DNA of 64,000 bases from Ruminococcaceae bacterium Marseille-P2935 (GTDB lineage: Bacteria; Bacillota; Clostridia; Oscillospirales; Ruminococcaceae): positions 469,596 through 533,595 of the forward strand of contig LT629951.1 of assembly GCA_900104565.1 (NCBI GenBank), in the 5' to 3' direction. This document shows positions 1 through 64,000 of this stretch, in pieces. The first letter of the stretch is position 1, and each line of letters starts with the position of its first letter. Below the pieces are notes generated by a model. The model made no database searches. It was not told the DNA's origin and was given only the letters and a program-made list of their open reading frames with translations. The position numbers and the translations under genes are program-made.

Positions 1-410
1 GCATTGATACACGCTGTGTATGAATAACCTCACGGTGCGCTCAAACCAAATATTTTGCGTGGGTCCCGAGAACATTGATACGCTTCGCGTATGAATAACC
101 TCACAGTGCGCCCAAACCAAATATTTTGCGTGGGTCCCGAGAACATTGATACACGCTGTGTATGAATAACCTCACGGTGCGCTCAAACCAAATATTTTGC
201 GTGGCCCCGAGAATATTGGTACTCAAGGCGTATGAATAATCGCAAAGCGGCTATTATACTTTCATGGTCAGGCCGACAAGCCGCCTAATGGCTAATTATA
301 CCATGAATACTTTATATAGTATGAATAACCTTCCCCTCTATGCTAGACCAAAGGCTTTAAGCAGGCCATAGAACACCGATACACGTTGTATATGAATTAC
401 CTCACCCCTT
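1..410. repeat. Array of ~71-bp hairpin repeats
   Basis: Four tandem units start near 2, 73, 144 and 214 (period 71, 71, 70). A further diverged unit lies around 302-410. Each unit holds a short hairpin whose arms vary but stay complementary (ATACAC-GCT-GTGTAT; ATACGC-TTC-GCGTAT; ATACACGTTGTAT), followed by the constant ATGAATAACCTCAC. A second imperfect hairpin and the constant GGTCCCGAG then follow. Related units recur at 16205-16740 and 58334-58500. No ORF in the array looks like a protein. There are no unique spacers, so it is not CRISPR. Confidence 0.85.
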
Positions 411-700
411 ATCAATTCTTCACTTACTGCTCTGCACCTGCCAGCGGCCAGCCGGATGTCTTTTTCTATGCCGACACAGAAAGCCCCGAGGGCACGGCCG
501 CAGGCCGCTTGCACTGCGACGCGCTGCCGGTTAGCTAAGGCGCTTGGAGCGGTGTAGCCGAGGGCGACTGTGCAGGAAATGCAACCAGGCGTTAGCCGTT
601 TTAGGTACAAAGAAAAGCCCTGCGGGCAGCAGCGTATTTTGGGTACTTTTACACGAGTAAAAGTGCCTGCCCCCGTATAAAGGAACATGATAAAATAGCC
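411..700. repeat. GC-rich dispersed repeat block, copy 1
   Basis: This block of about 250 bp is clearly homologous to 16330-16560. Shared exact stretches include GCCCCGAGGG, GCGACGCGCTG, GGTTAGCTAAGGC and GCGCTTGGAGCGGTG, in the same order. In both copies it directly follows the hairpin units. It contains small inverted repeats such as CGCT-TGG-AGCG. The ORFs across it are not conserved between copies, so I treat it as non-coding repetitive DNA. Confidence 0.75.
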
Positions 701-772
701 ACAAAGCGGCTTGTTTATATCTATGCACCGGCCAATCCGCCCATGGCTGCCGGCCTATGCGCAATTTTATTC

Positions 773-803
773 AAAAAAGAGCCAGTTGTTCTGGCTGGCT
801 TTT
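773..803 (+). terminator. Possible orphan terminator
   Basis: An AGCCAG/CTGGCT stem with a 5-nt loop is followed by a short T-rich run. No gene ends just upstream. The rest of 701-1035 holds only the approach to the glycosyltransferase gene; I see nothing else in it. Confidence 0.4.
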
Positions 804-1035
804 ATTCCTATCAATCGTTTAGCCGGTTCTTGCACTGCTATTTTGTGCTTCGGATGGAACAACTTTATCGCAGCTTTCATACTTACACGTTTTAACCTTT
901 TGCAATTCCGGTAAATATCTTCAGCAGAAAGGCCAAATTAAATCTTTATTGCCGTTGCCTTTCTGTGCGTTTTTGGTAGCCTATTTACCCAAATTGCAGC
1001 GCAACTCTTCTATATCATAAAAAGCGGGTGGACAG

Positions 1036-1986
1036 ATGAAAAAAATAACCATATTAATACCGGCATACAATGAAGAACAGGTACTAAACCAGCTTTATGA
1101 CGTTTTGAGCGGTGTTTTAAACAGCCTGCCGGATTACCAGTTCGAAATGCTGTTTGTCAACGATGGCAGTACCGACAGCACTATGGCTGTAGTCAAAGCC
1201 CTGCGGGAGCGTGATGAGAGGGTTTGTTATGTAGATCTTTCCCGGAACTTTGGCAAAGAGATTGCAATGATTGCGGGGCTGGACTACTGCACAGGGGATG
1301 CGGTGGTGATTATTGACGCCGACCTGCAGGACCCGCCTGAGCTGATTCCTCAGATGATTGCATACTGGGAGCAGGGCTATGATGATGTTTATGCAAAACG
1401 CCGCAGCCGTAAAGGCGAAAGCTGGATGAAGAAATTTACCGCCCGGTGCTTTTATAAATTGCTGCAAAGTACCACCCGCATCCATATTCAGGAAAACACG
1501 GGGGATTTTCGCCTGCTGGACCGACGCTGCGTCGAGGCGCTGAAAAAATTCCGCGAAACCCAGCGTTACACCAAGGGCATGTTCAGCTGGATTGGCTATA
1601 AAAAGAAGGAACTCCTCTTTGACCGGCAGCCCAGGGCGGCAGGCAAAACCAAGTGGAATTATATGAAACTGACCAACCTTGCCATTGAAGGAATCACCTC
1701 CTTTACCACAGCTCCGCTGCGCATCTCCAGCATTATAGGGGTTCTCATTTCCATTGGCGCATTTTTATATATGCTGTTTATTGTGTTTAAAACCCTAATT
1801 TTTGGCGACCCTGTGCAGGGGTACCCTTCCATGATGGCGGTGATGCTGCTGCTAGGCGGTATTCAGTTAATCTCTTTAGGTGTGATTGGGGAATATGTTG
1901 GCCGAATTTTTAACGAAACCAAAAACCGCCCTTTATATTTTGTAAATGAATACAATGGAGAAAAGGAGCAGAATCGGGACAAATGA
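1036..1986 (+). CDS. Polyprenyl-phosphate glycosyltransferase, GT2 (CsbB/GtrB-like)
   Basis: A 316-residue family 2 glycosyltransferase. The N-terminal GT-A domain shows VNDGSTDST (41-49) and the DADLQDPPE metal/nucleotide-sugar motif (94-102). Two hydrophobic helices near 230-295 would anchor it in the membrane, the usual architecture of CsbB/GtrB/YkcC proteins. These move a sugar from a nucleotide donor to undecaprenyl phosphate on the cytoplasmic face. Its stop overlaps the start of the YfhO-like gene by 4 bp. In Bacillus subtilis, CsbB and YfhO act together to decorate lipoteichoic acid with GlcNAc, so a similar envelope role is likely. The sugar and acceptor here are not known. Confidence 0.88.
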   Translation: MKKITILIPAYNEEQVLNQLYDVLSGVLNSLPDYQFEMLFVNDGSTDSTMAVVKALRERDERVCYVDLSRNFGKEIAMIAGLDYCTGDAVVIIDADLQDPPELIPQMIAYWEQGYDDVYAKRRSRKGESWMKKFTARCFYKLLQSTTRIHIQENTGDFRLLDRRCVEALKKFRETQRYTKGMFSWIGYKKKELLFDRQPRAAGKTKWNYMKLTNLAIEGITSFTTAPLRISSIIGVLISIGAFLYMLFIVFKTLIFGDPVQGYPSMMAVMLLLGGIQLISLGVIGEYVGRIFNETKNRPLYFVNEYNGEKEQNRDK

Positions 1987-4562
1987 AGGATTTAACAAAA
2001 CCGAAAATTCCCTGTTGGGTTACCTGCCTGCTCAGTTTTCTTATTCCGGCATCCCTGTTTTTGCTGGTTTATGCGTGGCAGGGCGTTTTTCCCTTTGGGG
2101 AAAAATCCATGCTGTTTGTAGATATGAACGGCCAGTATGTCGATTTTTATGCCGGGCTGCATGATATGCTGCGGGGGTCAGAGAGTATCAGCTATTCCTT
2201 GAAAGCTTCGATGGGGCTGAATTTTATTGGCGTATTTGCATATTACCTGGCAAGCCCGCTGACGCTGATTGCAATGCTAATGCCGCTGGAATACCTGACA
2301 GAAGCCATTTTTATCATTACCATATTAAAAATTGGCTTGTGCGGGCTTTCGTTTTCACTGTTTGCCCGGTTTATCTTAAAGGAACAAGGCTTAAAAAACC
2401 TTTTGTTTTCTGTTTGTTATGCCCTTATGGCCTATAATATTGTTTATGCCTCTAATTTGATGTGGCTGGACGGCGTAATCCTGCTTCCAGTTGTAATTTG
2501 GGGGGTAGAGCGGCTGCTTTATGGCCGCCCGGCGCTGTTTACCGTTAGTTTGATTATTTTGTTTATTGCAAATTATTATATTTCTTTTATGGTGGGGGCA
2601 TTTGCTTTTTGCTGGTTTATCTGCCGGCTTATTATACAGCCCAAGGAGGAGCGGAATTTTGGTAGAAAGCTGTGCGCCTTTTTTAAAGCCACCCTATTGG
2701 CGGCAGGCGCCGCGGCATTTTTCCTTCTGCCGGCCTTTTTTGCTTTAAAAAATGGGCAGATTGGCTTTGGAAATTCTATTTCTAAATTTGAAACCATGTT
2801 CACCTGGCCGGAGTTTTTCTCGAAACTGGTAATTGGAAGCTACGATACCATTCAAAATGGCGGCGCTCCGAATATGTACTGTTCGCTGATAACCCTGCTG
2901 GGGCTGCCGGTTTATCTGCTGAACCGCGAAATCCCCAAACGGGAGCGGGTGGCTTTTGGCGGGCTGAGCCTTTTTCTTATACTGTGTATGTACACCAATA
3001 TTGGGGATTGGGCGTGGCATGCCTTTAAATTCCCCACCTGGTTTCCGTTCCGCTATTCGTTTGTTTTAAGTTTCCTGTTCATTTGTATGGCGCTGCGCGG
3101 GCTGCAAAAGCTGGCGGGGCTGCAGCTTGGAAGCCTGGGGATTGGTTATGGCCTCAGCCTTGGGGTGTTGTTGCTTGTTTTATGGCAGAAGCCCCAAACA
3201 CTTGATTCCAAACAGATCGGCATCAGCATTCTGCTGCTTGGGTTTTATGGGCTGGCGGTGTATTTTTGCAAGACCCGGCCGCATTGGACCAGGGTCATCA
3301 CCCCATTGGCTGCATTGGCGGTGCTTTTAGAAATGGGCGGCAATACTTTGTTGCTGTCACAGGGGTTAGAAAAGGAGTTTGGTTACCATGACCGTGCGTC
3401 TTATACCAATTTTATTTTGAAATACCGTCCGGTGGCAGCAGAATACAACGCCTCTGGCAGTGAGCTCTACCGTATGGAGCTTACTGCAAAGCGCAGTGAC
3501 AACGACCCCTTAAGCTTGGGGTACAACGGTGTTTCTCATTACAGCACTACCACAAACCAAAGACTCAACCGGTTTTTAAACCAGCTGGGCCACCAAATGG
3601 GGATTATCAACTCTACCCGGTATGACCGGGCGGGGATTGTGGCTGATGCTATTTTAGGGCTGCGGTATGTTGGTTCCACTCAAAACCTGGCTGAGGAAGG
3701 ATACCGTGAAGTGGGCAGCGCCGAAGGGCTGACCATTTACGAAAACCCCTACGCTCTTCCGGTTGTTTACCTGGGCAAAGCCCGTGCGCTGGAACTGGAT
3801 TCGGAAGACAGCGATATGTTCCAGTTGGAAAACCAGCTGTATGCGGCGGCTTCGGGGCTGGAAGGCCAGCCGGTTTTTGAACCGGCTACGGTAAAAGAAG
3901 AACTGCAGAATTTAAAACTGGAGCAGAAGGATGGCTACCTGCAATATGACAGGCTGGATTCTAATGCGGATTCGTTGTTGCTGCTAACCATTCAAAACCC
4001 CAGTCAAAAAATGGCGTATCTGAGCCTGCCGGTATATGATCGCAGGTTTTCGAATGCAGAGGTATATGTCAACGGGAATTTTGTGCGAAACTACCTCAAT
4101 TATATGAACCATGGAATTCTGCCGTTGGGCAGGGAAAGTACCATTCAGGTTACACTCAAATTGACCGAGCAAAGCATGCAGGTTTTGCCCGTTCAGTGTT
4201 ACCTTTTAAACGAAGAGGCACTGGCTGCCCATACTACGCATCTTCAGTCGGGCGGGATTACGGTAACCAGCCAGCACAGCAGCCGGATTGAGGGCTCTTT
4301 CCCTCAAAACAGCGCCAATGCGCTGCTTACTTCCATTCCCTACGATAAGGGCTGGAGGGTAGAAATTAATGGGGAGCGGGTAAAAACCACCCGGTATCTG
4401 GATGTGTTTTTAGCAGCGTCTTATTCCGGCGAAATCCGTGAGGTCAAGCTCCAGTTTGTACCTATGGGCAGTACAGCGGGGCTGCTTATAACGTTTGTTA
4501 CCATAGGGGGTTACGGGGCATGGGCGCTTTGGAAAAACCGCAAGCGTAAAAACACCCGATGA
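1983..4562 (+). CDS. YfhO-family multi-span membrane glycosyltransferase
   Basis: An 859-residue membrane protein. The N-terminal half is dense with hydrophobic helices and ends near residue 440; a long, mostly soluble stretch follows, with a final helix near 835-853 and a basic tail (RKRK). This GT-C-like layout and length fit the YfhO family (Pfam YfhO, usually about 830-900 aa). These proteins are thought to transfer a lipid-linked sugar to a cell-surface polymer outside the membrane. It is translationally coupled to the GT2 gene by a 4-bp overlap, and a strong terminator follows 5 bp after the stop. The family assignment is firm; the substrate is inferred only from the pairing. Confidence 0.85.
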   Translation: MKDLTKPKIPCWVTCLLSFLIPASLFLLVYAWQGVFPFGEKSMLFVDMNGQYVDFYAGLHDMLRGSESISYSLKASMGLNFIGVFAYYLASPLTLIAMLMPLEYLTEAIFIITILKIGLCGLSFSLFARFILKEQGLKNLLFSVCYALMAYNIVYASNLMWLDGVILLPVVIWGVERLLYGRPALFTVSLIILFIANYYISFMVGAFAFCWFICRLIIQPKEERNFGRKLCAFFKATLLAAGAAAFFLLPAFFALKNGQIGFGNSISKFETMFTWPEFFSKLVIGSYDTIQNGGAPNMYCSLITLLGLPVYLLNREIPKRERVAFGGLSLFLILCMYTNIGDWAWHAFKFPTWFPFRYSFVLSFLFICMALRGLQKLAGLQLGSLGIGYGLSLGVLLLVLWQKPQTLDSKQIGISILLLGFYGLAVYFCKTRPHWTRVITPLAALAVLLEMGGNTLLLSQGLEKEFGYHDRASYTNFILKYRPVAAEYNASGSELYRMELTAKRSDNDPLSLGYNGVSHYSTTTNQRLNRFLNQLGHQMGIINSTRYDRAGIVADAILGLRYVGSTQNLAEEGYREVGSAEGLTIYENPYALPVVYLGKARALELDSEDSDMFQLENQLYAAASGLEGQPVFEPATVKEELQNLKLEQKDGYLQYDRLDSNADSLLLLTIQNPSQKMAYLSLPVYDRRFSNAEVYVNGNFVRNYLNYMNHGILPLGRESTIQVTLKLTEQSMQVLPVQCYLLNEEALAAHTTHLQSGGITVTSQHSSRIEGSFPQNSANALLTSIPYDKGWRVEINGERVKTTRYLDVFLAASYSGEIREVKLQFVPMGSTAGLLITFVTIGGYGAWALWKNRKRKNTR

Positions 4563-4566
4563 TTCT

Positions 4567-4592
4567 GGCGGGCTGGCAGGCCCGCCTTTTTT
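4567..4592 (+). terminator. Intrinsic terminator after yfhO-like gene
   Basis: A GGCGGGC/GCCCGCC stem with a 6-nt loop is followed by TTTTTT. It ends the two-gene glycosylation operon. Confidence 0.9.
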
Positions 4593-4829
4593 CCGTAGTT
4601 AAAAAACAACGGTTCAGCCGGCGAGGATCAACCATGTTAGCGTTCAGTTTTCAGCGGAAGTGAAAGTAAAAATAAATAGGAGTAAGACAAAAAGTATAAA
4701 ACCACTTTTTTGGCAGCTGCATCGCACATGATACGATTGAGGAAATGAAGAGGCTGGGGATGGTGCTTATTCCGGTTTAACCGGTGCGCCTTGAGGTAAA
4801 AGGAATCTGGGATGGGAGGATGCAATGGA

Positions 4830-5720
4830 ATGAATCAAATCAGCTGTAATATCTGTCCACGAAATTGCGGGGCAGACCGGACAAGGACAGCCGGTTTTTG
4901 CGGGGGAGGCAGCCAGGTAAAGCTGGCTAGGGCGGCGCTGCACCATTGGGAGGAGCCATGCATCAGTGGCAGCCGCGGTTCCGGCACGGTGTTCTTTTCC
5001 GGGTGCTCTTTGCAATGTGTTTACTGTCAGAACTATAAAATCAGTGCGGAAAATTTTGGCCGGGAAGTTAGCACCGGCCGCCTGGGCGAAATTTTTATGA
5101 TGCTGCAGGAGCAAGGGGCGCACAATATTAATTTGGTAAACCCGACCCATTATGTGCCTTGGATTCTTGAGGCGTTAAAATCTGTTCAGGGGGAACTGAC
5201 CATTCCGGTGGTATACAACAGCGGCGGCTATGATCAGGTAGAAACACTGAAAACTTTGGAAGGATATGTTCAAATCTACCTGCCTGACCTGAAATATTAT
5301 TCCTCTGAAAAATCCGCCCGGTACTCCAATGCACCGGATTATTTTCAGGTGGCTTCACAGGCGGTTCAGGAGATGTTCCGCCAAACAGGGCCCGTGCAAT
5401 TGGACGCAGACGGTATCATGCAGCGTGGGCTGATGGTGCGTCATCTGGTACTGCCGGGAAGCCGGCAGGATTCCATGAAGTTATTAGACTGGCTGAGCCA
5501 AAATCTGCCTACCGGGCAATATTACATCAGCCTGATGAGCCAATACACCCCGTTTTATCACAGCGGGCAGTTCCCCGAGATCAACCGGCGTATCAGCACC
5601 TTTGAATACCGCCAGGTGGCGGACCACCTGATTGACCTGGGGCTTACAGATGGTTTTATGCAGGAAAAAAGCTCGGCAAAAGAGGAGTACACCCCGGACT
5701 TTGACCTGACTGGAATTTAA
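4830..5720 (+). CDS. PflX-like radical SAM protein
   Basis: A 296-residue radical SAM protein (COG1313 type, related to pyruvate formate-lyase activating enzyme). The N-terminus has an extra cysteine motif CNICPRNCGADR, typical of this family. The CxxxCxxC cluster is visible as SGCSLQCVYCQNYKIS, where three cysteines ligate the SAM-binding 4Fe-4S cluster. I start at ATG 4830, since GGGAGG at 4814-4819 is well spaced for it, rather than at ATG 4812, which overlaps that site. The reaction of PflX is not established. A small membrane protein relic lies 20 bp downstream. Confidence 0.85.
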   Translation: MNQISCNICPRNCGADRTRTAGFCGGGSQVKLARAALHHWEEPCISGSRGSGTVFFSGCSLQCVYCQNYKISAENFGREVSTGRLGEIFMMLQEQGAHNINLVNPTHYVPWILEALKSVQGELTIPVVYNSGGYDQVETLKTLEGYVQIYLPDLKYYSSEKSARYSNAPDYFQVASQAVQEMFRQTGPVQLDADGIMQRGLMVRHLVLPGSRQDSMKLLDWLSQNLPTGQYYISLMSQYTPFYHSGQFPEINRRISTFEYRQVADHLIDLGLTDGFMQEKSSAKEEYTPDFDLTGI

Positions 5721-5740
5721 TAGTAGAAGGGGGAAGCGTT

Positions 5741-6212
5741 TTGGGGCAGCTTGGTTTTTCTTACATAGGCTTTTTTTACCTGGTTCTGCTGTTTGCTCCG
5801 AATTTAATTTGGACAAAGAATAAACCGGCAGGGTATGACTTTGCAGGGGAACCCAAATGGTTGGTTTGGCTGGAACGTATGGGGCAGGTGCTGGTTACCT
5901 GCACCTGCCCTGATTTTTTCCGATTTCAACCCGAAGCCATTTAGTCCCTGGAGCGTTTGGCTGATTTTATCAGTTGCCGCAATGATTTTATACGAGGCGT
6001 ACTGGGTTCGGTATTTTAGGGGAGGACATACCCTGAAAAATTTTTATGGGAGCTTTTGTACTGTCCCAATAGCGGGAGCAACACTGCCTGTTTTAGCATT
6101 CCTGCTGCTTGGAATATATGGCAAGGTGGTCTGGCTGATTTTGTCGGTTATTCTTTTAGGAATTGGTCATATCGGAATCCATTTATATCATAGAAACAGG
6201 ATAAGGCCCTGA
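5741..6212 (+). pseudogene. Frameshifted small membrane protein
   Basis: Two overlapping reading frames together give one plausible protein of about 155 residues. The first starts at TTG 5741 behind AGAAGGGGG and runs to 5944. The second supplies the rest, to 6212. The switch lies near 5895-5920, where CCTGCACCTGCCC could have gained one base. Joined, the product has four or so hydrophobic segments and reads smoothly from the GQVLVTC region into ALIFSDFNPKPFSPW. I do not recognise a named function. It may be a real pseudogene, a phase-variable site or a sequencing indel. Confidence 0.65.
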
Positions 6213-6429
6213 TTACGGATATTGGGGCGGTTAGGCCCAAAAGGCATTTGGTCCGTTACCTTCACCCATGCCGAACCATATTGATTCATAGTCAAATGCG
6301 GAATTCTATGATCCTTTATCTGACAGGACGGGAAAACTTAATTTGTTTTTGACTCTTATATCCGTATCCCTGTAACTGCAAATACGATCATAGTTGCGAA
6401 GGCTTTTACTTGAATCAGATTTGCAATCG

Positions 6430-6460
6430 ACCACGCTTTTCCAGCGTGGTTTTCTTCTTT
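6430..6460 (+). terminator. Terminator before sigma factor gene
   Basis: An ACCACGCT/AGCGTGGT stem with a 5-nt loop is followed by TTTTCTTCTTTTT. It separates the membrane protein relic from the sigma factor operon. The rest of 6213-6517 shows nothing I can name. Confidence 0.8.
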
Positions 6461-6553
6461 TTCGGTTAAAAAATGTTTCTGTTTGAAATAAAAATGCCCC
6501 AGGTAGGAATCTAACAGATGAAGTGGGAACCCACCAGAAAGGAACGAACCGGA

Positions 6554-7018
6554 ATGAAATTGCAGGAAGAAGCGTTTTGGACGCAGGTAAATGCGCTGAA
6601 AGAACGGCTTTACCGCATTGCCTGCGGTTATTTGAATTCCCAGTCGGCGGCGATTGACGCAGTGGATGATGCTGTATACCGGGCATGGCAGGCAAAAGCA
6701 AAATTAAGGCAGCCGGAGTATTTTGATACCTGGATTACCCGGATATTGCTGAACGTCTGTGCCAAAGAAAAACGCCGCCAAAAGAGGGAAAAGGTGGTGG
6801 GAGAGCTACCCGAAACAGCGCAGCAGGAATTTGATTCCCTGCCGCTGAAAGAAGCGGTTGCCAGGCTGCCGCAGGAATTGCAGGAGGTCATTATATTGCG
6901 GTATTTTGCGGACCTTACCCTGGTGCAGACCGCCAGGCAGCTAAGCATTCCCCAGGGAACTGCAGCTACCCGACAACGCAAAGCTCTGCAGCTTCTGAAA
7001 CTGGATTTGGAGGAATAA
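6554..7018 (+). CDS. ECF-type RNA polymerase sigma factor
   Basis: About 154 residues with the two helical regions of group 4 sigma-70 factors. A region 2-like segment spans LYRIACGYLNSQ to YFDTWITRILLNVC. A region 4 helix-turn-helix covers LPQELQEVIILRYFADLTLVQTARQL and the following residues. I prefer ATG 6554 because the protein then begins just before region 2, as in relatives, and AAAGGA precedes it; ATG 6518 with AGGTAGG is the alternative. The next gene, 2 bp downstream, encodes a DUF4179 membrane protein, the usual anti-sigma partner. The stimulus is unknown. Confidence 0.87.
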   Translation: MKLQEEAFWTQVNALKERLYRIACGYLNSQSAAIDAVDDAVYRAWQAKAKLRQPEYFDTWITRILLNVCAKEKRRQKREKVVGELPETAQQEFDSLPLKEAVARLPQELQEVIILRYFADLTLVQTARQLSIPQGTAATRQRKALQLLKLDLEE

Positions 7019-7020
7019 CC

Positions 7021-8409
7021 ATGAATCGAATGGAAGAATACAGCAAGCTGCGGCGCAGCCTGAAAGAGGTACCGCCCCAGCTGGAATTTGTTCGCACCCG
7101 GGTTGAGGCCCGAAGTAAAAAAAAGAAATATTTTTCATGGGTATGGAAAGGCCCTGTTCTTACAGCCGTTGCCCTGATAATGGTATTTACAGTGCTCACT
7201 AACACATCAGTAGTGTTTGCACGCGCGGTGTCCGAAATTCCCATTCTGCGGGAGCTTGCCCTATTTGTAGCGTTTGACCCCAGCCTGAAAGCAGCGGTTG
7301 AAAACAAATATGTGCAGCCTGTGGGGCTGACCCAGCAAAGCGGCGGCATCACGGTGGAAATCCCTTATGTAATTGCTGACCAGCAGCGCTTGTCGGTATA
7401 TTATCGGGTAACCGGAGGGGAAAACTGGATGTATGAGCCCGAGCCTAATCCGCTTCGGGATGAAAAAGGCCAGGAGTTAACCAGCATGACATCCTCTAAA
7501 ACTATTTACCCTGATGAGGTCAAGGGTTTGCAGGAGCTTCGTTTTGACCTGGCGGAATGCACACTGCCCCAAAAGGTAAGGGTGCAGTTCTCCTTGTTGG
7601 CCAGTGAGCGGGAGCAATTAGCCGGAGAAGCCCCTTTACGTGTGCCGCAGGACGGTGTTGTGGAGTCAGAAGGCAGGGGGGAACAGCCTGCCCAGGTTGC
7701 TTATGGCGAGTTTGATTTTCTGATTCAAATTGATTCTCAACTAACACTGCCCACCAAGGTTATTCCGCTGCAGCGAGAGTTCACTGTTCAAGGACAGGCC
7801 GTTAACCTCAATCAACTAGAGATTTACCCGACCCAGGCCAAGCTTTTGTTAGAGATTCCACAAAGCAACACCGCCCTTGTGAAAAAGCTGCGGGTATGGC
7901 TGGAGGATGAAGCCGGAAACCGCTGGAATGGTAAAACCAACGGTATATCTGGCAGGGGGGACAATAACGGCAATGTGGGTGAGGTGTGGATTGAAAGCGC
8001 TTATTTTACCTGGGCCAACCAGCTTACCCTGCATATTGATGCAGCGGGTATTTTGAAGAAACAGGAAGAAATGGTAACGGTCGATTTAAACAAAGGTACC
8101 GCTTCCCCGCTGCCGGAGCATATAAAGCTGGAGAGGATTGCCAGGCAAGGGGGCAGGGCCACCCTGTATTTCAGCATACAGAGAGAGACAGAAGACCATT
8201 CTACCCAGCAGTTTGACATGATCTATTATGACAGCAGCGGACGAGAATATAGTATGGGCAGCCAGGGAACTTCGGTGCTGGATGAGCAGGATGATCAGCT
8301 GCATTTTACCGTGGAATGCCCGGAAGATGGTATCATTCAGCTGCGCCGAATCGACAGCTCGTTTACGTTACTGGAACAGCCAGTAAAAATACCGATTGAT
8401 TTTCCATAA
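7021..8409 (+). CDS. DUF4179-type membrane anti-sigma factor
   Basis: A 462-residue protein with a short cytoplasmic N-terminus (about 1-40), one membrane helix near 44-66, and a large extracytoplasmic part rich in beta strands. It begins 2 bp after the ECF sigma gene, so the two are co-translated. DUF4179 proteins beside ECF factors are taken to be anti-sigma factors that hold the sigma factor at the membrane through the N-terminal tail. No catalytic motif is visible in the outer domain. The signal sensed cannot be read from the sequence. Confidence 0.8.
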   Translation: MNRMEEYSKLRRSLKEVPPQLEFVRTRVEARSKKKKYFSWVWKGPVLTAVALIMVFTVLTNTSVVFARAVSEIPILRELALFVAFDPSLKAAVENKYVQPVGLTQQSGGITVEIPYVIADQQRLSVYYRVTGGENWMYEPEPNPLRDEKGQELTSMTSSKTIYPDEVKGLQELRFDLAECTLPQKVRVQFSLLASEREQLAGEAPLRVPQDGVVESEGRGEQPAQVAYGEFDFLIQIDSQLTLPTKVIPLQREFTVQGQAVNLNQLEIYPTQAKLLLEIPQSNTALVKKLRVWLEDEAGNRWNGKTNGISGRGDNNGNVGEVWIESAYFTWANQLTLHIDAAGILKKQEEMVTVDLNKGTASPLPEHIKLERIARQGGRATLYFSIQRETEDHSTQQFDMIYYDSSGREYSMGSQGTSVLDEQDDQLHFTVECPEDGIIQLRRIDSSFTLLEQPVKIPIDFP

Positions 8410-8475
8410 AAACGGTACAGTTTTAAGGAATATTGGCGGTTTGTTCGATCACCACTTAGCAGAGCCTGTAAGTGG

Positions 8476-8520
8476 CAAAATAAAAGTGCGGTTGCCTGGC
8501 AGAAGGCAGCCGCACTTAAA
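8476..8520 (-). terminator. Terminator for glnN (possibly bidirectional)
   Basis: An AAGTGCGGTTGCC/GGCAGCCGCACTT stem spans 8484-8517. Read on the minus strand it is followed by a T-rich run, so it would end glnN about 200 bp past its stop. It also lies about 75 bp beyond the plus-strand anti-sigma gene. Nothing else is seen in 8410-8718. Confidence 0.75.
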
Positions 8521-8718
8521 AAATGGACTGAGTTACAAAAACTGCTTCCCTAGTACTGGCCTTTTACTTGTACAAGAGGAGCCTTAAAATTTTTGACTGT
8601 CATACAGTTGAAATGCAGATATTCCAGGTATTAGATGCTGTAATCGTTAAAATTTGCATAGTGGATGCTGCTTTCTGGAAATGAAACGTGTAAAGAATTT
8701 AGGGAGATATTATCATAA

Positions 8719-10812
8719 TTATCTGACACTGAAGAGAAGGTCGCCATAGGTAGGAAAAGGCCAATAGGTTTGCGCGGTGAGCATTTCCAGCTCGTCAGCA
8801 ACTGCCCGGGCTTCCTGCATGGTGGCAAACACACTGTGGCGGTAGAAATTAGCGCATTCCTGCATGCTGTCATAATCCTTCACCTTAAGCAGCAGCCCTT
8901 CCAGAGCCTGTGACTTTTTATATAGGCAGGCAGACAAAGAAGCTATCTTCTGCAACAGGGTTTCTTCTACCGAGCAATCCAATGAAGACGAAACGGCTTT
9001 TTTGCCGGCGATGGTATCCGACAATTCCTTTTGGTAAGCGCATACGGCTGGAAGAATTTCTTTTTTGATCATATCCAGCATAGTAAGGGCTTCAATGTTT
9101 AACACCTTGCAGTAGTTTTCCAAAAGAATTTCATATCTGGAATGCATTTCTTCTTCGGTAAAAATTTTATGATGAGTAAACAGTTCAATGTTCTTTTTAC
9201 TAATAAAATAGGGCAGCGCATCGGGGGTAGAAGTAAGGTTCAGCAGTCCGCGTTTTGCCGCTTCTTCCTTCCAGGTGTCAGAATATCCGTCGCCGTTAAA
9301 GATGATCCGCTTGTGTTCTTTGATTGCTTTTCGAATCAGTTCGCCCAGTGCCGCGTTAAAGTCTTCTGCCCCTTCCAACTGGTCGGCAAATTGACGCAGC
9401 TCCTCGGCAACAATGGTATTCAGCACAATGTTGGGGCCCGCAATCGAGAGGGTAGAGCCCAGCATACGGAATTCAAATTTATTGCCGGTAAAAGCAAAGG
9501 GGGAGGTGCGGTTACGGTCTGTAGTATCCTTGGGGAAGTGAGGCAGCACATCCACGCCGATTTCCAGTTCGGTTTTTTCTTTTGCACTGTAAGCCGAATC
9601 GGTTTCAATCGACTCCAGAATGTCGGTCAGTTCATCACCCAGGAAGATAGAGATGATGGCCGGAGGCGCTTCGTTTGCGCCCAGACGGTGATCGTTTGCC
9701 GCACTGGCTACCGATACCCGCAGCAGGTCCTGGTATTCATCTACCGCTTTAATTACTGCGGTAAGGAACAGCAAAAACTGAGCGTTTTCTTTGGGGGAAT
9801 CTCCGGGATCTAACAGGTTTGTACCCGAACTGGTAGAGATGGACCAGTTGTTATGTTTGCCGCTGCCGTTTACCCCGGCAAAGGGTTTTTCGTGCAGAAT
9901 GCAGACCATGCCATGGCGGGCCGCAACTTTTTTCATTAGCTCCATAGTCAGCTGGTTGTGGTCGGTAGCAATATTGGTTGTGGTAAAAATAGGGGCCAGC
10001 TCGTGTTGAGCAGGGGCTACCTCGTTATGTTCTGTTTTTGCCAAAATTCCCAGTTTCCACAACTCCTCGTTCAAATCCTTCATAAAGGCCTGAACCCGGG
10101 GTTTTATGGCGCCAAAGTAATGATCGTCCAGCTCCTGGCCTTTAGGAGCTTTTGCACCGAACAGGGTGCGGCCAGTGTAAATTAAGTCTTTGCGCTGGTC
10201 ATAAACTTCTTTATCCACCAAAAAATATTCCTGTTCGGGGCCAACGGTGGTAACTACACGGGTGACACTGTCGTTGCCAAACAGTTTTAAAATGCGCAGC
10301 GCCTGCTGGTTAATGACCTCCATAGAGCGAAGCAAGGGGGTTTTCTTGTCAAGTACTTCACCGGTGTAAGAACAGAACGCTGTTGGAATACACAGGGTGC
10401 CGTCTTTAATAAAGGCGTAGGAGGTGGGGTCCCAGGCGGTGTAACCCCTGGCTTCAAAGGTAGCCCGCAGACCGCCTGAGGGGAAGGAGGATGCATCGGG
10501 TTCGCCCTTCACCAGCTCCTTACCCGAAAACTCCATAATCACATGGCCGTCGGCGGAAGGAGAAATAAAGCTGTCGTGCTTTTCAGCAGTGATGCCAGTC
10601 ATGGGCTGGAACCAGTGGGTATAATGGGTGACTCCCTTTTCAATTGCCCAGTCCTTCATGGCGTTTGCTACAACATTTGCCACGTTAGGGTCCAGGGTTT
10701 TCCCATCGGCAATCGTTTTTTTCAATGCTTTAAAGGTTTCTTTGGGAAGCCGTTCCTTCATAACCGACTCATTGAACACCATGCTGCCAAATAATTCTGG
10801 TAAATAGCTCAT
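8719..10812 (-). CDS. glnN: Glutamine synthetase type III
   Basis: A 697-residue GSIII, the large form found in Bacteroidetes, cyanobacteria and Clostridia, which makes glutamine from glutamate, ammonia and ATP. GSIII signatures are visible: [41 protein letters not shown] and [20 protein letters not shown]. The length matches the family (about 690-730). It is transcribed away from the glutamate synthase operon. Its leader has a near-consensus promoter and then an intrinsic terminator overlapped by a hairpin with an AAAGGC loop, so expression probably depends on antitermination. The cell also carries a type I enzyme at 16912. Confidence 0.95.
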
Positions 10813-10882
10813 ACATCATAACTCCTTTTCTAACAAATAACTAAATGCAGGATTAAATATGAAATTTTGCATTTAACAAAAT

Positions 10883-10924
10883 AAAAAAGGCGCTGTGAGC
10901 ATTTGCCCACAGCGCCTTTGCTGT
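10883..10924 (-). promoter_or_regulatory. glnN leader terminator/antiterminator
   Basis: On the minus strand the leader first shows ACAGC-AAAGGC-GCTGT (10924 to 10909), a hairpin with a six-base loop having A at position 1 and G at position 4. Its 3' arm and loop overlap the 5' arm of an intrinsic terminator, GGCGCTGTG/CACAGCGCC (10916 to 10889), followed by TTTTTT. The two folds exclude each other. This is the logic of ANTAR antitermination, although only one of the usual two hexaloop hairpins is evident. Confidence 0.75.
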
Positions 10925-10934
10925 TTATGGTGCC

Positions 10935-10964
10935 ATTATATGCCCTGCTTGTGCATTCTGTCAA
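10935..10964 (-). promoter_or_regulatory. glnN promoter
   Basis: TTGACA (10964-10959) and TATAAT (10940-10935) are separated by 18 bp. Both boxes are perfect matches to the housekeeping consensus. The predicted start is near 10928, a few bases before the AAAGGC hairpin. Confidence 0.85.
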
Positions 10965-11075
10965 CGAGGAAATTTTGAAAAAAAGTGCATTTGTAGCATT
11001 GTACAGAGAATAAGTACCCAGATAAAATGAGTTTATGCAAACTGCAAGAAAGTTTTTGATACAATACAATTTCTA

Positions 11076-11104
11076 TTGACGACGCGCATATTTTGTTATA
11101 GGAT
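11076..11104 (+). promoter_or_regulatory. Glutamate synthase operon promoter
   Basis: TTGACG (11076-11081), a 17-bp spacer and TAGGAT (11099-11104). The predicted start is near 11111, just before the hexaloop hairpin, as in glnN. Confidence 0.65.
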
Positions 11105-11111
11105 AAATGCA

Positions 11112-11178
11112 ATGAACAAAGGCGTTCATCAAAGGATAGGCCGGTTTTGGCCCTGTCTTTTGATGAACGCCTTTTTTT
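11112..11178 (+). promoter_or_regulatory. Glutamate synthase leader terminator/antiterminator
   Basis: ATGAAC-AAAGGC-GTTCAT (11112-11129) forms a 6-bp hairpin with the same loop as in the glnN leader. The alternative fold pairs GGCGTTCATCAAA (11121-11133) with TTTGATGAACGCC (11159-11171), an intrinsic terminator followed by TTTTTTT. The stems of the two leaders differ in sequence while the loop is identical, which points to recognition of the loop, most likely by the ANTAR protein at 18267. Confidence 0.78.
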
Positions 11179-11201
11179 GCAGCAAAAAGGAGGCTTGTGC
11201 G

Positions 11202-12293
11202 ATGATCAGAGAAGGTGAGGTCCGAATTCCTGCCGGATGTGCCATATCAGGCATTTTTTCCAGAAAAGGAAAACGGATTGGAGGGGAAGCGATTATCGAT
11301 TCTATCGCCGTTATGCATGACCGTAGCAATGGGCTGGGCGGCGGCTTTGCCGGCTATGGAATTTATCCCCAATATAAAGATTCCTACGCGTTTCATATTT
11401 TTTATGACAATCTGACAGCGAAGGCGGCTTGCGAAAAATTTTTGGAAGAGCATTTTGATGTGGAAAACCTTTCTAAAATTCCCACCCGCAAAATTCCACA
11501 AATTACAGGCGAGCCCCTTATCTGGCGGTATTTTGTAAATCCCCTGCATGTCAAACTGGTAGAAAGCCAGCTGGATGAAAAAGAGTTTACCGCCCGGTGC
11601 GTCATTAAAATCAACACCTCCATTGACGGGGCGTACGTGTTTTCTTCCGGTAAAAACATGGGGGTGTTTAAGGCGGTGGGCTACCCCGAGGATGTGGGGC
11701 GGTTTTACCGGCTGGAAGAGTACGAAGGTTACTGCTGGACCGCTCATGGCAGGTACCCAACCAACACGCCAGGCTGGTGGGGCGGTGCTCACCCCTTTGC
11801 ACTGCTGGATTATTCTGTAGTGCATAACGGCGAGATTTCCTCTTATGACGCCAACCGCCGGTTTATCGAGATGTTTGGCTACAAATGTACCCTGCTGACC
11901 GACACCGAGGTCATTACCTATATGATTGATTACCTGGTCAGACGAAAAGGTCTTACCCTAAAAGAGATGGCCGATGTGATTGCCGCCCCTTTCTGGGCAG
12001 CCATTGACCAGCTTCCGCCAAAAGAACGGGAATATTATACCTATTTAAGAAATACCTTTGCCAGTATGCTGATTACCGGTCCATTTTCAATTTTGCTGGG
12101 GTTTGAGGGCGGTATGATGGCGCTGAACGACCGGCTAAAGCTTCGCTCCATGGTAGTTGGCGAAAAAGGCGATATGGTTTATGTCGCCAGCGAAGAATGT
12201 GCCATCAGAGCGATTCAGCCTATTTTAGACCGGGTTTGGGCGCCCGCTGGCGGCGAACCGGTCATCTTTACCCTGGAAGGAGGGAGAAACTGA
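11202..12293 (+). CDS. Glutamate synthase glutaminase-domain subunit
   Basis: A 363-residue class II glutamine amidotransferase corresponding to the N-terminal domain of GltB. It releases ammonia from glutamine. The nucleophile is Cys13 in IPAGCAISGIF, after a short N-terminal extension usual for stand-alone subunits. Also visible are GGGFAGYGIYP, ARYPTNTPGWWGGAHPF-like residues and VVHNGEISSYDANR. ATG 11202 follows AAAAGGAGG; upstream in-frame codons fall inside the leader terminator, so they are rejected. Its stop overlaps the next ATG. First gene of a five-gene split glutamate synthase operon. Confidence 0.92.
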   Translation: MIREGEVRIPAGCAISGIFSRKGKRIGGEAIIDSIAVMHDRSNGLGGGFAGYGIYPQYKDSYAFHIFYDNLTAKAACEKFLEEHFDVENLSKIPTRKIPQITGEPLIWRYFVNPLHVKLVESQLDEKEFTARCVIKINTSIDGAYVFSSGKNMGVFKAVGYPEDVGRFYRLEEYEGYCWTAHGRYPTNTPGWWGGAHPFALLDYSVVHNGEISSYDANRRFIEMFGYKCTLLTDTEVITYMIDYLVRRKGLTLKEMADVIAAPFWAAIDQLPPKEREYYTYLRNTFASMLITGPFSILLGFEGGMMALNDRLKLRSMVVGEKGDMVYVASEECAIRAIQPILDRVWAPAGGEPVIFTLEGGRN

Positions 12294-13798
12294 TGCCGAT
12301 TGACTTTTTATACCCCGAATATGAAGTGGTTCGGGACCAGAGCCGCTGTATTACCTGCCGGGTATGTGAACGGCAGTGCGCCAACGAGGTGCACCGGCTG
12401 GATGAAGAGCTGCACCTTATGAAAAGTGACGAAAGCAAATGCGTCAACTGCCATCGGTGTGTTTCCCTCTGCCCCACCAGGGCACTGAAAATTGTAAAAA
12501 CAGACCATACCTTTAAAATGAACTCCAACTGGACGGGGGAGGCTATTTCTGACATCTACCGCCAGGCAGGTACCGGCGGTGTATTGCTTTCCTCTATGGG
12601 AAATCCCAAAGAATTTCCTGTTTATTGGGATAAAATCCTACTCAATGCATCCCAGGTTACCAACCCGTCCATTGACCCACTGCGTGAACCTATGGAAACC
12701 CGGACCTTCTTGGGGAAAAAACCGGAGAAGGTTGTACGGGACGAAAACGGTAACATTTGCAGTAACCTTTCTCCCCAACTGGAACTGGCTGTACCGGTGA
12801 TGTTTTCGGCCATGAGTTATGGTTCCATCAGCTATAACGCCCACGAAAGCCTGGCCAGAGCGGCACAGCAGCTGGGTATTTACTACAATACCGGGGAAGG
12901 CGGCCTGCATGAGGATTTTTACCAGTACGGGGCCAATACCATTGTTCAGGTGGCGTCCGGTCGGTTTGGGGTGTATAAAGACTATTTAGAAGCTGGGGCT
13001 GCCATTGAAATTAAAATGGGCCAGGGCGCAAAGCCCGGTATCGGCGGGCACCTGCCAGGCACCAAAATTGTGGGCGATATTTCTAAAACCCGAATGATCC
13101 CCGAGGGTTCCGACGCAATTTCGCCCGCACCCCACCACGATATTTATTCCATCGAAGACCTGCGGCAGCTGGTTTTCTCACTGAAAGAGGCTACCGAATA
13201 CAAAAAGCCGGTGATTGTTAAAATTGCGGCTGTACACAATGTAGCGGCAATTGCCAGTGGTATTGCCCGTTCGGGGGCTGATATTATTGCAATTGACGGT
13301 TTCCGTGGGGGCACCGGAGCAGCCCCCACCCTCATTCGCGACAATGTGGGAATACCCATTGAGCTGGCATTGGCAAGCGTTGACCAGCGTTTAAGAGAAG
13401 AGGGCATTCGTGACAATGTGTCGGTTGTCTGCTCGGGCAGTATTCGAAGCAGTGCGGATGTGGTGAAAGCGATTGCCCTGGGGGCAGACGCCGTGTATAT
13501 TGCTACGGCGGCGCTATTGGCGTTAGGGTGCCACCTTTGCCGCAGCTGCCATGCAGGAAAATGCAACTGGGGAATTGCGACCCAGCGCCCAGAACTGGTA
13601 AAGAGGCTAAACCCCGATATTGGCTGCCAGCGGCTGGTTAATTTGGTTACGGCATGGAACCATGAGATTAAAGAGATGATGGGCGGAATGGGAATTAATT
13701 CGATTGAAGCGCTTAGGGGCAACCGGCTGATGCTTCGGGGAATTGGCCTGACCGACCGGGAACTGAAGATTCTTGGTATTCAGCATGCCGGCGAATAG
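12293..13798 (+). CDS. Glutamate synthase FMN/Fe-S subunit (archaeal-type GltB)
   Basis: A 501-residue synthase domain that binds FMN and reductively aminates 2-oxoglutarate to glutamate. Two ferredoxin clusters sit at the N-terminus (Cys19/22/25/29 and Cys50/53/56/60). A further cysteine group, CHLCRSCHAGKC, near residue 412 matches the Fe-S region of the FMN domain, and GFRGGTGAAPT is the glycine-rich FMN segment. The ATG at 12293 overlaps the preceding stop (TGATG); the reading frame is open further upstream, but those residues are not family-like. The ferredoxin-type N-terminus is characteristic of archaeal and clostridial split enzymes. Confidence 0.93.
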   Translation: MPIDFLYPEYEVVRDQSRCITCRVCERQCANEVHRLDEELHLMKSDESKCVNCHRCVSLCPTRALKIVKTDHTFKMNSNWTGEAISDIYRQAGTGGVLLSSMGNPKEFPVYWDKILLNASQVTNPSIDPLREPMETRTFLGKKPEKVVRDENGNICSNLSPQLELAVPVMFSAMSYGSISYNAHESLARAAQQLGIYYNTGEGGLHEDFYQYGANTIVQVASGRFGVYKDYLEAGAAIEIKMGQGAKPGIGGHLPGTKIVGDISKTRMIPEGSDAISPAPHHDIYSIEDLRQLVFSLKEATEYKKPVIVKIAAVHNVAAIASGIARSGADIIAIDGFRGGTGAAPTLIRDNVGIPIELALASVDQRLREEGIRDNVSVVCSGSIRSSADVVKAIALGADAVYIATAALLALGCHLCRSCHAGKCNWGIATQRPELVKRLNPDIGCQRLVNLVTAWNHEIKEMMGGMGINSIEALRGNRLMLRGIGLTDRELKILGIQHAGE

Positions 13799-13815
13799 CG
13801 GGACGGAGGGACAGA

Positions 13816-14244
13816 ATGAAACGAATTTATGTGAACGAAAAATGGTGCCTGGGGTGCCATTTGTGCGAATATTACTGTGCCTTTGCCAATTCGGACGAAA
13901 ATGACATGGTAAAAGCGCTAAAAGATATTGTCATTCATCCCCGCATTAAAATCGAAGAGAAGAACGGAATCAGCTTTGCCGTTTCCTGCCGCCATTGTGA
14001 GGAACCGCTATGCGTCAAGGGCTGTATTACTGGGGCGCTCACCATAAAAGACGGTGTGATTCAAATTGACAGCAAAAAATGTGTCGGCTGCTATACCTGC
14101 ATATTAAGCTGCCCTTATGGCGCGGTTATGCCGTCCGATCATGGGGTTGTTCAAAAATGCGAGCTTTGCACGAAAAACCAAAGCGGCGATCCGGCTTGTG
14201 TAAAAGGCTGCCCCAATAAAGCAATTGTTTACGAGGAAAGGTAG
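13816..14244 (+). CDS. Polyferredoxin, 4Fe-4S (HycB/CooF-like)
   Basis: A 142-residue electron carrier with four cysteine groups: CLGCHLCEYYC, CRHCEEPLCVKGC, CVGCYTCILSC and CELCTKNQSGDPACVKGC. This is the pattern of HycB/CooF-type proteins with up to four 4Fe-4S clusters. It lies between the FMN subunit and the flavoprotein of the glutamate synthase operon, so it probably wires electrons from the flavoprotein to the synthase. It is soluble, with no signal peptide. Confidence 0.9.
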   Translation: MKRIYVNEKWCLGCHLCEYYCAFANSDENDMVKALKDIVIHPRIKIEEKNGISFAVSCRHCEEPLCVKGCITGALTIKDGVIQIDSKKCVGCYTCILSCPYGAVMPSDHGVVQKCELCTKNQSGDPACVKGCPNKAIVYEER

Positions 14245-14252
14245 GTGCCGGA

Positions 14253-15485
14253 ATGAACTATGTTATCATTGGAAACTCTGCAGCAGCAATTGGTTGTGTG
14301 GAAGGAATCCGCCAATTGGATTCCGAGGGGTCAATTACGATCATATCTGACGAGCCTTACCACACCTATTCCCGTCCGCTTATTTCCTATTTATTATATG
14401 GAAAAACCGATGAACAACGGATGAAATACCGTCCGGATGATTTTTATGAAAAGAATGGCTGTAAAACGATTCTGGGGAAAAAAACAGTGGACATTTGCAC
14501 CGAAAAAAAGCAGGCGATATTGGAGGATGGCACCCAAATTCCTTACGATAAACTGCTCATTGCTACTGGCTCCCGGCCGTTTGTTCCCCCCATAAAAGGC
14601 TTGGACCAGGTACAAAACCAGTTCCGATTTATGAAGCTGGAGGATGCAAAAGCCTTGGAAAAGGCCTTAACCCCCGACAGCCGTGTGCTGATTTTAGGAG
14701 CCGGGTTAATCGGGTTAAAATGTGCCGAAGGAATACGCAGCCGGGTACAGTCCCTTACTGTTGTGGATTTAGCTCCCCGGATTCTACCGAACGTTTTAGA
14801 CGAACAAGCAGCTTCTATTGTGCAAAAGCATTTGGAAAAGCATGGCATAGAGTTTATTTTATCTGATTCAGTTGCGGTGTTCCAAGCCCAGCAGGCTACC
14901 CTGAAAAGCGGTAAAAAGGTACCGTTTGATGTTTTAGTGGTGGCGGTAGGCGTAAGGCCAAATACAGAGCTTGCTGCAAAAGCTGGCGCAGTCTGCCCGC
15001 GGGGGATTATGGTTGACGAGCACTGCAAAACGACCCTGACAGATATTTATGCCGCAGGGGATTGTACCGAAAGTATAGACATTACCACAGGCGAAGCCAA
15101 AATTTTGGCTCTGCTGCCCAACGCCTATATGCAGGGCGAATGCGCAGGGCTGTGTATGGCAGGCGGTCAAAAGTATTATAACCAGGCGATTCCCATGAAT
15201 GCCGTAGGCTTTTTTGAACTCCATATTATTACCGCTGGCAATTATGGCGGCGAGGAATACATTCAGTTGGACGAAAGTGGGTACAAAAAGCTGGTTACCA
15301 AAGATAATTTGTTAAAAGGTTATATTTTGGTGGGCCAGGTGGAACGGGCAGGAATTTATACCGCACTGATCCGGGAACGGACTCCGTTAGACACCATAGA
15401 TTTTGAACTGATTAAGCAAAAACCCCAGCTGATGGCGTTTTCCAAAGTACAGCGGGCAGAGAAACTGGGAGGTGCAAAGATATGA
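14253..15485 (+). CDS. FAD-dependent pyridine nucleotide oxidoreductase
   Basis: 410 residues of the Pyr_redox_2 family, resembling rubredoxin reductase and the N-terminal part of NirB. The FAD-binding fold opens with YVIIGNSAAAIGCVEG, a second nucleotide-binding fold appears at VLILGAGLIGLKCAEG, and the ATG/GD motifs are at LIATGSRPF and IYAAGDCTES. Within this operon it likely takes electrons from NAD(P)H and passes them to the ferredoxin and the FMN subunit, replacing the usual GltD. It overlaps the next gene by 4 bp. Confidence 0.88.
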   Translation: MNYVIIGNSAAAIGCVEGIRQLDSEGSITIISDEPYHTYSRPLISYLLYGKTDEQRMKYRPDDFYEKNGCKTILGKKTVDICTEKKQAILEDGTQIPYDKLLIATGSRPFVPPIKGLDQVQNQFRFMKLEDAKALEKALTPDSRVLILGAGLIGLKCAEGIRSRVQSLTVVDLAPRILPNVLDEQAASIVQKHLEKHGIEFILSDSVAVFQAQQATLKSGKKVPFDVLVVAVGVRPNTELAAKAGAVCPRGIMVDEHCKTTLTDIYAAGDCTESIDITTGEAKILALLPNAYMQGECAGLCMAGGQKYYNQAIPMNAVGFFELHIITAGNYGGEEYIQLDESGYKKLVTKDNLLKGYILVGQVERAGIYTALIRERTPLDTIDFELIKQKPQLMAFSKVQRAEKLGGAKI

Positions 15486-16204
15486 AAATTGATGCGGCAA
15501 ACATGCATTTTCAAACCCTTAACGAGAAGATCCGTGGAACCCGCGCAGGCAATGTTGTAATTGAAAACTGTATAGGGCAGCGGTATATTGCCAGCGGGCT
15601 GGCCAAAAAGAAGATACGGATTTTGGGTACCCCGGGGAATGCCTTGGGAGCATATTTAAACGGAGCGCAGGTAACCGTAGAGGGAAATGCACAGGATGCT
15701 GTTGGAGATACCATGAATGACGGAACGATTTATATTCATGGTTCCTCAGGGGATGCGATTGGCTACGCAATGCGCGGAGGGAAAATTTTTGTGAAAGGCA
15801 GCACCGGCTACCGGGCGGGGATTCATATGAAAGCATATAAGGAGAAATTGCCGGTGTTGGTAATTGGCGGTCATGCCGGAAGCTTTTTAGGCGAGTACCA
15901 GGCAGGCGGCGTAATTATTGTATTGGGGCTCAATACCACTTCAAAAATTCCGGTTGGTTATTTTTGCGGAACCGGCATGCATGGCGGCAAAATCTATCTT
16001 CGCTGTGACGAGCTTCCCCATGACCTGCCCAGTCAGGTAGCGGCGAAAAAAGCCGCGCCAGAGGATTTAAAAGAGATTGAAGAGTATATTGATGAGTTTT
16101 GCCAGGAATTTGAGGCCAGTAAAGCAGAAATTATGACCCATAATTTTTATGTGCTAACCCCAAATACGAAAAACCCATACAAACAGCTTTATACCCATAA
16201 TTAA
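15482..16204 (+). CDS. Glutamate synthase GXGXG-domain subunit
   Basis: A 240-residue protein corresponding to the C-terminal beta-helix domain of GltB. Repeated glycine-rich turns (GTPGNALGAYLNG, GNAQDAVGDTMNDG, GSSGDAIGYAMRGG) give the right-handed helix that positions the ammonia channel. The C-terminal extension after about residue 180 is acidic and helical. With the glutaminase and FMN subunits it completes a GltB split over three genes. Overlapping ATGA with the upstream gene indicates translational coupling. Confidence 0.9.
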   Translation: MKIDAANMHFQTLNEKIRGTRAGNVVIENCIGQRYIASGLAKKKIRILGTPGNALGAYLNGAQVTVEGNAQDAVGDTMNDGTIYIHGSSGDAIGYAMRGGKIFVKGSTGYRAGIHMKAYKEKLPVLVIGGHAGSFLGEYQAGGVIIVLGLNTTSKIPVGYFCGTGMHGGKIYLRCDELPHDLPSQVAAKKAAPEDLKEIEEYIDEFCQEFEASKAEIMTHNFYVLTPNTKNPYKQLYTHN

Positions 16205-16740
16205 ACCGTGGTATAATAACCTCACCCACTAACAAAATCGAAGATTTTGAGTGGCCCCGAGCATACCCCGACGCTGACGCATAAAGAATAACCTCACGGC
16301 GTATATCTCAACGGTTCTTTTGGTTGCTACCCTGTACCTGTCAACGGGTAGCCGGATGCCTTGCAAACATGGGAAGCCCCGAGGGTACGGCCGGCAGTTG
16401 CACAGCGACGCGCTGTCGGTTAGCTAAGGCGGCGCTTGGAGCGGTGCAACCAAGGACGACTATGCAGGGCATGAAACCAGGCGTCAGCTGTTTCAGGTGT
16501 AAGAGACGTATGACCTTTTTAGTACTTTTCCAGCAGGGAAGAGCCGCAGCAGTGACCTGCTAGGGCAACCGAACGTCGTGAAGAAAGAACCAGTGAACTG
16601 GTAACAGAGAAATACCGGGGGCCCGCAGGCCGAGACAGTGAGGCACTTGGCCCGCAGCAAAAGTACTTGCTCCCCGCATAGGAGAAAACCGCATTCATTA
16701 CTAAAATCAAAGATTTTAAACGGGCCCCTAAAGGTTTATA
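16205..16740. repeat. Hairpin repeat plus GC-rich block, copy 2
   Basis: This gap upstream of glnA holds the same family as 1-700. Hairpin units appear at 16225-16262 (CCACT..AAAATC-GAA-GATTTT..AGTGG, then CCCCGAG) and 16690-16735 (AAAATC-AAA-GATTTT, then GGGCCCC), with AATAACCTCAC at 16218 and 16288. The GC-rich companion block lies at 16330-16560. The hairpin arms differ from those at 58350 yet remain paired. No coding sequence is supported. 16741-16911 is an A+T-rich approach to glnA with no clear promoter. Confidence 0.8.
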
Positions 16741-16911
16741 ATACTGGTTTCTATGGCTCGCCATATAGCAACACAGTGTACCATTAGCATTTTGTATATG
16801 GCACAAAACCGCAAAGCAATATTAATTTTAAATAATCATATCAATTATGCACTAGTATACACCGCCATTTGCAGAAAAAGGAACACTACAGAAATTAGGG
16901 AGGACGGCGCT

Positions 16912-18231
16912 ATGAATTACACAGCTAATGAAGTATTGCAGTTTGTTCAGGAGAATGATGTAAAGTTTATTCGGCTTGCGTTTTGCGATATCTTCGGAAC
17001 GCTAAAAAATATTGCCATCATGGCGGGGGAACTGCCGCGTGCAATGGAAAGCGGCATCTCTTTTGATGCGTCGGCTGTGAAGGGGTTTATGAATGCCAGC
17101 GAATCGGACCTGCTGCTTTTTCCCGACCCTTCGACTCTGGCGGTATTGCCCTGGCGTCCTCAGCAAGGGCGCGTGGTGCGGTTTTATTGTGATATTCGGT
17201 ATCCGGACGGACGGCCTTTTGAAGGTGATGGCCGCCAGTTGCTAAAAAAGGCAATTGATCGGGCCGCCCGAATGGGATTTCAATGCAAAATTGGTTCGGA
17301 ATGTGAATTTTACCTGTTTCAGACCGATGCGGATGGAAACCCAACCCTTAAGCCATATGACAATGCCGGGTACCTGGATGTCGCACCCCAGGATAAAGGC
17401 GAAAATATTCGCCGCGAGATCTGTCTGACATTGGAAGAGATGGGGATTACCCCCGAAAGCTCTCACCATGAGCAGGGCCCAGGTCAAAACGAGGTGGATT
17501 TTCATTATAATGATGCATTGGCAGCAGCGGATGATTTAATTTCATTTAAATCAGTGGTGAAAGCAGTCGCTGCTCGCAGCGGGCTATATGCCTCCTTCCT
17601 GCCAAAACCGATTAAAAACGCCAGCGGAAGCGGGCTTCATGTGAATATGTCGTTAAGCCAAAACGGTTGCAATATTTTTAAAACGGGCAACGGCCAGCAC
17701 TCGGAGCAAGCGGAAAGCTTTATTGCTGGTGTCCTAGCGCGTACGGCCGAAATTACCGCTTTTTTAAACCCTATTACAAATTCTTATCGCCGCTTCGGCT
17801 GTTTTGAGGCGCCGAAATATATCACCTGGTCTCATCAAAACCGTTCCCAGCTGATTCGAATTCCGGCAGCTACCGGCGAATATGCCCGTATGGAGCTTCG
17901 TTCTCCCGACCCGGCATGCAACCCATATTTTGTTTTTGCGCTGCTGATGCATGCGGGGTTAGACGGCATTGAGGAAACCGTGTCGCTTCCCAATCCGACG
18001 AATTTGAATTTATATACTGCAGAGAAATCCCTGACAGATGCGATTCCCACCCTGCCCGAAAACTTAGGGAATGCGGTGGAACTTGCGCGTACCAGCGGAT
18101 TTGTAAAAAAGGTGATTGCGCCAGCTACGTTAGAAAAATTTCTTCAATATAAAGAAGAGGAATGGAAAGCCTATCTGGAGTCGGAAGACCGTATTCAGTT
18201 AGAGGAGAATTTGTATTTCCCACGCATTTAA
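16912..18231 (+). CDS. glnA: Glutamine synthetase type I
   Basis: A 439-residue GSI of the shorter alpha type (no adenylylation insertion). Beta-grasp N-terminus (VKFIRLAFCDIFGTLKN), metal-binding GSECEFYLF, ESSHHEQGPGQNEVDFHY, KPIKNASGSGLHVNMSL and the active-site segment NRSQLIRIPA are visible. ATG 16912 follows TAGGGAGGA; the upstream extension of the frame is not family-like. The ANTAR gene lies 35 bp downstream and is probably co-transcribed, recalling glnA-nitR of Clostridium saccharobutylicum. A second, type III enzyme is at 8719. Confidence 0.95.
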   Translation: MNYTANEVLQFVQENDVKFIRLAFCDIFGTLKNIAIMAGELPRAMESGISFDASAVKGFMNASESDLLLFPDPSTLAVLPWRPQQGRVVRFYCDIRYPDGRPFEGDGRQLLKKAIDRAARMGFQCKIGSECEFYLFQTDADGNPTLKPYDNAGYLDVAPQDKGENIRREICLTLEEMGITPESSHHEQGPGQNEVDFHYNDALAAADDLISFKSVVKAVAARSGLYASFLPKPIKNASGSGLHVNMSLSQNGCNIFKTGNGQHSEQAESFIAGVLARTAEITAFLNPITNSYRRFGCFEAPKYITWSHQNRSQLIRIPAATGEYARMELRSPDPACNPYFVFALLMHAGLDGIEETVSLPNPTNLNLYTAEKSLTDAIPTLPENLGNAVELARTSGFVKKVIAPATLEKFLQYKEEEWKAYLESEDRIQLEENLYFPRI

Positions 18232-18266
18232 TTGCAGCGTAAATAAACCGTTAAGGGGGTGGCAGG

Positions 18267-18842
18267 ATGGACTTGGACCGTGTGCTGATTGTATCTGGCA
18301 ACGAGAAAGGGGCAGCGCTTATCAGCGAGCTTCTTAACTCCAGTGCGCCTGCCACCATTTTGACTGCCCAAAATGGTGGGGAAGCCAGACGGATGCTTGC
18401 CCAGCAGGACTTTGACCTGGTTACCGTAAATACGCCCTTGCCTGATGAATTTGGGGCGGATTTTGCACTGTTTGTTACCGAATCCACAACAGCAGGGGTA
18501 CTGCTGCTGGTGAAAGCGGAGCTTGCGGATGACGTGGGGGCAAAGGTAGAAGATTATGGAGTGTTTGTTGTACCAAAACCTATTAGCCGGGCATTTTTTT
18601 ACCAGGCCTATAAACTGATTTTTGCTTCCAGAAGGCGGCTACAGGGCTTAAAAAAGGAAAATATTCAACTGCAAAATAAAATTGAAGAGATTCGTCTGGT
18701 TGACCGGGCAAAATGCTCGCTGATTCAATACTTAGGGCTGTCTGAGGCCCAAGCCCATCGGTACATTGAAAAACAGGCGATGGACTGCAGAATAACCCGC
18801 CGGGAGGTTGCGGAAAATATTTTAAAAACCTATGAGAGTTAA
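18267..18842 (+). CDS. ANTAR-domain transcription antiterminator with pseudo-receiver
   Basis: 191 residues. The N-terminal part (1-125) has the receiver-like fold pattern, but the acidic pair is missing (RVLIVSGNE) and the phosphoacceptor aspartate appears replaced by asparagine in LVTVNTPLPDEFG. The conserved lysine is kept (VVPKPIS). A coiled coil at about 128-148 leads into a C-terminal ANTAR domain (LIQYLGLSEAQAHRYIEKQAMD and on), which binds hexaloop RNA hairpins. Gene order behind glnA and the AAAGGC hairpins before glnN and the glutamate synthase operon make these its likely targets. Without a phosphorylation site, control may come from protein contact, possibly with glutamine synthetase. 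Confidence 0.88.
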   Translation: MDLDRVLIVSGNEKGAALISELLNSSAPATILTAQNGGEARRMLAQQDFDLVTVNTPLPDEFGADFALFVTESTTAGVLLLVKAELADDVGAKVEDYGVFVVPKPISRAFFYQAYKLIFASRRRLQGLKKENIQLQNKIEEIRLVDRAKCSLIQYLGLSEAQAHRYIEKQAMDCRITRREVAENILKTYES

Positions 18843-18859
18843 AGCCAACCGCGCAGAAG

Positions 18860-18907
18860 AAAGGCGTCGGGCGCCTACTTTTGCAAGTGGCGGCCCCGAC
18901 GCCTTTT
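18860..18907 (+). terminator. Terminator after the ANTAR gene
   Basis: AAAGGCGTCGGG pairs with CCCGACGCCTTTT across a GC-rich loop, followed by a short T run. It ends glnA-ANTAR transcription. No alternative hexaloop fold is present here, unlike the leaders. Confidence 0.8.
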
Positions 18908-19264
18908 CATATCAGTTTAAAAAAGCCAGTTGCTATTGGTGCTTTTTATATTGTATCGTACGTCAGCATTCTTTGGTCGTGCCTGGCGGTGAAACAACAA
19001 AAACATAACTCGGTTTTTTATAATTTGCTGTATAAAGCTATCAAAACGTTTATCCGGGCCATTGGGGATAAAAGTCAAAAAAACTCAAATATATCCCTGC
19101 CCAGCAGGGACAGGTGATAAAAAATAATTGCTGTTCAGTGTGCATGGCCAGTGCTGTTACTGTAGAGGATCTTTCCGGTTATTTTAAATAGGAAAGCGTC
19201 GCTTTTTAGTACGGCCTGTATTCTATTAACGTATGTTTAGGAATGATAGAAAGGAACCTGTTTG
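18908..19264. other. Intergenic region before dapF
   Basis: No gene is supported. One short perfect hairpin, TCCCTGC-CCA-GCAGGGA, lies at 19094-19110. The promoter of the dapF operon must be here but I cannot place it with confidence. Confidence 0.5.
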
Positions 19265-20104
19265 ATGAAACTTCATTTTACCAAAATGCATGGTTGCGGG
19301 AATGACTATATTTATTTAAACTGTTTTGAACAGGCAGTTGAACATCCGGGGCAGCTTAGCATTTCATTATCTGACCGGCATTTTGGAATAGGCGGAGACG
19401 GGATTGTCCTCATCTGCCCGTCTCATGTTGCCGATGCCAAAATGCGTATGTTCAATTCGGACGGAAGCGAGGGCAAAATGTGCGGCAATGCCATTCGCTG
19501 TGTGGGAAAATACTTGTATGACCATGGCATGGTAAAAAGCGACAGCATTACAATTGAAACCTTAAGCGGAATTAAAACTTTAAAGCTATGCCTGGAAGAT
19601 GGAAGAATGTGTGCAGCCCGTGTGAATATGGGAAAGGCGGAGCTGAACCCGGCTGAAATTCCAGTTAACCTTACCGGAGATGCCGTGATAAACCATCCGC
19701 TTGTGGTAGAGAATAAGGAATATGCAGTGACCTGTGTATCCATGGGCAATCCCCACTGTGTGGTTTTTAAAAAGAATATCACTTGCTTAAAACTGAATCA
19801 AATTGGGCCAAAGTTTGAAAACCATCCGTTGTTTCCCCAGCGGATCAATACAGAATTTGTTCAGATGATTGATCCGTGCACTCTGCAAATGCGGGTTTGG
19901 GAGCGGGGCAGCGGAGAAACGCTGGCTTGCGGCACAGGTGCCTGTGCAGCAGCTGTAGCGGCGGTAGAAAATGGGTACTGTAAAAAGAACACCGATATTA
20001 CGGTAAAGCTGCCTGGTGGCGAACTTATTATTCGCTATACAGATGAGGCTGTATACATGACCGGCCCGGCAGCAGTTGTGTTTGAAGGGGAAGTTGAAGC
20101 ATGA
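19265..20104 (+). CDS. dapF: Diaminopimelate epimerase
   Basis: A 279-residue epimerase that converts LL- to meso-diaminopimelate for lysine and peptidoglycan. The two catalytic cysteines are Cys73 ([16 protein letters not shown]) and Cys222 ([12 protein letters not shown]). ATG 19265 is preceded by AAAGGAACC; the TTG three bases upstream is unlikely. The stop overlaps pyrG by 4 bp. It complements dapL two genes on, which makes the LL-isomer. Confidence 0.96.
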
Positions 20105-21723
20105 AGAAAAAAGAAACAAAATTTATTTTTGTAACCGGCGGTGTAGTATCCGGACTGGGCAAGGGGATTACGGCGGCTTCGCTGGGAAGGCTGTTAAAAT
20201 CGAGAGGCCTTAAAGTTGCGGCTCAAAAATTAGACCCCTATATTAACGTTGACCCCGGCACCATGAGCCCGTACCAGCATGGTGAGGTGTTTGTCACCGA
20301 AGACGGTGCCGAAACCGATTTGGATTTGGGCCATTACGAGCGGTTTATTGACGAGGATTTGAACAAATATTCCAACCTGACAACAGGCAAGGTGTACTGG
20401 AATGTATTAAATAAAGAGCGCCGGGGGGAATACCTGGGCGAAACCGTGCAGGTGATTCCCCATATTACCAACGAAATTAAAAGTTTTATTTATACCGTGG
20501 GGCAAAATACCGACGCCGACATTGTCATTACCGAAATTGGAGGTGTGGCCGGAGACATTGAAAGCCAGCCGTTTTTAGAGGCGATCCGGCAGGTTGGGCT
20601 GGAAAACCCGGGCAACACATTATTTATTCATGTGACGCTGGTGCCATATATTAAAAGTTCCGGCGAGCATAAATCCAAGCCAACCCAGCATTCGGTCAAA
20701 GAGCTGCAGTCGGTTGGCATTATGCCCAATATGATTATCTGCCGGTGCGATGAGCCGATCGATAAAACAGCACTTCAAAAAATTTCCCTGTTCTGCAATG
20801 TGAAACCGGATTGCGTGATTGAAAATATTACCCTGCCGGTACTGTACCAGGCGCCTGTGATGCTGGAAGAAAACCACCTGTCCGACATTGTATGCCGTGA
20901 GCTGGGGCTGCAGGTTCCGCCCTGTGATTTAACCGAATGGAAGGAGATGCTCAGTCGCATTGCGGGGAGAAGCAAACGAGTGAAAATTGGCCTAGTGGGC
21001 AAGTATGTGCGCCTGCACGACGCATACCTTTCGGTGGCCGAGGCGCTGCACCATGCCGGTTATGAAAACGGCTCGATGGTCGAAATTGATTGGATTGAGG
21101 CAGAACAGGTTACCGATGAAACGGTAGCAGAACTGTTAAAGGGCTGTAATGGAATTTTAGTCCCAGGCGGGTTTGGAGACCGGGGAATTGAAGGGAAAAT
21201 TATCGCCTGCCGTTATGCCAGGGAGAACAGTATTCCCTACCTGGGCATCTGCCTGGGAATGCAGATTGCGGTGATTGAATATGCCCGCCATGTGTTGGGT
21301 TTTGAAGGGGCCAATTCCAGCGAATTTGACCCCGAAAGCGCCTACCCCGTCATTGACCTTATGCCTGACCAGCAGGGAAACCTGCCCAAAGGCGGCACCA
21401 TGAGGCTGGGCGCGTACCCCTGCAAAATCCGGCCGGCGACTAAGATGTTTGAATCCTATGGGCAGGAGCTGATTCAGGAGCGTCACCGTCACCGGTATGA
21501 GTTTAACAACCGGTACCGGGAAGAATTTAGCCGGGGAGGTATGGTTTTTGCAGGTGCTTCGCCGGATGACCGCTTAATTGAAGCGGTAGAGCTGCCGGGG
21601 TATGACTTTTTTGTGGGGGTACAGTACCACCCCGAATTTAAGAGCAGGCCCAACAAGGCGCACCCGCTCTTCCGGGAATTTGTAAAAGCTGCCCTGAGCC
21701 ATCAGCTGGAGGAATTGAGATGA
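20101..21723 (+). CDS. pyrG: CTP synthase
   Basis: 540 residues. The N-terminal amidoligase domain begins [20 protein letters not shown] with its ATP loop. The C-terminal class I amidotransferase domain has the nucleophile in YLGICLGMQ and the His/Glu pair in YHPEF. It forms CTP from UTP with glutamine as the nitrogen donor. It is coupled by ATGA overlaps to both dapF and dapL, an unusual setting that mixes lysine and pyrimidine synthesis. Confidence 0.97.
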
Positions 21724-22898
21724 GGATTAACGAGAATTATTGGAAGCTGCAGGACAGCTATTTATTTTCCACCATTGCCAAAAAGGTAAAAGCCTTTTTG
21801 GCAGAGCACCCGGACCAAAAAATCATTCGGCTGGGGATTGGTGACGTCACCCTGCCGCTGCCGGCAGCCGTTGTTTCGGCCATGCATGAGGCAGTGGATG
21901 AGATGGGGAAAAAGGAGTCGTTTCATGGGTATGGCCCCGAGCAGGGCTACAGTTTTTTAAAAACAGCCATTCAGGGCTATTATGCGCGCCTGCCGGTTAA
22001 GCTGGAAGAGGAAGAAATTTTTGTGAGCGACGGCGCCAAAAGCGATTTGGGCAATATTTTGGATCTGTTTGACCGGCACAATACCGTACTGGTGCCAGAC
22101 CCGGTATACCCGGTGTATGTAGATACCAATGTAATGGCTGGGCGCAATATTGTGTATATGAATGCCAACGAGCTGAATGGTTTTTTGCCGATGCCGGATG
22201 GGCAGGTTCAGGCGGATATTATCTACCTGTGTTCCCCGAATAATCCTACGGGCGCCGTTTATCATAAAACCCAGCTAAAAGCATGGGTGGATTATGCCCG
22301 CAGGCAGGGAGCGGTTATTTTGTTCGATGCGGCATATGAGGCGTTTATTAGCGATGAGTCGCTGCCCCGGAGCATTTTTGAAATTGATGGTGCCAGGGAA
22401 TGTGCGGTTGAGTTTTGCTCGTTTTCTAAAACAGCCGGCTTTACCGGTACTCGCTGTGGATACACCGTCGTACCCAAAGAGCTTACTTATGGAGGAACCA
22501 AACTGAACTCCATGTGGCTTCGCAGGCAGACGACAAAGTTTAACGGGGTTCCATACATTGTGCAAAAGGGCGCTTCCGCTGTCTTTTCAGAAGAAGGGCA
22601 GCGCCAGGTGAAGGCGAATATTGACTATTACAAAGAAAACGCCCGTATAATTGCAGACGCTCTCAAAAAGCAGGGCATTTGGTATACCGGCGGAGAAAAC
22701 TCTCCCTACTTATGGCTGAAATGCCCGGAGGGAAAATCTTCCTGGGAATATTTTGATTACCTGTTGACTCAGGCTGGTATCGTAGGTACCCCCGGTGCAG
22801 GTTTTGGAAAAAACGGGGAGGGATTCTTCCGTCTAACCGCTTTTGGTGACCGTGAAAACACCAAAGAGGCAGTACAGCGCCTGGCGTCTCTGAGATAA
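21720..22898 (+). CDS. dapL: LL-diaminopimelate aminotransferase
   Basis: 392 residues of the class I/II aminotransferase fold. It converts tetrahydrodipicolinate directly to LL-diaminopimelate with glutamate as amino donor. The PLP lysine is in [15 protein letters not shown], near residue 237. [11 protein letters not shown] near the N-terminus and PNNPTGAVY are typical of DapL. The length (about 390-410) fits. Presence beside dapF supports the succinylase-free lysine route. Confidence 0.93.
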
Positions 22899-22926
22899 AC
22901 GAATATAGAGATTAGGTTGTGAGATT

Positions 22927-24675
22927 ATGATAAAAGCAAACGAATACCGTACCCACACCTGCGGCGAACTGCGGGAAGGTGAAATTGGCACGCAGGTTCG
23001 TGTGGCGGGGTGGGTAGAGAATATCCGAGACCATGGAGGAATTCTCTTTTTAGATATTCGAGACCAGTATGGTGTGGTTCAGGTTGTTTTGAAAGACGAA
23101 AGTATGCTGGAGGGGATTACCAGGGAATGTACCGTAACAGTAGCCGGTACGGTAATCAGGCGTGATGAGGAAACTTATAACGAAAAAATTGCCACAGGTA
23201 CCATCGAAATTGTAGCCGAAACGGTAACTGTTTTGGGAAAATGCAGACATGTGTTGCCATTTGAGATTTTGTCTTCCCGCCAGACCAAAGAGGATGCCCG
23301 GTTAAAATACCGTTACCTTGACCTGCGCAACCGTCAGGTACACGATAATATGGTAAAACGTTCGCAGATTATATCTTTTCTGCGCAGCAAAATGACCGAG
23401 CTTGGCTTTTTAGAGATGCAGACCCCTATTTTAACTGCGTCTTCCCCGGAAGGTGCCCGTGATTATCTGATTCCAAGCCGTAAACACCCCGGAAAGTTTT
23501 ATGCGTTGCCCCAGGCTCCCCAGTTGTTTAAGCAGCTGCTGATGGTGTCTGGTTTTGATAAATATTTTCAGGTAGCCCCCTGCTTCCGGGATGAAGACGC
23601 TAGGGCAGACCGCTCCCCGGGGGAATTTTACCAGCTGGACTTTGAAATGGCCTTTGCTACCCAGGAGGATGTTTTTGCAGTAGCCGAAGAGGTGCTGTAC
23701 GAAACCTTTTCAGCATTTTCAGACAAAACAGTTTCCCCGGCACCCTTTGTGAGAATCCCCTATGCTGAGGCTATGTTAAAATACGGTACCGATAAGCCGG
23801 ATTTGCGCAACCCCCTTACCATTGTTGATGTGAGCGGTTTGTTTGAACAAAGCGAGTTTAAGCCTTTCTGCGGCAAAACAGTACGGGCAATTAATGTACC
23901 AAAATGTGCATCACAGCCCCGGAGCTTTTTTGAAGGGATGCTGGAGTTTGCTACCGGGATTGGAATGAAGGGGTTGGGTTACCTGAAAGTTGCCGAGGAT
24001 GGTACTTACCAGGGGCCCATCGATAAATTCCTGACCCCGCAGCAGCGCACCGAACTGAAAGAGCGGGCGGGGCTGACGCCGGATTGTGTGTTGTATTTTA
24101 TTGCAGATGAAAAGAACATTGCACCAAAGCTGGCGGGGCAGATTCGCACCGAGCTTGCCCGCAGGCTGGACCTTTTAGAGAAGGATGCCTTCCGTTTTTG
24201 TTTTGTGGTGGATTTTCCCATGTATGAACAGGATGAGCTGACCGGCCAGATTGTTTTTACTCACAACCCGTTTTCCATGCCCCAGGGCGGGCTGGATGCC
24301 TTGCTGCATCAAGACCCTTTCAGCATATTGGCTTACCAATACGACATTGTCTGCAATGGGGTAGAGCTGTCATCGGGCGCAGTGCGCAATCATGATTTGG
24401 ATATTATGCTCAAGGCATTCGAGATTGCAGGGTATCAGGAAGATACCATTAAAGAAAAATTTTCCTCCCTGTATACAGCGTTTCAATACGGTGCGCCTCC
24501 TCATGCCGGCATGGCGCCCGGAATCGACCGCATGGTAATGCTGCTCACCGGTGAAGAGAGTATTCGTGAAGTGATTCCATTCCCCATGAATGCCAACGCA
24601 CAGGATCTGATGATGGGTTCGCCCAGCGAGGTGACTGCGCAGCAGCTGCGGGAGGTTCATATTCAGCTGAGGTAA
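22927..24675 (+). CDS. aspS: Aspartyl-tRNA synthetase
   Basis: 582 residues. The N-terminal OB-fold anticodon domain (VRVAGWVENIRDHGG, ILFLDIRDQYG) is followed by class II motifs: motif 2 near FRDEDARADRSPGEFYQLD and motif 3 at GMAPGIDRMVMLL. The bacterial GAD insertion lies between. The start at 22927 is 28 bp after dapL. The enzyme could be the discriminating AspRS or the Asx type; I cannot decide by eye. Confidence 0.96.
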   Translation: MIKANEYRTHTCGELREGEIGTQVRVAGWVENIRDHGGILFLDIRDQYGVVQVVLKDESMLEGITRECTVTVAGTVIRRDEETYNEKIATGTIEIVAETVTVLGKCRHVLPFEILSSRQTKEDARLKYRYLDLRNRQVHDNMVKRSQIISFLRSKMTELGFLEMQTPILTASSPEGARDYLIPSRKHPGKFYALPQAPQLFKQLLMVSGFDKYFQVAPCFRDEDARADRSPGEFYQLDFEMAFATQEDVFAVAEEVLYETFSAFSDKTVSPAPFVRIPYAEAMLKYGTDKPDLRNPLTIVDVSGLFEQSEFKPFCGKTVRAINVPKCASQPRSFFEGMLEFATGIGMKGLGYLKVAEDGTYQGPIDKFLTPQQRTELKERAGLTPDCVLYFIADEKNIAPKLAGQIRTELARRLDLLEKDAFRFCFVVDFPMYEQDELTGQIVFTHNPFSMPQGGLDALLHQDPFSILAYQYDIVCNGVELSSGAVRNHDLDIMLKAFEIAGYQEDTIKEKFSSLYTAFQYGAPPHAGMAPGIDRMVMLLTGEESIREVIPFPMNANAQDLMMGSPSEVTAQQLREVHIQLR

Positions 24676-24691
24676 TAGATAAAATGGATTG

Positions 24692-24731
24692 AAAAAGGTA
24701 TGCGCCTGTGTAAATGGCCATACCTTTTTTG
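24692..24731 (+). terminator. Terminator of the dapF-aspS operon
   Basis: AAAAAGGTATG..GCC pairs with GGC..CATACCTTTTTT, ending in a T run. Confidence 0.88.
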
Positions 24732-25069
24732 GTTTTGCTGTTACAGAAAATTCCTGCTGATTGAATCGATGAAAACTTAAAAAACTGGATTATTGATTTA
24801 CCGAGGCAATTGGTTGCGAATGAATGCAAGTTTTGAAGGGGGAAAGCACATGAATCCGGTACGGTTTAAAATGAAGGTATATCAGAAATTTTGTTTTGAT
24901 ATTTAAGTTTGCAGGGTTGGAATCATTTTTTACGAAACCTAATAATTAATAATTTTGTCTCTTGTTAGCTGCATCAAAAGGATTTCTTTGAATGAATCGT
25001 ATTTTTAGGTAAAATATTCAAATAATGTTTAAAGAAATAAATTCGTAATAATGTGTTATTATTATCAGC
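24732..25069. other. A+T-rich intergenic region with a possible 18-codon ORF
   Basis: No full gene is supported. A short frame at 24850-24906 on the plus strand (MNPVRFKMKVYQKFCFDI) has a good ribosome site, AAGGGGG, before its ATG. It could be a leader peptide or chance. The remainder is A+T-rich. Confidence 0.35.
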
Positions 25070-25098
25070 TTGTCTTAACGAGGCAATTGTACTACAAT
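25070..25098 (+). promoter_or_regulatory. Promoter of the calcium ATPase gene
   Basis: TTGTCT (25070-25075), a 17-bp spacer and TACAAT (25093-25098). The start would fall near 25105, giving a short leader with GGAGGGG. Confidence 0.7.
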
Positions 25099-25132
25099 AA
25101 TAAGAAATATTTGGAAAATAGGAGGGGTTTTG

Positions 25133-27760
25133 TTGACACTGCAACCACATCATTGCACGTTAACTGAACTGGCCAGCCAACTGGGAACCAATTTGGAAAA
25201 AGGGCTAAGCGCTGGCGAGGCTCAAAAGAAGTTGGTGGACATAGGAGAGAACAGGCTAAAGGAAAAAAAGAAAAAAAGCAACTTTCAGCGGTTTATTGAT
25301 CAGTTTAAAGATGTTATGATTTTAATACTCATTGCTGCCGCAGCCGTATCTTTTGGTATTGCCTGCTATACGGGAGAAGCAAGCGAGTTTTTTGAACCGT
25401 TGCTTATTTTGCTGATTGTAGTACTGAATGCCATAATGGGTATGCTGCAGGAAAGCAAGGCTGAAAAAGCACTGGATGCATTAAAAAGCATGTCGGCCCC
25501 CCATGCGCGAGTATTGCGTGATGGCGCTGAGCAGGTAATTGATGCGGCTCAGCTGGTTCCCGGAGATGTGATTTTGCTGGAGGCGGGGGATTTTGTACCT
25601 GCTGATGCAAGGCTGATTCGTGCTGCCAGCTTAAAGGCGGAAGAATCTGCCCTGACTGGGGAATCTGTTCCAGTAGAAAAAGATGCCTCAGAAACTCCGG
25701 AGGAAAACGCACCGTTGGGTGACCGGCGCAACATGGTTTATTCCGGTTGCAGCATTACCTATGGCCGGGGCGTAGCAGTTGTAACCAATACTGGAATGAG
25801 CACCGAGATGGGTAAGATTGCCGGCCTTTTGGAGGGGGAGGGCGAAACCCAGACCCCGCTGCAGAAAAAGCTGGCCAATTTGGGGAAATACCTGGGTTTT
25901 GCAGCATTAGCCGCCTGCGCGGTAATTTTTATTGTGGGTGTGTTAGACAAGATCCCCATTATGGAAATTTTTATGACTTCTGTATCGCTGGCAGTATCTG
26001 CAATTCCAGAAGGACTGCCTGCCATAGTTACCATTGTTTTGGCAATTGGCGTGCAGCGCATGGTAAAAAAGAATGCTATTATTCGCCGGCTGCCTGCGGT
26101 GGAAACATTGGGCAGCGCTTCCGTTATCTGTTCCGATAAAACTGGAACCCTGACCCAAAACCGCATGACTTTAGTAAAAGCCTGGGCAAATGGTACCATT
26201 GCGTTGGAAACCGTGAACGGAGAGAATACCCCTGAAATAAAAAAACTGCTGGAATATGGCACCCTGTGCAGTGATGGTGCTGTCAATATTGCAGAAGACG
26301 GCAGTGAGCAGCACATTGGCGACCCCACCGAAACAGCGATTGTTCTGGTTGCTTATAAAAATGGAAGCACCAAAGAACGGCTGAATGAACAATACCCCCG
26401 TTTAGCCGAGCTGCCCTTTGATTCTGACCGTAAGCTAATGTCTACCATCAACCAGTTTGGCGATAAAAAAATAGTCATTGTCAAGGGCGCGTTCGACATG
26501 CTGTCCCGGCGCTGTGTGGCCGGAAACCTGGATCAGGCCAGGGAATTTACCGAGCAGATGAGCCGTGAAGCGCTGCGCGTGCTGGCAGTAGCTTATAAAG
26601 AGATTGACGAGGTGCCTGCCGAACTTACCTCTGAAACATTGGAAAATGGGCTTACTTTTTTGGGCCTGGTAGGAATGATTGACCCGCCGCGCCCCGAAGC
26701 CAGAGAAGCGGTTAAGGAATGCCGTCAAGCCGGGATTAAGCCGGTTATGATCACTGGTGACCACGTGGTGACTGCCTCCGCAATTGCCAAGGATTTGGGT
26801 ATTCAGCTGGAAGGGGATGACGCCATTACCGGCGCTGAACTTGCCGCTATGAGCGAGGAAGAGCTGGATCGCCGGGTAGGAAGTATTTCGGTTTATGCCA
26901 GGGTTTCCCCCGAAGATAAAATACGCATTGTAAAGGCATGGCAGCGCCAGGGGCAAATTGTCTCTATGACGGGCGACGGCGTAAACGATGCCCCTGCCCT
27001 GAAAGCTGCCGATATTGGCTGTGCAATGGGCATTACCGGGACTGACGTAGCCAAAGGCGCGGCAGATATGACTCTAACCGATGACAATTTTGCCACCATT
27101 GTTCATGCAGTAAAAGAAGGCCGCGGTATTTACGATAATATTAAAAAGGTTGTCGGGTTCCTGCTGGGCACGAATATTGGCGAGGTATTAACGGTGTTTT
27201 TTGCCATGTTGTTCTGGCGCCAGTCACCGCTGCTTTCCATGCAGCTGTTATGGATTAACCTGGTAACCGACAGCCTGCCGGCCATTGCACTGGGCATGGA
27301 AGCGGTAGAACCTGACGTTATGCAGCGCAAACCCAAACCAAAGGATGAGGGCCTTTTTGCCAATGGCCTTGGGGTACGCATTGTGCTGCAGGGCTGCATG
27401 TTTGCAGTGCTGACCATGATTGGCTTCTACCTGGGCTGGAATGTGACCGGGTACATTGAAGGCGGTCGCACCATGGCATTCTTCATTCTTTCCCTATCCC
27501 AGGTTGTACAGGCGTTTAATATGCGCTCTAACCATTCGCTGTTTAAAATCGGGTTCTTTACCAACAAAAAGCTCAACGGAGCCGCAGCTGTTTCTGTTTT
27601 GCTGGTTGCGCTGGTGCTGTTTATACCACCTGTTGCCACAGTATTTGGTTTAATTTCCCTTAGCCCGGCCCTTTACCTAATTGGCTTGGGACTGTCTTTT
27701 GTTCCGCTGGTAGTTATGGAGCTCTCTAAAGCGTTTGGCCTGATTAAGCACCATCAGTAA
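25133..27760 (+). CDS. Calcium-translocating P-type ATPase
   Basis: A P2-type ATPase of about 875 residues. Visible are the cation ATPase N-terminus, the A-domain TGES loop (SALTGESVPVEK), the phosphorylated Asp in ICSDKTGTLTQNR near residue 335, and the hinge TGDGVNDAPALKAADIG. The SIPEGLPAIVTIVLAIG segment in helix 4 is typical of Ca2+ pumps of the SERCA/PMR1 group. It likely exports Ca2+ across the membrane. Start is TTG; 25133 is better spaced from GGAGG than 25130. It is a single-gene unit with its own promoter and terminator. Confidence 0.92.
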   Translation: MTLQPHHCTLTELASQLGTNLEKGLSAGEAQKKLVDIGENRLKEKKKKSNFQRFIDQFKDVMILILIAAAAVSFGIACYTGEASEFFEPLLILLIVVLNAIMGMLQESKAEKALDALKSMSAPHARVLRDGAEQVIDAAQLVPGDVILLEAGDFVPADARLIRAASLKAEESALTGESVPVEKDASETPEENAPLGDRRNMVYSGCSITYGRGVAVVTNTGMSTEMGKIAGLLEGEGETQTPLQKKLANLGKYLGFAALAACAVIFIVGVLDKIPIMEIFMTSVSLAVSAIPEGLPAIVTIVLAIGVQRMVKKNAIIRRLPAVETLGSASVICSDKTGTLTQNRMTLVKAWANGTIALETVNGENTPEIKKLLEYGTLCSDGAVNIAEDGSEQHIGDPTETAIVLVAYKNGSTKERLNEQYPRLAELPFDSDRKLMSTINQFGDKKIVIVKGAFDMLSRRCVAGNLDQAREFTEQMSREALRVLAVAYKEIDEVPAELTSETLENGLTFLGLVGMIDPPRPEAREAVKECRQAGIKPVMITGDHVVTASAIAKDLGIQLEGDDAITGAELAAMSEEELDRRVGSISVYARVSPEDKIRIVKAWQRQGQIVSMTGDGVNDAPALKAADIGCAMGITGTDVAKGAADMTLTDDNFATIVHAVKEGRGIYDNIKKVVGFLLGTNIGEVLTVFFAMLFWRQSPLLSMQLLWINLVTDSLPAIALGMEAVEPDVMQRKPKPKDEGLFANGLGVRIVLQGCMFAVLTMIGFYLGWNVTGYIEGGRTMAFFILSLSQVVQAFNMRSNHSLFKIGFFTNKKLNGAAAVSVLLVALVLFIPPVATVFGLISLSPALYLIGLGLSFVPLVVMELSKAFGLIKHHQ

Positions 27761-27810
27761 TGAAACACCGACAGGATGAAGCAAGGGTTTATTATTTGTT
27801 TTTAAGATTT

Positions 27811-27843
27811 GCCGTAGGACTTTAAGCTCCTACGGCCTTTCTT
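27811..27843 (+). terminator. Terminator of the calcium ATPase gene
   Basis: GCCGTAGGA/TCCTACGGC stem with an 8-nt loop, then CTTTCTTTC. Confidence 0.85.
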
Positions 27844-27898
27844 TCTGTTTTGCAGGAAAATGATTTCACCTTATCAGCGGCAAGAACGAATCATCATG

Positions 27899-27948
27899 AA
27901 AAAACAGCAGACATAGCGGTTTTTTATCCGCTTTGCCTGCTGCTTTTT
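27899..27948. terminator. Second, bidirectional terminator
   Basis: CAGCAG..AGCGG pairs with CCGCT..CTGCTG. There are Ts after it on the plus strand and As before it, so it could also end the minus-strand DUF1846 gene. Confidence 0.7.
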
Positions 27949-28017
27949 GCATGATTGAATTGTTTCCAACATCTTTATGGGTGAGGGCGCCCGCCCCTTT
28001 TTTGTTAGGAACAATAT

Positions 28018-29502
28018 TTATTTGTGATAAAGCTTTTTGGTTTGATATTGCGGTTCGCAGGTCAAATTCATTCCCAGCTTGCGGAAGGTGGCGTCATCCA
28101 CACTGGATAAAATCACCGATGAATGCGCCTCGCACCCGCGCAGTTTGGGCAGCTGCTGCATCGCCAGGGCGGCAGTGGGATTGGTGGCGGCACTGATGGA
28201 AAGAGCCACTAAAATCTCATCGGTATGCAGCCGTGGGTTACGCCCCCCTAAATAAGAAGTTTTAAGCTCCTGAATCGGTTCAATAACAATAGGGGCAATC
28301 AAGTGCATATTGTGCCGGATGCCTCCCAGCACTTTTAAGGCGTTGAGCAGTACGGCGGCCGAAGCTCCCAATAACGGTGAGGTTTTTCCGGTAATAATCT
28401 GCCCGTCAGACAGCTGGATGGCGGCGGCAGGCATGCCGGTGCTTTCGGCCCGTCCCACAGCGGCAGCAGCTACCTTGCGGTCATCGGTAGAAATACCACA
28501 CTGGTTCATCAGCAGTTCCACCTTATAAACTGCGTCGCTGTCTACCCGGCCCTGGCGCTGGTCACACAGGGTATGATAATACCGGCGGACAATTTCCTGC
28601 TTGGAAGCTTCACGCACCACGGTATCATCCATAATACAGTTTCCTACCATGTTGACCCCCATATCGGTGGGCGATTTATAAGGGCTTTCGCCATAAATTT
28701 TTTGAAAAATGGCATTCAGTACCGGGAAGATTTCCACATCACGATTATAATTGACCGAAGTGGCGCCATATGCCTCTAAATGGAAAGGGTCGATCATATT
28801 GACGTCATTTAAATCAGCAGTGGCAGCTTCGTATGCCAGGTTTACCGGGTGTTTCAGAGGCAGGTTCCAAATTGGGAAGGTTTCAAATTTTGCATAGCCC
28901 GCATATACGCCGCGTTTGTGCTCATGGTACAGCTGAGAAAGGCAGGTAGCCATTTTGCCGCTGCCTGGCCCGGGGGCTGTGATAACCACCAATGGGCGGG
29001 AAGTTTCGATAAATTCATTTTTGCCATAACCATCGTCACTTACAATAAGCGGAATATTAGCTGGGTACCCGGCAATGGGGTAATGGCGATACACTTTGAT
29101 TCCCAGGTTTTGCAGACGCTGCATAAAGGCATCGGCAGCCGGCTGCCCAGAGTATTGGGCGATTACGACGCTGCCCACAAACAGCTCAATACTGCGAAAG
29201 GCATCGATCAAACGAAGGACATCCAAATCGTAAGTAATGCCCAAATCGCCCCGAACTTTATTTTTTTCAATATCTGCGGCATTAATGACAATAACAATTT
29301 CAGCCTGGTTCTTTAGCTGCAGCAGCATATTTACCTTGCTATCGGGTTTAAAACCCGGCAGAACCCTGGAAGCATGAAAATCATCAAATAATTTGCCGCC
29401 AAACTCTAAATAGAGCTTACCGCCAAACTGTGCAATGCGCTCTTTGATGTGCTCCGACTGCATTTTTAAATATTTTTCATTGTCAAACCCAACACCGATC
29501 AT
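28018..29502 (-). CDS. DUF1846 family protein
   Basis: A 494-residue cytosolic protein of the DUF1846 family, widespread in anaerobic Firmicutes and without an established reaction. Residues [23 protein letters not shown] resemble a phosphate-binding loop. Conserved stretches such as [16 protein letters not shown] and [26 protein letters not shown] are typical of the family. I start at ATG 29502, preceded by GAAGGGACA; an in-frame start 13 codons upstream is less likely. Single gene. Confidence 0.85.
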
Positions 29503-30172
29503 ACTTTGTGTCCCTTCCCCTGTTTTACACTTTTTTTTCATTCCTTACTTATTATAGAGAAAGAAGACACGTTTTACAACATAAGCAAAAATTTTTTCCC
29601 GATTTGTAGAAATTGGTAACAAGGAAAGTAAATTCCTAGGGACAATCCACAAACTGACCCTGTTTTATTCCAAAGGCCGGTCTGCGGATTATATAAGATA
29701 AAAGATTTGTTCTATGTTTTTTGCATTCAAAGCCGTACTATGTGCAATAGGGGCGATTTTTGGCGGTAAAACCATATTAGACGTAATTTTTTATTTTATT
29801 GGTGTTATTTTTTTATAACAGGAGCAGCAGTTACGCAAACTGTTTGAAAGAAAACGAATACGTATACCAGCCGTACCTGCAATTGCTGTAGGAACTGTGT
29901 TAGCCAAAGTTTTTCCTCTGATAGGAAGGTGATTGTTTTGTTGAAGCCATTTTAGCTTTACAACCCGTACCCCCTGCTCGGCAGCGACACTCCGGGCTAA
30001 GCACCAGCATCTACCACACTTTCGCCCCACACCTCAGGGCACAAGCAGATGTGAGAGGGGATATAAGTATGCAGAAAATAGTGTTGCTGTGTAGCCAGCC
30101 AGCCTTGTGTACTTGGTTATTGGCTTGCGATTGGGGGGATTTTCAGCGCAAAGTAAATTTTAACGCTCCAGC
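29503..30172. other. Long intergenic region with a possible gene remnant
   Basis: No intact gene is supported. At 29714-29932 on the plus strand one frame reads as a small hydrophobic protein, hits a single TAA at 29816, and then continues for 37 codons with protein-like composition (KLFERKRIRIPAVPAIAVG) to a TGA. This may be a decayed membrane protein gene. No good ribosome site precedes it. The rest shows nothing I recognise. Confidence 0.3.
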
Positions 30173-30202
30173 TTGACAAAAAAAATTATTTTTGCCTATA
30201 AT
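30173..30202 (+). promoter_or_regulatory. Promoter of the TVP38-family gene
   Basis: TTGACA (30173-30178), 18 bp, then TATAAT (30197-30202): both boxes perfect. It implies a leader of about 155 nt, in which I see no defined riboswitch. Confidence 0.85.
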
Positions 30203-30365
30203 GAGGAAGAGACGGAATTGTTTTTATATGGATAAAATAATAAATATAAGAACTACTTAGTTAGCCATAAGCTGCTGAGTGACCGTTTCAGTCTGATTTT
30301 ACATGTTGTAAGATGGTGTTTCATAAAAACCATTTGAAACATATGGACAAGTTGGAGGGGTGCGT

Positions 30366-31043
30366 ATGTATAAACAATCTTCCCATAAAAAATGGATGTT
30401 GTTTTTACTCAAATGCATTCCGATAGCAGCAATTCTTGCTGTTTTATTATATGTGGGCAACAATTTACACGGCCTAACTCCGGACAAAATTGTAGCGGCC
30501 CTACCCAATAGCCGTTTAGCGTCAGCTGTTATGCTTTTGGGCTTATATTGTGCAAAATCAGTGATAATGTTTATTCCGGTAATTGCACTTTATATTGGAA
30601 CAGGTATGGTGTTTCCGCCCCTTACGGCAATACTTATTAATGTGCTGGGTTTGGCAATAGAACTGACCATTACCTTTTATATTGGCCAATTAAGCGGAAA
30701 ACAGGCAGTAGCAAAGCTGACAGCAAAGCATAAACGGGTAAAAGAGGTATTAGATATGGGGAAAACCAACTATATGGCCATATTGGTTATTCGGTTATCC
30801 GGGCTCTTCCCGGTAGAGCTGGTAAGCATCGTTTTAGGTTCAGTAGGGTACACATACCTTCCTTATCTATTGTCATCACTTTTGGGGCTGATTCCTTTTA
30901 TGATACCCTTCACCTTAATGGGAAAGTCAATTCAAAATCCTCTTTCGGCAGAGTTCCTTTTGCCGTTCTTTCTTGCGGTTACGGGTAGTATTCTGGCTAT
31001 GGTGTTTTACAATTGGTTACAGAAACAAAAAACAAAAAAATAA
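30366..31043 (+). CDS. TVP38/TMEM64 (DedA-related) membrane protein
   Basis: A 225-residue integral membrane protein of the SNARE-associated/VTT domain family, with about five to six hydrophobic helices and a basic C-terminus. The central FPVELVSIVLGSVGYTYLPYLLSSLLG segment holds the family signature. Homologues are linked to lipid scrambling and membrane homeostasis; the role here is not specified by context. ATG 30366 follows GGAGGGG at good spacing; GTG 30360 is too close. Confidence 0.83.
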   Translation: MYKQSSHKKWMLFLLKCIPIAAILAVLLYVGNNLHGLTPDKIVAALPNSRLASAVMLLGLYCAKSVIMFIPVIALYIGTGMVFPPLTAILINVLGLAIELTITFYIGQLSGKQAVAKLTAKHKRVKEVLDMGKTNYMAILVIRLSGLFPVELVSIVLGSVGYTYLPYLLSSLLGLIPFMIPFTLMGKSIQNPLSAEFLLPFFLAVTGSILAMVFYNWLQKQKTKK

Positions 31044-31052
31044 AGACATTTT

Positions 31053-31083
31053 AAAGACAGTCTGCGAAGACTGTCTTTTTTTA
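31053..31083 (+). terminator. Terminator of the TVP38-family gene
   Basis: AAAGACAGTC/GACTGTCTTT stem, 6-nt loop, followed by a T run. Confidence 0.9.
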
Positions 31084-31561
31084 TCCAAAATAGAGCTGGA
31101 CAATACTAACAGAATATGTAAATATTTTACGTTTCTTGCGGTGGATTTGGCGCGTGAAATGTTTTAACCCTCTAAAAAATGTATTCAGTATTTTATTAGG
31201 GGTGGTGCCCGCAACAGTGCAGGGGCAATACTGAGGTGTTGAACTCATATTATTTTCCAGCTTTTAGGGTCAACCAAGAGAATGAATCATTGCGCATAAA
31301 GCTGGAAAGCCGAGGTAAATGCGACTTGAAGGAACCGTATAGCTTTGGGTGTGTGGTATTGGCCTGTGCCCATGAACATGTCATTGCGTAAAAAATCTGG
31401 CAGCCCGGCCACAGCCCCTGCAGAAAGGAGACTTTTTGTTTCATTATCAGATGCACATCAGGGTATGACAACTGTTTTTCGTTTTACTGCTATTATATCA
31501 ACAGTTTCGACAAATATAAGGAGTATAATTTATATATTATATAAAATATATAAAAATAATA

Positions 31562-31590
31562 TTGACAGTGTAAAATTTACAAGATATATT
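31562..31590 (+). promoter_or_regulatory. Promoter and palindromic operator of the nucleoside operon
   Basis: TTGACA (31562-31567), 17 bp, TATATT (31585-31590). A perfect 13-bp palindrome, TGTAAA-A-TTTACA, fills the spacer at 31569-31581, where a bound protein would block RNA polymerase. The UTRA-type GntR regulator encoded at 38203 within the operon is the natural candidate. The rest of 31084-31561 shows no gene. Confidence 0.7.
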
Positions 31591-31638
31591 AACAATATAA
31601 CATATGTGACAAGTGATAAGTTCGCTTTTCCATATGTG

Positions 31639-31708
31639 GTTAACAGTGAGGATCTTTGATCCACGCCGAACCGGATTTGATCACCCCGGGACTCAGCCGC
31701 CTGTTAAC
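31639..31708 (+). promoter_or_regulatory. Structured leader of the nucleoside operon
   Basis: GTTAACAG (31639-31646) pairs with CTGTTAAC (31701-31708). The enclosed 54 nt form at least one further hairpin, GGATC-TTT-GATCC (31650-31662), and a possible CCGG/CCGG pairing. This resembles a three-way junction in the 5' leader. It does not match the purine riboswitch core that I would expect here. Confidence 0.45.
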
Positions 31709-31758
31709 GTCGTTCGCATCACCAGATAACAAAACAACAAAAGGGAGTGAATGTCACC

Positions 31759-32586
31759 GTGGAGTTTGTCAGTAAGAAATTTACAGACAAAGAAGGAAAG
31801 ATGTTTTATACCGGGTTGGGCGAAGGGGACGTTACTAAAACCGTACTAATGCCTGGAGACCTTGCAAGAAGCAAAATAATCGCGGATTGCTGGAAAGAAT
31901 CTGAGTATATTGGCAGACGTAGAACCTTTGTCAGCTATAAAGGAAAAACCGAGAAAGATGTGCCAATTTCAGTGGTTTCTTCCGGTATGGGTCCTATGGC
32001 GGTAAGTGTTGCACTGGAAGAGATGAAGCATTTGGGCGTACAGAACGTCATTCGTGTAGGTACCGGTGCTGCCCTGCTAAAAAATTACAAGCCTGGCACT
32101 ATGATCATCGCAACCGGCGGTGTGCGCGGCGAAGGCTGTTCTTACGAATATGCTCCCGCCGAATATCCGTCTTTGGCCAACCCCATTGTTACCCGTGCCT
32201 TAATTCAGGCCTGCCACGAGTTTGGTGAAGAACCAATCGTCGGTTTATACCGTTCTCACGATTCGTTCTATCGCGAGACGAAAATCGTTATGGTCAATAC
32301 ATACGAGCGCATGAAACCCTGGGTGGACGCCGGCGTTAAAATGGTGGAAAACGAAAGCTCTGCCATGTTTATTATAGCTGACCGGCTTGGCATGCGGGCA
32401 GGCTCTATCTGCGTTTCGCTGTGGAGCATGATAGAGGGAACCGAGTATTATGAGGGGCCTAATTCTGCCGAAGCATACCCCGAGTCATTTGATCCTGACT
32501 TTATGAAGCAGCGCATTCAAAAATGCTGTGAGATTGCTACACGGGCGGTCGAGATTTTAGACGAGTACGACCGTAACCAGAAATAA
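31759..32586 (+). CDS. Nucleoside phosphorylase paralogue 1
   Basis: A protein of about 275 residues of the NP-I phosphorylase family (uridine phosphorylase/PNP fold). It would cleave nucleosides with phosphate to base and pentose-1-phosphate. The phosphate-site residues are present (PGDLARSK, SSGMGPMAVSVALEE, IRVGTG). The usual ribose-site E-M-E is E-N-E here (VENESSAMF). At the position of the PNP catalytic aspartate the sequence reads SLWSM, so an acid is lacking. Likely start is GTG 31759, since the GTG at 31747 overlaps the AAGGGAG ribosome site. First gene of the transporter operon. Confidence 0.8.
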   Translation: MEFVSKKFTDKEGKMFYTGLGEGDVTKTVLMPGDLARSKIIADCWKESEYIGRRRTFVSYKGKTEKDVPISVVSSGMGPMAVSVALEEMKHLGVQNVIRVGTGAALLKNYKPGTMIIATGGVRGEGCSYEYAPAEYPSLANPIVTRALIQACHEFGEEPIVGLYRSHDSFYRETKIVMVNTYERMKPWVDAGVKMVENESSAMFIIADRLGMRAGSICVSLWSMIEGTEYYEGPNSAEAYPESFDPDFMKQRIQKCCEIATRAVEILDEYDRNQK

Positions 32587-32603
32587 GGAAGGAGGAAGAA
32601 ACA

Positions 32604-33389
32604 ATGTCGGTAAAAAATTCGTTTGAAAGCGGAAAGCTGACCCATGAGGATGGGCGGATGCACCATCTGGGCATCAATGAGCAGGAGATCACCAAAAGTT
32701 GTATCTTAACCTCCAACCTGGAGCGCACCAAGGTGATTGCAGATACCTTTGACAAGGCGGAAAAAACCGGGGAATACCGGGAATATATCACCTATAAAGG
32801 GGAAAAGTTTGGCACTCCTATGAGTGTAATGTCTACCGGAATGGGCTGCATGCCCATGGCAATTGCAGTGGAAGAGCTGAAACATGTCGGCTGTACCAAC
32901 ATGATTAAGGTCGGAACCTGCGGCGCTATTCAAGAGGATATTAAACCGGGCACCATTATTGTTCCAACTGGTGCGGTCCGAGGAGAGGGCGCTACGATCG
33001 AATACCTGAACCTGCAATATCCGGCAGCTACCGATATGGATATTCTGTTCGCTATTATGGATAGTGCTGCAGAGGCTGGCGTGGATATTCGCACCGGTGT
33101 TGTACGCACTCATGACGCTATTTTCCTGGAATCGCTGTTTGCCCATGACGGTATGGAAGAACGGATTAAACCCTGGAAAGAGCTAGGTGTATTGGGTATT
33201 GAAAACGAAGCGGCTGCCATGCTGACTATCGCTTCCATTATTGGAAGCAAAGCCGGACTGGTGCTTGTAGTGGCCGAAAACTATGTGACCGGCGAGAGAA
33301 TGGACTTTGAAAAGGATTATGACCGCGTCATGCATACTGCTATTGATATTGCGGAGCGTGCTTTAGTTAAAATAGATGAAAAGTTTTAA
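32604..33389 (+). CDS. Nucleoside phosphorylase paralogue 2
   Basis: 261 residues, NP-I family, 17 bp behind paralogue 1 with GGAGGAAG. STGMGCMPMAIAVEELKHVG and IKVGTCGAIQ carry the phosphate site, with lysine in place of the usual RVGT arginine. The first-domain GDP loop is altered to LTSNLERTK, so the phosphate loop differs from the family norm. The ribose motif is ENEA, and the catalytic-acid region reads VVAENYVTGE with glutamate. These changes suggest a distinct substrate or even a non-phosphorolytic role. Confidence 0.75.
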   Translation: MSVKNSFESGKLTHEDGRMHHLGINEQEITKSCILTSNLERTKVIADTFDKAEKTGEYREYITYKGEKFGTPMSVMSTGMGCMPMAIAVEELKHVGCTNMIKVGTCGAIQEDIKPGTIIVPTGAVRGEGATIEYLNLQYPAATDMDILFAIMDSAAEAGVDIRTGVVRTHDAIFLESLFAHDGMEERIKPWKELGVLGIENEAAAMLTIASIIGSKAGLVLVVAENYVTGERMDFEKDYDRVMHTAIDIAERALVKIDEKF

Positions 33390-33466
33390 GTTGTAGCTTC
33401 TGTATCGGTACAGCGGTGTAAAAAGACCGCTGCAAAATATTGAACACATATTAAGGAGGAAAGAAA

Positions 33467-34537
33467 ATGAAAAAGGCGAAAAGAGTCATATCCGTATTAT
33501 TGGCTATGGTTATGATTGTTGTGGCATTCAGCGCCTGCACAGGGGGCACCCCATCAGGTTCTAGCACAGCAGCGCCGAGTGGAACAGGCAGTACAGCGGC
33601 TCCCGGAGGAGACGAGGCAAAGAAATTAGATATTGGGTTAATTTACAGTGCCGGCGGCCGAGGTGATAAGGGCCTGAACGACATGATGTACGGCGCTATG
33701 GAAAAGGTTAGTAAGGAAAGAGGCTGGACTTACAGTGACCTGGAGAATGAGAATGCTTCCAACGTTGAGCCGGCTAACCGCCAGTTCTGCGAACAGGGGA
33801 AAGATGTTATCATCAACTTTGGTTTTGGCTGCATCGATGTCGTGAACAAACTGGCGGTGGAATACCCCGAGATTACATTTATTACAATTGACGCCGTTAC
33901 CAACGAGTTGCCCAATGTTAAAAACTTTATTTTTAAAGAAAACGAGGGTTCTTTCCTGGTGGGCCTGGTAGCCGGCCTGATGACCGAGACAAATAAAGTC
34001 GGCTTTGTGGGCGGTATGGAAAACGACCAGATCAAAGGCTTTAACGCTGGTTTTATTGACGGTGTTAAAACTGCCAACCCCGACTGTGAAGTGCTCAGCG
34101 CTTACTGCGGCGCTACGGTAGAAGCCTTTGGCGACCCTACAAAAGGAAAAGAAATTGCACTGTCGCACTACGATTCCGGTTGTGACATTGTATACCATGC
34201 AGCGGGCGGTTCCGGTATGGGCGTATTTGAAGCAGCCATTGCAAAAGGCAAATGGGCTATTGGTGTAGACTCAAACCAACAGGCCGAGGCGCCGGACAAT
34301 ATTCTCACCAGCATGCTCAAACAGGCCGACGTGGCAATTGAAGAAGCACTGAACGAGGTGGCAGACGGCAAATTTGTACCGGGCGTTTTCACCTATGGCT
34401 TAAAAGAAGGCTTTGTTGGCTATGTTAACGATGACACCAACAAGGGCAAAATTCCTGACGATGTGGCCAAAAAGGTAGACGAGTTGGCCCAGAAGGTAAT
34501 CAACGGCGAAATTACCGTAAAAGATACCCTGGATTAA
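33467..34537 (+). CDS. BMP-family nucleoside-binding lipoprotein
   Basis: 356 residues. A lipoprotein signal ends in AFSAC with the lipidated Cys24, followed by a Gly/Ser/Thr-rich linker to about residue 50. The remainder is a periplasmic-type binding fold of the BMP/PnrA family (AGGRGDKGLNDMMYGAMEK; later ENEGSFLVGLVAGLMTETNKVGFVGG). Relatives in Bacillus and Streptococcus bind purine and pyrimidine nucleosides. It precedes its ATPase and two permeases. A CAGCGGT/ACCGCTG hairpin lies upstream at 33411-33432. Confidence 0.92.
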   Translation: MKKAKRVISVLLAMVMIVVAFSACTGGTPSGSSTAAPSGTGSTAAPGGDEAKKLDIGLIYSAGGRGDKGLNDMMYGAMEKVSKERGWTYSDLENENASNVEPANRQFCEQGKDVIINFGFGCIDVVNKLAVEYPEITFITIDAVTNELPNVKNFIFKENEGSFLVGLVAGLMTETNKVGFVGGMENDQIKGFNAGFIDGVKTANPDCEVLSAYCGATVEAFGDPTKGKEIALSHYDSGCDIVYHAAGGSGMGVFEAAIAKGKWAIGVDSNQQAEAPDNILTSMLKQADVAIEEALNEVADGKFVPGVFTYGLKEGFVGYVNDDTNKGKIPDDVAKKVDELAQKVINGEITVKDTLD

Positions 34538-34555
34538 TTAAACTTGTTATAACGG

Positions 34556-34583
34556 CTGCCGCCCCAATCAGCCGGGGCGGCAG
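34556..34583 (+). other. Strong intercistronic hairpin
   Basis: Perfect 10-bp stem CTGCCGCCCC/GGGGCGGCAG with an 8-nt loop and no T run. It lies just after the binding-protein gene. Such hairpins often protect the upstream message, raising binding protein over permease. Confidence 0.7.
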
Positions 34584-34623
34584 AACGTAGATTGACACAC
34601 CTTTTATAAGGGGAGTGAACTTT

Positions 34624-36165
34624 GTGAGTTATCTGTTAGAGCTCAATCAGATTACCAAAACATTTGGCGATCTGGTGGCCAACGACCATGTGACCGTAAA
34701 GGTAAAAGAGGGCTCGATACACTCGATCGTCGGTGAAAACGGTGCAGGAAAGTCCACGTTAATGAACGTTTTATATGGGCTGTTAAAACCGGATGGAGGA
34801 GAAATTATTCTGCGCGGCAAAAAAATGACCTTTACTTCTCCACTTGATTCTATTGCAGCTGGGCTTGGAATGATTCACCAGCACTTCATGCTGATACCCA
34901 CCATGACTGTTTTAGACAATATAATATTGGGCTATGAGATTGGAAGTTTCAAGCTGAACCGCAAACAATCCCGAAAGGAACTAGAGCCTTTATTTGAAAG
35001 TTTTGGGCTAGAGTTTTCTTTGTTTGACACCAAACTTGGAGAGCTTCCGGTAGGGTTGCAGCAAAAAATTGAAATTATCAAGGCTCTTTATCGCAAAGCA
35101 AGCCTGATTGTATTTGACGAGCCTACCGCAGTGCTTACCCCCCAGGAGATAGAAGAATTTTTTATACTGGTGAATAAGCTGAAGGCGGAAGGTAAAACGA
35201 TACTCTTTATCTCTCATAAACTGAATGAGATTATGGAAATCTCGGATGAGGTTACAATTATGCGGGCTGGCAAGGTGGTTGACTGCGTGCAAAAATCAGA
35301 CGTCAACGAAGAGATTCTTGCCAAATTAATGATCGGCCGTGACCTGGTGGAACAAAAGGTAACCTTCCGGGAAAATAATAACGAGCCAATTATCCAGGTG
35401 CAGGGCCTTGAAACCGAGGTGAAACTGGGTAGCACACCGTTGAAAAAGCTTGCCTTTGAGGTGAAAAAAGGTGAAGTTTTTGGAGTTGCGGGTGTTGCGG
35501 GGAATGGCCAGACCGAACTGGTTAACATTTTGGTCGGTACCCAGTTCCCGTTAGCCGGCCATGTCATCATTAATGGTACAGAAGTAACCCGGGTTCCGTC
35601 CCATAAACGCACCCAAAGTATGGCATATATTCCCGAAGACCGACAGACCGAAGGCTTAATTATGCCGCTTTCTATTTCTAAAAATATGATTTTAGGAAAG
35701 GTGGATCTGCCCCAATTTATACGCCATAAAATTTTCCTTAACTTTAAAAATATTAATGAGAACGCACAAAAAGCCGTAAATGACTACTCTATTAAAGTTT
35801 CTTCTGGTATTCATGATCCACTCAAATCCCTTTCGGGAGGCAATCAGCAAAAGGTGATTGTGGCCCGGGAACTGAATGACGAACCGGAGATTATTTTGGC
35901 GGTGAATCCTACCAGGGGAATTGATATCGGTTCCATTGAGTACATTCATTCCTGCATTATTGCCGAGCGTGAAAAGGGAAAAACCGTACTGCTCATTTCC
36001 AACGAGCTGTCCGAAATCATGGCACTTTCTGACCGGATTGGAATCATCCACGACGGGCAGATTACCAAAATTTTGGATAATAATGGTGTGACCAAGGAGC
36101 AGATCGGGTTTTATATGCTGGGCGGAAAGGATGAAGAAAAAACCGGGGAGGTGGTGGCAGGATGA
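34624..36165 (+). CDS. Nucleoside ABC transporter ATPase (tandem ABC)
   Basis: 513 residues with two ABC domains, as in NupO/YufO and the sugar ATPases. Domain 1 has Walker A GENGAGKST, signature region LPVGLQQKIEIIK and Walker B LIVFDEPTAVLT. Domain 2 has a degenerate Walker A (GVAGNGQTE), signature LSGGNQQKVIVAREL and NPTRGIDIGS, where the Walker B acid position is altered (ILAVNPTRG). That asymmetry is normal for the family. GTG 34624 is chosen because GTG 34615 abuts the AAGGGGAG site. It overlaps the permease gene by 4 bp. Confidence 0.92.
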   Translation: MSYLLELNQITKTFGDLVANDHVTVKVKEGSIHSIVGENGAGKSTLMNVLYGLLKPDGGEIILRGKKMTFTSPLDSIAAGLGMIHQHFMLIPTMTVLDNIILGYEIGSFKLNRKQSRKELEPLFESFGLEFSLFDTKLGELPVGLQQKIEIIKALYRKASLIVFDEPTAVLTPQEIEEFFILVNKLKAEGKTILFISHKLNEIMEISDEVTIMRAGKVVDCVQKSDVNEEILAKLMIGRDLVEQKVTFRENNNEPIIQVQGLETEVKLGSTPLKKLAFEVKKGEVFGVAGVAGNGQTELVNILVGTQFPLAGHVIINGTEVTRVPSHKRTQSMAYIPEDRQTEGLIMPLSISKNMILGKVDLPQFIRHKIFLNFKNINENAQKAVNDYSIKVSSGIHDPLKSLSGGNQQKVIVARELNDEPEIILAVNPTRGIDIGSIEYIHSCIIAEREKGKTVLLISNELSEIMALSDRIGIIHDGQITKILDNNGVTKEQIGFYMLGGKDEEKTGEVVAG

Positions 36166-37259
36166 AAATACGTGTTCCGAAAAGTGCGGTTTTTTCTATC
36201 CTTTCGGTACTTGCGGCCTTGCTGATTGGTGCGGTCATCATCCTTATAAACGGGGAAAACCCAGTGACCGTGTACTATTGCATGATTGTACAGCCGCTTA
36301 GTTCGGTGAACAACCTGCTCAATGTCTTTTACGTCATGACCCCGCTTATGATGACCGGCCTTGCATTTATTGTGGCCAGCAAAGCCAGTATGATTAACCT
36401 GGGGCTGGAAGGACAGCTGCTGCTGGGTGCATTAGCGGCTGCTTGGGTAGCAACCTTGTTTCCGGCTCTTCCATGGTATCTTTATATTCCGCTTATTATG
36501 ATCATCGCCATGGTGGTGGGAGCCTTGTGGGGGCTGCTGCCCGGTATTTTAAAGCTCCGGTTTGGAGCAAGCGAGATTGTAACCACCATTATGTTAAACT
36601 ACGTGGCGCAGTTCTTTATCAACTTTATTATCAGCGGAGGGTACTTTAAACACCCGGATATTGAACAGCGCACCCCTTACATATTGGAAAACGCACACAT
36701 GGCCAGCCTGTCTGAAATGGGGACAGCCATGGGCATCAAAACCTTCCGGGGCGTGCAGCTGAACGCCATGTTTATCGTTGCCATTATCTGTGTATTTTTG
36801 GTGTATATTCTGCTGGAAAAAACCAAATGGGGCTATAAAATTAATGCCGTGGGGCTTAACTTGAAGGCGTCTACCGCCAACCGCATGAGTGCAAAAAAGA
36901 TTATGCTGTGTGCTATGGCACTTTCGGGTGCGATTGCAGGCATCGCAGCAATGGGAGAGGTTTTAGGTACCTTTAACGGGGTAATCGAAGGATTCTCACC
37001 GGGATATGGCTTCAGCGGTATTTCGGTAGCGCTTTTGGGCCGCAGCCATCCGATTGGGATTATTTTGGGCGGTTTATTCTTTGGCATTATGAACCAGGGC
37101 ATGATGTATATCAATGCCAATACTTCGGTACCCAAAGATTTTGTTAAGGTGCTGCAGACATTGATTATTATCTTTATTGTGCTCAGTCCTTATTTCGAAT
37201 CGAAATGGGAAAAATTCCGTGAAAAAAGTTCTCATGCGAAGGAGGCAAAAGCGGTATGA
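36162..37259 (+). CDS. Nucleoside ABC transporter permease 1
   Basis: A 365-residue inner membrane permease of the BPD_transp_2 family (NupP/YufP type) with about eight to ten helices. ASKASMINLGLEGQLLLGALAAAW and the SGISVALLGRSHPIGIILGGLFFG segment are family hallmarks. It pairs with the next permease, with which it overlaps by 4 bp. Confidence 0.92.
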   Translation: MKIRVPKSAVFSILSVLAALLIGAVIILINGENPVTVYYCMIVQPLSSVNNLLNVFYVMTPLMMTGLAFIVASKASMINLGLEGQLLLGALAAAWVATLFPALPWYLYIPLIMIIAMVVGALWGLLPGILKLRFGASEIVTTIMLNYVAQFFINFIISGGYFKHPDIEQRTPYILENAHMASLSEMGTAMGIKTFRGVQLNAMFIVAIICVFLVYILLEKTKWGYKINAVGLNLKASTANRMSAKKIMLCAMALSGAIAGIAAMGEVLGTFNGVIEGFSPGYGFSGISVALLGRSHPIGIILGGLFFGIMNQGMMYINANTSVPKDFVKVLQTLIIIFIVLSPYFESKWEKFREKSSHAKEAKAV

Positions 37260-38161
37260 TTGAATTTATTGAATCGGTCGGCGCTTCTACCATCCGCATT
37301 GCAACCATTTATATTCTGGCGGCTACAGGAAGCAATTTCGCCGAGAAATCCGGCATTCTGAACATGACAATTGAAGGAAATATGTTGGTATCGGCTTTTT
37401 TTGCGGTATTGGTTTCCTATCATACCGGTAGTGCCTTGCTGGGAGTTTTAGCAGCTGTTATAATTGGTATAGTATTTAGTGCGTTTTATGGCTTTACTGC
37501 GATTACTGCCAAGGCCGATCAGATGATTAGCTCGCTGGCCTTTAACCTGTTTGCTACCGGAATTACCGCTTACCTGCTAATTACTTTCTTTGGGTCTGCA
37601 GGCGCTACCCCAAGAGTAGCGGCCGTACCGGAGGTAGCAATTCCGCTATTGAGCGAAATTCCTATCATTGGCAAGATTCTGTTTGTGCAGTCTCCCATTG
37701 TGTACCTCTGTTTTGCGTTGGTGGCTGCAGCCTACTATGTGCTTTATCACACCAAATTTGGTATTCGGGTTATATCGGTGGGTGAACATCCGGTAGCTGC
37801 TTCAACCGTAGGCATCAATGTACACAAAATCCGCTATATGTCTATGCTGATTGCCGGAGCAATGGCAGGGCTGGCCGGAGCCTACCTATCCATTTCGCTT
37901 TCCAGCCAGTTTGTAAAAAACATGACAGCGGGCAGAGGATACATTGCACTTTCCACAGTAATCTTGGGCAAACACAAGCCTATAAATGTGGCGCTTGCGG
38001 GTATTCTGTTTGGGTTCTGTGATGCGCTGCAGATTCGTTTGCAGCAGTCCTCTGTTCCCACCCAGTTTATCCAAATGCTCCCATATGTAGTAACCGTTAT
38101 TGTGATCGCATTCTTTATTGGCAAGGATGATAACCCCGCAGCCATAGGGCAGGCCTACTAA
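37256..38161 (+). CDS. Nucleoside ABC transporter permease 2
   Basis: 301 residues, BPD_transp_2 family (NupQ/YufQ type). GSNFAEKSGILNMTIEGNMLVSAF and GRGYIALSTVILGKHKPINVALAGILFGF are the diagnostic stretches. It forms the membrane channel with permease 1. Confidence 0.92.
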   Translation: MIEFIESVGASTIRIATIYILAATGSNFAEKSGILNMTIEGNMLVSAFFAVLVSYHTGSALLGVLAAVIIGIVFSAFYGFTAITAKADQMISSLAFNLFATGITAYLLITFFGSAGATPRVAAVPEVAIPLLSEIPIIGKILFVQSPIVYLCFALVAAAYYVLYHTKFGIRVISVGEHPVAASTVGINVHKIRYMSMLIAGAMAGLAGAYLSISLSSQFVKNMTAGRGYIALSTVILGKHKPINVALAGILFGFCDALQIRLQQSSVPTQFIQMLPYVVTVIVIAFFIGKDDNPAAIGQAY

Positions 38162-38202
38162 CGCAGAAATACGGATAGAAATTCGTTTGCGGAGATGAGA
38201 AT

Positions 38203-38985
38203 ATGAAAACAGTAGCCGATATTAAAACAACCGAGGATTTAAAAGAATATTTACAGATTGACACCATTGTACGAGGCCATTTTGTATATATCGAGGCATA
38301 CCGCAAACTGCGGGAGCTGATCATCGGAGGCTATTATAAAAAAGGCGATAAATTTCTGTCCGAAGCGGAGCTGGCAGGCATTATGGGCATTGGAAGAACC
38401 TCACTTAGAACAGCGCTTGCTGTTTTGTACGAGGATGGTTATCTCAAAACCTACCAAGGCAAGGGAACCTATGTAGTTTATGATCCTCCACTGGCAACCA
38501 AGGCTTATCCGGATAAATATATGCTTCCAAGAGCAAGGCTGGCAGAAGTCAGCGACCATATTACTGTTCTGCACGACCGACAAAATCCACTTGACTACGA
38601 TGCTTTTTTGGATGAAAAGCTCGAAGCCAACGGTTCGAAACTGGTTTTATTCCAGAGAACATACAGTGTTGATGATGTTAGCCCAGCAATTAATTTGAAC
38701 TGTTATTATCCGGCCAGCCTTTTTCCTGATCTGGATTATAAAAACTACGACCTTACAGAAAAAATGTTGGAGCAGTTGTTTGAGGAAAAGGTAAGTTATG
38801 TTACTTGTACTTTTACACCTGCGCCAAGCAGCCTGCCAAGGCAGGTGCCAAATGTAAAGTACGACAGTGAAAACTTTGTATTGGTGTCCTCCCTTTGGTA
38901 TGGCCATGATAATAAGCCAATCCTGTTTTGCAAAGATCACTACAATGGCAATATAATACGATTCAGGGCGAAGTTTTACAAATAA
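38203..38985 (+). CDS. GntR-family regulator with UTRA domain (HutC type)
   Basis: A 260-residue regulator. A winged helix lies at about 25-95 (YRKLRELIIGGYYKKGDKF, LAGIMGIGRTSLRTALAVLY). A UTRA-like ligand domain follows, with the usual LFQRTYSVDDVSPAINLNCYYP and LVSSLWYGHDNKPILFCKDHY strands. Its place inside the nucleoside operon suggests it senses a nucleoside or base and acts on the palindrome at 31569-31581. This is inference from position. Confidence 0.85.
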   Translation: MKTVADIKTTEDLKEYLQIDTIVRGHFVYIEAYRKLRELIIGGYYKKGDKFLSEAELAGIMGIGRTSLRTALAVLYEDGYLKTYQGKGTYVVYDPPLATKAYPDKYMLPRARLAEVSDHITVLHDRQNPLDYDAFLDEKLEANGSKLVLFQRTYSVDDVSPAINLNCYYPASLFPDLDYKNYDLTEKMLEQLFEEKVSYVTCTFTPAPSSLPRQVPNVKYDSENFVLVSSLWYGHDNKPILFCKDHYNGNIIRFRAKFYK

Positions 38986-39033
38986 ATGCCCCTGTGACTT
39001 TGCCCTGGTCAAAAAAGAAAGGTATGATGAAGA

Positions 39034-39819
39034 ATGTCCTACGAAACACTCAAACTGACCAACAAACAGGGCAAGATGTATCATATCGGAATGGGCGACG
39101 GAGAGATAGCGCGCAATGTGCTGCTTCCCGGCGACCCCGGCCGTTGTGAGATTATCGCAAAATGCTTTGACGAGTCAAAATTTGTGGCGACCCACCGGGA
39201 ATACACCACCTATACCGGTACCTACCAGGGGACTGACGTAGCGGTTATGTCCACCGGTATGGGCTGCCCGTCAGTCGCCATAGGCATAGAAGAACTAAAG
39301 CATTTAAACTGTAAGAACCTCATCCGGGTAGGCACCTGCGGCGGGTGGGGCTATAACATTAAGCCAGGTACCATTATTATTGTCACCGGTGCAGTGCGCG
39401 GCGAAGGGACTTCGCTGGAATACGTACCGGTGGAATACCCGGCAATTGCCAACATAGACGTGGTAAATGCCCTGAGGGATGCAGCTAAAGAACTTGGTGT
39501 TCCTGTGGAGCTGGGGCTTACCAGAAGCCACGATGCCTTCTATAAAGAATCCCCGGGCGTACCCGAAATGGTGGAAAAACGCATTCGTCCTTGGGCGGAA
39601 GCCGGCGTAAAAGTGGTAGAAAACGAAAGTTCCACCCTGTTTATTGTCTCAGAGCTGATCGGCCTTCGGGCAGGGACTATTCTGGTGGTTTTGGACAATA
39701 TTTGGACCGGCGAGGAGATTGACTATGATGACGATCTGCCGCCGCTGGTGGAAAAGATGACCCAAATTGCGCTGGGTGCCCTTGTAAAGCTTCAGGCAAT
39801 GGATGATGCACAAAAATAA
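39034..39819 (+). CDS. Nucleoside phosphorylase paralogue 3
   Basis: 261 residues, NP-I family. It has the complete phosphate site: LPGDPGRCEIIAKCF, STGMGCPSVAIGIEELKHL and IRVGTCGGW. The ribose motif is ENESSTLF, with asparagine replacing methionine. The segment VVLDNIWTGEE aligns with the PNP loop that holds the catalytic aspartate and keeps Asp here, so this copy is the best candidate for a purine nucleoside phosphorylase. It lacks the GQxR uracil motif of uridine phosphorylase. Confidence 0.82.
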   Translation: MSYETLKLTNKQGKMYHIGMGDGEIARNVLLPGDPGRCEIIAKCFDESKFVATHREYTTYTGTYQGTDVAVMSTGMGCPSVAIGIEELKHLNCKNLIRVGTCGGWGYNIKPGTIIIVTGAVRGEGTSLEYVPVEYPAIANIDVVNALRDAAKELGVPVELGLTRSHDAFYKESPGVPEMVEKRIRPWAEAGVKVVENESSTLFIVSELIGLRAGTILVVLDNIWTGEEIDYDDDLPPLVEKMTQIALGALVKLQAMDDAQK

Positions 39820-39954
39820 AAACCTTTTGCGCGGACATATCTTCTGACGTTCTATGTCCAAATGCGTGTAAAACCGTCCGCTATTCCCCAGCGAGGCTGG
39901 CGGGCGCAAACGTTCAGGATATTTTAGAATATCGCTGGAGAAAAGGTGAATCGC

Positions 39955-40740
39955 ATGGCATTTGAATCCTTAAAACTGACCAATCCTCAGGGCAAAATGT
40001 GGCATATTGGATTGGATGAAAACGATATTGGAAAAGGCGTTATTTTGCCTGGCGACCCTGCCCGCTGCGAAATGGTTGCCAAGCTGTTCGATACCGCCGA
40101 GCTAAAAGCAGTTTCCCGTGGGAACCCCACCTATACCGGCACCTACAATGGGGCTAGTGTTTCGGTCATGGCAACCGGTATGGGCGGAACGGCAGTGGCC
40201 ATTTGTGTGGAAGAATTAAAACACATCGGAGCAAAGAACCTGATCCGCATGGGTACCTGCGGCAGTCTGCAGCGGGATATTCCCGAAGGTTCGATTGTAA
40301 TTTGCACAGGCGCGGTGCGCGGAGACGGCACAACGCCGGAATACATTCCGCTGGAATACCCTGCAATTGCAGATATTGATGTGGTAAATGCCCTGCGGGA
40401 TAGCGCCCGTGAATTGGGTGTAGAACCCATTTTGGGCCTGGTGCGCAGTCACGATGCATTTTATATTGAATCTCCCGGCGCACATAAAGGCTGGGATGAA
40501 AAGATTAAAGTTTGGACTGACGCAGGCGTAAAAGTGGTCGAAAACGAAAGCTCTACGCTTTTTGTCGTTTCCTCATTACTGGGAGGGTTACGGGCAGGCA
40601 CCATTCTGCTTGCCGGCAACAACCTGTATGACGGTTATGGCAGGATGAGTACCTCCAACAAAGTGGATTACCCCGCCAAGGTGGAGCTGATGACCAAAAT
40701 TACCCTGCGTGCTCTGGAAAAACTGGATAAACTGGACTAG
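39955..40740 (+). CDS. Nucleoside phosphorylase paralogue 4
   Basis: 261 residues, close to paralogue 3 (SLKLTNPQGKMWHIGLDENDIGKGV; LPGDPARCEMVAKLF; IRMGTCGSL). It also carries the ENES motif. The catalytic-acid position reads LAGNNLYDGYG, with asparagine in place of aspartate. ATG 39955 follows AAAAGGTG; GTG 39946 is too near that site. A GGACATA/TATGTCC hairpin lies in the 135-bp gap upstream. Confidence 0.8.
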   Translation: MAFESLKLTNPQGKMWHIGLDENDIGKGVILPGDPARCEMVAKLFDTAELKAVSRGNPTYTGTYNGASVSVMATGMGGTAVAICVEELKHIGAKNLIRMGTCGSLQRDIPEGSIVICTGAVRGDGTTPEYIPLEYPAIADIDVVNALRDSARELGVEPILGLVRSHDAFYIESPGAHKGWDEKIKVWTDAGVKVVENESSTLFVVSSLLGGLRAGTILLAGNNLYDGYGRMSTSNKVDYPAKVELMTKITLRALEKLDKLD

Positions 40741-40804
40741 AGTATCATAACGAAAAAATGATTGTAGCATTCACCGACGAAAAGTTTTGGCTGATGCATG
40801 AAGA

Positions 40805-40835
40805 GGGTCGGACTGCGCATCGGTCCGGCCCTTTT
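40805..40835 (+). terminator. Terminator after phosphorylase 4
   Basis: GGGTCGGAC/GTCCGGCCC stem with an 8-nt loop and TTTTT. It separates the phosphorylases from the amidohydrolase and may be read through. Confidence 0.88.
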
Positions 40836-40884
40836 TGTGCCCTACATTCATTCCAAACCATAAAGAAGAAAGGAATGAAACTCC

Positions 40885-42207
40885 ATGGGGAAAACAATCA
40901 TAAAAAATTGTGACATAGCTGATTTTGATACGTTAAAATACGATCGAAAAGATATTCTAATAGAAGATGACTTAATCGTAAAAATTGCCGATTCTGTTCC
41001 GGCGGAAGGAAACGAAACGGTGATTGATGCAGCAGGTAAAATGGCGCTGCCTGCATTTGTGGACTGTCATGCTCATCTGCTGCAAAGCTTTTACAAAGGC
41101 TATATGGATGATTACCCGATTACCGACTGGCTGGTGCGGTTGTTCCATGCCGAAGATTTAGCCACCGAGGAAGATAACTATTACGCCGTACTGCTCAGCT
41201 GTATGCAGGGATTGCGTTTTGGCACTACCACCATCAACGATATGGGGGGTTACCGGTTTATTGATTCTACGGTACAGGCAGTGCGGGATGCGGGTATGCG
41301 TGCTACGTTAGGCGTATCGCATACCGATGTAGCCGAAAATGACGCGACACCTATCCGCACCGTAGAGGATGCCTTAAGGGAATCCAACGATATTTATACC
41401 CGTTACCATGGCCTGGATCACGACATGATTCGTATGGGCGTGGCACCGGCAGGGCTGCCGGCATGCTCGAAAGAGCTGATGCAGGCGTTGAAGGCGTTTG
41501 CCAATGAGCGCGGGCTGGTATTCCATACCCATTTGGGCGAGGGGAAAAAAGAAACCCAGGATGTGAAAAACCGTACCGGCTGGTGGGAGGCGGAAACCCT
41601 GTATAACTACGGCCTGCTGGATGAACGCACCTTGTTGGCGCATAGCATCTGGCTGCAGGATTACGAGCTTGACCTGATTAAAAAAGCGGGCGCAAACCCG
41701 GTACATTGCCCCAACACCAACATGAAGATCAGCGATGGGATTCCTAAAATACATCAGATGCTTCAAAGAGGTATTAATGTATGCATCGGCTGTGACGGGG
41801 AAGCCAGCAGTTCTACCCGCGATATGATTCGTGAAGCAAGAGCAGGTGCATACCTGCAAAAAGCAGTTACATTGGACCCCACCGCCATGGACCTTTCTTC
41901 CACCTATAAGATGATGACCCAGAATGGTGCAAAGGCGCTGGGATATCAAAACTTAGGCCGCTTAGCAGAAGGTTATAAGGCGGATATTCTTTTGGTGGAT
42001 ATGAGTAAAGATATCTCCCTCACCAACCGCTCCACACGGCTGAGCAACCTGCTTTATGCCGGCACTGGACATGCGGTTGACACAGTGTTTGTTAACGGCC
42101 GTATGGTTTTAAGCGGCGGAGAAAACCTGCGCATGAATACCGGAAAGGTGCTGGAAAAATGCGAAGAACTGCTTTATAAACTGGACCAGAAAATGGCAAA
42201 ATTATAA
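40885..42207 (+). CDS. Amidohydrolase, nucleobase/nucleoside deaminase-like (ATZ/TRZ family)
   Basis: A 440-residue metal-dependent deaminase of the TrzA/AtzA/MtaD/SsnA group. The metal ligands are visible: His62 and His64 (DCHAHLLQ), HTHLGEG, LAHSIWL and GCDGEASSS with the catalytic Asp. The CPNTNMK stretch is typical. The N- and C-terminal beta-sandwich domain is intact. Relatives deaminate guanine, cytosine, adenosine, methylthioadenosine or S-adenosylhomocysteine. Between nucleoside phosphorylases and a transport-like membrane protein, a purine or pyrimidine substrate is likely; which one is not readable. Confidence 0.85.
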   Translation: MGKTIIKNCDIADFDTLKYDRKDILIEDDLIVKIADSVPAEGNETVIDAAGKMALPAFVDCHAHLLQSFYKGYMDDYPITDWLVRLFHAEDLATEEDNYYAVLLSCMQGLRFGTTTINDMGGYRFIDSTVQAVRDAGMRATLGVSHTDVAENDATPIRTVEDALRESNDIYTRYHGLDHDMIRMGVAPAGLPACSKELMQALKAFANERGLVFHTHLGEGKKETQDVKNRTGWWEAETLYNYGLLDERTLLAHSIWLQDYELDLIKKAGANPVHCPNTNMKISDGIPKIHQMLQRGINVCIGCDGEASSSTRDMIREARAGAYLQKAVTLDPTAMDLSSTYKMMTQNGAKALGYQNLGRLAEGYKADILLVDMSKDISLTNRSTRLSNLLYAGTGHAVDTVFVNGRMVLSGGENLRMNTGKVLEKCEELLYKLDQKMAKL

Positions 42208-42219
42208 CCGGAGGGATCT

Positions 42220-42897
42220 ATGAAAAAGTATTTTGAAAACCTGAATTACTCCTCCATTTTAAAACGCGCCCTGCTGTTACTTATTCCGGTGTTGCTGATG
42301 CCTTTTGGTATTGCCTGCTACTATGCCTGCGGGTTAGGAGCCGACCCGTTTTCCATCTTTGTAGATGGTGAGCATGTGCTGTTAAACTGGACCTACGGCC
42401 AGATTACCCTGCTGAACAATGTCATCCTGTTGGGAATGATGTTGATCTGGGGGCGGAAGTACCTTGGAATAGGAACAGTGGTTACCACCTTTACGACCGG
42501 CTACTTTATCGACCTGTTCCGCGATATGCTTGTAACCCGTTTCCCGATTGAAACTACTCCTATATGGGGGATGAGTATTATTTTGGCGGTAGGCGCCATC
42601 ACCTTTGCAGTAGGTGTAGGAATCTACATTGCGATTGAATTTGGCATAGGATCTACAGAATTTATCTCACTGGCATTGACACAGCTGCTTAAAATAAAGC
42701 TGAAATACGTGCGTATAGCCTTAGATGCGCTGTATGTTGTAATTGGTTATTTTATGGGCGGCACAGTCGGTGTAGGTACCATTGTGGGTATTTTGGCTAC
42801 CGGCCCTATTGTAGAATATACGTTAAAGCTCTGTCAAAAGCCTATTTCACACTTTGTAGGCCCAATCCGCATTCAAAAGGAAGAGGCCGTTGCGTAA
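42220..42897 (+). CDS. YczE/YitT-like membrane protein
   Basis: A 225-residue protein with five to six membrane helices, resembling the YczE/YyaS family (COG2364). The GLGADPFSIF and GIGSTEFISLALTQLL segments repeat a glycine-acid pattern in the two halves. It follows the amidohydrolase by 12 bp and so may move its substrate or product. No function is established for the family. Confidence 0.72.
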   Translation: MKKYFENLNYSSILKRALLLLIPVLLMPFGIACYYACGLGADPFSIFVDGEHVLLNWTYGQITLLNNVILLGMMLIWGRKYLGIGTVVTTFTTGYFIDLFRDMLVTRFPIETTPIWGMSIILAVGAITFAVGVGIYIAIEFGIGSTEFISLALTQLLKIKLKYVRIALDALYVVIGYFMGGTVGVGTIVGILATGPIVEYTLKLCQKPISHFVGPIRIQKEEAVA

Positions 42898-42931
42898 TTA
42901 ATTTTTGCCAATAATATCCTCCTAGCATAAT

Positions 42932-42965
42932 AAAAGGAGCGGGTTTTTATAACCCGCTCCTTTTG
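42932..42965. terminator. Terminator of the nucleoside island
   Basis: Perfect AAAAGGAGCGGGTT/AACCCGCTCCTTTT stem with a 5-nt loop and a T run. Confidence 0.92.
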
Positions 42966-43302
42966 TTTGTTAGCGCTGAATAGGTCTGGCTCCCCAAGTT
43001 TAACCGGGTGAAGAATACTGGCAGTCAAAAAACATAATCTCCCGTGATTTGCCAATTTCAGGGAGACTATGAAAATAAAAAACAAACCGTTGCAGACAGT
43101 ATTGGGTTGAAGCAGGAAGACAGCCACGCAATTTTACACATATACTTCAAGGGTGGTTTTTGACACGTCTATTGGTTAAGCATATTGGTTTTAATATATA
43201 ATATTTATATAAACCATCCGCTCAGCTGTTGGAATACACAAGAACGGGTTTTTTACAACCCCTTTGCTATATTGTGAAATCGAAAACAGCTTAAGATACG
43301 AT
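42966..43302. other. Intergenic region between convergent units
   Basis: No gene is supported. The stretch is A+T-rich with two TTGGTT half-motifs near 43170-43190 that do not form an operator. Confidence 0.5.
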
Positions 43303-43334
43303 AAAATCCCCTCCGGCACTGCCGGAAGGGATTT
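43303..43334 (-). terminator. Terminator of the minus-strand phosphorylase/hydrolase operon
   Basis: AAATCCC.TCCGGC pairs with GCCGGA.GGGATTT; read on the minus strand it ends in TTTTATC. Confidence 0.82.
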
Positions 43335-43392
43335 AGAATGAACGAATATAATTTTCAGTAAATGTTGCAGGCCTCGGTAAATATGAACATGT

Positions 43393-44190
43393 TTATTCAA
43401 AAGCTTTTAAAAGAGTTCCATTTTTTCTGGCACAATCAAAACGGTAGAAGGTTTCCAGCGCCACTTGAGTTTCTTTTTCTATGGCGAGTGGAGTGATTCC
43501 ATTTGTTGTTCCAAAAAAAACCTCTTCTGTATTCAGGTTGCCAGAACAGGCGCAAATACATGCGCCACGCAGGTTGCGGCGATGGCAGATGGTGAAAATT
43601 GCCGCTGATTCCATTTCAACATTGGTGCAGCCAAGCTTAACCAGTTTTTCCACCCATTCGGGGGTTTCGGCATAAAAAGCATCGTCGGTAGCGGTGATTC
43701 CAAAATGAACGGCATGAGGGGTATCCCGACACAATTCTTTTGCTGTTTGAATGAGCAGGGTGGTTAAATCCAGGTCAGCTACAGCTGGGAAACATTCGGG
43801 TACATACATTCTGGTGGTTCCGTCGTTTTTCATAGATGCGGTCGTTATTAAAAGGTCACCGGGGTGAACCTCGGGTTTTAATCCGGCAGATGTGCCAAGA
43901 CGGATAAACACCTTTCCACCAATATTTGCCAACTCTTCCAGGGCAATTGCGGTGGAGGGGCACCCCATTCCGGTAGAAACTACCGATACGCGTACACCCT
44001 TATAATAGCCGGTATAGCATTTGTGTTCCCGTTTATGAGCGACCAGTTTGGCATTCTCCAAATATTTGGCCACTACATCACAGCGGAACGGATCGCCAGG
44101 CAGAAGAATATATTCCCCAACATCCCCGGGTACCATATTAATGTGGTACTGTAAAATTCCAAGAGTTCCGGTTTCCTTGTTAAAGGCCAT
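43393..44190 (-). CDS. Nucleoside phosphorylase paralogue 5
   Basis: 265 residues, NP-I family. Phosphate site LPGDPFRCDVVAKYL, STGMGCPSTAIALEELANIG and IRLGTSAG. This copy alone keeps the classical E-M-E ribose motif (VEMESAAIFTI). It lacks the GQxR pair that binds uracil in E. coli uridine phosphorylase, and the acid loop reads ACSGNLNTEE without aspartate. It lies 2 bp downstream of the nucleoside hydrolase, so both enzymes feed on related nucleosides. Confidence 0.82.
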   Translation of the reverse strand: MAFNKETGTLGILQYHINMVPGDVGEYILLPGDPFRCDVVAKYLENAKLVAHKREHKCYTGYYKGVRVSVVSTGMGCPSTAIALEELANIGGKVFIRLGTSAGLKPEVHPGDLLITTASMKNDGTTRMYVPECFPAVADLDLTTLLIQTAKELCRDTPHAVHFGITATDDAFYAETPEWVEKLVKLGCTNVEMESAAIFTICHRRNLRGACICACSGNLNTEEVFFGTTNGITPLAIEKETQVALETFYRFDCARKNGTLLKAFE

Positions 44191-44192
44191 AC

Positions 44193-45185
44193 CTAATCAG
44201 CCTCCGTTTCTGCATGCTTTAAACTGTGAAGCATTAATTCCAGGCAGCGGTCACGGTCCACCTTATAGGCGACATAAACCGGGTCTGCAGGTTTGGCGAA
44301 CATGCGGGTATCTACAACCAGCTGGCCGTCAGAAAAACCGCCGGAAAAGTCCACATCACAGAATTGATGCCGCAGGTCGGTGACAATGGAGGGATCAATT
44401 ACTGCGCAGACAGTGACAGCGTCATGAATCGACACCTTGCCGCAGTCACAAATATTCAGCAGGGTGCACTTGCGTACAAATTCTTCGGTCAGGTCGCCTA
44501 CAAATTGCCCTACATAAGAAGTTTTACGAAACTCTTCGGCTTCCTCATGGCCGCAAAGCACCGATTCCGTAGCGTCTAAGGTAAATAAACGTATTTTACA
44601 GCCGCTTTTTAAAACAATTTGAGCCGCCTCAGGGTCGTCATAAAAATTTGCTTCAGCCACCGGAGTGCGGTTGCCATGCGCAATAGCCCCGCCCATAATG
44701 ACAATTTCTTCAATTCCTTTACAGATAGAAGGGTCCATCCGCAGCGCCATGGCAATATTGGTGAGGGGGCCCACTGCCACAATTGTAATTTTTTCTGTAG
44801 TATGTTTTAGCGTTTCCACCAAAAAGGAACATGCGTGCTTAGCTTCTGCTTGAATAGAAGCCTTAGGAAGATCCAAATATTTTTGATGAATGGAAACAGT
44901 TTCTCCGTTTATTACCTTTTCGATGGTTTGACGGCGCACATTCAAAAGCCTACCGGCAGTTAGGTACTGCACCATAGGCTCGTTGCAGCCGGCATATACC
45001 GGAATATTTAGCTTTAAAAATTCCACCATCCTTAAGGTGTTTTCCAGGGTATAACAAAGTGGCTGGTTGCCGTGGGTCACCGTTATGCCCAAAACCTCCA
45101 GCTTTTCGCTAAGCGCGGCAACTGCAATTGCCACGGCATCGTCAGTGCCGGTATCCACATCCAGAATAATTTTCTTTCGTTCCAT
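44193..45185 (-). CDS. Inosine/uridine-preferring nucleoside hydrolase
   Basis: 330 residues of the IunH/Rih family, which hydrolyse the N-glycosidic bond to base and ribose. The Ca2+ cluster DVDTGTDDA is at 9-17, GPLTNIAMALR follows mid-protein, and IHDAVTVCAVIDP supplies the late metal and catalytic residues. Why a hydrolase and a phosphorylase are co-expressed is unclear; they may act on different sugars. First gene of a two-gene minus-strand operon. Confidence 0.88.
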   Translation of the reverse strand: MERKKIILDVDTGTDDAVAIAVAALSEKLEVLGITVTHGNQPLCYTLENTLRMVEFLKLNIPVYAGCNEPMVQYLTAGRLLNVRRQTIEKVINGETVSIHQKYLDLPKASIQAEAKHACSFLVETLKHTTEKITIVAVGPLTNIAMALRMDPSICKGIEEIVIMGGAIAHGNRTPVAEANFYDDPEAAQIVLKSGCKIRLFTLDATESVLCGHEEAEEFRKTSYVGQFVGDLTEEFVRKCTLLNICDCGKVSIHDAVTVCAVIDPSIVTDLRHQFCDVDFSGGFSDGQLVVDTRMFAKPADPVYVAYKVDRDRCLELMLHSLKHAETEAD

Positions 45186-45338
45186 AGAAAAAACCTTTCT
45201 GTGTTCCGCACGATTATATTACCAACAAAATCCATTTATATTTTAACATAACAACCATATTTTTTCCATATAAATTCTAAAAATTTGTATGGAATCTCGA
45301 ATATTTGTTGAGGAATGAAGTTGATTTTTATTTACAGG
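45186..45338. other. Divergent intergenic region, left part
   Basis: A+T-rich DNA between the nucleoside hydrolase and uridine kinase units. It must hold the minus-strand promoter, which I cannot place firmly (GGTAATATAAT near 45215 is a candidate -10 region). Confidence 0.4.
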
Positions 45339-45367
45339 TTGCCATTTTAAATATTTTCTATTATAGT
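45339..45367 (+). promoter_or_regulatory. Promoter of uridine kinase
   Basis: TTGCCA (45339-45344), 17 bp, TATAGT (45362-45367). It would give a leader of about 185 nt without an obvious terminator. Confidence 0.6.
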
Positions 45368-45557
45368 TATTTTAATGGAGGTAGTCTAAAAAAGCCAATT
45401 GTAAGACCCTTTGGGAACTGGACAGCCCCCAGGAGAAAATGATTGAGCCGATAATATGTGGCGTTAGGATTCTGCATTGGGCCCATGCTGAGATTGGGGT
45501 GAAAGAGCAGGGATTATTACAGTTTTGTCGAATGAAGTGGTAGAATGGAGCATGAAT

Positions 45558-46175
45558 ATGAATGATGTTTTAGTAATTGGCATTGCAGGCGGTACAGGGT
45601 CTGGGAAGACAACGCTGGTACACAAATTAAAAGAGATGTTTGGGGATGATGTAGTAATTTTAAGCCACGATTATTACTATAAGTGCAACGATCATCTTTC
45701 GTTTGAAGAGCGTACCAAGCTAAACTATGATCATCCCAATTCGCTGGATACCAGTATGATGATTGAAGATGTTAAAAAACTGCGCCAATGGCAGGCCATC
45801 GACCACCCGGTGTATTCTTTTGTAGAACATAACCGCACCAAGGAAACCGTGCATGTTGAACCTAAACAGGTGGTTATAGTAGAAGGCATTTTAATATTCG
45901 AAAATAAAGATTTGGTCGATCAGATGGATATTAAAGTATTTGTTGATACTGATGCCGACGTGCGTATTATTCGGCGTCTGTTGAGGGATGTCGAGGAGCG
46001 TGGCCGCAGCATCAGCTCGGTTATTAATCAATATCTGGATACGGTAAAACCTATGCACGAGCAGTTTGTAGAGCCCAGCAAAAAAAATGCCGATGTAATT
46101 ATTCCGGAAGGTGGATTTAATTCGGTAGCAGTAGATATGCTGATGGAAAAAATCCGCTCGGTGCTGTCTGTGTAA
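45558..46175 (+). CDS. udk: Uridine kinase
   Basis: 205 residues, the usual Udk length, with P-loop GGTGSGKT at 11-18, the substrate segment LSHDYYYK and LNYDHPNSLDTSMM, and the lid region RRLLRDVEERGRS. It phosphorylates uridine and cytidine. ATG 45558 is 8 nt after GGAG; the longer frame starting at TTG 45525 is not supported. It complements the nucleoside import and cleavage genes to its left. Confidence 0.92.
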   Translation: MNDVLVIGIAGGTGSGKTTLVHKLKEMFGDDVVILSHDYYYKCNDHLSFEERTKLNYDHPNSLDTSMMIEDVKKLRQWQAIDHPVYSFVEHNRTKETVHVEPKQVVIVEGILIFENKDLVDQMDIKVFVDTDADVRIIRRLLRDVEERGRSISSVINQYLDTVKPMHEQFVEPSKKNADVIIPEGGFNSVAVDMLMEKIRSVLSV

Positions 46176-46230
46176 AAAGCCGCGAAACATTTACGATAAA
46201 TGACTGGTTTTTCCCCCGATATGGGGGTGG

Positions 46231-46260
46231 AAAAGCGACCCTTATCGGAGGGCCGCTTTT
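46231..46260 (+). terminator. Terminator between udk and the symporter
   Basis: AAAAGCG.CCC pairs with GGG.CGCTTTT. A competing hairpin, CCCCC-GATAT-GGGGG, sits just upstream at 46213-46227. Confidence 0.75.
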
Positions 46261-46310
46261 CATATATAAAAACATGCGGGAAAATTTTAAGGTGTGGAGG
46301 AAAAACAAAA

Positions 46311-47672
46311 ATGGAAAGTTCAAAACAGCGAAGCAGCTTTTCGGGGCGCTTGGGATATGTCTTATCGGTGGCAGGTTCTGCCGTAGGGTTGGGAAATCTT
46401 TGGCGGTTCCCATATTTGGCAGCCAAATATGGCGGGGGAATATTTTTGCTGGTATATCTTGTTTTGGCAGTTACCTTTGGTTTTGCGCTGATTGTGTCAG
46501 AAACAGCGCTTGGACGTATGTCCCGTAAAAGCCCGATTGGCGCATTTCACTTTTTTGGCAGTAAAAAGCTGAAAATTGGCGGATGGATCAATGCCATTGT
46601 TCCAATGATGATTCTGCCTTATTACTGCGTAATTGGCGGGTGGGTGATTAAGTATCTGTTTGAGTTTTTGCGCGGAGGAAACGGCCTTGCGGAAAATGAT
46701 TATTTTAGCCATTTTATAGCAGACCCAACCGCGCCGCTGATTTGGTTTGCTGTCTTTGGAATTGCAACTTTTTTTGTGGTAATTTGCGGGGTAGAAAAAG
46801 GGGTGGAAAAATCTAGTAAAATTTTAATGCCTATTTTAGTGGTGCTTGCCGTCTTTATTGCGGGTTATTCGGTAACAAGGCCAGGGGCATGGGAGGGCGT
46901 AAAATACTATTTAATTCCAGACTTTAGCAAATTTTCGCTTATGACCGTAGTTGCGGCAATGGGGCAGATGTTCTATTCCCTTTCGATAGGTATGGGAATT
47001 TTATATACCTATGGTTCTTATATGAAACGGGATATTGATATGGAAAAATCAGTAGGGCAGATCGAGATTATGGATACTTTGATCGCATTTTTATCTGGTC
47101 TTATGATTGTTCCGGCAGTATTTGTATTTTCTGGTGGAGATCAAACTGCTTTAAATGCCGGCCCCGGCCTGATGTTTATGACCCTTCCCAAGGTTTTTAA
47201 CAGTATGCCATTTGGCAATATTGTTGGTGTTGTATTCTTTTTACTGGTTTTGTTTGCAGCGCTGACTTCGTCCATTTCTTTAATGGAAACCTGTGTTTCT
47301 ACCCTGCAGGATCAGACACATTGGAGCCGCAAACGCTGTAGCCTTTTGATGTGGGGAGAAATGCTTCTGATCGGAATCCCATGTTCCTTGGGATTTGGAA
47401 TCTGGCAGGGAATAGCTCCGCTGAATATGTCAATCCTAGACTTCTTTGACTTTTTATCGAATTCCATACTGATGCCTATCGCAGCCTTCTTCACCTGTTT
47501 GCTGATCATTAAGGTGGTTGGATTTAAAAAGATAGCGGATGAAGTAAAATTCTCCTCAAAATTTCGTCGCCAGAGATTGTACGAATTTTGCATGAAGTAC
47601 TTGGTACCGATCTGCCTGCTTGCAATATTGCTTAGCTCGGTATTGAATTCACTGCAGATTATTAAAATATAA
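46311..47672 (+). CDS. Neurotransmitter:sodium symporter family transporter
   Basis: 453 residues with about 11-12 membrane helices. The helix 1 sodium/substrate signature is clear: AGSAVGLGNLWRFPYLAAK. Bacterial NSS members (LeuT, TnaT, MhsT) import amino acids with Na+. The substrate is not predictable here. ATG 46311 follows GGAGG by 10 nt; a longer frame from 46200 runs through the terminator hairpin and is rejected. Confidence 0.9.
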   Translation: MESSKQRSSFSGRLGYVLSVAGSAVGLGNLWRFPYLAAKYGGGIFLLVYLVLAVTFGFALIVSETALGRMSRKSPIGAFHFFGSKKLKIGGWINAIVPMMILPYYCVIGGWVIKYLFEFLRGGNGLAENDYFSHFIADPTAPLIWFAVFGIATFFVVICGVEKGVEKSSKILMPILVVLAVFIAGYSVTRPGAWEGVKYYLIPDFSKFSLMTVVAAMGQMFYSLSIGMGILYTYGSYMKRDIDMEKSVGQIEIMDTLIAFLSGLMIVPAVFVFSGGDQTALNAGPGLMFMTLPKVFNSMPFGNIVGVVFFLLVLFAALTSSISLMETCVSTLQDQTHWSRKRCSLLMWGEMLLIGIPCSLGFGIWQGIAPLNMSILDFFDFLSNSILMPIAAFFTCLLIIKVVGFKKIADEVKFSSKFRRQRLYEFCMKYLVPICLLAILLSSVLNSLQIIKI

Positions 47673-47681
47673 TATTTTATG

Positions 47682-47717
47682 CTGTCCTCCGCTTTTTTCA
47701 GTGGGGGGCAGTTTTTA
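47682..47717 (+). terminator. Terminator of the symporter gene
   Basis: CTGTCCTCC pairs (with G-T steps) to GGGGGGCAG, followed by TTTTT. Confidence 0.75.
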
Positions 47718-47820
47718 GCGGGAAAAGATACCGTCATTCACAATCGGTAAGTTCGGTAAATAAAAAGGACTAAAGATCAGGAGGAAAGTAGAAAACCTGC
47801 TGTTTTAAATTAAAAAAGTA

Positions 47821-47857
47821 AAAAGGAGATATCCATACACTGGGTACCTCCTTTTTT
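47821..47857. terminator. Terminator between convergent genes
   Basis: AAAAGGAG.TA.CC pairs with GG.TA.CTCCTTTTTT; A and T runs on both sides allow it to end the minus-strand regulator gene too. Confidence 0.8.
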
Positions 47858-47882
47858 ATAGAATTTATCATTTACGTCAAAG

Positions 47883-48569
47883 TTAAAAATATTTATCAAT
47901 ATAATTTTCAATATTTCCTAAATGACTGCGAATTGCCTGTTTACACTTAGGAACATCGCCTTCCTTCAAATACTGCACAATAGCTTCGTGATCGTGATAC
48001 GCCGTCAGCTGTACATCATCATGAACAATAAGGCGAGAAATTAGTCTGGTCAACATTTTAAAGGTCATTTTATACATTTCAATAATAATGGGATTACCCG
48101 TCATACGAATAATCTTCTGATGGAATTTTGCGTCCAACTTGACTGATTCCATCTGGTCAACATCTTCCACTAACATCGACTCGAATTCAGCAATATCTTC
48201 CGGGGTCAGGTTCTTAATGGTAAAATCTACGCTGCCTTCTTCTAATATTTTCCGCAGCTGCATTAAGTTTTTGAAATTTTCCTTGCTGTCCAGGTTGCCG
48301 ATGCCCAGAAAATCAAAAACCTGTTCAGCAAATTTATCGGTGATGTAAGTACCCTCACCACGTTTGGACTCCAGAATCCCATAAGCAGATAGAATGCTCA
48401 GGCCTTCTCTAAGTGGTGCCCGACTGATCCCCATTTGTGCCGCAAGCTCTCGCTCGGGAGGAAGGCGGTCACCGGTTTTCAGCGTGCCGTTTGCAAGTGC
48501 CTCTTTAAACTTATCTACTACTTTTAAGGCCATGGAGGAGCGGTCTATCTCATCAAAAAATCCAGTCAT
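47883..48569 (-). CDS. FadR-type GntR regulator (FCD domain)
   Basis: 228 residues. A winged helix at about 10-75 (TGDRLPPERELAAQMGISRAPLREGL) precedes an all-helical FCD ligand domain (LMQLRKILEEGSVDFTI, DAKFHQKIIRMTGN, YHDHEAIVQYLKEGD). The His/Asp residues in the FCD helices are those that usually hold a metal. ATG 48569 follows GAGGTG. It is the last gene of the cupin/amidohydrolase unit. Four TTGGTnnnACC-type palindromes in this region fit the FadR-subfamily operator, so I infer it controls them and itself. Confidence 0.88.
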   Translation of the reverse strand: MTGFFDEIDRSSMALKVVDKFKEALANGTLKTGDRLPPERELAAQMGISRAPLREGLSILSAYGILESKRGEGTYITDKFAEQVFDFLGIGNLDSKENFKNLMQLRKILEEGSVDFTIKNLTPEDIAEFESMLVEDVDQMESVKLDAKFHQKIIRMTGNPIIIEMYKMTFKMLTRLISRLIVHDDVQLTAYHDHEAIVQYLKEGDVPKCKQAIRSHLGNIENYIDKYF

Positions 48570-48600
48570 TGGCACACCTCGAATCAAAAATAAAATAGAT

Positions 48601-48642
48601 ATTATTGCTAGAGCAGGCTGTCTTTCCTGCTCTAGCAATAAT
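48601..48642. other. Perfect 17-bp inverted repeat
   Basis: ATTATTGCTAGAGCAGG and its exact complement flank an 8-nt loop. It lies 13 bp after the amidohydrolase stop and before the regulator gene on the minus strand. It may be a terminator or an mRNA processing hairpin that lowers regulator output. Confidence 0.75.
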
Positions 48643-48655
48643 AAAAAAACAAAAA

Positions 48656-50011
48656 TTATTTAGCGCGGGAAATATACTTGGAGTGGCCTTCATTAATCAT
48701 CAGGTTGCCGTCCTTAGCAACCAGTGTACCACGAACGAAGGTCATGACTGGCCAGCCCTTGAACTTGCGGCCAATATACGGAGACCATTTGTTTTTGGCC
48801 TTAATATCTTTTTCAGAGAATTCTTTTTCCAGGTTCATATCCACAACTACGATATCTGCATCATAGCCAACCTGAATTTGGCCTTTGCCAGGCAGGTGGT
48901 AAATTTGAGACTGGTTGTAGCTGGTCATGCGAACTACATTCTCAAGGGTTAGTTTACCACTATTTACCGCATCAAGCAACCAAGCAAGCTCCACTTCGAT
49001 ACCGGGAATACCATTGGGGGATTTCCAAATATCGTCGATCGCTTTTTCTTTGTCCTCTTTCAGGTAAGGGGAATGGTCGGAGCCAATCGTATCTACATAT
49101 CCTTTGGCCAGCAGATCCCACATCCGCTCTTTATTATCTTCCTCATGCATTACTGGGGCGAATTTTAAGAACGGGCCGTATTTCTTCATGTCATCCGCTA
49201 CAAAGTTGAAGTACTGGCCGCAGCTTTCGGCATAAACCTTAATGCCTTCTTCTTTTGCTTTATGGATTTCAATCAGAGCATCAGCGGTGCTGATATGGGG
49301 GAATACAACAGTAGCGCCGGTAATTTTAGCAAAATAAATACATCTGCGAACAGCCTCTACCTCGCCAAATGCAGGGCGGGATTCGTTGTAAGACATGGCA
49401 TCGGTACGGCCGGCGTCATGGGCCTTCTTTTCGAACAGTTTAATAATGGAGTCATTTTCTGCATGTACCGTCATGATTGCGTTCATGTCGGCAATCAGTT
49501 TAAGCCCCTCATACAGAGTAGCGTCATCCACAAAGCCCATGTTGGGGGAAGACTGGCACATAAACACCTTGACAGTGGCAATGCCCGATTTTTCCCAAAG
49601 GTCACGGGTATCTTTTAAACTGCTTGCATCCAGGCCGCCGTGAATGGCATAGTCTACATAACCTCTGTTTACATAGCAGTCCATACTGGTTTTTAAAGTG
49701 TCCAGGTTTAAAATAATAGGATCATGAATTGGCATTAGAATGCAGGTTGTGATACCGCCCACAGCGCAGGCAGCAGTGCCGTGGGTAAAGTCCTCGCGTT
49801 CGGTGTGGCCTGGATCTTCAAAATGAACATGAGCGTCGATTCCGCCAGGAATTACATATTTGCCGGCTACGTCTACCACTTCGTCCGCATCAATTTTTAC
49901 ATCCGGAGCGAGAATGTGGCTGATTTTGCCATCGGTAATACCAATATTGGCTTTGTATGTACTATCTTTGGAAACTACGGTACCGCCAATAATGAGTTTA
50001 TCTGCTTTCAT
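48656..50011 (-). CDS. Allantoinase/dihydropyrimidinase-like cyclic amidohydrolase
   Basis: 451 residues of the type I amidohydrolase family that opens cyclic amides. Metal ligands: His61/His63 (DAHVHFEDPGHTERED), Lys148 for carbamylation (TVKVFM), His183 (TVHAEND), His239 (FPHIST) and the catalytic Asp in GSDHSPY. DPGHTERED is nearest to the allantoinase pattern. No other allantoin gene is nearby, so hydantoins, dihydropyrimidines or a related ring are also possible. It lies between a cupin and the FadR-type regulator in one unit. Confidence 0.85.
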   Translation of the reverse strand: MKADKLIIGGTVVSKDSTYKANIGITDGKISHILAPDVKIDADEVVDVAGKYVIPGGIDAHVHFEDPGHTEREDFTHGTAACAVGGITTCILMPIHDPIILNLDTLKTSMDCYVNRGYVDYAIHGGLDASSLKDTRDLWEKSGIATVKVFMCQSSPNMGFVDDATLYEGLKLIADMNAIMTVHAENDSIIKLFEKKAHDAGRTDAMSYNESRPAFGEVEAVRRCIYFAKITGATVVFPHISTADALIEIHKAKEEGIKVYAESCGQYFNFVADDMKKYGPFLKFAPVMHEEDNKERMWDLLAKGYVDTIGSDHSPYLKEDKEKAIDDIWKSPNGIPGIEVELAWLLDAVNSGKLTLENVVRMTSYNQSQIYHLPGKGQIQVGYDADIVVVDMNLEKEFSEKDIKAKNKWSPYIGRKFKGWPVMTFVRGTLVAKDGNLMINEGHSKYISRAK

Positions 50012-50056
50012 TCAATTGACCTCCTTATAGTATATAGAATAAAAATAATGATCAAC

Positions 50057-50431
50057 TTATTTCATTCTGCGGTCGATTTCTTTTGCAGGGCGATTGCGGG
50101 GATCGTCCAACAGATCGTGGCGGATGGGGTAGTGGACGTCCAGAAGAACCGACCCGTCTTCCAGTCCCAGGGTGCCATGAACTTCATTGCGGTCTGCATA
50201 CAGGCAGTCACCGGGGGTTAAAATTCTTTTTTCAGTTCCGCAGGTGATTTCAAATTTACCCTTAATAATATAGATAAACTGCATGTGGTCGGGATGGCTG
50301 TGGGGCGGCACACAAGAGCCTTTGTCGAACATCATCTCGCCGGCCATAATGTCATTGCACTGGCCCAGAAGCCTTTGGGTGATGTTATCGCCTTTGTCGG
50401 TAAATAGAATGTCTTTCAGTTCCACAAACAT
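50057..50431 (-). CDS. Small cupin-domain protein
   Basis: A single-cupin protein of 124 residues. Motif 1 is visible as PPHSHPDHMQFIYIIKGKFE (metal His, His, His and Glu positions) and motif 2 as PGDCLYADRNEVHGTLG. Single cupins can be isomerases, dioxygenases or ligand sensors; none can be chosen here. ATG 50431 follows TAGGAGG. It is the first gene after the operator, ahead of the amidohydrolase. Confidence 0.85.
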   Translation of the reverse strand: MFVELKDILFTDKGDNITQRLLGQCNDIMAGEMMFDKGSCVPPHSHPDHMQFIYIIKGKFEITCGTEKRILTPGDCLYADRNEVHGTLGLEDGSVLLDVHYPIRHDLLDDPRNRPAKEIDRRMK

Positions 50432-50476
50432 GAAAAAATACCTCCTAAAAAGATGCACAAAATTTGGAGTTACAAG

Positions 50477-50535
50477 TGGTCATACCATTGGTAATACCAT
50501 AAGACTATTATGCCATATTTTAGCGCAAAGTTTAA
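50477..50535 (-). promoter_or_regulatory. Promoter and double operator of the cupin unit
   Basis: Read on the minus strand: TTAAAC (50535-50530), 17 bp, CATAAT (50512-50507), then the palindromes TTGGTAATACCA (50488-50499) and TGGTCATACCA (50477-50487) directly after the expected start. They match a FadR-subfamily operator and would block early transcription. The block 50487-50517 is identical over 31 bp to one before the second PPC gene. Confidence 0.78.
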
Positions 50536-50694
50536 TACCCTTTTTCATTAAAAATTGAAATTTGTCAATGTTGCACACAAACATATCGTAAGTATATATA
50601 GATTAAACGTTTATTCAAAGTCAGCATCAGCTTCCTTAAAGGTTGTATGAACCAGTGGATACATCGCAAGCAAAAAATTTGTAGAGTATTTTGG

Positions 50695-50746
50695 TTGACA
50701 TTTAAAAAAGCCAATGTTATCATGAAACCAAATAGGTTAGACCAAT
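50695..50746 (+). promoter_or_regulatory. Promoter and operator of the PPC/cyclase unit
   Basis: TTGACA (50695-50700), 17 bp, TATCAT (50718-50723), then TAGGTTAGACCAAT (50733-50746), the palindrome in the other orientation, at about +5 to +18. It diverges from the cupin promoter. Confidence 0.75.
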
Positions 50747-50780
50747 GAAAAAACAAACCAATGAACAGGAGGATTATAAA

Positions 50781-51215
50781 ATGAATACATTTGAAATTGG
50801 TGAAAAAGGTAAAGGCCGCAAACTGCTCATTAACCTGGACCGGGGCGAAAAGCTTTTAGAGAGCATCATGGAAGCGCTGAACAAAGCTGATATGAAAAAC
50901 GCTGTCTGTCTGTCCTGCATCGGTTCTTTGCAGAAGGCTTACTATAACCGTGCTCAGGGCCTCAACGATGACATGATTCTGGACCATCAGTACATCGAGG
51001 GCGGCCTGGAGATGGTTTCTATGCAGGGTGTTGTCATCGACGGCATGCCTCATTTCCATTTCTCCTTCTCTGACCTGAAAGGTGTATATATGGGCCATGT
51101 GGAAGAGGGCTGCGAGATTCTTTACCTGGCTGAGATCCTTTTTGAGGAGTTGGACGGCGTTAACCTGACCAAAGTTAAAAATGAAAAAGGCATTGCTCAC
51201 TTTACTCAAAAGTAA
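50781..51215 (+). CDS. PPC (DUF296) domain protein 1
   Basis: A 144-residue protein that is wholly a PPC/DUF296 domain, a trimeric fold found in plant AT-hook proteins and in many bacteria. The bacterial role is not known. Conserved features: LDRGEKLLESIMEALNKA, LSCIGSLQKAYYNRA, MPHFHFSFSD and GHVEEG, whose histidines could bind a metal at the subunit interface. It shares about half its residues with the second copy at 61254. ATG 50781 follows AGGAGG. A possible enzyme rather than a DNA binder, since both copies sit with catabolic genes. Confidence 0.87.
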   Translation: MNTFEIGEKGKGRKLLINLDRGEKLLESIMEALNKADMKNAVCLSCIGSLQKAYYNRAQGLNDDMILDHQYIEGGLEMVSMQGVVIDGMPHFHFSFSDLKGVYMGHVEEGCEILYLAEILFEELDGVNLTKVKNEKGIAHFTQK

Positions 51216-51286
51216 AAACCTGTATTTTTAGAGCTGGGCACTGCGTTAGGCCTAAATTTAAGTTTAAAGTACTACGAATGAAAAGA

Positions 51287-51322
51287 GAAAATCCTCCTGT
51301 GAAACATCATAGGGGGATTTTT
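51287..51322 (+). terminator. Terminator between PPC and cyclase genes
   Basis: AAAATCC.CCT pairs with AGG.GGATTTTT. It would lower expression of the cyclase relative to the PPC protein. Confidence 0.75.
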
Positions 51323-51341
51323 CCCTACTAAAGGAGAACTT

Positions 51342-52016
51342 ATGAGAAGAATTGTTGACCTTTCTTACGATTTGTACCCCAGCGATAAGGCGCGTAAGCT
51401 GCAGATTACCATGATAAACCCCCACAAATTCAACCCTGATGTGAATTGCCTGGAGGACCAGTGGTATATTGCCCACGAGGTATTTATGACCAGCCATATT
51501 GGCACCCATATTGAAACCCCTTACCACATTAACCCCAAGGGGAAAGACTGTGCCACTTTAGAGCTGGAAAAGCTTTGTGGCGACGCGGTGCTGCTTGATA
51601 TGAAGGGGTATTCTGACGATTTTCCGCTGCAGCCGGAACATGTTGAAAAGGCAATTCAGGCTGCTGGCGGCATAAAGGAAGGGGATATGGTGCTGGTGAA
51701 TTTGGGTTATTGTCAGTATTTTGGCACCCCGAAATATGATCATCCCCCTTATTTTACCAACGAGGCCATCGAGTATTTAATTGGCAAGGGCATGAAATTT
51801 ATGGGGGTTGACGCCAATGGAGCCGAGGTGCCCCATGATGATAATCACCCCAACCATCATTCCCTGTTGGACCGGGGAATCCCCCTGATTGAAAATGTAG
51901 CCAACCTGGATAATCTGCGGACCAGACGGTTCCAGCTATACTCTTTTCCGGTGGCTGTCCACGGGTTGGAATCACTTCCGATTCGCCTTGTCGCCATTGA
52001 GGAGACAGAGGACTAA
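51342..52016 (+). CDS. Cyclase-family metal hydrolase (kynurenine formamidase-like)
   Basis: 224 residues of the Cyclase/KynB family. The metal motif is HIGTHIETPYH, the family HxGTHxDxPxH with Glu for Asp. DANGAEVPHDDNHPNHHSLLDRGIPLIENVANLD is split by the second metal/catalytic His pair. Members hydrolyse formamides, lactones or carbamates. Its partner in the unit is a PPC protein. Substrate unknown. Confidence 0.87.
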   Translation: MRRIVDLSYDLYPSDKARKLQITMINPHKFNPDVNCLEDQWYIAHEVFMTSHIGTHIETPYHINPKGKDCATLELEKLCGDAVLLDMKGYSDDFPLQPEHVEKAIQAAGGIKEGDMVLVNLGYCQYFGTPKYDHPPYFTNEAIEYLIGKGMKFMGVDANGAEVPHDDNHPNHHSLLDRGIPLIENVANLDNLRTRRFQLYSFPVAVHGLESLPIRLVAIEETED

Positions 52017-52028
52017 AAACTGCATGAA

Positions 52029-52087
52029 AAATCCCGCGTTTTTTCGGCAATTATTTCCCAAGATTTTGCCGGAAATCCGTGGGATTT
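52029..52087 (+). terminator. Long hairpin after the cyclase gene
   Basis: AAATCCC.CG pairs with CG.GGGATTT, with an inner CGGCAA/TTGCCG stem. The T run is weak (CTCTTT), so termination may be partial. Confidence 0.6.
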
Positions 52088-52090
52088 CTC

Positions 52091-52133
52091 TTTACTTTTT
52101 GCGGCAATTCATGGTATTATGTTGGTAAGACCA
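52091..52133 (+). promoter_or_regulatory. Promoter and operator of the dehydrogenase-IlvD-Por unit
   Basis: TTTACT (52091-52096), 18 bp, TATTAT (52115-52120), then TTGGTAAGACCA (52122-52133) covering the start. Same arrangement as at the other three units. Confidence 0.72.
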
Positions 52134-52276
52134 GCATACTATCATGCCATAATGTCGTTTTTTGTGCGGTTTTAACTGCCAATAATAACTGATTTTGTCA
52201 GGTTTAACCGAAAATTTGGTATGCCGAGTCGACGGAAGGTATGTGTACAATATTTATCAAATATAAGGAGGATCAT

Positions 52277-53221
52277 ATGAAGATTGACAACATTAAAAAA
52301 GTAGTCATCGCTGGTGCAGGAACCATGGGGTCTTCCATTGCCCAGGTGTTTGCCGGTAAAGGATACGACGTTGTTTTATATGACATCAAACAGGAGATTT
52401 TGGATAAGAGCTGTGATCTGATTAAGCTCAACCAGGCCACTTCGGTAAAAGAAAACAGCCTTACCCAGGCCGAAAGTGACGAGCTGCTGCGCCATATCTC
52501 TTACAGCTGTGACAAAGAAGTGTTCCGCCCCGCACACCTGGTAGTAGAAACCATTGTGGAGCGCATGGATATTAAGCATAGCTTTTTTGCGGAGATCAGC
52601 GAGCTTGTTTCGGCAGATACGCTGCTTACCAGTAATACATCGGGCCTTTCCCTTACCGAGATTGCAAAGGCTGTAAAAGGCCCTGAGCGGTTTTGCGGCT
52701 TCCATTGGGTGAACCCCCCGCACATTGTGCCTTTGGTTGAGGTAATTCGCGGGGGAAGAACTTCTGACGAAACTGCGCAGGCCGTATACTCCCTGGCTGA
52801 GCGGATTGGCAAGGTGCCCACTATGGTGAAAGACGGCCCGGGCTTCTGCCTGAACCGCCTGCAGTTTGCGGTGCTGCGTGAAGCTATGCATATTGTAGAA
52901 AGCGGCATTGCCAGCAAAGAAGATGTTGACAAAACCTTTAAATATGGTTTGGGCATGCGTTATGCCTGCTTAGGGCCATTTGAGATTGCAGACCTTGGCG
53001 GTCTGGACACCTTCTACCGCATTTCCGAGTACCTTTTTGCTCAGTTGAGTGACCGGAAAGACGTACCGGATATGCTGAAAGAATGCTTTGACAGCGAAGC
53101 ATACGGAGTAAAAAGCGGAAAAGGCTTTTATGATTATTCGAATGGCAGAGATAAACAGGTGATTGCAAAACGTGATGCCGACTTTATCAAGATTGCCAAA
53201 TGTTTATACGAAGATAAATAA
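52277..53221 (+). CDS. NAD-dependent 3-hydroxyacyl-CoA/beta-hydroxyacid dehydrogenase
   Basis: 314 residues. The Rossmann fold starts [17 protein letters not shown] (13 on), with the catalytic region [34 protein letters not shown] broken over strands; the His is in GFHWVNPP. That stretch departs from the GMHFFNPxxxM of butyryl-CoA enzymes and leans toward carnitine or gulonate dehydrogenases (NPPxxxPLVE), so a free hydroxyacid may be the substrate. ATG 52277 follows AAGGAGG. It heads a six-gene unit with IlvD and a 2-oxoacid oxidoreductase. Confidence 0.83.
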
Positions 53222-53238
53222 GAAAGGAGCATGGTCTC

Positions 53239-54903
53239 TTGAGAAGCGATTTAATGAAATCGGGCGTCACCAAAATGCCCCACCGGGCGCTGTTCAAGGC
53301 GCTGGGCCTTACCGAAGAGGAGTTAAGCAGGCCGATTATCGGTATTGTAAATGCGCGCAACGAGGTTATTCCCGGCCATATGCATTTAAATAATATTGTC
53401 GAGGCGGTTAAAGCAGGTGTGCGCATGGCGGGGGGAACTCCGCTGGAATTTCCTTCCATTGGTGTCTGCGATGGTATTGCCATGAACCATGACGGCATGC
53501 ATTTCTCCTTGCCCAGCCGTGAGCATATTGCCGATTCGGTAGAGATTATGGCTATGGCTCACCCCTTTGACGGGCTGGTATTTGTACCAAACTGTGATAA
53601 GATTGTGCCCGGCATGATTATGGCGGCCTTAAGGCTGAACATCCCTTCCATTTTTGTCAGCGGCGGCCCCATGCTGGCGGGTAAAACCACCGACGGCAAA
53701 CGCCTGAGTCTGACTTCTGCTTTTGAAGCGGTAGGTGCATACGGTGCAGGCAAAATGAATGAAGAAGAATTTAAAGATATTGAAGAGAACGCTTGCCCCG
53801 GCTGTGGAAGCTGCTGCGGTATGTTTACAGCGAACTCGATGAACTGCATGACCGAGATTCTGGGCCTGGGCCTGCCTGGGAACGGAACGATTCCCGCAGT
53901 ATTCTCTGAGCGTATTCGTCTGGCTAAAAAAGCCGGTATGCAGATTATGGATTTGCTGGAAAAAGACATTAAGCCCCGCGATATTGTCACTGAAAAGGCA
54001 CTGCAGAATGCGCTCACCGGCGATATGGCTCTGGGTTGTTCCACCAATACTGTGCTGCATCTGCCGGCTATTGCCCACGAAGCAGGTTTGAAAATTGACC
54101 TGAAAGATGTGAACGAAACCAGCCAGCGGGTACCACACCTTGCCAAGCTGAGCCCGGCAGGTTACCACTGCATGGAAGATCTGCATCAGGCAGGCGGGCT
54201 GCAGGCGTTGCTGAACCGTCTGGATGGCTATGGCCTGATTCATACCGATTGCATCACCGCAACCGGAAAAACAGTGGCTGAAAATATTAAAAACGCCAGG
54301 GTTATGGATGACGACGTCATCCGTACCAAGGAAAATGCTTACTCCCAAACCGGCGGCTTGGCAGTGCTTTGGGGCAACATAGCTCCGGATGGTGCAGTGG
54401 TTAAGAAGGGTGCGGTACTGCCCGAGATGATGGTGCATACTGGTCCTGCAAAGGTTTACAACAGTGAGGAAGATTGTGTAGATGCGCTGATGAACGGCAA
54501 GGTAGTGGATGGCGATGTGATTGTTATCCGTTATGAAGGCCCCAAGGGCGGCCCCGGAATGCGCGAAATGCTTTCACCAACCTCTGTACTGGCCGGCCGC
54601 GGGCTGGACAGCACCGTGGCACTGATCACCGACGGCCGCTTCTCCGGCGTGTCCAGAGGCGCATCCATTGGCCACGTATCGCCTGAAGCAGCCGAAGGCG
54701 GAATGATTGGCCTGATTGAAGACGGCGACCAGATCAGTATTGATATTCCAAACAACAAGCTGGAGCTATTAGTGGATGAAGAAACTCTGGCAAAGAGACG
54801 GCAAAACTTTACCCCTGTGGTAAAAGAGGTTCGCGACGGCTACCTTCGCAGATACCGCGCAATGGTTACCTCTGCCAGCACAGGAGCAATTTTAAAATAT
54901 TAA
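53239..54903 (+). CDS. ilvD: Dihydroxy-acid dehydratase
   Basis: 554 residues, IlvD/Edd family. Cluster cysteines are in NCDKIVPGM and [17 protein letters not shown]; the C-terminal GRFSGVSRG holds the catalytic serine. It dehydrates 2,3-dihydroxy acids to 2-oxoacids, the fourth step of valine and isoleucine synthesis. No other ilv gene is near. Between a hydroxyacid dehydrogenase and a 2-oxoacid:ferredoxin oxidoreductase it could instead serve breakdown of a dihydroxy or sugar acid. Start is TTG 53239 behind AGAAAGGAG. Confidence 0.87.
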
Positions 54904-54914
54904 GGGGGAGAAAT

Positions 54915-55493
54915 ATGGGTCAGATGGTAGAAATCAGATGGCACGGCCGCGGCGGCCAGGGCGCAAAAACTGCATCCCTGCTGCTTGCTGATGCTGCGTT
55001 TAACACGGGCAAATACGTACAGGGCTTCCCAGAGTACGGCCCGGAGAGAATGGGCGCTCCAATTACTGCTTACAATCGTATTAGCAGTGAGAAGATTAAC
55101 GTTCATTCCAACATTTACGAACCGGATTATGTTGTGGTAGTCGACGAGACACTCATCTCTTCGGTTGATGTAACCAAAGGGTTAAAAGAGGATGGTGCGA
55201 TTGTAATCAATTCCGCCAAATCCCCGGATGAAGTAAGAAAACATCTGAAAGGATATAAGGGCAAGGTTTGCACCATTGATGCTGGACAAATCTCTATCGA
55301 CACATTGGGCAAATTTTTCCCCAACACCCCTATGCTGGGTGCAATCGTAAAGGTCAGCGGAATTATGAATGAAGAGGATTTCCTTAAAGACATGGAAGGC
55401 TCTTTCAAACATAAATTTGCAACCAAACCCCAGGTAATTGAGGGCAATATGAACGCGCTGAAACGTTCGATGCAGGAGGTGCGCGGATTATGA
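54915..55493 (+). CDS. porC: 2-oxoacid:ferredoxin oxidoreductase gamma subunit
   Basis: 192 residues of the POR gamma family (EIRWHGRGGQGAKTASLLLADAA; YGPERMGAPITAYNRIS). Part of the four-subunit enzyme that oxidises pyruvate or branched 2-oxoacids to acyl-CoA and CO2, reducing ferredoxin. Order gamma-delta-alpha-beta is that of archaeal and Thermotoga PorCDAB. Its stop overlaps the delta gene. Substrate, pyruvate or branched-chain acid, is undecided. Confidence 0.92.
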   Translation: MGQMVEIRWHGRGGQGAKTASLLLADAAFNTGKYVQGFPEYGPERMGAPITAYNRISSEKINVHSNIYEPDYVVVVDETLISSVDVTKGLKEDGAIVINSAKSPDEVRKHLKGYKGKVCTIDAGQISIDTLGKFFPNTPMLGAIVKVSGIMNEEDFLKDMEGSFKHKFATKPQVIEGNMNALKRSMQEVRGL

Positions 55494-55798
55494 GTTTTAC
55501 CAAATTTGAAGACATTAACGAAAACATCAGCTGGCACGACATTACCCCTGGCGGAGAAGTTTATGAGGGTGGTACATCCCGGTACTTTAAAACCGGCGAA
55601 TGGAGATCGATGATCCCTACCTTTATTGCTGAAAAGTGCAAGCAGTGCCTGTTGTGCGTTCCCGTATGCCCAGACAGCGCAATTCCTGTAAAGGATCAAA
55701 AGCGTTTGGATTTTGATTTTGACCACTGCAAGGGCTGCGGCGTTTGCTACAAAGTTTGCCCCTTTGGAGCAATTGAATTCGGCGTAGAAGAGAAATAG
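55490..55798 (+). CDS. porD: 2-oxoacid:ferredoxin oxidoreductase delta subunit
   Basis: A 102-residue ferredoxin-like subunit with two 4Fe-4S clusters (CKQCLLCVPVCPDSAI and CKGCGVCYKVCPFGAI). It carries electrons from the TPP/Fe-S site to free ferredoxin. It overlaps porC by 4 bp and lies 14 bp before the alpha gene. Confidence 0.93.
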   Translation: MSFTKFEDINENISWHDITPGGEVYEGGTSRYFKTGEWRSMIPTFIAEKCKQCLLCVPVCPDSAIPVKDQKRLDFDFDHCKGCGVCYKVCPFGAIEFGVEEK

Positions 55799-55812
55799 GA
55801 GGGAGTATTAGA

Positions 55813-56994
55813 ATGGCTATCAGAGAAAGATTATCCGGCAACGAAGCAGTCGCCAACGCCATGCGCCAGATCAATCCTGACGTTGTTGCTGCATTCCCCA
55901 TTACGCCATCTACTGAGATTCCCCAGTATTTTTCTCAGTTTGTGGCAAACGGAAAGGTAGATACTGTATTTGTTCCGGTTGAGTCGGAGCACAGTGCAAT
56001 GTCTGCCTGTATCGGTTCCCAGGCTTCCGGCGCAAGAACCATGACCGCAACCTCTTCCTGCGGTTTGGCTTTGATGTACGAAATGCTGTATGTAGCAGCT
56101 TCCTGCCGTCTGCCTATCATTATGTCGGCAGTAAACCGGGCTTTGTCCGGCCCTATCAACATCAACAATGACCACAGCGACTCGATGGGTGCCAGAGACA
56201 GCGGCTGGATTCAGCTTTATGCAGAAACCAACCAGGAAGCTTATGATAACTTTATTCAGGCTGTTCGTATCGGGGAACATGCAGATGTCCGCTTACCAGT
56301 TATGGCTTGTCAGGACGGCTTTATTACCAGCCATGCGGTAGAGAACATTGAACTGATTGAAGATGAAAAGGTAAAAGCCTTTGTGGGTCAGTACAAACCC
56401 GAAAACTACATGTTGAACCCCGAGCGTCCCATGGCGGTAGGCCCCTACGATACTGTCAACTATTATATGGAGCACAAACGCCAGCAGGCTCAGGGTATGA
56501 TCAATGCCAAACAGGTAATCATGGATGTTGCTGCCGAGTTTAAGGCAATGACCGGCCGCGAATATGGCATGATTGAAACCTACCGGCTGGATGACGCCGA
56601 AGCTGCAATTGTCTGCATTGGCTCCAGTGCCGGTACCGCCAAGGTTACGGTTGATAAACTGAGAGCTGAAGGCAAAAAAGTTGGTTTGTTAAAAATTCGC
56701 GTATTCCGCCCCTTCCCGACCGAGGAGATCTCGAAGGCGCTTACCCATGTAAAAGCTGTTGCTGTTATGGACAAAGCGGAAGGCTTCTCTGCACAGGGCG
56801 GCCCTCTGGGTGCAGATGTTCGCGCTGCGTTGTATAATGACCCGTTTAAAGCAAAAATTGTTAACTATATCTATGGCCTGGGCGGCAGGGACGTAACCGT
56901 CACTAGCCTGGAGCAGGTTTATAACGAGATGCTGGAAATTGCCGAAACTGGAATTGTCGGCGAAACTTACCGGTATCTGTCGGTAAGAGAATAG
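55813..56994 (+). CDS. porA: 2-oxoacid:ferredoxin oxidoreductase alpha subunit
   Basis: 393 residues. It holds the pyrimidine-binding domain (AAFPITPSTEIPQYF, VPVESEHSAMSACIGSQASG) and the transketolase C-terminal-like domain (IGSSAGTAKVTVDKLRAEG, IRVFRPFPTEEI). Together with beta it forms the TPP active site. The PITPSTE motif is typical of pyruvate and 2-oxoisovalerate enzymes alike. Confidence 0.93.
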   Translation: MAIRERLSGNEAVANAMRQINPDVVAAFPITPSTEIPQYFSQFVANGKVDTVFVPVESEHSAMSACIGSQASGARTMTATSSCGLALMYEMLYVAASCRLPIIMSAVNRALSGPININNDHSDSMGARDSGWIQLYAETNQEAYDNFIQAVRIGEHADVRLPVMACQDGFITSHAVENIELIEDEKVKAFVGQYKPENYMLNPERPMAVGPYDTVNYYMEHKRQQAQGMINAKQVIMDVAAEFKAMTGREYGMIETYRLDDAEAAIVCIGSSAGTAKVTVDKLRAEGKKVGLLKIRVFRPFPTEEISKALTHVKAVAVMDKAEGFSAQGGPLGADVRAALYNDPFKAKIVNYIYGLGGRDVTVTSLEQVYNEMLEIAETGIVGETYRYLSVRE

Positions 56995-57007
56995 GAGGTG
57001 CACACAA

Positions 57008-57943
57008 ATGGCTTATAATTTTAAAGAAGAGATGAGCAAGCCCGAGCGCTTAATGGGCGGGCATAGAATGTGCGCCGGCTGCGGCGGACCAGTGGCGGCG
57101 AGAGGCGTTTTAAGAGCGCTGGATCCCGCAGACAAAGCGGTAATCGGCTGTGCAACCGGCTGTATGGAGGTTTCTACCTTCATGTACCCCTACACCGCGT
57201 GGAAAGACTCCTTTATTCATTCGGCCTTTGAAAATGCCGGTGCAACAGTCAGCGGTGCTCAGGCGGCATATGAATCGCTGAAAAAACAGGGCAAGGTCGA
57301 CGAAACTTACAAATTTATCGCATTCGGCGGCGACGGCGGTACTTATGATATTGGTTTCCAGTCCCTGTCAGGGGCTATGGAGCGCGGGCATGATATGGTA
57401 TATGTTTGCTACGACAACGAAGCTTACATGAATACCGGTATTCAGCGTGCTTCCTCTACCCCTAAATTTGCCGATACCACGACTTCTCCTGCCGGCAGTG
57501 TTATTCCGGGTAAGCAGCAGATTAAAAAAGACCTAACTGCTGTTATTGCTGCGCACCATATTCCCTATGTTGCACAAACTACCTTTATTGGAAACTTTAA
57601 AGATCTGCACGAAAAAGCGCACAGAGCCATTTATACCCCCGGTGCTGCCTTTATGAATATTTTGGCGCCCTGCCCCCGTGGCTGGAGATACCCCACCGAG
57701 AATTTGATGGAGATGTGCAAGCTAGCAGTAGAGACCTGTGTATGGCCTTTGTTTGAAGTGGAAGACGGCATTAAATGGACTCTCAATTACAAGCCGAAGA
57801 ACAAGCTGCCGGTTGAGGATTACTTAAGACCGCAGGGTCGTTTTAAACACATGTTTGCAAAAGGCAACGAATGGATGATCGAAGAGTTCCAGAAGGAAGT
57901 TGACCGTAAGTGGGAAAGCCTTTTGAAGAAATGTGAAGAGTAA
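57008..57943 (+). CDS. porB: 2-oxoacid:ferredoxin oxidoreductase beta subunit
   Basis: 311 residues with the TPP-binding core (IAFGGDGGTYDIGFQSLSGAM, YDNEAYMNTGIQ) and cluster cysteines in HRMCAGCGG and GCATGCMEV. The length and cysteine pattern fit PorB. Last gene of the unit, followed by a strong terminator about 200 bp on. Confidence 0.93.
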   Translation: MAYNFKEEMSKPERLMGGHRMCAGCGGPVAARGVLRALDPADKAVIGCATGCMEVSTFMYPYTAWKDSFIHSAFENAGATVSGAQAAYESLKKQGKVDETYKFIAFGGDGGTYDIGFQSLSGAMERGHDMVYVCYDNEAYMNTGIQRASSTPKFADTTTSPAGSVIPGKQQIKKDLTAVIAAHHIPYVAQTTFIGNFKDLHEKAHRAIYTPGAAFMNILAPCPRGWRYPTENLMEMCKLAVETCVWPLFEVEDGIKWTLNYKPKNKLPVEDYLRPQGRFKHMFAKGNEWMIEEFQKEVDRKWESLLKKCEE

Positions 57944-58150
57944 TTCTTTTTGCCCGGCTAAACTTGTTTAGAATGAGCAAAAGCGATTGCTTTTGCATGG
58001 CGTTCCAGAATGTGTGGGAGTGTCATAAAAAGCTGAATTGAATGACTATTTCATACCTTGTTGTTGCAAGAACATTGATCTATGCCGTCTTGCAAGATGC
58101 AATCAGGGTTACAGAAAATTTCTCTCCATTTCCTTTATAGATGAATCACG

Positions 58151-58181
58151 AAAAGCCCGTGGACAAATCCACGGGCTTTTC
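58151..58181 (+). terminator. Terminator of the dehydrogenase-IlvD-Por unit
   Basis: Perfect AAAAGCCCGTGGA/TCCACGGGCTTTT stem with a 4-nt loop. 57944-58150 and 58182-58333 show nothing else. Confidence 0.9.
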
Positions 58182-58333
58182 GTATGATGTTCGGTAAAAA
58201 TAAAGGAATTTTAGGAAGATGTGCATTCAGTACAAAAAAATCTTTTCGTCTTTGTTAAATTAGGAAGGAATATCTGAAAATAATAGCTATTCAGTTTCCA
58301 ATTTCTAGTCCCATTGTAATCTGTGCCTAATCA

Positions 58334-58500
58334 GGATATAATAACCTCACCCGTTACTAAAACCAAAGGTTTTAAACGGGTCCCGAGAACACCCTACGCT
58401 ACGCGTATGAATAACCCCACGGCGTTGTTCAAATCTAAAATTTTGGACCAGATGCTGAGCACATTGTTACTTCGGCATAAATAACCTCACTGATTAAAAA
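58334..58500. repeat. Hairpin repeat, copy 3
   Basis: Units of the family seen at 1-410. CCCGTT..AAAACC-AAA-GGTTTT.AACGGG, then TCCCGAG (58351-58386); TACGC-TAC-GCGTA, then TGAATAACC (58393-58415); and a decayed third unit ending AATAACCTCAC (58481-58491). The GC-rich companion block is absent here. 58501-58727 holds an inexact CCGCTAG/CTAGCGG inverted repeat and the ribosome site of the next gene. Confidence 0.8.
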
Positions 58501-58727
58501 TGATTCATATACATACTCTACTCTTACCGCTAGCAAGGGATAATTGGGCGCCTAGCGGAAATGAAATATCCAAAACCCTAAATATGGCTGGGCAAGTGCG
58601 TGGACTATTGGGGAAGAAACCCCGGCAAAGGAGTATACCCTTGGGCTTATTTGTCAAGGCGCAGTAATGCCAGACAATACAGTATTTTTGAATCTTATTG
58701 TAAGGATACAAAAAAGGAATGACAAAA

Positions 58728-59096
58728 ATGAAAATATTATCTCAAATTGGAATAGTACTGGGAATCTGCCTGGTGGCTGAACTAATTGCAGAAATTTTGC
58801 CTGTTGCTTTTCCGGCCAGTGTAATCAGTATGATACTGCTGTTTGTACTGTTGCTGCTGCGTGTTATAAAACCGCAGCATATTAAGGAAAAAAGCAGTTT
58901 TTTACAGCAGAATATGGCGTTTTTCTTTATTCCGGCCGGTGTGGGTATTATGAGCCAGTACGAATTTATTAAAAACAGTATTCTGCCGCTGCTGATCATA
59001 TGTATTTTGACTACATTGATTACCTTTGCCGTAACCGCTATTACTGCTGGCCTGATTATAAAATTGCAGGAAAAATTAAAGCAAATAGGAAGATAG
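58728..59096 (+). CDS. CidA/LrgA-family membrane protein
   Basis: 122 residues with four hydrophobic helices. The FIPAGVGIMSQYEFIKNSILP segment is the family hallmark. LrgA/CidA proteins are small holin-like membrane proteins, paired with LrgB/CidB, and linked to autolysis and to pyruvate or glycolate movement. The second ATG (58728) is used because AAGG is properly spaced for it. Confidence 0.85.
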   Translation: MKILSQIGIVLGICLVAELIAEILPVAFPASVISMILLFVLLLLRVIKPQHIKEKSSFLQQNMAFFFIPAGVGIMSQYEFIKNSILPLLIICILTTLITFAVTAITAGLIIKLQEKLKQIGR

Positions 59097-59301
59097 ATGG
59101 ACAGTACCTTTTAGGCTATCTGCCCATGAATCCGATCGTTTTTCACTTAATTCTAAGTGTGATAGAACAAAAAACAAGCAGTTACCCGCAATTACAGGCA
59201 GTTTACCTACATTAAAACGCCCTTATTCAAGGAAACCCTTATCCTAATTCTTCCCTTGTGTGATAAGGGTGGTCAATTTTATGCCGGTACAAGGGGGCAG
59301 A

Positions 59302-59991
59302 ATGGAGTTTAATATGAAAGACCTGTTTCAGTCACCGTTATTTGGGATAGTTTTATGCATTGTGTGCTTTGAGGTGGGGCTCTGGGTAAATAAAAAGCTA
59401 AAAACACCTTTGGCAAACCCATTGCTGATCGCAATAGCCATGGTAATTATAATTCTAAACGTGTTTCATATTCCGCTGGAGGATTTTCAGCAAGGCGGGG
59501 ACGTCATTTCGTTATTTTTAGCGCCTGCAACTGCTGTTTTAGCCCTGTCTATTTACAGCCAGCTGGAGGTTTTAAAAAAGAATTTTCTTCCTGCATTAGT
59601 GGGGTGTACAGTTGGGTCGCTAGCATCTATGTTTAGCGCTTTCTGGCTTTGCCAATTGTTTCAATTAGATGATTCGCTGGTGCAGGCAATGATACCAAAA
59701 TCGGTGACAACTCCCATCGCTATGGGAATTTCCGAGCAGCATGGCGGTTTGGTCCCGGTTACGGTTGCGGCAGTCATTGTAACCGGAATTTTAGGTGCCA
59801 TTGCGGCGCCTTGGCTGGTGAAATTATTTCATGTAAAAAATAAAGCGGCAGCCGGGCTTGCAATTGGCACCTGCAGCCATGCAGTAGGGACCTCGAAGGC
59901 GCTGCAAATGGGGGAAATTGAAGGGGCTATGAGCAGTATTGCCATGGGATTTTCGGGTATTATAACCGTAATTTTATCGCTGTTTTATTAA
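59302..59991 (+). CDS. CidB/LrgB-family membrane protein
   Basis: About 229 residues, mostly hydrophobic helices, with the conserved IPKSVTTPIAMGISEQHGG and GLAIGTCSHAVGTSKALQMGE of the LrgB family. It follows the LrgA-like gene after 205 bp. Plant and bacterial LrgB proteins transport glycolate or pyruvate. ATG 59302 is preceded by AAGGGGG; ATG 59314 with GGAG is an alternative. Confidence 0.87.
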   Translation: MEFNMKDLFQSPLFGIVLCIVCFEVGLWVNKKLKTPLANPLLIAIAMVIIILNVFHIPLEDFQQGGDVISLFLAPATAVLALSIYSQLEVLKKNFLPALVGCTVGSLASMFSAFWLCQLFQLDDSLVQAMIPKSVTTPIAMGISEQHGGLVPVTVAAVIVTGILGAIAAPWLVKLFHVKNKAAAGLAIGTCSHAVGTSKALQMGEIEGAMSSIAMGFSGIITVILSLFY

Positions 59992-60012
59992 AACTGTTGC
60001 AGACAGTTTTAA
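59990..60012 (+). terminator. Terminator after the LrgB-like gene
   Basis: AAAACTGT/ACAGTTTT stem with a 5-nt loop, overlapping the stop codon. Confidence 0.65.
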
Positions 60013-60381
60013 TTGCGCAAAAGGGCGGGAGCCGTCAGGCGAATCGCCTGCGCTAACTAATATAAAACGAAAAAAATTTAAGACAGTTTTGATGGCACAT
60101 CAGGAGTGAACACGGTCATCAAAAGGACGCAAGCCCTCACGCCCCCTATTGTGTTCGGCAAAAAGGCGTTTTATGAAAACTAAAACTGTTTTAAGCAAAT
60201 AGTATTCATCTGTTCCCCCACGGAATGCTGGTGCATAGGCAAAACTATTTGAAAGACGTTCCAATAATTAAAATAAAGTGTTTTGTCTTATTGGGTCAGT
60301 ATATTTTCAAAATAATATTTATCTTATTTAAAACTTGCCATCATTGGCTAATGACCGGTTAAGTGGGAATAAAACAACCCG
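60013..60381. repeat. Inverted-repeat-rich intergenic region
   Basis: Contains CAGGCGA-A-TCGCCTG (60037-60051), a TTTTGATG/CATCAAAA pair enclosing 33 nt (60089-60125), and further ACAGTTTT/AAAACTG words shared with the terminator at 59990. No coding sequence is supported. It may be a relic of a dispersed repeat. Confidence 0.5.
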
Positions 60382-60415
60382 AAAAAAGCGCCCATGAAAT
60401 CATGGACGCTTTTTT
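60382..60415. terminator. Bidirectional terminator after the isomerase gene
   Basis: AAAAAAGCG.CCATG pairs with CATGG.CGCTTTTTT. It ends the minus-strand isomerase/PPC unit. Confidence 0.88.
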
Positions 60416-60452
60416 CAGGTTAGGGATATAGGAAAAGTGGAATATCAAAAAA

Positions 60453-61232
60453 TTATTTGCTGGTTTCACGGTCGATGCTGCGCAGAATTTTTAAACTGAC
60501 AGGAGCCTCCCTTTCCACATGAAAGGGACCTGATTCTACGCTTATCGTGCCGTTATAACCGCAGCGCTTTAGCTCAGAAATAAGCGCTTTATATTCATTG
60601 TAGTGTGCTTCAACCAGCTGCCCGCGATTGGAGAAGTTGGCAATATGCGCATGTTTGACATAAGGCACATATTGCGGAATTTCTGTTATACTTTCCTTCT
60701 CATAAACAAAATGGTAAAGATCCAGAGTAAGACCAACATTATCACGGTTTAGCTGCTGTACAACTGCCAAAGCTTCTTTTGTGGTGTTAATCAGGTTTGT
60801 CATACCGGAACAAACAGCCTCTGCCAGCACCCAAATGCCATAACTTTTGGCAAGATCGGCACAATCTGCAGAAAACTGCGTATAATCTGCAACCCCTTTT
60901 TCGTAAGGGTAGCCCTGAGGCAGATTACGCGCACCGGGTGAACCGATTCCCACCGTTTTGCAGCCAAGCTGAGCAGCACGGTCAATCACCAGTTTGGCAT
61001 GCTCGCAAGCTTTGCTACGGTCATATTCCGGCCCTGCAATTTTAATGGTTGCAGGGGCAAACGAGTTAAAGCCAACACAGGGAATAGGCCCGTTTTTTAC
61101 CTGGTTTAAAGTAGATGCAAATTGGGCATTGTCCATTGCTGCAACAGCCAGGCCTTCCAACTCAATATAATCATAACCTATCGAACAAACTGCTTCGTAG
61201 TTTGCAATTTGTGTACAGGTGCCAATTTTCAT
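60453..61232 (-). CDS. Sugar phosphate isomerase/epimerase-like TIM-barrel protein
   Basis: 259 residues of the AP endonuclease 2/xylose isomerase-like family. Metal ligand positions appear as WVLAEAVCSGMTNL, LTLDLYHFVYE, VKHAHIANFSN and ISVESGPF. Members are hydroxypyruvate isomerases, tagatose epimerases and inosose dehydratases. Paired with a PPC protein and lying in the FadR-type regulon, it likely handles a small hydroxy- or sugar-acid intermediate. The reaction cannot be assigned. Confidence 0.85.
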   Translation of the reverse strand: MKIGTCTQIANYEAVCSIGYDYIELEGLAVAAMDNAQFASTLNQVKNGPIPCVGFNSFAPATIKIAGPEYDRSKACEHAKLVIDRAAQLGCKTVGIGSPGARNLPQGYPYEKGVADYTQFSADCADLAKSYGIWVLAEAVCSGMTNLINTTKEALAVVQQLNRDNVGLTLDLYHFVYEKESITEIPQYVPYVKHAHIANFSNRGQLVEAHYNEYKALISELKRCGYNGTISVESGPFHVEREAPVSLKILRSIDRETSK

Positions 61233-61253
61233 AAACGCCTCTTTCTGCTGGGA

Positions 61254-61685
61254 TTAGTTCTTTTCTGCAAAATAACCCACGCCGTTTTCGTTGACCACCT
61301 TGGTCAGATTAACATCCAACAGCTCGCAAAGGGTAATCTCAGCCAGGTAGAGGATGCGTGTCTCGTTTTCCAGATGACCGGTGTAGGTCTGCTCCAGATC
61401 AGAGATAACAATGTGGAAATGGGGTTTTCCGTCAACAACAACACCCTGCATGGAGCAAAGCTCCATAGGTGCTTCCACGGTAACGTAATCTACATGCAGC
61501 TTTTCGTCATAACCGTCTACACGGTTAAAAATAGCGCGGTCCAAGGAACCAATGCCGGAAAGGACAATTGCATTTTTGATTCCCTCTTTTTCCAGCGCTT
61601 CCATAATGCTCTCTTTTAAGTATTCGCCGCGCTCCAGGTTTAAAATAATGGTTCTGCCTAAGCCGCCGCCATGATAGGTTCTCAT
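61254..61685 (-). CDS. PPC (DUF296) domain protein 2
   Basis: 143 residues, paralogue of the protein at 50781. Shared features: NLERGEYLKESIMEALEKE, LSGIGSLDRAIFNRV, MQGVVVDGKPHFH, SDLEQTYTGHLEN and ILYLAEITLCELL. The histidine pair and the GH(L/V)E turn are conserved in both. ATG 61685 follows AGGAGG. It heads the isomerase unit under a promoter with the same operator as the cupin unit. Confidence 0.87.
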   Translation of the reverse strand: MRTYHGGGLGRTIILNLERGEYLKESIMEALEKEGIKNAIVLSGIGSLDRAIFNRVDGYDEKLHVDYVTVEAPMELCSMQGVVVDGKPHFHIVISDLEQTYTGHLENETRILYLAEITLCELLDVNLTKVVNENGVGYFAEKN

Positions 61686-61724
61686 ATTGCAATCCTCCTG
61701 TTATGGTTTTGTATTATTTTATAA

Positions 61725-61773
61725 ATTGGTAATACCATAAGACTATTATGCCATAAAACCAGATGGATTTTAA
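61725..61773 (-). promoter_or_regulatory. Promoter and operator of the PPC2/isomerase unit
   Basis: Minus strand: TTAAAA (61773-61768), 17 bp, CATAAT (61750-61745), then ATTGGTAATACCAT (61738-61725) at the start. Positions 61725-61755 are identical over 31 bp to 50487-50517 before the cupin gene, far beyond chance, which ties the two units to one regulator. Confidence 0.8.
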
Positions 61774-61855
61774 GTACTTTTTGAAAATAAATTTAAATTT
61801 GTTAGAATAGATAGAATTTTAACACATGTATTGGGTATTTGCATAATTAAAGGTT

Positions 61856-62644
61856 TTATCTTTCGCAAAGGGAATGATATTTTTGCACCAGTAAAGAAAA
61901 GCAGCTTTGCAGCTGTTGGCAGCTGTGCCCCAAAGCACGAATCAGAGTAAAGCCGCCGGCCAGTTCAGTCACGCCATATTCCAGTGGGAATTTTTTAAGG
62001 ATGCTCCGGCAGTCATCACGAAAGGCTCCATCCAGCTGGGGATCAATCACTACCAAAACCCCTTGGTGGGTGTGCCCCTCGTAAAAACCAATACCTGATA
62101 ACGACTGTGTAGAGGGTTCCAAAAGAATATTATCTAAAAATACAGGAAGGCCATTATAACGGATGAGGGTGTGCTGGCGCAGACGGGAAAATTGAAATAC
62201 TTCGCCGCTGCCGTACCGCCCGCAGGAAAGAATATCGCTGTAAACAAGCCGTCCTCCTGTCTGCACATCCAATTTGGAATTGCTTTCAAAGAAGCTGCCG
62301 GCAAACGGTATAACTGGCTGAGGCAGGTATTCAAGTAATGCACCAGGCGCTACATGGGCGGTTAGCTCCTGTTTTGCAAAACCTCCGTCCGGCATCTGAA
62401 ATACCTTGGTGAAGGACTGCCCCAGCATCCGCAGGCAGGCATTTTCTGTGAGAATAAGGTCGATGGAATAACGGTCCCCTTCCAAAACGCCTGCAGATGC
62501 ACTCATGACTATCAGTTCCAGCACGCTACCGTCATAAATTGGTTTTGCAACTTTAAATGGCGCTTCAAAATAGCAGTCGGTTAAAATTGTCCGGCTGCCG
62601 GTTTGGTCGGTTTTTATTTTTAACATTCCCTGCATACCGGGCAT
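61856..62644 (-). CDS. ureD: Urease accessory protein UreD
   Basis: 262 residues of the UreD/UreH family, which scaffolds the UreFG complex on apo-urease for nickel insertion. MSASAGVLEGDRYSIDLILTENA, PQPVIPFAGSFFESNSKLDVQ and FSRLRQHTLIRYNG are typical. It starts 1 bp after the ureG stop on the minus strand, so they are co-translated. Urease structural genes are not in the window and presumably lie beyond ureF. Confidence 0.9.
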   Translation of the reverse strand: MPGMQGMLKIKTDQTGSRTILTDCYFEAPFKVAKPIYDGSVLELIVMSASAGVLEGDRYSIDLILTENACLRMLGQSFTKVFQMPDGGFAKQELTAHVAPGALLEYLPQPVIPFAGSFFESNSKLDVQTGGRLVYSDILSCGRYGSGEVFQFSRLRQHTLIRYNGLPVFLDNILLEPSTQSLSGIGFYEGHTHQGVLVVIDPQLDGAFRDDCRSILKKFPLEYGVTELAGGFTLIRALGHSCQQLQSCFSLLVQKYHSLCER

Positions 62645-62645
62645 C

Positions 62646-63257
62646 TTATTCCAATCCTTCCAGCAGTACGTTCTTTTTTATCCAAGCGATTACATCTTCT
62701 ACACCACTTAAATTCATTAGATTGGTAAAGAGGAAGGGGCGTTCCCCACGCATGCGTTTTGAATCCTGTGACATTATCTCTAGGTTTGCCCCCACATAGG
62801 GCGCCAAATCGGTCTTGTTAATAACCAGTAGATCAGAGCGGGTAACGCCGGGGCCGCCTTTTCGTGGGATTTTTTCCCCTTGGGCGACATCAATGACATA
62901 GAGGAATGCATCTGCAAGGTCGGGGCTGAAGGTGGCGGAAAGATTGTCGCCGCCGCTTTCGATAAACATAATCTGCACATCGGGGAATTTTTCCGCCATG
63001 GCATCCACCGCTTCCAGGTTCATGGAGCAGTCCTCCCGGATGGCAGTGTGGGGACAGCCGCCGGTTTCTACACCCACGATACGCTCGGCGGGCAGAGCGG
63101 AGTTTTTAATTAAAAATTCTGCATCCTCCTTGGTATAAATATCGTTGGTTATGACACAAATACTGTATTCTTTTGACATTACGCGGGTAAGGCGTTCAAT
63201 TAAGGCGGTTTTTCCCGAACCTACCGGGCCCCCTACGCCAATTTTTACATAACTCAT
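62646..63257 (-). CDS. ureG: Urease accessory GTPase UreG
   Basis: 203 residues. P-loop GPVGSGKT at 10-17, the nickel-binding Cys-Pro-His in [32 protein letters not shown], and [11 protein letters not shown] for guanine specificity. It delivers nickel to urease with GTP hydrolysis. ATG 63257 is preceded by GGATGAT; the frame opens three codons earlier. Confidence 0.96.
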
Positions 63258-63273
63258 AAAGATCATCCATTCC

Positions 63274-63289
63274 GCCGTCTTAAGACGGC
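63274..63289. promoter_or_regulatory. Perfect 16-bp palindrome upstream of ureG
   Basis: GCCGTCTTAAGACGGC reads the same on both strands and lies 17 bp before the ureG start. It could be an operator or a hairpin over the ribosome site. Confidence 0.55.
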
Positions 63290-63760
63290 ATAAAATAAAG
63301 AGGAAACCTGCATCTTACCACGCAAAGCAGAGAAATAATAAGATGATGCTTTTGCAATAAATGGAAGAAAGTATTCACAAAGGCATGAACGCTTCCTACT
63401 GAGTGAGGGCAACAGGCGCCCAAAGTAACCCCGGAATATAGCATACAAATTTGGTTTTTTGGGTAGATGATACGTTTGCTAAGAGCCTTTGGAATAGCAC
63501 GATCCCCTTTTTACATACTTAAAGATAATTCTGCTTTCCCTGCAAAAAGAGCACGAAGCTGTCGGTGGGGTTTCAGTTCCGGAATTTTGAAATTGTATCA
63601 TCTTCCGGACGCAGATGGACAGGGACTTGTCACCGAACCGGCAGCAGTAATACATAGGGCAGATGTGCCTGCTGAGAGTATAGGTTAAGGTTTTCCCAGA
63701 CCAGGAAGGCGATTTGAATAGATTGTAAATTTGGAAAAAGAGCCAGCTGATGATTGCCGA
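63290..63760. other. Unexplained gap between ureF and ureG
   Basis: About 470 bp without a supported gene on either strand, unusual inside a urease accessory operon where genes normally abut. Short frames present have no recognisable content. No IS ends or target duplications were seen. Confidence 0.5.
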
Positions 63761-64000
63761 TTACGAAATATAAAGGCGGGAATAAAGCTGTTCGTGCTGC
63801 ATAGCGCGAATTTCGAGCCCCATACCGGTTAGCCCGAGCTGTTGCAGAGAAAGGGCTTTTGCTGTGTTTACTGACTGGTAAAGCAAGGGGAATGCTTCTT
63901 TTATCAGCTTTTGCCCGCCCAGCTGGCTTAGAGGTACCAGCTTAACCCCATTGGTTACCACTGCCGAAAGACTGTTATATGCAAAAGCGGTCAGGGCGGC
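63761..64000 (-). CDS. ureF: Urease accessory protein UreF, C-terminal part
   Basis: The last 79 codons of a minus-strand gene that runs off the right edge. The sequence AFAYNSLSAVVTNGVKLVPL followed by SQLGGQKLI matches the C-terminal helices of UreF, which activates UreG within the UreDFG complex. The frame is open to the window end. Partial. Confidence 0.85.
   Translation of the reverse strand, partial: AALTAFAYNSLSAVVTNGVKLVPLSQLGGQKLIKEAFPLLYQSVNTAKALSLQQLGLTGMGLEIRAMQHEQLYSRLYIS

Follow-up and report, generated by a model that had tools for sequence, protein, structure and literature searches.

Single-hexaloop leaders at the predicted 5' ends of nitrogen-gene transcripts in Clostridia: a probable variant of ANTAR antitermination

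The divergent leaders of glnN and of the glutamate synthase operon in a 64,000-nucleotide stretch of the genome of Ruminococcaceae bacterium Marseille-P2935 (the whole of which is here called the window) each combine a promoter, a small hairpin with a single hexaloop close behind it, and an intrinsic terminator that reuses part of that hairpin. Very probably these leaders are attenuators, in which a dimer of the ANTAR protein encoded at 18267 binds the single hexaloop and blocks the terminator when nitrogen is limiting. The arrangement is best read as a form of ANTAR antitermination that uses one hexaloop at the 5' end of the transcript and acts in the metabolism of ammonia and glutamine. Two hexaloops make up the motif as published.

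The glnN gene and the split glutamate synthase operon are divergently oriented, with the two leaders between them, and are followed by a second glutamine synthetase gene and the ANTAR gene (Table 1). About 500 nucleotides without an evident gene (16210-16740) lie between the glutamate synthase operon and glnA; this segment has a structured look and is bordered by short AAAATC..GATTTT hairpins, and within it we found no Rfam match up to an E-value of 5 and one imperfect inverted repeat pair only. Downstream of the ANTAR gene, the region 19262-22898 encodes, by eye, dapF, pyrG and dapL; in relatives, genes of these kinds have modules of their own (L263 before dapF, L248 and L253 before pyrG, L249 before an aminotransferase gene).

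Table 1. Features of the window, numbered from its first nucleotide; R1 denotes a covariance model of the promoter and hairpin, without the terminator
Feature	Position	Strand	Basis
glnN, type III glutamine synthetase	8719..10812	minus	PF12437, E 7.6e-84
Leader of glnN, predicted intrinsic terminator; 5' arm = hexaloop + hairpin 3' arm	10883..10919	minus	-27.4 kcal/mol, z -8.1
Leader of glnN, candidate antiterminator hairpin ACAGC[AAAGGC]GCTGT, loop 10919-10914	10909..10924	minus	fold; kept in relatives
Promoter of glnN, TTGACA-18-TATAAT	10935..10964	minus	sequence; R1 match E 2.5e-7 (R1 trained on it)
Promoter of glutamate synthase operon, TTGACG-17-TAGGAT	11076..11104	plus	sequence; R1 match E 2.8e-5 (R1 trained on it)
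Leader of glutamate synthase operon, candidate antiterminator hairpin ATGAAC[AAAGGC]GTTCAT, loop 11118-11123	11112..11129	plus	sequence, fold
Leader of glutamate synthase operon, predicted intrinsic terminator	11118..11178	plus	-39.7 kcal/mol for 11118-11176, z -8.3
Split glutamate synthase operon, 5 genes	11202..16204	plus	class II amidotransferase + synthase core by domain match
Last three genes of the operon: ferredoxin-like, NAD(P)H oxidoreductase-like, GXGXG-like	within 11202..16204	plus	by eye
glnA, type I glutamine synthetase	16912..18231	plus	PF00120, E 1.4e-105; start by eye, searches used 16903
ANTAR protein gene, pseudo-receiver, Asn at phospho-Asp site	18267..18842	plus	PF03861, E 2.7e-17

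The first-pass annotation, made from the letters of the window, had described two divergent operons that start shortly before AAAGGC hairpins on different stems, and had claimed that loop and 3' arm double as the 5' arm of a terminator; the promoter positions agree with the former in both leaders and the latter is borne out by folding in both. With start sites deduced from the promoters and assumed to lie 7 nucleotides past the -10 box, transcription would begin at about 10928 for glnN and about 11111 for the glutamate synthase operon, and the hairpins would then begin at about +5 and +2 respectively. The small hairpins have predicted energies of -5.4 kcal/mol (glnN; 8 of 200 shuffles fold as well) and -4.3 kcal/mol (glutamate synthase; 1 of 200), and no shuffle among 200 equals the predicted energy of either terminator. 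When the whole early transcript is folded, the terminator wins over the small hairpin in both leaders and is far more stable by predicted energy. Both loops have A at position 1 and G at position 4, and both hairpins overlap an intrinsic terminator, as in the ANTAR target RNA. The bare hexamer AAAGGC is uninformative, with 88 copies within the window; it is the arrangement that exceeds chance. The covariance-model check envisaged in the first-pass annotation lent no support, the Rfam scan of the window yielding no family at the gathering score; with permissive settings the two leaders matched unrelated families 16 times, each time under the gathering score (best E 0.0019).

Comparison of 52 leaders from relatives and the window genome, 30 preceding glnN and 22 preceding the glutamate synthase amidotransferase gene (gltA), recovered a promoter and hairpin in 41, with the loop 11-18 nucleotides past the -10 box. 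In 39 of these 41 the loop begins with A, and all 39 fold into a terminator-like structure that uses the loop (-20.4 to -56.8 kcal/mol); the other two, L035 and L060, have the loop GAAGGC with G at position 1, and a further variant, AAGAGC, occurs in an otherwise similar module (L243). The hairpin lies at a larger or unclear distance from the promoter in 3 of the 52 (L055, L081, L061), and 8 have no module directly upstream (L042, L043, L045, L046, L049, L057, L066, L070). Among the latter, R1 places a hexaloop further upstream in L043 and L057 (before Amt-like genes) and in L049 (before asnA). By eye, L066 and L070 seem to hold degenerate remnants. Our extraction script recovered 40 of the 41 modules, missing L056, which nevertheless has the module and an R1 match; as the script accepted only stems of 4 or more pairs closed by C-G, with A2 and G4 in the loop, loop and pairing figures drawn from this extraction are biased, and the loop-blind scan presented below is the fair one. 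Similarly, the stem covariation score (0.716 versus 0.287 after shuffling) is inflated by the preselection of rows for pairing. The stems differ between glnN and gltA leaders, and six glnN leaders (L038, L040, L048, L053, L054, L056) carry a tandem pair of hexaloop-terminator units. A lack of such conservation had been named in advance as grounds for abandoning the ANTAR reading; instead, the relatives keep A1 and G4 of the loop, the paired arms and the terminator overlap.

The ANTAR gene that the first-pass annotation placed at 18267 is confirmed by the domain search, in which its product matches PF03861 with 62.7 bits against a cut-off of 27.3, and it is the sole ANTAR gene detected in the 2.67-Mb genome. 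The match of the receiver region to PF00072 reaches 28.5 bits, below the 30.2 cut-off. We aligned the protein with its next 29 best matches, placing Asn55 at the phosphorylation site by the receiver motif and alignment with EutV, and transferring the EutV residue numbering via one alignment. In these 30 proteins the phospho-Asp position is occupied by Asn in 27 and by Asp, Cys and Ser in one each. E160 and M172 are present in all 30, as in EutV, and position 164, Tyr in EutV, is His in all 30. In EutV, E160A and Y164A lower RNA binding about 60- and 55-fold and M172A abolishes it (PMC8934654). At the position of R142, another residue by which EutV contacts G4, 19 proteins have Ile and none has Arg; that of K143 is Arg or Lys in 28, that of K147 is Arg in 30, and those of N173, R175 and R177 are Asp in 29, Arg in 23 and Thr or Ser in 27. 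Among the best 80 named loci, chosen from more, the ANTAR gene directly follows glnA in 72 and does not in 5, and in 3 it is too close to the contig end. Since the phospho-Asp is missing and glnA is so regularly the upstream neighbor, the ANTAR protein is probably under the control of a partner, for which the neighboring gene's product, glutamine synthetase, is the most plausible candidate. In Bacillus, glutamine synthetase controls TnrA through direct contact (PMC6316151).

We searched R1 in 61 genomes of relatives and in 243 genomes of the class, each at least 90% complete; the two sets share 6 genomes, among them 4 (G000, G048, G054, G059) on which R1 was trained. Matches at E <=1e-4 occur in 54 of the 243 genomes, and by a tally compiled by eye from the match lists an ANTAR gene is present in 50 of these 54 versus 81 of the 189 without the module (p 9e-12, kinship ignored). 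An overlapping terminator, a feature absent from R1, was found in 28 of 28 newly fetched class-wide matches, these being the best match per genome rather than every match listed. Of the 61 relatives, for which the amount of sequence per genome was unequal, 42 have an ANTAR gene and in 19 none was detected; by script the module occurs in 37 of the former and 5 of the latter, and five ANTAR-bearing relatives (G010, G012, G027, G029, G056) have none in the stretches examined. Most weak matches to R1 are promoters with nothing else of the module. Among 20 fetched R1 regions, 17 have a hexaloop and an overlapping terminator by script, two have no hexaloop (L134, L138), and in L135 the terminator does not fit the hexaloop. 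Forty further regions (L265 repeating L140) divide into 14 with both, 4 with the hexaloop only and 22 with neither, with near misses by eye in L236, L243 and L258; none of the 13 that come from ANTAR-less genomes has both hexaloop and terminator.

The exceptions bear on the possibility that the hexaloop is bound by some other protein or acts by itself, with ANTAR co-occurrence reflecting shared lineages only. It would account for the four class-wide module genomes without ANTAR (G092, G096, G222, G240) and for the five ANTAR-less relatives with a scripted module (G030, G034, G035, G040, G041), which become six hexaloop leaders if one counts G052, where ANTAR was not detected and a hexaloop precedes asnA with no overlapping terminator by script. 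Two of these assemblies are very incomplete (G034 70%, G040 55%), and in some relatives the absence of ANTAR may be an assembly gap; G030 and G035 are both 98% complete, and there a profile of this ANTAR group gave receiver-like matches only. Given that the A1/G4 loop rule coincides with the published ANTAR rule, and given the class-wide association, we consider a different binder improbable and retain the 18267 ANTAR group as the likely ligand.

The genes behind the modules are, as judged from sequence, largely those of ammonia and glutamine metabolism. In relatives, NCBIfam matches identify ammonium transporters, asnA, asnB, the glutamate synthase large subunit, NADP glutamate dehydrogenase (gdhA), carA, purA, purB, purC, purF, pyrG, gatC, dapF, LL-diaminopimelate aminotransferase, a PII protein and ATP synthase subunit a, the purF, PII, ATP synthase, glutamate synthase and aminotransferase matches being below the curated cut-off, partly because gene fragments were searched. 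By eye, glnA and further glnN genes also follow modules, and in L124 (239-2041) the downstream gene encodes a fusion of an ammonium transporter and a PII domain. The purA (L132) and purB (L125) examples are from genomes without a detected ANTAR gene, and a second purA leader from an ANTAR genome (L252) has the hexaloop and failed the terminator test. The gene for ATP synthase subunit a, which one would not expect in a nitrogen regulon, is preceded by a hexaloop leader in L286 (G171), which has the terminator overlap, and in L135 (G054), which fails that test. The window's genome contains a third module, with the loop AACGGT and a terminator (L140 100-590; C6:213825), about 400 nucleotides ahead of a livG-like ABC transporter gene identified by eye, with another promoter between them.

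In 40 modules of the relatives examined, only 2-9 nucleotides of predicted transcript precede the stem core; none of the 40 has an upstream hexaloop, nor is there room for one, and hexaloops within 80 nucleotides downstream are at chance level (3 seen versus 2.6 expected). The second hexaloop P1, which in the ANTAR target RNA lies upstream across a short linker, is thus not found, and the first-pass annotation was correct in noting for the window that only one hexaloop hairpin is evident and that the start seems too close for a second. A long gap between -10 box and loop, considered as a hiding place for a first hairpin, was largely ruled out using a looser listing of 87 rows, of which 65 have a promoter score of at least 9 and 50 of those 65 a gap of at most 18 nucleotides. 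Named loci in it come from, among others, Acetanaerobacterium elongatum (L147), Papillibacter cinnamivorans, Clostridium methylpentosum, Clostridium cuniculi, Romboutsia lituseburensis, Sedimentibacter, Fusibacter, Anaerotruncus colihominis (modules in L213, strain DSM 17241) and a Treponema MAG with at least one similar module (L204). In 16 of the 87 rows some A1/G4 hexaloop with at least 3 pairs lies within 70 nucleotides upstream; of these 16 only two with a promoter score of at least 9 have it inside the predicted transcript, namely L148, apparently a chance match, and L194, whose stem has 3 A/T-rich pairs. A dual form is possible in L183 (a Spirochaetales MAG without a clear promoter and with a 5-pair hexaloop ACCGCA 25 nucleotides upstream), in L188, also without a clear promoter, and in L061, with a 3-pair AAAGGC hexaloop 55 nucleotides upstream.

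A second hexaloop could still take part if transcription began at an unmapped upstream site, or if a dimer bridged two nascent transcripts in trans, for example those of the divergent pair. The side-by-side, divergent placement of glnN and gltA in many relatives would suit such bridging, as would EutV crystals that show contact to hexaloops of different RNA molecules (PMC8934654), although the authors of that work judged trans contact unlikely. Dozens of genomes have near-consensus promoters within a narrow range of distances, which argues against an upstream start, and modules before asnA, amt and gdhA lack a divergent partner within the matched stretch, to which this observation pertains rather than to the flanks. 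We therefore hold participation of a second hexaloop to be unlikely and favor recognition of a single one.

The loop-blind scan covered 80 named loci around ANTAR genes of relatives (1.14 Mb; the best 80 of more) and returned 305 hexaloop hairpins overlapping a terminator. A promoter at module distance (score at least 9 of 12, 8-18 nucleotides from the loop) accompanies 30 of the 39 with loops of the form AANGR[CT] versus 7 of the 266 with other loops (Fisher p 6e-27). The 37 promoter-anchored cases have A1 in 34, A2 in 34 and G4 in 33, and all four bases occur at position 3 (A in 26, G in 5, T in 4, C in 2). That the leaders are constitutive attenuators or terminators of upstream transcription, the small hairpin being a by-product of repeats in the terminator arms, is very improbable in view of this promoter placement and of the constancy of G4 beside a variable position 3, even if the complement of AAAGGC, GCCTTT, is a natural base for a terminator, which might favor A-rich loops.

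Based on these observations we propose that ANTAR antitermination at these leaders operates as follows. By default, polymerase would start a few bases before the hexaloop hairpin, which would form first and, if unheld, be displaced by the stabler terminator hairpin, stopping transcription. Under nitrogen limitation the 18267 ANTAR dimer would bind the AAAGGC hexaloop, with G4 flipped out, at the 5' end of the nascent RNA; the small hairpin would thereby be locked, its loop and 3' arm kept from the terminator, and glnN and glutamate synthase expressed. There being no separate upstream recruitment hairpin, the dimer would be recruited otherwise. We infer that the 5' position matters, because the constant feature is placement right where transcripts from a strong promoter begin. 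The ANTAR interpretation put forward in the first-pass annotation is upheld by the conservation of A1/G4, arms and terminator overlap, by the co-occurrence with ANTAR genes and by the nitrogen targets. Several observations run counter to it: the EutV R142 position is without Arg in the 30 proteins, the loop variants GAAGGC and AAGAGC occur, and 81 class genomes with ANTAR have no module at E 1e-4. By analogy with E. faecalis, where both hairpins are required (PMC3369931, PMC8934654), one hexaloop might be insufficient. More tentatively, and with somewhat less than even confidence, we raise the possibility of a class-wide one-hexaloop family, in which the 5' position replaces the recruitment hairpin and a non-phosphorylated ANTAR dimer, released by the adjacently encoded glutamine synthetase, acts within the first ~20 nucleotides on a glutamine-economy regulon extending to purine, pyrimidine and tRNA amidation genes.

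Two hairpins define the dual-hexaloop motif of Ramesh et al., and induction was impaired when P1 was deleted. In the EutV model a dimer occupies one hexaloop at a time, with P1 as recruitment site (PMC8934654). The work on the 2022 EutV-RNA structure argues that one hexaloop is the minimal ANTAR site and leaves open antitermination by single hexaloops, E. faecalis needing P1; the same source reports that EutX has an additional hexaloop standing alone and that targets in mycobacteria sometimes depart from the dual motif, and it calls for more work on what single hexaloops do (PMC8934654). In the open-access literature searched, no single-hexaloop antiterminator leaders of this kind are described, and an earlier description is possible. 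Searches with the dual motif would be expected to miss them. The question of single-hexaloop antitermination now has natural material in these numerous leaders, whose one hexaloop lies within a narrow range of distances from a strong promoter. The variants GAAGGC (L035, L060) and AAGAGC (L243) are natural cases that bear on the A1/G4 rule, and the leaders together suggest that Clostridia have a nitrogen regulon based on RNA.

Among characterized systems, the closest parallel is provided by the EutV-controlled eut antiterminators of E. faecalis, which likewise have an A1/G4 hexaloop whose 3' arm overlaps an intrinsic terminator (PMC3369931, PMC8934654) and a protein combining a REC-like domain, a coiled coil and ANTAR, with the contact residues E160 and M172 kept. 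The eut leaders, however, have two hexaloops, whereas here there is one at the predicted 5' end of the transcript; furthermore, the receiver of the window protein lacks the phospho-Asp, its group has His for Tyr164 and mostly Ile for R142, and the modules precede genes of central nitrogen metabolism. According to a review, C. saccharobutylicum has an ANTAR protein, NitR, that induces GS/GOGAT genes when nitrogen is limiting (PMC6316151); by analogy of protein family, clostridial host and targets, the 18267 product is probably the same kind of regulator. AmiR of Pseudomonas aeruginosa is also a pseudo-receiver ANTAR protein, in its case under partner control (PMC8934654), and by alignment it too has His at the stacking position, but its partner is AmiC, an amide-binding protein, and the amiE leader structures resemble the dual eut hairpins (PMC3369936). 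Finally, the LicT/BglG RAT antiterminators share the principle that one protein-stabilized hairpin excludes the terminator (PMC3369931, PMC3369936), while belonging to another protein family with a different mode of RNA recognition.
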